Shown here: piece by piece, positions 1 through 27,248 of the stretch
How the letters are laid out: each line of letters opens with the position of its first letter
How positions within the stretch are numbered: position 1 is the first letter of the stretch
Origin: a virus
Virus record (IMG/VR): IMGVR_UViG_3300025282_000194
Location: 1 to 27,248 of that record
Reading direction: 5' to 3' (one strand)
Length of the DNA stretch: 27,248 nucleotides
Translations under genes and position numbers: made by a program
Notes under the pieces: generated by a model
Told to the model about the DNA's origin: nothing
What the model saw: only the letters and a program-made list of their open reading frames with translations
Database searches by the model: none

Positions 1-77
1 CAAATATGGTTAGATTTACAAATAAAAAATTGGTAATAACCGAAAGAATAGATTTAGGTGATACTGAGCTTGGTTAA
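1..77 (+). CDS. 3' end of an unidentified gene (partial)
   Basis: One frame is open from the window edge to a TAA at 75-77 and encodes about 24 residues ending in RIDLGDTELG. The other two forward frames stop early. The lysine/arginine-rich character and the position just upstream of tail genes suit the end of a structural gene. The visible piece is too short to identify a family. It could also be a chance open stretch. Confidence 0.4.
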   Translation, partial: NMVRFTNKKLVITERIDLGDTELG

Positions 78-106
78 TTTTGGGATTTAAAAGACATATT
101 TATCAT

Positions 107-140
107 GTGAGGTGGAAGACTCCCCTCCATAGGGTTTTTT
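107..140 (+). terminator. weak terminator-like element
   Basis: A short CCCT/AGGG stem (123-126 with 131-134, loop CCAT) is followed directly by six T residues at 135-140. An alternative GAGG/CCTC pairing (109-112 with 124-127) is possible. It sits between the partial gene and the 80-residue ORF. The stem is only four base pairs, so this is much weaker than the terminator at 3431. Confidence 0.3.
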
Positions 141-156
141 ATTAAAGGGTTATTTT

Positions 157-399
157 ATGAGTAAAATTACTGAAGAAGAACTACAAAAGATCAAAGACGG
201 CCGTGAACAGGTATCGGTGGTTGCTGAGTACTTAAGTGAGTTAGTTCTTCAACACACGGTTTTAGATAATTTAGTTAAGAATGCAAAACAAGAGTTTTTG
301 AATTCGGTTTCGGAAGAAGAAAGTTACTTTGCTGAACTTAATAAAAAGTACGGCGAGGGGTTATTGAATATAGAAACAGGTGAGATTGAAACTTCTTAA
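157..399 (+). CDS. small acidic helical protein upstream of the tail sheath
   Basis: An 80-residue protein with many Glu and Lys residues and a regular heptad-like pattern (about residues 5-60), so probably helical or coiled coil. It has no Cys, signal peptide or membrane segment. The start follows an AAGGG-type ribosome binding site at the usual distance. It ends 13 bases before the sheath gene and is probably co-transcribed with it. Its position suggests a tail- or head-completion accessory role, but I recognise no family and assign no function. Confidence 0.7.
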   Translation: MSKITEEELQKIKDGREQVSVVAEYLSELVLQHTVLDNLVKNAKQEFLNSVSEEESYFAELNKKYGEGLLNIETGEIETS

Positions 400-412
400 T
401 GGAGATTAAGAT

Positions 413-2848
413 ATGGCAGAGCGTGTAGTCAGCCCCGGCGTATTTACGCGAGAACGAGATTTATCCTTCTTAGAGCAAGGTGTAGCTAACATTGGTGCAG
501 CTTTTGTTGGCGTTGCTCAGAAAGGTCCAGCATTCATTCCAGTGATTGTTGATAGTCAGACAGAGTTCGAAGAGAGATTTGGTAAAGCAGATGAATACAG
601 TTATCTTGGATATACTGTTCAAAATTATTTACAAGAAGCACAATCAGCAACCGTGGTTCGTGTTCTTGGATTGGATGGAACTAGTGCAGAAACAGCTACT
701 CTTAAAACCACCAAATTAATTGTTAGTGGTTCAGGTGGTACGCGAGTAGCAGCTATTTTCCATCCGACTCTTAGTGGTTCTACGATAACATCTGCTTCTG
801 TTGTTGCTCCAACAATGGATAATGTTACTATGTACCTGAGTTCTTCAGGTGGTGCTGCTGGTACATCTGGTACCGCTACTTGGACAACTGTTAGTATTTC
901 TGGATCAAGTGCTAGTAGTGTAAGAAATGCAATAGGAACTAATCCTTACGGAACGAAGCCCGGATATGTATATGCATTTTTCCCCGATGCGGTTGATCCG
1001 ACACGGGGAGGTATTACATTTGCTTCTGCTTCCACGGTAACCGGAACCGCGGCTGTAAACTTTAGTGGATCAAGAAGTTCATCCCCTGCTGCTTACACCA
1101 ATGCAAAGACTCCATATCTTCGTTCACAACTAATTAGTGGAAATCGATGGGATCTATTTAAGGTTCATACCTTAGCCGATGGAACAAATTCAAATCGAGC
1201 TGTTAAGATTTCTATTCAATCTGTTAAGTATCAAACACAGTCTGGAAGTTTTGGCACGTTTTCCTTGTTGGTTAGGAGACATGGAGACACGGATAAGAAT
1301 CCAGAAATCTTAGAACAATATGATAATTTGAACCTTGATTCAAATAGTTCAGATTTTGTTGCTAGACGAATTGGAAACAGTGCTCCATTTACTGATTCTG
1401 TCTCCGCGGAAACTTTTTATCAAGGAGATTATTCAAACAAGAGTAGATATGTTAGAATTGAATTAAGTGCAGATGCTTATGGATTGCCAGAAACCACGGT
1501 ACCTTACGGATTTGCAGCTGTATCTACACCGTGGGCTGCTTCGTCAGGGGCGACCGGAACAGATAATCCAGTTCCTCCGTTAGTATTCGATACCGCTTGG
1601 ACCCAAGGAACGAATACTGGACACAGTACTACCGCTACACGCGATCCTAAGAAATTCTATGGGTATGATTATACTGCTACAAATTATACAAATGCGAGTT
1701 ATCTTGCTCCCATTCCAAATAGTGCTACAACGGTAAATTATATACCAGATAAGGCAACCGTTTCTACAGTACCATCGACTGTAACTGAATTTTCACTTGA
1801 TAACATAAGAGCTAGTGAGGTTGCTGGAGATAATTTAAGTCTTACTGATTCTTCTCATATTACATATCGTAAATTCACAGTACCAATGCAGGGTGGGTAT
1901 GATGGATTTAAACCAAGTCGTGAAAGAACACTTGGTCAGTCCATTGTAGCTACCAATACACAGGGGTTTGATTTATCAACATCCACTGCTGAAGGTTCAG
2001 TAGCCTTTAAGAAAGCTGTTGACGCAATTAAGAATCCTGAATCATTTGATATTAATTTGTTAGTGATTCCTGGGGTCAATTATGAACAACATCCATATGT
2101 TACTCAATATGCAATTGATGCGTGTGAGGATAGACAAGACTGCTTCTATATCATGGATCTGGCAAGTTGTCCAGCTAATGTAGCTATGGCGATTTCAAAA
2201 GCTGCATTACTTGATACAAATTATGCTGCTGGTTGGTATCCGTGGGTTAAAGTTTTAAATACTAATACTAATAGATTCGTGTGGGCTCCTCCTTCGGTCG
2301 TATTACCTGAAGTATTTGCATATAACGATAATGCTGCTGCTGAATGGTTTGCTCCTGCTGGATTGAATCGCGGCGGAATCCCAGGCGCAACCCAAACAAA
2401 GAGTCGTTTGACTAGAGCAACTAGAGATGAACTTTATGAGAATAGGGTTAATCCAATTGCAACCTTCCCAGGACAGGGAATTGTTGCTTGGGGTCAGAAG
2501 ACTCTACAGAAGAAAGCTAGTGCTCTTGACCGGATTAATGTCCGGCGTCTTTTGATCGCGATGAAGAAGTTTATTGCTTCATCGTCAAGATACCTAGTGT
2601 TTGAACAAAACACAGAAGCTACAAGAAACCGTTTCTTGAACATTGTTAATCCATACTTGGCCAGTGTTCAGGAAAGACAAGGATTGTATGCCTTCCGTGT
2701 GGTCATGGACGAGTCAAACAATACACCGGATGTGATTGATAGAAACCAATTAGTTGGTCAAATTTATCTACAACCCGCACGGGCAGCTGAATTCATTGTT
2801 ATTGATTTCAACATTATGCCAACGGGCGCAACATTCCCAGGAAATTAA
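413..2848 (+). CDS. 18: contractile tail sheath protein, gp18-like
   Basis: The protein has 811 residues and forms the contractile sheath around the tail tube. The N-terminus carries the typical sheath start (VSPGVFTRERD) and the following segment with GAAFVGVAQKGPA and the EFEERFG element. The C-terminal handshake region from about residue 708 (INVRRLLIAMKKFI, then the long arm ending in FIVIDFNIMPTGATF) matches the T4 gp18 family. T4 gp18 is about 659 residues. The extra length lies in the middle (roughly residues 90-430), which is Ser/Thr/Gly-rich and probably forms the variable surface domains. The start follows a GGAG site. The tail tube gene follows 57 bases downstream, the usual T4-like order. 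Family identity is secure; the domain limits are estimates. Confidence 0.96.
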   Translation: MAERVVSPGVFTRERDLSFLEQGVANIGAAFVGVAQKGPAFIPVIVDSQTEFEERFGKADEYSYLGYTVQNYLQEAQSATVVRVLGLDGTSAETATLKTTKLIVSGSGGTRVAAIFHPTLSGSTITSASVVAPTMDNVTMYLSSSGGAAGTSGTATWTTVSISGSSASSVRNAIGTNPYGTKPGYVYAFFPDAVDPTRGGITFASASTVTGTAAVNFSGSRSSSPAAYTNAKTPYLRSQLISGNRWDLFKVHTLADGTNSNRAVKISIQSVKYQTQSGSFGTFSLLVRRHGDTDKNPEILEQYDNLNLDSNSSDFVARRIGNSAPFTDSVSAETFYQGDYSNKSRYVRIELSADAYGLPETTVPYGFAAVSTPWAASSGATGTDNPVPPLVFDTAWTQGTNTGHSTTATRDPKKFYGYDYTATNYTNASYLAPIPNSATTVNYIPDKATVSTVPSTVTEFSLDNIRASEVAGDNLSLTDSSHITYRKFTVPMQGGYDGFKPSRERTLGQSIVATNTQGFDLSTSTAEGSVAFKKAVDAIKNPESFDINLLVIPGVNYEQHPYVTQYAIDACEDRQDCFYIMDLASCPANVAMAISKAALLDTNYAAGWYPWVKVLNTNTNRFVWAPPSVVLPEVFAYNDNAAAEWFAPAGLNRGGIPGATQTKSRLTRATRDELYENRVNPIATFPGQGIVAWGQKTLQKKASALDRINVRRLLIAMKKFIASSSRYLVFEQNTEATRNRFLNIVNPYLASVQERQGLYAFRVVMDESNNTPDVIDRNQLVGQIYLQPARAAEFIVIDFNIMPTGATFPGN

Positions 2849-2876
2849 TCGTTATATTTTAAGATACGTTGATAAT

Positions 2877-2885
2877 TATATAAAA
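2877..2885 (+). promoter_or_regulatory. possible late-promoter-like TATATAAAA box
   Basis: The AT-rich TATATAAAA lies 21 bases before the tail tube start codon and resembles, without matching, the T4 late promoter TATAAATA. Similar boxes precede two other structural genes, at 3463 and 6934. AT-rich gaps produce such strings by chance, so this is tentative. Confidence 0.22.
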
Positions 2886-2905
2886 GACCTTTTGGAGACA
2901 AAAAT

Positions 2906-3394
2906 ATGGCAAACCTAGTTAATGAACAAGAACTGTTCTTTAAGGCATTTGAGCCGAAGATGGCAAATAGATTTATTCTATATGCCGACGGCCTTCCAGC
3001 GTATGTAGTTAAGGGTGTTGCAAGACCGTCATTAACCCAAGATGCAAAGGTTCTTAATCATATCAATGTTCAGCGATACGTTAAGGGCCGTTCTGTGTGG
3101 GGACCAGTTTCAATGACGTTGTTTGATCCAATTGTTCCTTCGTCTTCTCAGTCGGTAATGGAATGGGTTCGACTTCACCACGAAAGTGTAACGGGTAGAG
3201 ATGGATATGCTGATTTCTATAAGAAGGACATAACAATTAATGTATTAGGCCCCGTGGGAGATAAAGTTGAAGAGTGGATTCTTAAAGGATGTATAGTTAC
3301 TCAGGCTACTTTTGGTGAGTTGAGTTTTGATACCGATGATCCGATGCAAGTAGAAGTGACCGTCCAACCAGATCTGTGTATCCTGAATTACTAA
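2906..3394 (+). CDS. 19: tail tube protein, gp19-like
   Basis: The protein has 162 residues, almost exactly the length of T4 gp19 (163). It forms the hexameric rings of the inner tail tube through which DNA passes. The N-terminal part (ANRFILYADGLPAYVVKG, then RPSLTQDAK) and the C-terminal beta strands (GCIVTQATFGELSFDTDDP, then VEVTVQPD) follow the gp19 pattern. A TTGGAGA ribosome binding site precedes the start. It lies directly behind the sheath gene, and the strong terminator at 3431 closes the pair, so sheath and tube appear to form one late transcription unit. Confidence 0.95.
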   Translation: MANLVNEQELFFKAFEPKMANRFILYADGLPAYVVKGVARPSLTQDAKVLNHINVQRYVKGRSVWGPVSMTLFDPIVPSSSQSVMEWVRLHHESVTGRDGYADFYKKDITINVLGPVGDKVEEWILKGCIVTQATFGELSFDTDDPMQVEVTVQPDLCILNY

Positions 3395-3430
3395 AAGTTT
3401 TTGATAAGAAACATAAAAAGTATTAAAAAC

Positions 3431-3463
3431 AAAACCTCCTCAGCATTGGGGAGGTTTTATTTT
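3431..3463 (+). terminator. strong intrinsic terminator after the tail tube gene
   Basis: A perfect nine-base stem AAAACCTCC (3431-3439) pairs with GGAGGTTTT (3450-3458) around a ten-base loop, and a T-rich tract follows. The A-rich 5' arm also allows use in the opposite direction, but no minus-strand gene is near. It should end the sheath-tube transcript. Confidence 0.88.
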
Positions 3464-3474
3464 ATATAAAAATA
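3463..3474 (+). promoter_or_regulatory. possible late-promoter-like TATATAAAAATA box
   Basis: This AT-rich box directly follows the terminator and lies 34 bases before the next start codon, where a new promoter is needed if termination is efficient. It resembles the T4 late consensus TATAAATA but carries extra A residues. No -35 TTGACA is visible. Position favours a promoter; sequence is only suggestive. Confidence 0.28.
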
Positions 3475-3508
3475 CTTATAGTAAGACACTTAATTCGGAT
3501 TCAAAATT

Positions 3509-3844
3509 ATGGCACAAAGTACTAGTTTAACAGTAGGTCAGGGTGAAACCTTTAAAATTTTAGTTTCAATTACTGATCAGACCAACACACCAATTAATAT
3601 AACAGACCAAACGTTTAGTGGCCACGTGCGCGAAACGTATTCTTCAGAAGATACATCTGCGCTTTTTCAAACTGAAAAGATAGCGCCGAACACTTCGGGT
3701 TCACTTTATGTTAGTTTACCTCCAGCCTCTTCTTCGTTGTTAGATGCTCAAGATTATGTTTATGATGTATTAATGATAAGTGGGTCAACTACTCGTAGAA
3801 TTATTGAAGGAAAGTTTGTTGTAAGACCTTCCGTTACAAGGTAA
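3509..3844 (+). CDS. small beta-rich structural protein
   Basis: A 111-residue protein of alternating polar and hydrophobic strands. Elements such as LTVGQGETFKILVSITD, PINITDQTFSGHVRETY and YVYDVLMIS resemble the small 'GxTF...D..G.PI.LTGYTF' beta-sandwich proteins found next to tail fibre or baseplate genes in many phages, including the N-terminal part of BppU-type proteins. It has no Cys, signal peptide or membrane segment. The next gene begins six bases after the stop, so the two are probably co-translated. A baseplate or fibre-attachment role is inferred from context. The ribosome binding site is weak (CGGA). Confidence 0.7.
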   Translation: MAQSTSLTVGQGETFKILVSITDQTNTPINITDQTFSGHVRETYSSEDTSALFQTEKIAPNTSGSLYVSLPPASSSLLDAQDYVYDVLMISGSTTRRIIEGKFVVRPSVTR

Positions 3845-3849
3845 GTTAA

Positions 3850-4506
3850 ATGCCGTATACTATTCCATCTGGGATTGCTTTAGACATACCTGACTTGAGA
3901 GTTACTATAACTCCACAGTCTGAATACAAAGTAACAATTCAGGCTGTTGATAGTTATAATACTGTGTTGGTTCAAAATACCACAAGTACTGTAACAAGAA
4001 ATCCTAGTATATTTGTAGACCTTGCTGCATCAGCGAGTTGGGCCACTACGGCATCTTTTGCTATTGTTTCTGCAGGAACGGCTTCAGTAGCTATTACCGC
4101 AGATACCGCATCGATGGTTACAACGACACTTTTACCGGGCGTAGGACTTCCAATACTTACGGGATCGGTGATACTGTCCGGTTCTACCGCTACTGGAATT
4201 ATTGGTGCAACTGCTAATTTAGATCCAGCCATCCCAACATCGTCTTTTCTTGGAGTTAATGTTGATTATAGAGCATTTAGAAGTGGTAGTGCAAGACAAG
4301 GAATATTATTGGCTACTTGGTTGGGAGGTGGTAGTGACCTACTTTCGTTTAGCGACGTATCGGCTGCTTCTGTTGGAGATACGTCAGATATATCGTTTTC
4401 TTTTATTTTAACTGGAGCAAATGCTCATTTGAGAATAACCAGTACAGGCTCCGGCCCCGATACTTGGACAGTACAAACCTATTTTAGATTGTTTCCTAAA
4501 TTTTAA
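3850..4506 (+). CDS. small tail fibre-like protein sharing its C-terminal module with the next gene
   Basis: The protein has 218 residues. The first 45 or so form beta strands (IPDLRVTITPQSEYKVTI). Residues about 57-90 are Ala/Ser/Thr repeats (SASWATTASFAIVSAGTAS) like the 'ASYA' stretches of marine phage fibres. The last 80 or so residues (from VDYRAFRSG) match the C-terminus of the 797-residue fibre downstream: both have a LATW/IAAW element, then F.D.S...GDTSD, then ANA.L..TS, then .WTV. It lacks the [10 protein letters not shown] adapter of the two large fibres. It may be a small fibre or a tip/decoration protein. The start follows AAGG close to the previous stop. Confidence 0.75.
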   Translation: MPYTIPSGIALDIPDLRVTITPQSEYKVTIQAVDSYNTVLVQNTTSTVTRNPSIFVDLAASASWATTASFAIVSAGTASVAITADTASMVTTTLLPGVGLPILTGSVILSGSTATGIIGATANLDPAIPTSSFLGVNVDYRAFRSGSARQGILLATWLGGGSDLLSFSDVSAASVGDTSDISFSFILTGANAHLRITSTGSGPDTWTVQTYFRLFPKF

Positions 4507-4544
4507 AACTAATTATATTATGAACTATTGTGTGGAGAATATGA

Positions 4545-6938
4545 ATGGCTAATGAGTTTATCGCTCGTAAGGGTCTAATAGCATTAAGTAATTCCGAAGT
4601 TACTGGAAGTTTAGGAATTTCTGGAAGCGTAACGGTCGGGGACGGGTCAAGTATCATTTTCACGGACTCGCTGGTTAATTCTAGCATCTCGTCTGACGAT
4701 GGACGGCTGACCTTCTCGTCAGGGGACAGCGGTGGGGGCCAATCCATAGTCTTCACGGATGTCGTGACCGAAGATAACTATTCGGTATCGAGCGTGCCTT
4801 GGACCTACATGCGGTTCAGTCCAGCCATCTCGATGCAGCCCACAACTAACGCACACACTTGGTCGCTGATGAAGTTGGAGCCCAACGTGAGCGGCAGCGG
4901 GAACACTGGCGACCTGGCTATCTTGGAGATCGCGCCGATCATGACGGCATGGGGCGGCGACGAATATCTGATCAAGGCCGGTACGTCGGTGTCCACCGAT
5001 TTGTTCATGGTGAGCAGCTCGGGTGATCTGACGGTTGCGGGTGATCCCACGTTCAACCTCGGCGGTGTCGGCGGCCGTGCCCTGTTCATCGACGGTGCGG
5101 GCTCTATCCCGTCCTATGACGGCGCGACCGTCGCGGTGTTCCAGAACAATGACGCGCTGGGCCGCGAAGCACGGGTTGTCGTGCTCTCAGGCGCGAGCGG
5201 CGTTGGTACGTTAGCGTTTGGTGACGCCGCCGACGAGGACCGGGGTTGGATGGCGTATGATCAAGGCAACGATGATTTCTCATGGAAGGTCGGGGGCTCG
5301 TCTGATACGATGGTGCTATCGTCGTCGGCGCTTACCCTGTCAGGACACAGCCTCCGAATCGACACAATTGAACTTAACCACGCATCAGCTAATACATTAA
5401 CAGCTTCTAGTGGTGTTCTTAGTATTGAAGGTAATCGTATCTTCCATGCTGGTGGAACTGATATTCCAGTTGCTGATGGTGGTACTGGAGCTTCCACCTT
5501 AACCGACGGCGGAGTTCTACTTGGTAGTGGTACTGGTGCAATAACCGCAATGGCGGTTCTTGCTAACGGTGAGATGATCGTTGGTAACGGCACAACAGAT
5601 CCCGTAGCAGAAAGTGGAGCAACACTGCGAGATTCAATTGGTATTGGTGTAAGCGATTCACTAGAACTTACAGCACTTAATCTTGGGTCGGGAGGTGACA
5701 CAACAATTACCCGAGCATCTGCTGGCGATATCGCTGTTGAAGGTAATCGTATTTTCCGTGTTGGTGGTGCAGACGTTCCGGTCGCTGATGGTGGTACTGG
5801 ACAGTCAAATCTAAATAACTTAATCACGATGGGTACCCACACTACGGGAGATTATGTTGCATCTCTAGTAGCTGGAACGGGTGTCACATTATCAAATAAT
5901 AGTGGAGAAACTGCTACCCCAACTGTTGCAATTGGACAGGCGGTCGCTACAACTTCTACTGTAACATTCGATACTGGATCATTTACAGGTGATGTTACGA
6001 TTATTGGTAACTTACTTGTTCAAGGTGCTACTACACAAATCCAAACATCAGAACTTAAGGTTGAAGATGCATTAATTACCGTTGCTTCGGGCTCTGCAAA
6101 TAGTACAGCCGCTAATGGTGCTGGTATTGAAATTGACATGGGTGGTCAAACCAACCCATCAATGACATGGGCCCATACAACTCAAGAGTTTGATTTCAAT
6201 TATCCAATTAGTAGCAGTCAGTTTACAGGTTCATATTCCGGTGATGGTTCTGGATTAAGTAATATTGTAAGTACATTAACTACTGCTGGCGAAAGTGGTG
6301 GTGGAACTGTTGCTCTTAAGACCCAAACTCTTACGGTTACTGGTGGGGAGGGCATTGATACTGTTGCTAGTAATCAAACAATTACGATTTCTGGTGAAGA
6401 TGCAACTGATTCAAATAAGGGTGTAGCTTCGTTTAATTCAACCAACTTTACTGTATCTTCCGGTGCTGTTACTTCTAATAATATTACTATTAATGGCGCA
6501 ACTGTAACCCTTGGTGGTACTAGAAATGTTACACTAGCACAAATTACAAACGCTGGCGCTACTACTACTGACGTAGTAACGTTTAGTACGGGTGTTGCCG
6601 TTGCTGGTACTAATATCTCTGGATCATCGGTAGTGGTTGCTACGGGTGGTTCTGAAACTACATCGATTATTGCAACAGTTGCTACCGCTTCATACTCAAG
6701 TGCTCAGTTTGATTATTCTGTTGTCGAAGGCGGCGGGCTAGGTATAAGAGCTGGTACTGTTATAGCAGCTTGGAAACCTCTTGCGGGCACGATACAGTTT
6801 ACGGACTTCTCAACCCCAGACATTGGTGACACATCAGATGCTACTTTTACGATGGACGGTTCGCTTGCAAATGCTAGATTAAAATTTACTTCTTCGACCG
6901 GATCGTGGACGGTTAAAGTAGCAACACGAACATTATAA
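4545..6938 (+). CDS. tail fibre protein 1 (797 residues)
   Basis: The N-terminus [12 protein letters not shown] is shared exactly with the next, larger fibre and probably forms the baseplate-binding adapter. Residues about 30-270 are encoded by clearly GC-richer DNA. Residues about 290-425 hold two copies of a [18 protein letters not shown] repeat. Residues about 487-555 are the [20 protein letters not shown] module with an [11 protein letters not shown] continuation, common in marine phage fibres. An [10 protein letters not shown] linker follows near 567. The last 80 residues match the end of the 218-residue protein upstream. No S74 self-cleaving chaperone is visible. The start follows GGAGA. 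Its role is host attachment; the receptor is unknown. Confidence 0.88.
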
Positions 6939-6943
6939 AAATA
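6934..6943 (+). promoter_or_regulatory. possible late-promoter-like TATAAAAATA box
   Basis: This overlaps the stop codon of fibre 1 and lies 43 bases before the fibre 2 start. It shares TATAAAAATA with the box at 3463-3474, which also precedes a fibre-region gene. The recurrence is suggestive, but the surrounding gap is nearly pure A/T. Confidence 0.22.
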
Positions 6944-6986
6944 TAAAATAAAATAATTATCCTTTGGATAGTGAAAGAGGAAATAT

Positions 6987-9900
6987 ATGGCAAACGAATT
7001 CATAGCCCGCAAAGGGCTAATCTCAGTAAGCGACACTCAACTCACCGGCAGTCTCATCGTATCCGCTTCACAAGGTTCAGGTGTAGATTTATATGTAAGT
7101 GGAAGTGCTACAAAACCAAGAGTCGGCATTGGTATCGAAACTCCCGCAAAAGCCCTAACTGTATTAGGAGATATAAGCGCTAGTGGTAACATAGAAGTAG
7201 ATGGTGGAATTACAGGTAGTGCGATTACTGGAAGTTTTAAAGGAGATGGTGCCGGAATAACAGGCCTATCCTCGGCCGCAGTTAGTAGTTATACAAATTC
7301 TACTAATAATAGAGTAATAACTTCGGTTGATTCAAGTACTATAAATTCTGAAGCTAATTTAACATTTGACGGAAGCAATCTCGCGGTGTTGGCCGGGAAC
7401 GTCAACGTTGCCACTGGGGGCAAGTTAGGAATATTGGGCGGAGTCGCTTGGGTGCCGACAACATCCGGCACCTACATGAACCTTGAAGGCTCAGCGAAGC
7501 TGATGGTCAACGAGACTGCAAACGCCAACATGTCCATCGGCCTCACGATCAACCAGGCCACTTCCGACGACGAGATCCTCGCGTTCAAGAGTTCTGACGT
7601 AGCCCATGGCAGGGTGGGTTACGCCGAGACGGACACGTTTTTTAGCATCAAGAAAGGGAGTGCTGCCTACGGCGGTGTGACGCTTAGAGCACTGGCCGAA
7701 GACGCAGCCATGACGACGCCGCTCACGTTCGTAGCGCACGGTGGGACAGCGAACACGACGAAAAGTGCAGCAGGGCGCGCCCTCATCGAACTCATTGCTG
7801 TGGAGCACGACGGCTCGGACAGTGATGTAAATACCACAGCAGACGGCAACGTCCTCGGCGTCAGCACACGCGTCGGCGGCGATACTTATATGCGCTGGCT
7901 GGTCGATGAGGATGGCGATACTTGGCAGGCTGGCAACGTGGACCTTGATGCCGGCGCTGTCATCAATTTCCACGCTGGCGATGTCACGATCACGCACAGC
8001 GCGAACACATTGACAGTCGCTGGAGCTAGTACCACGGTGCTCAATGGCACGGTCAGTGTTGGAAACAATTTCAGCGTCGCTGGTGATGTGACCGCCGTCT
8101 GGAAAGTGACGAACACCACCCAATCGACCAGCCTTACATCAGGCGCAATACAAACGGCTGGTGGGCTGGGGGTTGCCAAGGATGTGTTTATCGGCGGCGA
8201 CTTCACGCTGTTGAGCGACGCGGGCGTCTTAGGCTTTGGTGCAGATACCGATGTTACCCTGACCCACGTTGCCGATACCGGACTCCTCCTCAATTCCACC
8301 CGCCAGCTTCAATTCAACGATTCAAGTCAGTACATCAGTGGTACGAGTGCTACGGTATTGTCTATCGCAGCCACGGATGAGATTGATCTTACTGCTACCG
8401 CCATAGACATCAACGGCACCGTAAACATTTCGGGGGCCACGGTTCTCGCGACAAGCCTCACTCTGGCTACTGGGGCAACAGTAACGGGAATAGACAATGG
8501 ATCTCTAGGATCTAGTGCGACACTGCTTGCTACGCAGGGCGCAGTTAAAACGTATGTAGATGCCCAGGTTACCGCCCAAGACCTAGATATTACGACTGAC
8601 AGCGGCACAATCGACATTGATCTGGACAGCGAAACGCTGACTATCGCTGGCGGTACGGGTCTGGCCTCTAGTGCGTCGAGCACCACGGTAACGCTGGCTA
8701 TCGACAGCACCGTTGCCACGCTTACGGGATCACAGACGCTAACCAACAAAACAATCACCTCGCCGGACATCAACGCCGGAACAGCCGATGGCCTGACTTC
8801 TCTGACTGTTGGGACTGACGGTAGTGGCGCTGACGTTTACTTCTACTCAGCGACTTCAGGCGACCATCTATTCTGGGACGCTAGTGAAGAGTTGTTGACG
8901 ATCACGGGCACGAACGGCCAGACGGCTCTGAACGTGGCAGATGGAAATGTGACGGTGGCAGACACGCTAACGGCCACGAACATCGGAGCGTTTACTGCTA
9001 CAGGGGCGATAGATTTCGGTTCCCAGAACATGACCAACGTGGATGTCGATTCTGGTACGATAGACGGTGCTACGGTAGGGGCCGCTTCTGCCACTACGGG
9101 AGCTTTCACGACGCTCGCGGCTTCGAGCACCCTCGCTGTCACGGGCGTTTCAACGCTTTCGGACGATGTTAGGATGGCGGCGGGCAAGAAGCTCTATCTC
9201 GGCGGCGAGGATACGAGTCCGTTTATGACGCAGGGCATCACTATCAATTCGGCGGGTGCCGACAATATGGTGATGAGGTTCAACGACACCGTGGATGTCG
9301 CGCACGGTTGCACGACAGCACCGATTGCTCCCCTAGCCTCTTCCCAGACGGACGACTGGGCGATCTTCCAGAAGAACCGAGCAGAGGGCGGGCTGTTGAT
9401 CGCGGGGCTCCAAGAGGACGGGGGCAGCGAGCCGAGCATCCGATTTGAAGGATACGGCGGTCAGGCAGACACAAATAAAAGTGCCAGCGCTCGGGCGTTG
9501 TTTGAGTTCTGGGCCTACGAGCACGACGGCGCGAATGCGCTGACCGCGGTCACCGCGGACGGCAATGTCTTCGCTATCCGCGTCTACGACGGAACACCGG
9601 GAGCTATGCGTACACGGTGGATGGTCGATGAGGACGGTGACACATGGCAGTACGGCGCGATCAAGCTCGAAAACAACAGCGGCCAAATTCTGATGAAGGA
9701 CGCAGGCGGCAACCACCGCGACGTGCTTTACGTCTCGGCGGGCGACGATGTTCAGTTCGGCTCGACCTCGCTCGACAATATGTATTTCAACGTCGGCAGC
9801 CGGTCAGGCGCGATGGTAATATCTGAGACTACCGGCAACGTCACAATCGATCCGGGCGGAATCGCGGTCACGGGCGTGGCAACGATGTCGGACGATATAG

Positions 9901-12041
9901 ACCTTGCATACCAAAAAGGGCTCTACCTCGACGGCGGCGGTGACACTTACATCTCCAGCCCGTCTACGGACACAGTGCGTTTTACAGTAGGTGATACCAC
10001 TCTTCTTCAGATGGGAGAACATGGTGGTGGTGCAAACGATTATGTACAGATTCCAGCCGCGGCCCGTTTCTACCTAGACGGCGGCAACCATACACATTTC
10101 TCCCAAGTGTCTGCGGATCTAGTGCGTTTTGTAGTAGGTGGTAACACTGTTCTTGATATCGGAGAAGGCGGTGGTGGTTTAAATGATTACATAGCGATTC
10201 AAGCCGCAAACAGGTTCTACCTTGACGGCGTTGATAACACATATCTTTCGGAGGCAAGTGCGGACGTAATTAGCCTCACCGCTGGTGGTACTGCGACGCT
10301 GAATATCAATGATGCCGGTGTCGGCATCGGCACGACGGCTCCAAACTCTGGCTCAGTACTTGAACTTAAAAAAACTGCAGTAGGAGCAACTACTGATTTT
10401 GTACAAAAACATGTTCTTGTTACTACTGGTTTTGGTGGGGGCTATGACAATAAAATGGTCAGTTTATTATCCGGCCGGGATGGTACTACTATAAACGCAG
10501 TAGAAATAGGTTATGCATATACTGGTAGCGGTTATGCATTAGGATTCGCAACAAATGATAATACTTCTGGGGAAGTAATTGAAAGAATGAGAATCGACAA
10601 GGATGGCAACGTCGGCATCGGAACGTCGAGCCCAAGTGCTTTGTTAGAAGTATCGAAAACATCTGGTGCTGAAATTAAAGTATTTTGCGATGGTGGGGTT
10701 GCACAATTAACTATGGATGCAGGAGGAGGTTCAAGTGCTGATGCTGTCCTTAGTTTTAAAGATGATGGAACAGAAAAATGGAAAATATTTTATGACGCAA
10801 CCACAGCTGGAGGGACTGAGGCTTTGTATTTCCAAGATGATGGGGATATAAGGATGACATTAACTCAAGCTGGCAGAGTCGGCATCGGAACGACGGCCCC
10901 TGGAAGTGCTTTACATGTTCAAGGAAGTTCATCTCAAACTTTACATTTAGAAAGCACAGGAAATGACCAAGGTGTTTTAATATTAGATGGAGATCGAGCC
11001 GATGCTGATTCCACGTGCGGACAAGTTAGATGGCAGTGGAATAATAATAGGGTTGCACAAATAGCTGGTCATACAGGAGCAGATACTGCTAATAAAGATG
11101 ACGGTGAGTTGGGATTCTATACAGCTGCCAGCTCGGCCGGCGGAGCTGAAGAAAGAATGAGAATAGATTCAGCCGGAAACGTCGGCATCGGCGAGACCGA
11201 TCCCGACACCCTCCTTCATGTGAAGGGAGGTGCAGTCCGTGCAGCGGAAAGTGGCATGACTGCGGTGCTTGAAGGAAGTGTCGGAAGTTCTGGTGCTGCG
11301 GGTTTGAATATTCTGTCCACAAGCACTGGTACGATTGGTTTTGGAGATGCAGGAAATCCAGCTGTCGGAAAGATCACTTATGCTCATGGCGATGATTCTA
11401 TGAGTTTTGGTACGGCTGATAGTACAAAGATGTCGATTTCAAGCGCCGGCCTTGTCACCGTGACCGGCACGGCTAGGATCAACGGACAGGTGGGGCTGAA
11501 CATGGGGACAACGACTTCGATGCTTTCGATGTACATAGCTACGGCGGGTGCTTACGCGGAGACGATCAATCACGCTAGCAGCAACCCGCTCGGCATTCTC
11601 GTTGACTACAGCGCTCACAGCCCGAACGGTACCGGCAACTATTTCTTCGCTGGTACGGACTCGACTACGACCCGCGTAGCCCTTACCTCTGATGGTGGCA
11701 TCTACAACTATTCGGGCAACAACGTAAACCTGTCGGACGAACGGCTGAAGATTATCCACAATTCCACGACATCAAAATGGGACGCCCACGCGTCGCTTGA
11801 GATTTTTGACTACAACTATACTGACAGCCCCGATACGCGGGTGCTAATCGGAGTCGGCGCATCACAGGCAGGAGAGTGCGACGACCGGCTATGCGCCCAC
11901 GATGGATGGGATACCGGCGCCGGGACGTATCACGGCCTCTATAGCACAGACCTTTCGTTCTACACGATGAAAACCGTGCAGGAGTGCCAAGCCCGCATCG
12001 AGGCGCTCGAAGCTAAGATTGCTGCACTTGAGGCCGCTTAA
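6987..12041 (+). CDS. large tail fibre protein 2 with C-terminal S74-type chaperone
   Basis: The protein has 1684 residues and is the largest here. It starts with the shared [12 protein letters not shown] adapter. It then carries TGSFKGDGAGI near residue 76; two diverged copies of a roughly 140-residue module (about 170-315 and 748-890) ending in RW(L/M)VDEDGDTWQ; an LTGSQTLTNKTITSPD element near 580; three 49-residue tandem repeats (979-1125); and four VGIGT/VGIGE repeats between about 1112 and 1402. The last 100 residues begin with LSDERLK (S1583, K1588), the hallmark of the S74 intramolecular chaperone that trimerises fibres and then cuts itself off before the Ser. They end in an IEALEAKIAALEAA coiled coil. 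Composition shifts sharply along the gene. It should be the main host-recognition fibre. Confidence 0.93.
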   Translation: MANEFIARKGLISVSDTQLTGSLIVSASQGSGVDLYVSGSATKPRVGIGIETPAKALTVLGDISASGNIEVDGGITGSAITGSFKGDGAGITGLSSAAVSSYTNSTNNRVITSVDSSTINSEANLTFDGSNLAVLAGNVNVATGGKLGILGGVAWVPTTSGTYMNLEGSAKLMVNETANANMSIGLTINQATSDDEILAFKSSDVAHGRVGYAETDTFFSIKKGSAAYGGVTLRALAEDAAMTTPLTFVAHGGTANTTKSAAGRALIELIAVEHDGSDSDVNTTADGNVLGVSTRVGGDTYMRWLVDEDGDTWQAGNVDLDAGAVINFHAGDVTITHSANTLTVAGASTTVLNGTVSVGNNFSVAGDVTAVWKVTNTTQSTSLTSGAIQTAGGLGVAKDVFIGGDFTLLSDAGVLGFGADTDVTLTHVADTGLLLNSTRQLQFNDSSQYISGTSATVLSIAATDEIDLTATAIDINGTVNISGATVLATSLTLATGATVTGIDNGSLGSSATLLATQGAVKTYVDAQVTAQDLDITTDSGTIDIDLDSETLTIAGGTGLASSASSTTVTLAIDSTVATLTGSQTLTNKTITSPDINAGTADGLTSLTVGTDGSGADVYFYSATSGDHLFWDASEELLTITGTNGQTALNVADGNVTVADTLTATNIGAFTATGAIDFGSQNMTNVDVDSGTIDGATVGAASATTGAFTTLAASSTLAVTGVSTLSDDVRMAAGKKLYLGGEDTSPFMTQGITINSAGADNMVMRFNDTVDVAHGCTTAPIAPLASSQTDDWAIFQKNRAEGGLLIAGLQEDGGSEPSIRFEGYGGQADTNKSASARALFEFWAYEHDGANALTAVTADGNVFAIRVYDGTPGAMRTRWMVDEDGDTWQYGAIKLENNSGQILMKDAGGNHRDVLYVSAGDDVQFGSTSLDNMYFNVGSRSGAMVISETTGNVTIDPGGIAVTGVATMSDDIDLAYQKGLYLDGGGDTYISSPSTDTVRFTVGDTTLLQMGEHGGGANDYVQIPAAARFYLDGGNHTHFSQVSADLVRFVVGGNTVLDIGEGGGGLNDYIAIQAANRFYLDGVDNTYLSEASADVISLTAGGTATLNINDAGVGIGTTAPNSGSVLELKKTAVGATTDFVQKHVLVTTGFGGGYDNKMVSLLSGRDGTTINAVEIGYAYTGSGYALGFATNDNTSGEVIERMRIDKDGNVGIGTSSPSALLEVSKTSGAEIKVFCDGGVAQLTMDAGGGSSADAVLSFKDDGTEKWKIFYDATTAGGTEALYFQDDGDIRMTLTQAGRVGIGTTAPGSALHVQGSSSQTLHLESTGNDQGVLILDGDRADADSTCGQVRWQWNNNRVAQIAGHTGADTANKDDGELGFYTAASSAGGAEERMRIDSAGNVGIGETDPDTLLHVKGGAVRAAESGMTAVLEGSVGSSGAAGLNILSTSTGTIGFGDAGNPAVGKITYAHGDDSMSFGTADSTKMSISSAGLVTVTGTARINGQVGLNMGTTTSMLSMYIATAGAYAETINHASSNPLGILVDYSAHSPNGTGNYFFAGTDSTTTRVALTSDGGIYNYSGNNVNLSDERLKIIHNSTTSKWDAHASLEIFDYNYTDSPDTRVLIGVGASQAGECDDRLCAHDGWDTGAGTYHGLYSTDLSFYTMKTVQECQARIEALEAKIAALEAA
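9921..10361 (+). repeat. three tandem 147-base repeats in fibre 2
   Basis: Units begin at 9921, 10068 and 10215, exactly 147 bases (49 residues) apart. Each starts (L/F)YLDG and continues with a TY/TH..S step, a (V/I)RF or ISL strand and a T.L.(M/I)... turn. The first two also share GEHGGG/GEGGGG and ND(Y)V/I. Each unit probably forms one repeat of a trimeric beta-rich shaft. Confidence 0.8.
10320..11191 (+). repeat. dispersed GTCGGCATCGG repeats encoding VGIG
   Basis: The 11-mer GTCGGCATCGG occurs at 10320, 10611, 10878 and 11181, at intervals of 291, 267 and 303 bases. A one-mismatch copy lies at 7122. Each encodes VGIG followed by a T.AP, TSSP or ETDP turn and an L.V strand, a known fibre repeat. 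The GC-rich cores sit inside AT-rich repeat bodies. Confidence 0.8.
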
Positions 12042-12045
12042 CCCC

Positions 12046-12074
12046 TTGACAAACTTATTAAAGATATATATATT
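12046..12074 (+). promoter_or_regulatory. sigma70-like promoter P1
   Basis: TTGACA (12046-12051), a 17-base spacer and TATATT (12069-12074) lie in the gap after fibre 2, about 35 bases before the next start codon. The -35 box is perfect. The same architecture recurs at 12476 and 25518. It should drive early transcription by the host polymerase of the small gene at 12109 and perhaps of what follows. Confidence 0.82.
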
Positions 12075-12108
12075 ATAGTAGACTTTAAATTATTTAGGAG
12101 ATTTAGTT

Positions 12109-12459
12109 ATGGCATTTACCTATACATGGAATTTTGACCCGCTAGAGGTAACGTACAGTTCAGCTAGTTTAGACAATGTAGTTACTACTGTACATTGGCA
12201 GTATCAAGCTGAAACCGAAGGTACATCAAGTTTGGGTGTTTCTGGTAGTTTTGCTGAAAGAAGTATAGGAACGGTTGCTCTTGGTCCGGTTGCTTCGGCC
12301 GATTTTGTTGCTTATGCTAGTTTGACCGAAGATCTTGTTGAAGGTTGGGTAACTGCATCGCTGGGTGAAGAAACAGTAACACAAATGCAAGAACGCTGCA
12401 GCGGTTCACTTGCTTCCCAGCTTAACCCAACTACCGGCACTCAGGCCAAACCTTGGTAA
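12109..12459 (+). CDS. small phage protein of the DUF7936-like type
   Basis: The protein has 116 residues. The pattern is a short N-terminal strand with TYTWNFDPLEV, a VTTVHWQY strand, a Gly/Ser-rich turn, then F.AY.SLTED.VEGWV..SLGEE and an NP...KPW end. It matches a widespread family of small phage proteins ('LTEEQV..WV' and a terminal PW); the family label DUF7936 is from memory. The function is unknown. In other phages members often lie near fibre or structural genes. The start follows AGGAG and the gene sits directly under promoter P1, so expression may be early rather than late. Confidence 0.75.
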   Translation: MAFTYTWNFDPLEVTYSSASLDNVVTTVHWQYQAETEGTSSLGVSGSFAERSIGTVALGPVASADFVAYASLTEDLVEGWVTASLGEETVTQMQERCSGSLASQLNPTTGTQAKPW

Positions 12460-12475
12460 TATTGGTAATAGGGTC

Positions 12476-12504
12476 TTGACAAACAAATCAATAATGGTTA
12501 TATT
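12476..12504 (+). promoter_or_regulatory. sigma70-like promoter P2
   Basis: TTGACA (12476-12481), a 17-base spacer and TATATT (12499-12504) fill the gap after the 116-residue gene. The next start codon is 30 bases downstream and has a full AGGAGG site. It should drive the 112-residue protein and the helicase behind it. Confidence 0.85.
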
Positions 12505-12533
12505 AAACAATCAAATAATTTTTAGGAGGTTAC

Positions 12534-12872
12534 ATGGCTAAGAATACAGCTAATGGCGAATCACAAACTGAAAGTACTTTCCCACCGGAGCCCGTAGTGC
12601 TTCCGCCCGATCCGATGGTCGCGGCGGCTACGGACCAACCACAACAGCAGCAGTTTACTGTGGTGGATGAGCGGCCTCTTCCAAAGGCTCTTTCTGTTCT
12701 TATTGCTAATTCGAACACAACTCTTCAAGACACTCAACGGCGGCTTATGACAGATATTAACGATTCTGCTAGTGAACTTATGGGCATGTTAGAGATTCCT
12801 CAAGAGGAAGGGTGGCTTTTGGATGTCGAAGGTCAGCGCTTTGTCAGGGTGGAACCAGCTCAAGCTCAGTAG
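12534..12872 (+). CDS. 112-residue protein, Pro/Gln-rich, unknown function
   Basis: The first 45 or so residues are disordered in character, with Pro-rich (PPEPVVLPPDP) and Gln-rich (QPQQQQF) stretches. The rest is a likely helical part (LPKALSVLIANSNTTLQDTQ to LMGMLEIP) ending in GWLLDVEGQRFVRVEP. It begins after a strong AGGAGG site under promoter P2. The helicase start lies two bases past its stop, so the two are probably translationally linked. The Pro/Gln part is encoded by a GC-rich patch (12585-12650). I recognise no function. Confidence 0.75.
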   Translation: MAKNTANGESQTESTFPPEPVVLPPDPMVAAATDQPQQQQFTVVDERPLPKALSVLIANSNTTLQDTQRRLMTDINDSASELMGMLEIPQEEGWLLDVEGQRFVRVEPAQAQ

Positions 12873-12874
12873 GA

Positions 12875-14731
12875 ATGATACATGATTCTGCCGAATCGGT
12901 TGTTTTCCCGTTCGGCAAATACAAGGGATATACCCTTGCTCATGTAATCAGAGAACATCCACATTATACTTACTGGATAAGAGATAATGCCGACTTCTCT
13001 CCTCTTTGGAGAGAAGCGGTTTCTCTTGCGCTCCAAAATCGTGATATCGGTCATTTAAATCTACCTCATGTAAAAACAACTCAAAAATTTGGTAAGCAAA
13101 AAAAGACGGTAGAAATATCAGAAGTCAATAAGACTACTGCTAAAATTGATATGCCGTATGATAAATCTTTAATTGAACAGTTTAAGTTTGAGATTGATGG
13201 TCGCAAATGGAACGATAAAGAGAAACACTGGCAATTTCCAATTGTTCAACTTCCAAAAGTAGTTTCTATTATAAAAAATTATGAGGTTAAATGTACTCGT
13301 AAAATTAAGAAAATTTATAAAGAACTTTTAGAAGAAACTAAAATCCGACATGAGGTTCGTGAGAAGGAAGATACGGACTTTGAAATTCCAGAATTAAATT
13401 TACCTTTATTTAATTTTCAACGTGTCGGTGTAGAGTTCGTATATCATACAGGTGGTAGAGCATTAATTGCTGATCAGCCAGGATTGGGTAAAACTATTCA
13501 AGCAATTGCGTATGCTCGATTGATGAATTTTAAAACTTTGGTCATTTCTCCACTATCTGTGGTACTTAATTGGAGGAAAGAAGTTCAGAAGTTTACTAAT
13601 TTAGATTCTACAATTTGGTCTACTAAAGATGTAGACGGTGATTTAGATAATCAATTTCATATTATAAATTATGATGCAGTTAGAAAAGTCCATGATGTTT
13701 TAGCTAAAATGGATTTTGATTTATTGGTGTGTGACGAAGCTACTTTTCTGAAAAATCGTAATACCTTACGGTTTAAATCTATCCTTGGTTCGTGGAGAGA
13801 GAGAAAACAATACCCTGGAATCAAAACAGATCACATTATTTTCTTAACTGGAACTCCGGTTATGTCTAGGCCCATAGAAGCGTTTACACTTCTTAATGTA
13901 TTGGACAGAAATCGCTTTAGTAATTTCTATCATTTCACTCAACGGTATGGTGGGTGGAAAGGTATGCCGGTTAGAAATCTAAAAGAACTTCATGAACGAA
14001 CTAAAGACCTAACCATACGTCGAAAGAAATCGGAGGTCTTGCCAGAACTCCCAGATAAACAAAAAAATGATTTATATATTGATATGGGATTTTCAGAACG
14101 AAAAGAGTATAAAAACATTCTAGATGAGATTTTTGGTGAGTGGCGTTTTTCTGGAAAACCATCTGTGGCGTCTATGCCAAAGATTCAATCGTATTTAACT
14201 GATCAAAAAATTCCAAGACTTAAAGAGGTCATTGATGAGTATTTGGATAACGACAGATCTATTTTAGTATTTGGTTGTTTTGTCGATCCTCTAAAAAGAT
14301 TAGCCGAACATTATGGATATGATGCCGCTCTATTTTACGGTGGAATGAACAAAAAACGACGACAAGAAGCAGTAGATCGGTTAGTGAGTGGGGAGGCTAA
14401 GGTTGGGTTCTTTTCGCTTAAAGCAGCAGGTATGGGGATTGACGGTCTACAATCCGTAATGGACACTGTGATATTTATTGACAGGGATTGGGTTCCTGCT
14501 AATCACGAACAAGCAGAAGATCGAATCCATAGAATTGGTCAAGATAAGAAGGTCCAGATTTATTATATGACGGTCGAAAATACCATTGATGTGTATATGA
14601 GTGAGTTGATTAATGAGAAACAACAGATTGCATCACAGATAATAGATGGAGAGATTATAAATACAGTTAATACAAAATCTATCTTTAGTGATTTTGTGAA
14701 GAAATTAGCTTGGGAAAAAATTAAAGTATGA
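12875..14731 (+). CDS. SNF2-family DNA helicase/translocase, HARP-like
   Basis: From the ATG at 12875 the protein has 618 residues. A longer GTG reading from 12812 would lie inside the upstream gene and adds nothing conserved. The N-terminus has a PFGKYKG..L..V motif of the DUF3820/exonuclease-X C-terminal type. Residues about 85-140 (DGRKWNDKEKHWQFP) resemble the HARP domain of SMARCAL1-like annealing helicases. The ATPase core has Walker A DQPGLGKT (200-207), a DEAT motif II (287-290, where DEAH is usual), FLTGTP motif III, and the C-terminal lobe with ED.IHRIGQ (HRIGQ at 552-556). It should move on branched DNA in repair or recombination-dependent replication, comparable in role to T4 UvsW. 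The start has only an AGGA almost touching it, so coupling to the previous gene is likely. Confidence 0.92.
   Translation: MIHDSAESVVFPFGKYKGYTLAHVIREHPHYTYWIRDNADFSPLWREAVSLALQNRDIGHLNLPHVKTTQKFGKQKKTVEISEVNKTTAKIDMPYDKSLIEQFKFEIDGRKWNDKEKHWQFPIVQLPKVVSIIKNYEVKCTRKIKKIYKELLEETKIRHEVREKEDTDFEIPELNLPLFNFQRVGVEFVYHTGGRALIADQPGLGKTIQAIAYARLMNFKTLVISPLSVVLNWRKEVQKFTNLDSTIWSTKDVDGDLDNQFHIINYDAVRKVHDVLAKMDFDLLVCDEATFLKNRNTLRFKSILGSWRERKQYPGIKTDHIIFLTGTPVMSRPIEAFTLLNVLDRNRFSNFYHFTQRYGGWKGMPVRNLKELHERTKDLTIRRKKSEVLPELPDKQKNDLYIDMGFSERKEYKNILDEIFGEWRFSGKPSVASMPKIQSYLTDQKIPRLKEVIDEYLDNDRSILVFGCFVDPLKRLAEHYGYDAALFYGGMNKKRRQEAVDRLVSGEAKVGFFSLKAAGMGIDGLQSVMDTVIFIDRDWVPANHEQAEDRIHRIGQDKKVQIYYMTVENTIDVYMSELINEKQQIASQIIDGEIINTVNTKSIFSDFVKKLAWEKIKV
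14654..14661 (+). promoter_or_regulatory. possible T4-type late promoter (TATAAATA)
   Basis: This is the only exact plus-strand TATAAATA I found. It lies at the end of the helicase gene, 112 bases before the hub-assembly gene, and could start the late baseplate operon. A single eight-base match in AT-rich coding DNA is expected by chance, so confidence is low. Confidence 0.3.
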
Positions 14732-14773
14732 TCTATTTATATATGTTACAGTTAAACAAGGAGTTTAAAAGTT

Positions 14774-15538
14774 ATGAGTGAGTTAATGTACCCCGTAGAA
14801 ATTATTAACCTTCCTAGTGAGGGAAGATATTATCCAGAGGGACATCCGTTAAGGAAAACTAGTGGTCAGTTGGAAGTGAAGTATATGACTGCTAAAGAAG
14901 AAGACATTTTAACAAGTACTAACTTGATAGCAAATGGAACGGTTATTGATAAGTTATTGGAAAGTTTAATAGTCCACGAAGGTGTAAAACCTGTTGATTT
15001 AACTACAGGCGATGTTAATGCTGTTTTACTTGCTGCTAGAGTTTTAGCTTATGGTAAGAATTATGATGTAAACTTTCAATGTGAAGAGTGTGAAGAAAGT
15101 GTTGCTGTTTCGATAGATCTAACTCAGTTGGAAAGCCCGACAGAGTTGGTTGATGCAGATGAGGATGGATATCATCAGTTTACTACTGACAGTGGATTGG
15201 ACATTGTTATTAGAACATTAAGTCGTGGTGATGAATTGAAAGTAGAAAAAGATAATAAAATAGTAGATACTAAATATAATAAAAGGGGTTCTTCTGAAAT
15301 TACATCTAGATTGAGAAAAATTATTGTTTCTATTGATGGTGAAACAGATAAAAATGTTTTAAATACTATGATAGATAATTTGATTGTTAAGGATTCTAGA
15401 AAAGTTAGAGAAGAACTTGGTAAAATTAATCCAACTATTGATATGATGATAGAATTTACTTGTGATGGTTGTGGTCATACTATGAAAGGAGGAATGCCCA
15501 TTGGGGTAGACTTTTTTTGGCCTGACATCGAAATATAA
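14774..15538 (+). CDS. baseplate hub assembly protein of the T4 gp26/gp28 type (zero frame)
   Basis: The protein has 254 residues. It begins with the family's typical INLPSEGRYYPEGHPL and KYMTAKEED elements. It holds two CxxC pairs, C103/C106 (CEEC) and C230/C233 (CDGC), which probably bind one zinc ion. The family (T4_baseplate in Pfam, from memory) acts in hub assembly in T4-like phages and is not well understood; it lies next to the tape measure here. The start follows AAGGAG. The zero frame stops at 15536-15538, shortly after the run of seven T at 15512-15518. A +1 (or -2) shift there would replace the last six residues with a 65-residue extension (see the next entries). Confidence 0.87.
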   Translation: MSELMYPVEIINLPSEGRYYPEGHPLRKTSGQLEVKYMTAKEEDILTSTNLIANGTVIDKLLESLIVHEGVKPVDLTTGDVNAVLLAARVLAYGKNYDVNFQCEECEESVAVSIDLTQLESPTELVDADEDGYHQFTTDSGLDIVIRTLSRGDELKVEKDNKIVDTKYNKRGSSEITSRLRKIIVSIDGETDKNVLNTMIDNLIVKDSRKVREELGKINPTIDMMIEFTCDGCGHTMKGGMPIGVDFFWPDIEI

Positions 15539-15716
15539 ATTAGAACTTCATGATTTACTGGTTACACTTTGTATGAATGTAGAAGGTGGTTTCTCTTATG
15601 AATCTTGGTATAAGATGCCAGTTCATTTGAGAACCTATTACATTGACGTTATTCAAAAGAAAACAGAAGAACACACAAAAAGATTACAATCTTCTATGCC
15701 CAAAGGGATTAAATAA
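15510..15716 (+). CDS. frameshift extension of the hub-assembly gene, or separate small ORF
   Basis: In the +1 frame an ORF of 68 sense codons opens immediately after a TAG at 15507-15509 and ends at TAA 15714-15716, which overlaps the tape-measure ATG as TAATG. Its product looks genuine along its length (KYKLELHDLLVTL, GGFSYESWYKMPVHLRTYY, then a Lys/Glu-rich helix ending PKGIK). The first ATG (15573) comes 21 codons in, has no purine-rich ribosome site, and would discard the conserved-looking KLELHDLLVTL part. The simplest reading is expression by frameshifting from the upstream gene. Alternatives are a standalone 47-residue protein, or a homopolymer sequencing error that splits a single gene. 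Confidence 0.7.
   Translation, partial: TFFGLTSKYKLELHDLLVTLCMNVEGGFSYESWYKMPVHLRTYYIDVIQKKTEEHTKRLQSSMPKGIK
15512..15518 (+). promoter_or_regulatory. candidate slippery T7 run for programmed frameshifting
   Basis: Seven T residues read TTT TTT TGG in the zero frame. The run lies three bases after the last in-frame stop of the +1 frame and 17 bases before the zero-frame stop, so the shift window is very narrow. An AAAGGAGG at 15485-15492 could act as an upstream ribosome-binding stimulator, though its 19-base distance is longer than in known cases. Confidence 0.5.
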
Positions 15717-17416
15717 TGGCGAACACTCCAGAAGAAGCTCTACAACAATTAGGCGCGACGATGCAGGCTGCTGTAACTGCTGGAATACAGCCGTTGATGG
15801 ATCAGAATCGCGATTTTCGCAGGGCCCAAGGCTCGGCCGCTAAATCTTCTTCTTCGTCTGATAAGCAGTACAATAAACAGCAAGCTGGACTTCTTAAATC
15901 GATAGTTCAAAATATTTCATTACCCCTCCCCGGCGGCGCCAGACTTTTTGGACTTAGTTCTTTTATGGACAAAGTTGGCCAAACCAGTGCGCTATTTCAA
16001 AAGGGTCAAGAGTCAATCAAAGCTTGGACGGCTTGGGAAGCAAAGGGTAGGCAAGAAGCTCAAGATGCTTGGGATAAACTGAACGAAGATCAACAAAAGG
16101 ACTCGCCTGGCCTAGATCCTGCAGAAATTGGAGCCAAGAAGGAAAAGGCTAAAAATGACGCGATGACTGAGGGTACGATGAAGACGCGGACACTTACTGC
16201 GGGGATCACCGCGGCCGCCACCGCTATGGTATTGCTGACAGAAGGATTGAGAGCTTTAGGTAAATCTTTAGGGGGTGTAAGTGAAGGACAGGCCTTGGCT
16301 CAGGTGGGTGGATCGATTGTTGAATCGTTCCAGACCTTACTTAGCGAAGGGAAGTGGTTGAATCCACAACAAGTACTTAAAATGCAGGGAGCAGTTGGTC
16401 AAGAATTTGGTCAATTACTTACATCTGACGCTGCTGCAGGAATGGCTAAAGTGGCTACAGACTTTGGTGTTACTACGGGACAGATGGCAAAATTGGAAAG
16501 AACCTTCCAAGCTACTGCAATGGATTCCCGAACAGCTTTAGCATCATTTGCAAGAGTAGGAATTCTTGGACAAACTGCTGCAACAGAATTGGCTACTAAT
16601 GCTGCTGCAGTAGCAAGGGCTGGAGACAATTTTAATGAATTTATCGTTGAAGGTATTAAAAATGCTAAAAAGCTTGGTTTAGAATTTAGCAAGATGGAGA
16701 GTACATTAACAGGCTTCACTATGGACTTTGAGGGAACCGTAAGTGGATTTTCAGAATTAAGAGCGGTTATCCCAGGAATGGCCACAGATTTTGGACAATT
16801 GTTGTCCACAGCTCTGACCGGAACTACAGATGAATATGTTGATCAAATTAGATCGTCATTGTTGGGAGCAGGAATTTCTAGTGCTTCGCAGATGAATCGT
16901 CAACAGGCTGCTTTGTTAGAAAAAGCAACTGGATTCTCTGCGGACCAAATAGATAGAATATTAAAAGGCGAAGATCTTAATGCTGATGTGCAAACAGATC
17001 TTGATACGAAAAGAAATTGGTTATTGGTAGCTCAGCTGGGTATGTTGGGTGGAATCTTAGGAGCAACTATATCGTCTTGGCAAGCTATTTGGAAAGGTGC
17101 TGGTGCAGCACTTACCGGAGCCGCAGTAGGTGCAGGTGCTTTGGCGATTGTTGGCGGTACCGCAACTGCCCTTAATGACGCATACATTACCAAAGAAGGT
17201 GTAACTCAACGGTTTAGTAACGATGACAACATACTCCTGTCCAAGAGTGGTCTTGGTGGTGGTAGAGCTGCTCAAATGGATAGACTGGAAATGAAAAAAC
17301 AAACTCAGGCTATTGAAAGGCTTGCACGGGTCATGTCTGGTCCACAAGAGATTAATTTGAAAAACTGGAGACAAGCTGAACGTTCAGCAATGGACGCTTC
17401 TATAAGGGAGGCTTAA
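15716..17416 (+). CDS. 29: tail tape-measure protein, gp29-like
   Basis: The protein has 566 residues, close to T4 gp29 (590), so a tail of roughly T4 length is expected. It is largely helical. The N-terminus is Ala/Gln-rich with a basic Ser patch (AAKSSSSSDKQ, about 42-51). There is a short hydrophobic helix near 163-180 (TAGITAAATAMVLLTEGL) and a strongly hydrophobic Gly/Ala-rich segment at about 436-490, as tape measures have for pore formation during DNA entry. The C-terminus carries LLSKSGLGGGRA and a Lys/Arg-rich helix. The ATG overlaps the stop of the preceding frameshift ORF (TAATG), and its own stop overlaps the next start the same way. The family is assigned from size, composition and position. 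Confidence 0.8.
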   Translation: MANTPEEALQQLGATMQAAVTAGIQPLMDQNRDFRRAQGSAAKSSSSSDKQYNKQQAGLLKSIVQNISLPLPGGARLFGLSSFMDKVGQTSALFQKGQESIKAWTAWEAKGRQEAQDAWDKLNEDQQKDSPGLDPAEIGAKKEKAKNDAMTEGTMKTRTLTAGITAAATAMVLLTEGLRALGKSLGGVSEGQALAQVGGSIVESFQTLLSEGKWLNPQQVLKMQGAVGQEFGQLLTSDAAAGMAKVATDFGVTTGQMAKLERTFQATAMDSRTALASFARVGILGQTAATELATNAAAVARAGDNFNEFIVEGIKNAKKLGLEFSKMESTLTGFTMDFEGTVSGFSELRAVIPGMATDFGQLLSTALTGTTDEYVDQIRSSLLGAGISSASQMNRQQAALLEKATGFSADQIDRILKGEDLNADVQTDLDTKRNWLLVAQLGMLGGILGATISSWQAIWKGAGAALTGAAVGAGALAIVGGTATALNDAYITKEGVTQRFSNDDNILLSKSGLGGGRAAQMDRLEMKKQTQAIERLARVMSGPQEINLKNWRQAERSAMDASIREA

Positions 17417-19731
17417 TGAGTAAACTATTAGAATTATTTAATAAGCGGGACCAGCAAGGACAAATATATAGAAAAACTCCTGTGAGAGATTCGGAACTTG
17501 GTCAGCCGTTCCATTATGTTTATCCAGACGGAGAATTAGTTAATGGTGTATTTAATACTGATTTAAAAGATCAAGTAAAACATGATGAAGTATTTGCTGA
17601 AGAGGCTGTAAGTGTAATTAGAGATAGAAGTAGACTTGCAAAATTTGAAAAGACACAGATTGGTGCTAGATTTTTACAAAAACAAATAGATTTACAACGA
17701 ACCAATACTTTTATTCATGCTAGAAGTTATAGAAGAGATAATATAAAAGACCACGTTGATCCGCTAACACACAAACCAAGACATGGATCTACAATTTCAA
17801 TTGAATCTGCAAGGGATCTGGTTGGTATACCAGGGGAGTTTGCACCCTTATGGCCGAATGTTGGAAGACTGCAGGGCGAAACCGCAGATAATCTTACTTC
17901 TAGTTTTGGTCCTGTTTATTATAGATTGAATTCTAGAGAAGGAATGTTGAATTCAGAATTAACCCTTCTTAAAATGGGTGCTGCGACAGTTCGCCGATTT
18001 GGAACTAATTTCTTAAACGACAACCTTTCCTTTTTAAACAGACCGATCCGACAAGTTAGAGTACGATTGACCGGAGCTGCTACAGTTGAAGATAGACCTG
18101 AAATTGAATATAAGTATTTAGAACAAATTTTTGAAGCTAACGAGGCTGTGCTAGCTGCTAATCAAATACAGAAATATGGTCAAATTTATTTAGGATTATC
18201 TTCACAAGATGATTCTGGAACATATAAAGGGGAACGAATGGGCCATGCCGTTGGGTTTCAAGGTTATGTAAGTTTGAAGATATCTGATCAATCTTTAAGA
18301 AATATGAGTGCTACTAGATGGCTTGATAAATTACGTTCATTTGATGCATCTGATACCTTTGATAGATTACAATCAAGAGTTGGTAAGAAAGCGGGAGGCT
18401 GGATAGGTGGTGGTATTAGAGGAATCGGCCGGAAGCTTGGTGTCGATGTATCAGACTCAACAATTAGAGCTATTAAAGGGTTTGCTGGTCAATTCTTACC
18501 CAAAGCACATGATATTCATATTCTTAGAACTTTAAGAAGGTTTACTGTTGATATTGATAATATCATTGAACGGGTAAATACAGAAGTTGGTTCGGCTCTT
18601 GGTATGTTTAATAATCCTCTTGATCCCCCCGACGCAACTGATTTACGCGCGTTATATCAGAAAAGTATGCAGGTAGCGGGCCCAGCTGGCGCGGGGAAAG
18701 CTATTGAAATTGGGGCTAAAATTGGTTCAGACAGTGAGTATATAAGAAAGTATATTGCCCAAATACAAAAATATAAGGGAAAGCCTACGAAGCTTTCGAT
18801 AGGAATTAATCCCGAAGGTGGTGCTATATTACCGACAGATTATGGGAAGATGGGATTTGCAGGACCACGACAGGGACATACGGACGTTGATGAAGTCTGG
18901 GAGCCCAATCCCGAATCAAAGCGATATTATAAAGATTATATGCAAATCAATCGGGCCCGCTCGGGTGGAAAGGACCGATTTGCAAGTACTATTTTTAGAG
19001 CACCGCGCGGCGAAGATGAAATGGATTCTGATTCCATTGATGTTATATTTGAAGTCATGGGTACAAAAAATGAAGAAGTTAGATTTAGAGCTTTTATTGA
19101 GGATATAAAAGAATCAGTACAACCATCATATAATGAAAACAATTATATTGGTCGCTATGAAACATTTTATACTTACGATAAGGTAATTAGAAACACATCT
19201 TTTCAGTTAAGATTACATGCATTTTCTAAGGAAGAACGGGAACACATAATGAAAAAGATGGCTTACTTAACAAGTTTAGCTTATCCAGAAAGTTCTAATA
19301 ATTATTTGACTCCATTAGTAACAAATTTAACTATTGGAAAGGTTTATACGAAACAACCATGTCTACTTCAAGGACTGACCCATACAATCGAATCAGATGT
19401 ATCTTGGGATATAGATTTTCAAACACCCATGTCGATAGTTTGTTCAGTAGATGTGAGATTGTTGGATAAATCAGTTTATACATATCAAAACGTAAAAGGA
19501 AATCTTGCTCCATTTAGTTTATATTTGCTGAGGGACGCGGGCGAGGCACGCCAAGCCCTGGCTACGCAGGTTGATAAATTACTTGAAGACGCCGCGGCCC
19601 TCCGCGCCGCGGCCGGCGAGGGCTCCGACATCGAAGCGCTTTTAAACAGGACGCGTCGGGAACAATTGGAAGATGCGTTGAATAGTCCGATAAATATGAC
19701 TCCTCTTTCGTCGTTATTTAACCGCGGTTAG
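17416..19731 (+). CDS. baseplate tail-tube initiator-like protein (gp48/gp54 type)
   Basis: The protein has 771 residues. Its C-terminal half holds a conserved beta-rich core (about 540-695): RFRAFIEDIKESVQPSY, YIGRYETFYTYDKVIRNTSF, an EEREHIMKKMAYLTSLAYP helix, then LTIGKVY...LLQGLTHTI. This resembles the tube-like domain of baseplate tail-tube proteins that nucleate the tube, such as T4 gp48 and gp54. It is about twice the length of gp48 (364), so other domains are fused or it belongs to a large marine version. Residues about 705-741 (ALATQVDKLLEDAAALRAAA) form an Ala-rich coiled coil encoded by a strikingly GC-rich patch. It sits between tape measure and LysM genes and starts by a TAATG overlap. 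The exact T4 counterpart is uncertain. Confidence 0.62.
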   Translation: MSKLLELFNKRDQQGQIYRKTPVRDSELGQPFHYVYPDGELVNGVFNTDLKDQVKHDEVFAEEAVSVIRDRSRLAKFEKTQIGARFLQKQIDLQRTNTFIHARSYRRDNIKDHVDPLTHKPRHGSTISIESARDLVGIPGEFAPLWPNVGRLQGETADNLTSSFGPVYYRLNSREGMLNSELTLLKMGAATVRRFGTNFLNDNLSFLNRPIRQVRVRLTGAATVEDRPEIEYKYLEQIFEANEAVLAANQIQKYGQIYLGLSSQDDSGTYKGERMGHAVGFQGYVSLKISDQSLRNMSATRWLDKLRSFDASDTFDRLQSRVGKKAGGWIGGGIRGIGRKLGVDVSDSTIRAIKGFAGQFLPKAHDIHILRTLRRFTVDIDNIIERVNTEVGSALGMFNNPLDPPDATDLRALYQKSMQVAGPAGAGKAIEIGAKIGSDSEYIRKYIAQIQKYKGKPTKLSIGINPEGGAILPTDYGKMGFAGPRQGHTDVDEVWEPNPESKRYYKDYMQINRARSGGKDRFASTIFRAPRGEDEMDSDSIDVIFEVMGTKNEEVRFRAFIEDIKESVQPSYNENNYIGRYETFYTYDKVIRNTSFQLRLHAFSKEEREHIMKKMAYLTSLAYPESSNNYLTPLVTNLTIGKVYTKQPCLLQGLTHTIESDVSWDIDFQTPMSIVCSVDVRLLDKSVYTYQNVKGNLAPFSLYLLRDAGEARQALATQVDKLLEDAAALRAAAGEGSDIEALLNRTRREQLEDALNSPINMTPLSSLFNRG

Positions 19732-19742
19732 GGGATTAAATT

Positions 19743-20006
19743 ATGCAACGTTTTAGAGAGGTTAGAATTAATCCGGTTCGTGGTCGGGGCGATGTATATA
19801 AAATTGCATTAACCGATTCGTTTCCTATTAATACATCAATATTGACCACATATACACCTCAAGAAAAAGAAAGATTAGATATGATTGCTGATAAATTTTA
19901 TGGTGATAGTTCTAAATGGTATGTAATTGCAAAAGCAAATAAAGAAGTAAAGGGTAATATATATGCTACCCCAGGTAAAAATTTAGTCATTCCAAGGATA
20001 GAGTAA
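19743..20006 (+). CDS. small LysM-domain baseplate protein (gp53/gpX-like)
   Basis: The protein has 87 residues. After a short N-terminal strand, residues about 34-86 form a LysM-type fold: TPQEKERLDMIADKFYGDSS, KWYVIAKANK, then a final PGKNLVIP strand. Baseplate proteins of this kind include T4 gp53 (which contains LysM and is much longer) and P2 gpX. They lock the baseplate to the hub and sheath initiator. The start follows AGGGGA, 11 bases after the upstream stop. The stop overlaps the next start as TAATG. Confidence 0.8.
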   Translation: MQRFREVRINPVRGRGDVYKIALTDSFPINTSILTTYTPQEKERLDMIADKFYGDSSKWYVIAKANKEVKGNIYATPGKNLVIPRIE

Positions 20007-22726
20007 TGGGACTCTTTGACCAGGCATTTCAAGACCATATACAGGAAGAGTTGTTAAGTAGAACGTCTAGAGAAAATATCCAGAATGTATTGATTCCTCA
20101 TGTAAGGGTGACTTCTCTCGTTGAAGGTAATTTGTATGGAAGACCATTGCACGGATTTACATTGGGTAATGTTGATATAAATAAAACACCAACCATTGAT
20201 GATTATTTTAATACCACAGGAAAAGGAACAGCCATTGGATTAACCTATACAGGAGCCGGGAATACTGCTGTACAGGTTAAATTAAATGATGCTGGAAATA
20301 AAAAGCTCCCACCACCCGGCGTAACTAATGTGTCAATATCGACACAATCCACGGGAGGTTTTATTTTTAAAGCCACAGTACAATTAAAGTTTTATGGAAA
20401 AGAACAATATGATTTTATTTATCAAACAATGCTGCGCCCAGGAAATCCAATTGTTATTGAATATGGACACACCCGTATGCAGGAAAATCAAAAAGATTTG
20501 GAATTTTTTCAAGTATTATCTCAAGACTTAATTGACGATTTTAGATCTAATTTAAGAAACAACGTATCACTTAAGTCTTCTAGAAATGCTGGACGAATTT
20601 TGGGTCTTGTATCTAATTTTAGAGTTCGATTGAATGAACAAAATGAGTATGAGGCAGAAATAGAATTAATAAATTCATTGGAATTTTTGTTTACAATATC
20701 TCCTGAAAATACTTTTTTGAGTTATGGTTCGGCAGGAGGAGCAGTAGAACGGGATGAGCACGGCAATGAATTGGAAAGTAGCTCAGGATTAAGGTATCTT
20801 TCAAAATCTATAAGATCTAATTTTGGATGGGAAGCGGGAGAGGAGTTTGATCCTAAATTTGATAATATCTTTAAAGAAGTTTTAAAAGATGCTGTGGAAC
20901 GCCCGGAGGATAGCGAGCAGACGGCGGATGAACCCACAGATGCTGCTGCGTTTCGAGATTGGAGAACACATATTTTAATACCATATGAAACGGCCCTCGG
21001 CCGCGTCCAAGCTCATGAGCTGCCCGGGTGGGCCAAGGGTGTTTCCATGTTCCTTTCATTCATCACGGGCATGGGCCCCCAGCAGGCCGGAGAGATTGGA
21101 GAAGAAAAGTATATTCTTAGTAGTTCTATGGAAAATTCAAGTGCTGTTTATATATCTTTGGAGTATTTTCTTAGTAAATTATTAAATAACATATTAGATA
21201 TCAGCTTTTATGATAGACAAAATGGTTGTAATTCATCAATATCAGCTGACGCTTTCGGTACGCGGAATTTTCGGCCGACGCGCGACCTCCCAGGGGGATG
21301 GGGAGAATGGTCTTCTGCCCGAGCCGTTCAAGTACGGGGCGAACGAACGGCCGCAGCAGGCACACCGGATCGCATCGGCGCGGATATTACAGAAGCTATC
21401 GCGATCAAGCTCGGAGAGTCTACTTCTACTGCGGTTGAGTTGTTCGAACCGATTGACTCTGTGGGATTCTGGCCAAATTTAAGATCTGTTAATATTAAAA
21501 ATGTTATAATAAATAATATTAATCTTTATAATGTGGCGGAGGATAGTGCTGACGAACTACATAGACCAATCCCAAAGGAAGACATCCCGAAGCGGATACA
21601 GTATAACCAAGATCAGCTGTCTGGTTATTTTTTTAGAACCCACTTTGAAGCTTATACGGATAGATTTGGTGATGGTTATGAAAACAAAGCAATTTTTGGA
21701 CTGTTTAAAGTTAATAATGAATGGAAAAATAAAGAAGTTTACGAACCCTCAGTCACGGCCCCGGCCGGGGCCCAAAGAACTGGGTTTGATGGAATTTTTA
21801 TAAATTATGAAAAAATTAGAAGTGCTTTTATAGGTTCAAAGTCCGTTGGAGAGGCTATTCAAAAAGTTTTAAATATGGTAAATGGTGCTACTGCCGATAT
21901 TTTGAAATTGAAAATGAGATATATGGGCTCTGTTGAAGTTACCCCCGCCCGAGAAATTGTTAGGGTTAATAAAATAAAAATTTATGATGAAAATGCTTTA
22001 TCTGGTCCCGAAGAACAACAAATAACTCCATATAGATTTTTTGAAGGTAATGTTTCTGAAGCTATGTCATATAATTTTGACTTTTCATTGCCAGGATCGG
22101 TAGCTGCTACGGTGATGGCAAACACATTTCAACCGGATGAGTTGAGTGCTGCGGGGGGTGATCCTGAAAAGAAAGCTTTAATATCTTATGGTTATGCGTT
22201 AGATTCAAGCGACCCACCTCGACTTGCTCTTAGAAGCTTAGTAAATTTAGATAATGTAGTTGAGTCAGACAAAGACAAGCCCATCCCACATGACCATGAC
22301 TACCATGAAGAGGAAGCTGAAGAAGGGGAAGATGAGGAAGATTTAAAGACAATAAAAGACATGGAACAAGATGCATTTTATAGACAACTATTAGGGTATA
22401 AAGAGTTAGATCCACCAAAAATGAAAGAAAAAGCTATTCGTAGTGGTTTGTTTAATGCCATACCAAGCGCGGGAAAAATTAATATAAAATTGCAAGGCCT
22501 TGATGGTTGGAGATTTGGGGACATGTTTGGGGTTCATAATGTTTTACCTCGACCATATGATGATAATAATATTTTTATGGTGACGGGATATAAACATGAC
22601 ATAAATTCTCAAGGGTGGTTTACAGAGTTAGATGGTACTATGATTGCTTCTATACCCGAGAATATAAAAGACATTCAAGCAGCACTACGATCCGAGCCAA
22701 GCCCGTCCGGCGGCGGTGCCGGCTAA
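20006..22726 (+). CDS. large baseplate hub-like protein (VrlC/gp27 type)
   Basis: The protein has 906 residues. Residues about 105-160 (PPPGVTNVSISTQSTGGF, LKFYGKEQYDFIYQTMLRPG, IVIEYGHT) match the pattern of large virion proteins in marine T4-like phages (VrlC) and of hub proteins. The C-terminal 80 residues (INIKLQGLDGWRFGDMF, FMVTGYKHDI, GWFTELDGTM) resemble a hub/gp27-like beta domain. Near residues 762-780 is a His/Asp/Glu-rich loop (HDHDYHEEEAEEGEDEED) that may bind metal or be disordered. Four patches of high GC (about 20988-21095, 21250-21420, 21752-21778, 22690-22722) interrupt otherwise AT-rich DNA and look like surface insertions. It follows the LysM gene by TAATG. A hub or central-spike support role is inferred. 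Confidence 0.62.
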   Translation: MGLFDQAFQDHIQEELLSRTSRENIQNVLIPHVRVTSLVEGNLYGRPLHGFTLGNVDINKTPTIDDYFNTTGKGTAIGLTYTGAGNTAVQVKLNDAGNKKLPPPGVTNVSISTQSTGGFIFKATVQLKFYGKEQYDFIYQTMLRPGNPIVIEYGHTRMQENQKDLEFFQVLSQDLIDDFRSNLRNNVSLKSSRNAGRILGLVSNFRVRLNEQNEYEAEIELINSLEFLFTISPENTFLSYGSAGGAVERDEHGNELESSSGLRYLSKSIRSNFGWEAGEEFDPKFDNIFKEVLKDAVERPEDSEQTADEPTDAAAFRDWRTHILIPYETALGRVQAHELPGWAKGVSMFLSFITGMGPQQAGEIGEEKYILSSSMENSSAVYISLEYFLSKLLNNILDISFYDRQNGCNSSISADAFGTRNFRPTRDLPGGWGEWSSARAVQVRGERTAAAGTPDRIGADITEAIAIKLGESTSTAVELFEPIDSVGFWPNLRSVNIKNVIINNINLYNVAEDSADELHRPIPKEDIPKRIQYNQDQLSGYFFRTHFEAYTDRFGDGYENKAIFGLFKVNNEWKNKEVYEPSVTAPAGAQRTGFDGIFINYEKIRSAFIGSKSVGEAIQKVLNMVNGATADILKLKMRYMGSVEVTPAREIVRVNKIKIYDENALSGPEEQQITPYRFFEGNVSEAMSYNFDFSLPGSVAATVMANTFQPDELSAAGGDPEKKALISYGYALDSSDPPRLALRSLVNLDNVVESDKDKPIPHDHDYHEEEAEEGEDEEDLKTIKDMEQDAFYRQLLGYKELDPPKMKEKAIRSGLFNAIPSAGKINIKLQGLDGWRFGDMFGVHNVLPRPYDDNNIFMVTGYKHDINSQGWFTELDGTMIASIPENIKDIQAALRSEPSPSGGGAG

Positions 22727-22728
22727 TT

Positions 22729-23121
22729 ATGTCATTTTTTGTTATTATACCAGATAATCCGTTAACGGAACAACAGATTACACAAGCTCATAGACAACAG
22801 GGATATGTTCCACGATATTTTGCTGCGAAAGCAAATCATATAAATCAAGAAGTATTTGAAATTACTCGTAGAGATTATGACAGGCTTTATAGTAATCAAT
22901 ATGTTATATTGGGCCATTTGAATTGGGTTATTAAGGGACGATTAGAAGATCAAATTATTCATTTGTATACCGGCAATCCTACATATGAGGGGGGAAAGGA
23001 ACCAATTAATATCCCAGGCGTCTTGACACAGAACGCGGGAGCTGTTAGATTCCTTAGTAGGAAAATGCCAGTGGTCAAAAATCACTTGATCAATTATGAA
23101 CAGTTTTATATCGGAAATTAA
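22729..23121 (+). CDS. unknown protein of the baseplate operon (130 residues)
   Basis: The start chosen is the ATG two bases after the hub-like gene; a longer reading from 22615 would run inside that gene. The product begins MSFFVIIPDNPLTEQQI and has HRQQGYVPRYFAAKAN, a LGHLNWVIKGRL strand and a C-terminus FLSRKMPVVKNHL ending YEQFYIGN. It has no Cys, signal peptide or membrane segment. No clear ribosome site precedes it, so translation probably depends on the upstream gene. Its own stop overlaps the PolA-like gene start (TAATG). A virion role is inferred from position only. Confidence 0.7.
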   Translation: MSFFVIIPDNPLTEQQITQAHRQQGYVPRYFAAKANHINQEVFEITRRDYDRLYSNQYVILGHLNWVIKGRLEDQIIHLYTGNPTYEGGKEPINIPGVLTQNAGAVRFLSRKMPVVKNHLINYEQFYIGN

Positions 23122-24398
23122 TGCAATTTTTAACAGGTTATGATTTACAAACAATCCTAAATTCTGACGAACCAAAAGTTTGTTTGTATTTACTTTCAGA
23201 TCCAGAGATACATCCTCTCTTGAACTCTTTGTCTTGCATCTATATTAAGACCCAAGATGGAGAGTTTTATTCTTCGTTTACTCACGTTGACTATCCCCAT
23301 CAAAATTATCAAGATTTGGTTTTACGAAATGCTTTTGTATATGATATAAAGCAATTGTTACACTTGGGTGTGGATGTACAAGATTGTTTTGACTTAAAGT
23401 ATTTTGATAACAAAGAAGTTTACAACCAACTTTCTACTTTTTATTCTATGCGACTGAAACAAATTTCTAATTTGAATTCGGTCATTCCTATCTATTCCCA
23501 TTTGAATACATTTCAACGGATTGGTCAATCATTAGATGTTGCTTTGTTAGCGGATAAGAAAAAAGCTTTTAATCAAAAGTATTTAAATGTATATCACAAT
23601 ATTACTCCTTATGTGTTTTCTAAAATAGAATCTGAGGGATTGTTTGTTGACCACGATACCTTTTTGAATTCGTTTGGATTGGAGAGGCGTAATTTAATTA
23701 ATGATGATAGAGTTTTAACTAACTATAATCATTACACCACCACAGGCAGACCCAGTAACGCATATGGTGGAATCAATTATGCTGCTCTCAATAAGGCTGA
23801 TGATTCTAGAACCTCGTTTGTTTCTAGACATGAGAATGGTAAGTTAGTAAATATAGACTTTAAAGGTTATCATTTATATTTGGTTGCTGAACAAATTGGT
23901 ATAGAGCTTCCAGATGATCCACATAGAATGTTTGGCCAAGAATATTTTAAAACAACAGAATTAACGCCAGAACAATATAAGGAATCAAAAAGAATAACTT
24001 TTACAAAGTTATATGGATATGAGTCGGAAATTAAAGAAGATATTTTATTTTTTAATAAGGTTCGGAAATCTATTAGACGCCAGGTGTGGTCGGAGTATCT
24101 GAGAAAAAATAAGTTAGTTACGAAATATGGTAATGAGATTGAAGTAGAAGAAGCTACAAGCAATAAGGTATTTAATTATTACATTCAAAGCTTAGAGACA
24201 GAAACAAATATTATGTATTTGTACAATCTTATAAAACAAAACATAGTTCCGATTCTTTATACTTATGATTCAATGCTTTTTGATGTAGAGGAAGCTAAAA
24301 TTGATAATTTAATTAATATTTTACGGGATGTATTGAAACATCCGTTTTCAATTTCCATTGGTGACAACCTGAAAAATATGAAATTTGAACATTTTTAA
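23121..24398 (+). CDS. small divergent family-A DNA polymerase-like protein
   Basis: The protein has 425 residues. From about residue 160 it follows the Pol I polymerase domain: SKIESEGLFVD (thumb-base 'ME..G..vD'), TTTGRPSN with R210 (compare TATGRLSS), motif A IDFKGYH with D246, motif B/O-helix KRITFTKLYG with K290, F294, Y298 and G299 at the spacing of E. coli K758, F762, Y766 and G767, and motif C YTYDSMLF with D383. The E of motif A (E710) is H251, and HDE of motif C is YDS. The first 150 residues resemble a degenerate 3'-5' exonuclease (AFVYDIKQLLHLGVDVQDCFDL). It is far shorter than Pol I, with little space for the fingers. Both catalytic Asp are kept, so activity is possible. It is coupled to a baseplate-operon gene by TAATG. 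Confidence 0.8.
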   Translation: MQFLTGYDLQTILNSDEPKVCLYLLSDPEIHPLLNSLSCIYIKTQDGEFYSSFTHVDYPHQNYQDLVLRNAFVYDIKQLLHLGVDVQDCFDLKYFDNKEVYNQLSTFYSMRLKQISNLNSVIPIYSHLNTFQRIGQSLDVALLADKKKAFNQKYLNVYHNITPYVFSKIESEGLFVDHDTFLNSFGLERRNLINDDRVLTNYNHYTTTGRPSNAYGGINYAALNKADDSRTSFVSRHENGKLVNIDFKGYHLYLVAEQIGIELPDDPHRMFGQEYFKTTELTPEQYKESKRITFTKLYGYESEIKEDILFFNKVRKSIRRQVWSEYLRKNKLVTKYGNEIEVEEATSNKVFNYYIQSLETETNIMYLYNLIKQNIVPILYTYDSMLFDVEEAKIDNLINILRDVLKHPFSISIGDNLKNMKFEHF

Positions 24399-24409
24399 AC
24401 CTATTTATA

Positions 24410-24433
24410 GACAATTCCAACAGAGGGATTGTC
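24410..24433 (+). promoter_or_regulatory. hairpin covering the ribosome binding site of the next gene
   Basis: A nine-base stem (24410-24418 with 24425-24433, one T-G wobble) closes a six-base AACAGA loop and abuts the ATG at 24434. The likely Shine-Dalgarno GAGGGA spans the loop and 3' arm. No T tract follows, so it is not an ordinary terminator. It could block translation on long transcripts and free it on short ones starting inside the hairpin, as T4 does for some late genes. Confidence 0.6.
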
Positions 24434-24862
24434 ATGGAGACACAGTTACTTTGTACATTTTGTACGTCAGATGGGTTGGTCGATACTTGTCAAAATATCT
24501 CAGAAAAATATCAAGTAGTTTCAAATAAAATTTTTATTTTAGAAAATACGAAAGAAGCTGCGGACATTTACTCTGATGATGAACAACAGTTAATTTTAAC
24601 ATATAATGTTACAAATGCTGATTTAAGTGATGTTTTGAATTCTACAATATCTGTTCATCGCAAAAAACAAACTAATACTATTTATACAATTAATGCTCTT
24701 AATAAATTAATCATGGAAAAGAATAATGGAATCTTAGATAAAAGATTTAGGGTTAATTGGGAAGAATTAGAGAATATGGTTTTGGTTACCGCATATGGTA
24801 AATTGAAAAGAATACCAACACAAGTAAAACAAATTTTAAGGTTAGATGAGATTGCGCAATAA
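24434..24862 (+). CDS. unknown 142-residue protein
   Basis: The product begins METQLLCTFCTSDGLVDTC and continues with beta strands (YQVVSNKIFILEN, QQLILTYNV). It then has a SVHRKKQTNTIYTINALNKLI element and a C-terminal KRFRVNWEELENMVLVT plus KLKRIPTQVKQI. This pattern is familiar to me from unassigned proteins of marine T4-like phages, but I know no function. Three Cys lie in the first 20 residues. It has no signal peptide or membrane segment. The ribosome site is inside a hairpin. The lipoprotein gene starts within its last 17 bases, in another frame. Confidence 0.72.
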   Translation: METQLLCTFCTSDGLVDTCQNISEKYQVVSNKIFILENTKEAADIYSDDEQQLILTYNVTNADLSDVLNSTISVHRKKQTNTIYTINALNKLIMEKNNGILDKRFRVNWEELENMVLVTAYGKLKRIPTQVKQILRLDEIAQ

Positions 24863-25502
24863 ATTGCATTTGTTTAAAATTATAACAGTATCCATTATGC
24901 TTTGGGCTGGTATATCTAGCTGTGCATCTAGGGGACGGCCCATTCCAGAAAGAGCAGTCGATACTCTTCAACAAAGATTGACAACCCAAGACGTATCAGA
25001 TGCACCAGAAAGAGTAGTCGATATTCTTCAACAAAGATTGACAACCCAAGACGTACAATTTTTATTTATGGGATTGCGTCCACGACCAACCACACAGGTT
25101 CATGAATCTATTATTCGTGAGATGGGGTTGTGTTTAAATATGGATACTAGAGAGTTACCTTCCATTCAGTGGTTCGTAGCTGATACTATAGTAGGAGATC
25201 CATCTGGTATCCTTTCATATGGTGTTACGGGCTGGTCTGAAGAAATGGATTATAGAGTTGTAATTCTTGAGGATAATTTTTGGTGGGATGCATATATTAT
25301 ATCCCATGAACTAATACATGTTTACGGATTTCCAGAAGGACATCCTATACTTGCTTATTGTTCACTTCGGTCAGGATTACAACATCCATTAAGATTGATT
25401 CCGACAGATTCTCTTCTCGCGTTGAGAGAACGAGCAGAGTCGGTATCTATTAATAAAGATGAATTAGATGCTTTTAAACTACGAATACTTAATAATAAAT
25501 AA
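24846..25502 (+). CDS. lipoprotein with HELIH zinc-metallopeptidase motif
   Basis: The protein has 218 residues. It has a basic N-terminus (MRLRNKLHLFK), a hydrophobic core and a lipobox-like ISSC with C26, so it is probably a lipoprotein in the host envelope. Residues about 34-70 are a tandem repeat of a 20-residue unit (VDTLQQRLTTQDV and VDILQQRLTTQDV). The C-terminal domain carries HELIHVYGFPEGH (154-166): HExxH with a Gly three residues on and a His eight residues after the second His, two more than in metzincins. A further conserved-looking stretch is AYCSLRSG. It could cut envelope proteins or peptidoglycan-linked substrates during lysis, or alter the cell surface against other phages. 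An inactive structural lipoprotein is also possible. Its start overlaps the previous gene; AAGG lies just upstream. Confidence 0.8.
   Translation: MRLRNKLHLFKIITVSIMLWAGISSCASRGRPIPERAVDTLQQRLTTQDVSDAPERVVDILQQRLTTQDVQFLFMGLRPRPTTQVHESIIREMGLCLNMDTRELPSIQWFVADTIVGDPSGILSYGVTGWSEEMDYRVVILEDNFWWDAYIISHELIHVYGFPEGHPILAYCSLRSGLQHPLRLIPTDSLLALRERAESVSINKDELDAFKLRILNNK
24945..25055 (+). repeat. 60-base tandem duplication in the lipoprotein gene
   Basis: The sequence from 24945 recurs from 25005, a 60-base (20-residue) period. About 51 bases line up with only two differences, both C/T. The repeat keeps frame and adds one linker unit between the lipid anchor and the protease-like domain. The high identity points to a recent event. 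Confidence 0.9.
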
Positions 25503-25517
25503 ACTTTAAATTGCCCC

Positions 25518-25546
25518 TTGACAATTAATACTAAACCTGTTACATT
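25518..25546 (+). promoter_or_regulatory. sigma70-like promoter P3 before gp32
   Basis: TTGACA (25518-25523), a 17-base spacer and TACATT (25541-25546) lie in the gap before the gp32-like gene. The four bases upstream (CCCC) match promoter P1. The start codon is 43 bases downstream behind a strong AAGGAG. It should give early, strong expression of the single-strand binding protein and recombinase. Confidence 0.85.
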
Positions 25547-25589
25547 AAGTAGTGTTAAATTATAAACCCTAAACCATAAGGAGAAAATT

Positions 25590-26360
25590 ATGGCTCTTGA
25601 CATTAACGCACTTCGTGCCAAGTTAAACACTTTTCAGGGACAAACTAAGCGGTCATCCGCTTTTTGGAGGCCGGCTGAAGGCAAGTCCCTAGTAAGGATT
25701 GTTCCGTTAACGGACTGTCCCGAAAACCCTTTCATTGAACTCTATTTCCATTATCTTGGAAACCGGAGTCACCTAAGCCCAATTTCCAACGGCAATCGTG
25801 ATCCGATTGCAGAATTCGCTGAGAACCTTCGTTCTGAAGGAACTCGCGATGCCTATCAACAGGCTCGTGCTTTTATGCCCAAACTTCGTACCTTCGTTCC
25901 AGTAGTGGTTCGTGGTGAAGAAGACATGGGTGTACGTTTTTACTCGTTTGGTAAGACTGTTTATCAAGCACTTCTTACTTATATTAACGATCCTGACTAT
26001 GGTGATATTACTCATATCGAAACAGGACGGGATATCGTAGTGGATTATACTCCACAGGAGAAGAGTGATACGAACTTCGCGAAGACGACGATTTTGGTGA
26101 AGCCGAATCAGACTCCAATTTCAAAGGATGCTGAGTTGGTCGAACGTTGGACAACCAATCAACCAAATCTTACTACTCTTTTTAAAGAGCCTTCTTATGA
26201 AGAGTTGTCTGTTGTTCTAAAACGTTATCTTGATCCTAATTCTGCTGATGAAGATACTAGTGTAACTGAAACGATGGTTACACCTGCTACAGTACAGGAT
26301 TCGTCTAGTGATACGGTTAAGTCAGCAGTAGATGAGTTTGAGTCCCTATTTGCAGAATAG
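25590..26360 (+). CDS. 32: single-stranded DNA-binding protein, gp32-like
   Basis: The protein has 256 residues (T4 gp32 has 301). It coats single-stranded DNA and recruits replication and recombination proteins. The N-terminus (LNTFQGQTKRSSAFWRP) suits the cooperative, basic part. The core follows with GKSLVRIVP, LYFHYLGN, FVPVVVRGEEDMGVRFYSFGK and YTPQEKSDTNFAKT. The C-terminus is acidic and ends in DEFESLFAE, as gp32 tails do. Where T4 has the CPVC zinc site, this protein has LSPIS (62-66), so the zinc ligands are absent. Promoter P3 and a strong AAGGAG precede it; the recombinase starts 11 bases after its stop. Confidence 0.9.
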   Translation: MALDINALRAKLNTFQGQTKRSSAFWRPAEGKSLVRIVPLTDCPENPFIELYFHYLGNRSHLSPISNGNRDPIAEFAENLRSEGTRDAYQQARAFMPKLRTFVPVVVRGEEDMGVRFYSFGKTVYQALLTYINDPDYGDITHIETGRDIVVDYTPQEKSDTNFAKTTILVKPNQTPISKDAELVERWTTNQPNLTTLFKEPSYEELSVVLKRYLDPNSADEDTSVTETMVTPATVQDSSSDTVKSAVDEFESLFAE

Positions 26361-26371
26361 GGAGCTAGCTC

Positions 26372-27248
26372 ATGGCTGTCAAAAAGAAAATAAAGACGCC
26401 AGATCGTGATGAGATGGCGCAAATTATTGCTGATAGTTTAAATTCTTTGATATCTGATGAAGATAAAGTTGCATTTTTCTTAGACGGCTATGACGAGACT
26501 CCAATTGATTTAGACGATTGGGTATCCACAGGAGCCACCATGCTTGATTTGGCGATTTCAAATCGTTCGCATGGTGGTTTGCCTGTGGGTAGGATAGTAG
26601 AAATTACAGGACTAGAACAGTCAGGTAAGAGTTTACTAGCCGCACACGTTATAGCTAATACTCAAAAGAGAGGCGGTATTGGTGTTATCATTGATACCGA
26701 ATCTTCTGTGCATGATGATTTCTATCGTGCTATTGGTCTTGATATGTCCAAGTTGGTTTATGTTCATGCTGAAGCAATAGAAGATGTCTTTGATATGATT
26801 ACCAATATCATTGAGAAGGTCAGAAAAACAGAGAAGGATAAGATTGTTACTATTGTAGTAGATTCTGTTTCCGCTGCTTCGACTAAGAGTGAAATAGAAT
26901 CTAAGTTTACTAAGGATGGTTATGCAACTGATAAGGCAATCATTTTAAGTAAGGCTATGAGAAAGGTTACGAATATGTTAGCCAAGCAACGTATTCTATT
27001 AATCTTCACCAATCAGTTAAGACAGAAGATGAATGCAATGCCTTTCGCAGATCAGTATACTACGTCTGGAGGAATGTCACTTCGATTTCATTCATCAGTT
27101 CGTTTGAGATTGAAGATGGTTTCAAAGATAAAAAATTCTTCGAACGATGTTATTGGAGTATCTGTTAAAGCAATTGTAATGAAGAATCGTTGTGGTCCGC
27201 CGCTTCGCGAAGCTATTTTTGATATTTACTTTGATCGTGGTATTGACG
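26372..27248 (+). CDS. RecA-family recombinase (uvsX position), 3' end outside the window
   Basis: At least 292 residues are visible, open to the window edge. They include a Lys-rich N-terminus, STGATMLDLAI, GGLPVGRIVEITG and Walker A GLEQSGKS (80-87). Further on are IIDTES, the Walker B strand TIVVDSVSAAS, the loop-2 region IFTNQLRQKM...TTSGG, and KNRCGPPLREAIFDIYFDRGID, matching the RecA 'KNK..PPF..AEFDI..G.GI' end. It catalyses strand exchange on DNA coated by the gp32 protein encoded just upstream. Its motifs are nearer bacterial RecA (GPESSGKT, TTTGGNALKF) than T4 UvsX (GPSKSFKS), although it occupies the T4 uvsX role. GGAG at 26361-26364 is the ribosome site. Confidence 0.93.
   Translation, partial: MAVKKKIKTPDRDEMAQIIADSLNSLISDEDKVAFFLDGYDETPIDLDDWVSTGATMLDLAISNRSHGGLPVGRIVEITGLEQSGKSLLAAHVIANTQKRGGIGVIIDTESSVHDDFYRAIGLDMSKLVYVHAEAIEDVFDMITNIIEKVRKTEKDKIVTIVVDSVSAASTKSEIESKFTKDGYATDKAIILSKAMRKVTNMLAKQRILLIFTNQLRQKMNAMPFADQYTTSGGMSLRFHSSVRLRLKMVSKIKNSSNDVIGVSVKAIVMKNRCGPPLREAIFDIYFDRGID

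Follow-up and report, generated by a model that had tools for sequence, protein, structure and literature searches.

A probable programmed +1 frameshift joining a T4 gp26-type protein to a conserved C-terminal extension

Just before the tape measure gene, the phages lambda (gpG/gpGT), P2 (E/E'), HK97, and Mu encode a short protein and a frameshifted long one; the shift is -1 in lambda and P2 and -2 in Mu, and in systems of the lambda gpG/gpGT type it takes place near the 3' end of the first open reading frame (ORF). A 2016 review names T4 as the exception to tail-chaperone frameshifting, and describes the tail chaperone of the haloarchaeal myovirus HSTV-2 as very likely +1 (PMC5009743). A review of T4 counts gp26 and gp51 among the hub assembly chaperones (PMC3004832). 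According to PMC10885494, Vladimirov et al. (2022, Virology 566:9-15) identified tail assembly chaperones in T4-like phages and reported that some of these phages have both a short gene and a longer, fused one; PMC12846349 cites the same study for poly-T signals that direct -1 shifting in such genes. The gene pair of T4 and the -1 signals of T4-like chaperone genes have been reported before; a +1 form in T4-like chaperones is mentioned nowhere in the literature searched, in which Vladimirov et al. (2022) is represented through the papers that cite it. The original prediction for the locus considered here took such a frameshift to be undescribed in T4-type phages, which agrees with the literature searched for the +1 form and is wrong for T4-like chaperones and -1 signals in general.

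Two other +1 shifts serve for comparison. In prfB, the gene for release factor 2, the ribosome shifts at CUU_UGA with an internal Shine-Dalgarno sequence 3 nt upstream, and influenza PA-X is produced by a shift at UUU_CGU. In a 70S system, designed hairpins next to the E site stimulate +1 and attenuate -1 shifting, and the E-site hairpin has been proposed as a mimic of the internal Shine-Dalgarno duplex (PMC6321510).

The overlap and its extension

The window, the whole stretch of DNA analyzed here, comes from a marine virus of bacteria and is 27,248 nucleotides long (IMG/VR record IMGVR_UViG_3300025282_000194). On its plus strand a gene for a 254-residue protein, the proposed short (G-like) tail assembly chaperone, runs from an ATG at 14774 to a TAA at 15536-15538. 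The protein is a member of PF12322 (T4_baseplate, the gp26/gp51 family; E 2.2e-18, 67.2 bits, curated cut-off 24.5) and also matches the PHROG baseplate hub family phrog_150 (E 5e-21); its place in PF12322 sets it apart from the first proteins of lambda, P2, HK97, and Mu. Near its 3' end the zero frame reads GAC TTT TTT TGG CCT GAC ATC GAA ATA TAA, crossing a run of exactly seven T (15512-15518), the candidate slip site TTT TTT T(GG). The +1 frame opens after a TAG (15507-15509) and closes with a TAA (15714-15716) that overlaps the ATG (15716) of the next ORF (566 residues, 15716-17416). The extension itself (15519-15716, 65 codons and the TAA) would form the C-terminal part of a long product of 313 residues through a +1 shift, or 314 through a -2 shift. 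The +1 frame has its first ATG at 15573, with no Shine-Dalgarno sequence in the 20 nt that precede it (ATTTACTGGTTACACTTTGT). The frames, the stop codons, the first ATG, and both product lengths were re-derived from the sequence and agree exactly with the original prediction.

Inside the zero frame, 15485-15496 (AAAGGAGGAATG) combines a good Shine-Dalgarno sequence, AGGAGG, with an ATG (15494) 14 codons before the stop; this candidate internal start was rejected, as it is not conserved in most relatives.

The protein-like character first noticed by reading the extension is borne out by its pattern of substitution. The median dN/dS in the extension frame is 0.093 over 2000 pairs of +1 extensions, pN/pS in the other frames exceeds 1, and between the window and one relative (L002) dN is 0.34 and dS 1.44; by these measures the extension is a protein-coding sequence under purifying selection. 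Its consensus among relatives is FFGLxPEYKxxIHxxIFQLIxHxKGGFxFxxxYNMPIxLRxFYLKRL, and three helices are predicted (pLDDT 73-88) in a model of the fused form based on alignment A5, from which, its N-terminal part being poor, the extension helices alone were used. A comparison of the extension with Pfam and PHROGs gave no reliable match, and because it matches no annotated domain family, most genome annotations overlook the long product.

Such a sequence could be a small gene in its own right, with a start codon of its own or read by ribosomes that reinitiate after terminating at the zero-frame stop. A small separate ORF is annotated in the records of cyanophages and of Microcystis phage Mel-JY01, and in two relatives (L351 and L357) the stop is closely followed by an ATG. 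In most +1 relatives, however, the conserved stretch of the extension is not preceded by a start codon, and any start falls downstream of the conserved residues FFGL. The slip motif also keeps its codon phase relative to the zero frame, and for this locus we regard a separate gene as improbable. Several relatives in the set made non-redundant at 80% have an extension without any ATG, GTG, or TTG, and in many others its first ATG is codon 62-64 of about 70; since start codons are absent or near its end, fusion is the simplest route to translating the extension.

The slip site and the probable direction of the shift

A scan of viral contigs yielded a first set of 80 relatives, nearly all with 39-71% protein identity, and 76 of these keep TTTTTTTGG in the same codon phase (TTT TTT TGG). 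In a DNA alignment of 16 sequences with a mean column identity of 70%, TTTTTTTGGCC forms an invariant 11-nt block. Elsewhere in the first-set genes 83% of Phe codons are TTT, so codon bias contributes to conservation of the T run, but TTTTTTTGGCC is invariant over 16 divergent sequences; the first Phe codon is TTT in 43 of 44 cases, against a background of 0.75. A shorter contig with the same T7 (L001), 99.97% identical to the window over 8,762 bases (8.8 kb), may come from a near-identical phage and was therefore left out as independent evidence. One relative (L073) keeps the extension but has no clear slip site. The overlap is also kept in the complete genomes of Mel-JY01 (T7GG), Flavobacterium phage immuto (TTT CTT TGG), Streptococcus phage GXN1 (TTC TTT CGT), and Listeria phage LIS04 (TTT TTT AGT).

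A wider survey, queried with cyanophage, Flavobacterium, Pseudomonas, and Listeria phage sequences, covered 163 loci in which a stop codon was present; every one has an overlapping extension, in four cases truncated by the end of the contig. In Flavobacterium-type contigs the extension is in the +1 frame, with TTT TTT TGG, TTT CTT TGG, or TTT CTA TGG as the usual sites; cyanophage-type contigs use the -1 frame at T_TTT_TTC (U_UUU_UUC). The last contig set was fetched after these rules had been formed, and in 168 of its 170 held-out loci the extension lies in the +1 frame and the overlap contains a YTT|Y codon. Homologues with a separate gene, which the original prediction had set against its own reading, number two in this set (L351 and L357, around 2200): in both, the extension is an overlapping ORF that begins at an ATG of its own shortly after the stop, and fusion is therefore not obligatory in the family. 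These two extension ORFs have a longer N-terminus and fall outside the usual +1 relation. Nine held-out loci were at first classed as -1, that frame happening to be longer; the eight of them in the non-redundant set, when read, comprised six +1 loci with T7GG and the two separate-ORF exceptions. The slip motif, the frame relation, and the extension, mostly without a usable start, persist in the sequences of more than 300 relatives, counted as loci rather than independent phages, with a few contigs recurring between scans; the sets made non-redundant at 80% comprise 66 and 88 loci.

The direction of the shift is indicated by relatives in which the T run is broken. Five variant sites, TTT CTT TGG, TTT CTA TGG, TTT TTA TGG, TTC TTT CGT, and TTT CTA TTC, have the same frame relation; in all five a P-site tRNA on UUU or CUU can re-pair one base forward, cognate -2 re-pairing is not possible, and there is no run of seven T. 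The slip codon may be either the first or the second before TGG: three relatives (L012, L186, and L208) break the second and two (L084 and L342) break the first. The class of -1 slippery heptamers (X XXY YYZ), found in other lineages of the family, does not describe the window, in which the extension lies in the +1 frame. The site instead belongs with the YUU_U slip codons of prfB and PA-X, as UUU_U here and CUU_U in relatives, some of which have the UUU_CGU of PA-X itself.

The original prediction had offered a -2 slip beside the +1 slip. A ribosome moving back two bases on the T run, as in phage Mu (PMC5009743), would reach the same frame and add one extra Phe to give the 314-residue product, and T7 does permit re-pairing two bases back. 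The +1 shift is nevertheless clearly favored, because variant sites such as TTT CTA TGG and TTC TTT CGT keep the frame relation with no cognate -2 pairing to be had, and because a hairpin by the E site, of the kind described below, is reported to make +1 slips more frequent and -1 slips less so (PMC6321510); we give the -2 slip a small chance. Slippage of the RNA polymerase is less probable still. Messages with six or nine U would enter the extension frame without a ribosomal shift, and most relatives do have the homopolymer of seven, but those with the variants TTTCTTTGG, TTTCTATGG, TTTTTATGG, and TTCTTTCGT preserve the +1 relation and the overlap without such a run, and the hairpin signal is positioned relative to the slip codon. 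A one-base sequencing or assembly error in a single 313-residue gene, the caveat attached to the original prediction on the ground that homopolymers are error-prone, is excluded because the same T7 and overlap occur in hundreds of independent contigs and in complete genomes such as Mel-JY01, and because the extension evolves as a protein, mostly without a usable start; an arrangement repeated in hundreds of relatives is therefore a selected feature. These sequence comparisons lend good support to a conserved, programmed +1 shift that joins the gp26-type protein to the extension, as originally proposed.

A predicted hairpin 5' of the slip site

In the window a hairpin is predicted at 15495-15508 (TGCCC-ATTG-GGGTA), with its 3' end 3 nt before the T run, and is proposed as a stimulator of the +1 shift. 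Hairpins were assessed by comparing the 30 nt before the slip codon with synonymous-codon shuffles that preserve the protein. This null was chosen over fixed-register covariation because the hairpin arms slide between lineages, and it kept the amino acids because many short forms carry V-T...V-T before the site, residues whose codons are self-complementary. The window hairpin has a z of -1.76; the 80 nt downstream of the T run in the window show no structure (z +0.40).

Across 48 non-redundant +1 loci the mean z is -1.74, against -0.08 in control windows of the same genes (Wilcoxon P 7e-10, a value that, like the other P-value for hairpins, ignores shared descent). For ten +1 lineages with similarity below 62%, z is -1.54 at the site and stays within -0.40 to +0.41 in windows further upstream, and the 3' end of the hairpin is mostly 0-4 nt from the slip codon, with a mode of 3. 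At 14 -1 loci there is no hairpin signal (-0.38 vs. -0.35 in controls). The signal is weaker in the held-out set than in the 48 loci, with a mean z of -1.00 vs. -0.19 over 80 loci (P 8e-6); 37 of these 80 have z below -1, and part of the +1 loci have no hairpin. That the hairpin is more stable than shuffles at many +1 loci is a new observation.

The in vitro 70S precedent (PMC6321510) makes a role for the hairpin plausible, and by analogy with it the hairpin probably raises the shift rate in many +1 phages, including this one. As in prfB, a duplex would abut the E site on its 5' side. The duplex here, however, is an mRNA hairpin rather than a helix between Shine-Dalgarno and anti-Shine-Dalgarno sequences, and the A-site codon is usually UGG rather than a stop. 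The internal Shine-Dalgarno sequence of prfB, 3 nt upstream of the slip site, has no counterpart in the window, where the hairpin arm GGGTA holds that position and AGGAGG (15487-15492) is 19 nt away. Tentatively, and at somewhat less than even odds, we suggest a natural, widespread class of +1 signals in which a hairpin refolding against the E site replaces the internal Shine-Dalgarno sequence of prfB and sets the tail-chaperone ratio, in a family where -1 slippage or gene duplication takes this part in other lineages. The 5' hairpin would then match, in nature, an element that has been studied by means of designed hairpins (PMC6321510).

The proposed chaperone role and other lineages of the family

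The two products are most likely short and long tail assembly chaperones of the lambda G/GT type, an analogy that the original prediction had drawn and that position, comparison with T4 gp51, and, weakly, fold all favor. As in G/GT-type systems, an overlapping extension in another frame stands near the 3' end of the first ORF and is conserved together with the slip site. An AF2 model of the short form (pLDDT 89) has as its closest PDB match the HK97 tail assembly chaperone 2OB9, a weak match (Z 4.4; runner-up Z 2.5) that spans 91 of 104 residues at 7% sequence identity and, weak alone, points toward a chaperone; the profile of the short form found no match among PDB sequences. The 566-residue product of the next ORF has no family match. 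It has a homologue in one relative (L002), and the ORF at this position is annotated as tape measure in immuto and LIS04, the latter matching tape-measure PHROGs; from its position and these annotated relatives we propose the next ORF as the tape measure gene.

Most ribosomes would read the gp26-type gene to its stop and produce the short form. A minority, with tRNA-Phe in the P site on UUU UUU UGG and the next codon read slowly, would slip by +1 and enter the extension frame, producing the long form with its 65-residue helical tail, and the hairpin, which mostly ends 0-4 nt from the slip codon, would re-form in the wake of the ribosome and make this shift more frequent. By analogy with lambda gpG/gpGT, the tape measure protein would be covered by many copies of the short form and few of the long one, whose tail would bring in subunits of the tail tube protein, encoded here at 2906-3394. 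Taken as a whole, the encoding of a short and a long tail assembly chaperone through a +1 shift is the best explanation of the locus, with a probability of roughly 0.86; the chaperone role is likely. HSTV-2 resembles the locus in its +1 shift in a myovirus tail chaperone and differs in its archaeal host.

T4 gp26 and gp51 match PF12322 over their first 206 and 201 residues, respectively, and gp51 is 48 residues longer at the C-terminus, so that it corresponds to a gp26-type protein with a C-terminal tail. In T4 the two are separate genes on opposite strands, whereas the fragmentary window holds one copy with a frameshift, and a second copy may lie outside it. The -1 extension of cyanophages is homologous to the gp51 tail (hhalign probability 97.7, E 2e-12). 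The +1 extension shows weak similarity in the same register to the gp51 tail (P 0.002; direct hhalign is also weak) and to the cyanophage extension (P 4e-4). The overlap design recurs in cyanophage-type and jumbo phages with chaperones of this family and in Pakpunavirus Adele (PMC12846349), but there the shift is -1, and the -1 loci surveyed have no 5' hairpin signal. T4 would thus make its short and long chaperones from two genes, other lineages would make them through -1 or +1 shifts, and a few would split the tail off. The gp26 family holds +1, -1, two-gene, and separate-ORF solutions, and these four form a natural series for how a product ratio persists while the mechanism changes. Two relatives of the +1 group (L016, with 43% identity to the window protein, and L048) use the -1 frame at A_AAT_TTC without a T run; the direction of the shift has therefore changed within a fairly narrow group.

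Elsewhere in the window, the gene directly upstream of the chaperone gene (12812-14731) encodes an SNF2-type helicase (PF00176, E 5e-29; phrog_62, E 1e-100). Two large ORFs, 4545-6938 (797 residues) and 6987-12041 (1684 residues), have a common N-terminus (...LTGSL), as if duplicated, and the end of the longer one (SDERLK...) resembles, on reading of the sequence, a putative S74-type intramolecular chaperone. Judged by eye, 23121-24398 encodes a putative DNA polymerase fragment, 25590-26360 a putative gp32-type single-strand binding protein, and 26372-27247 a putative UvsX/RecA-type protein.
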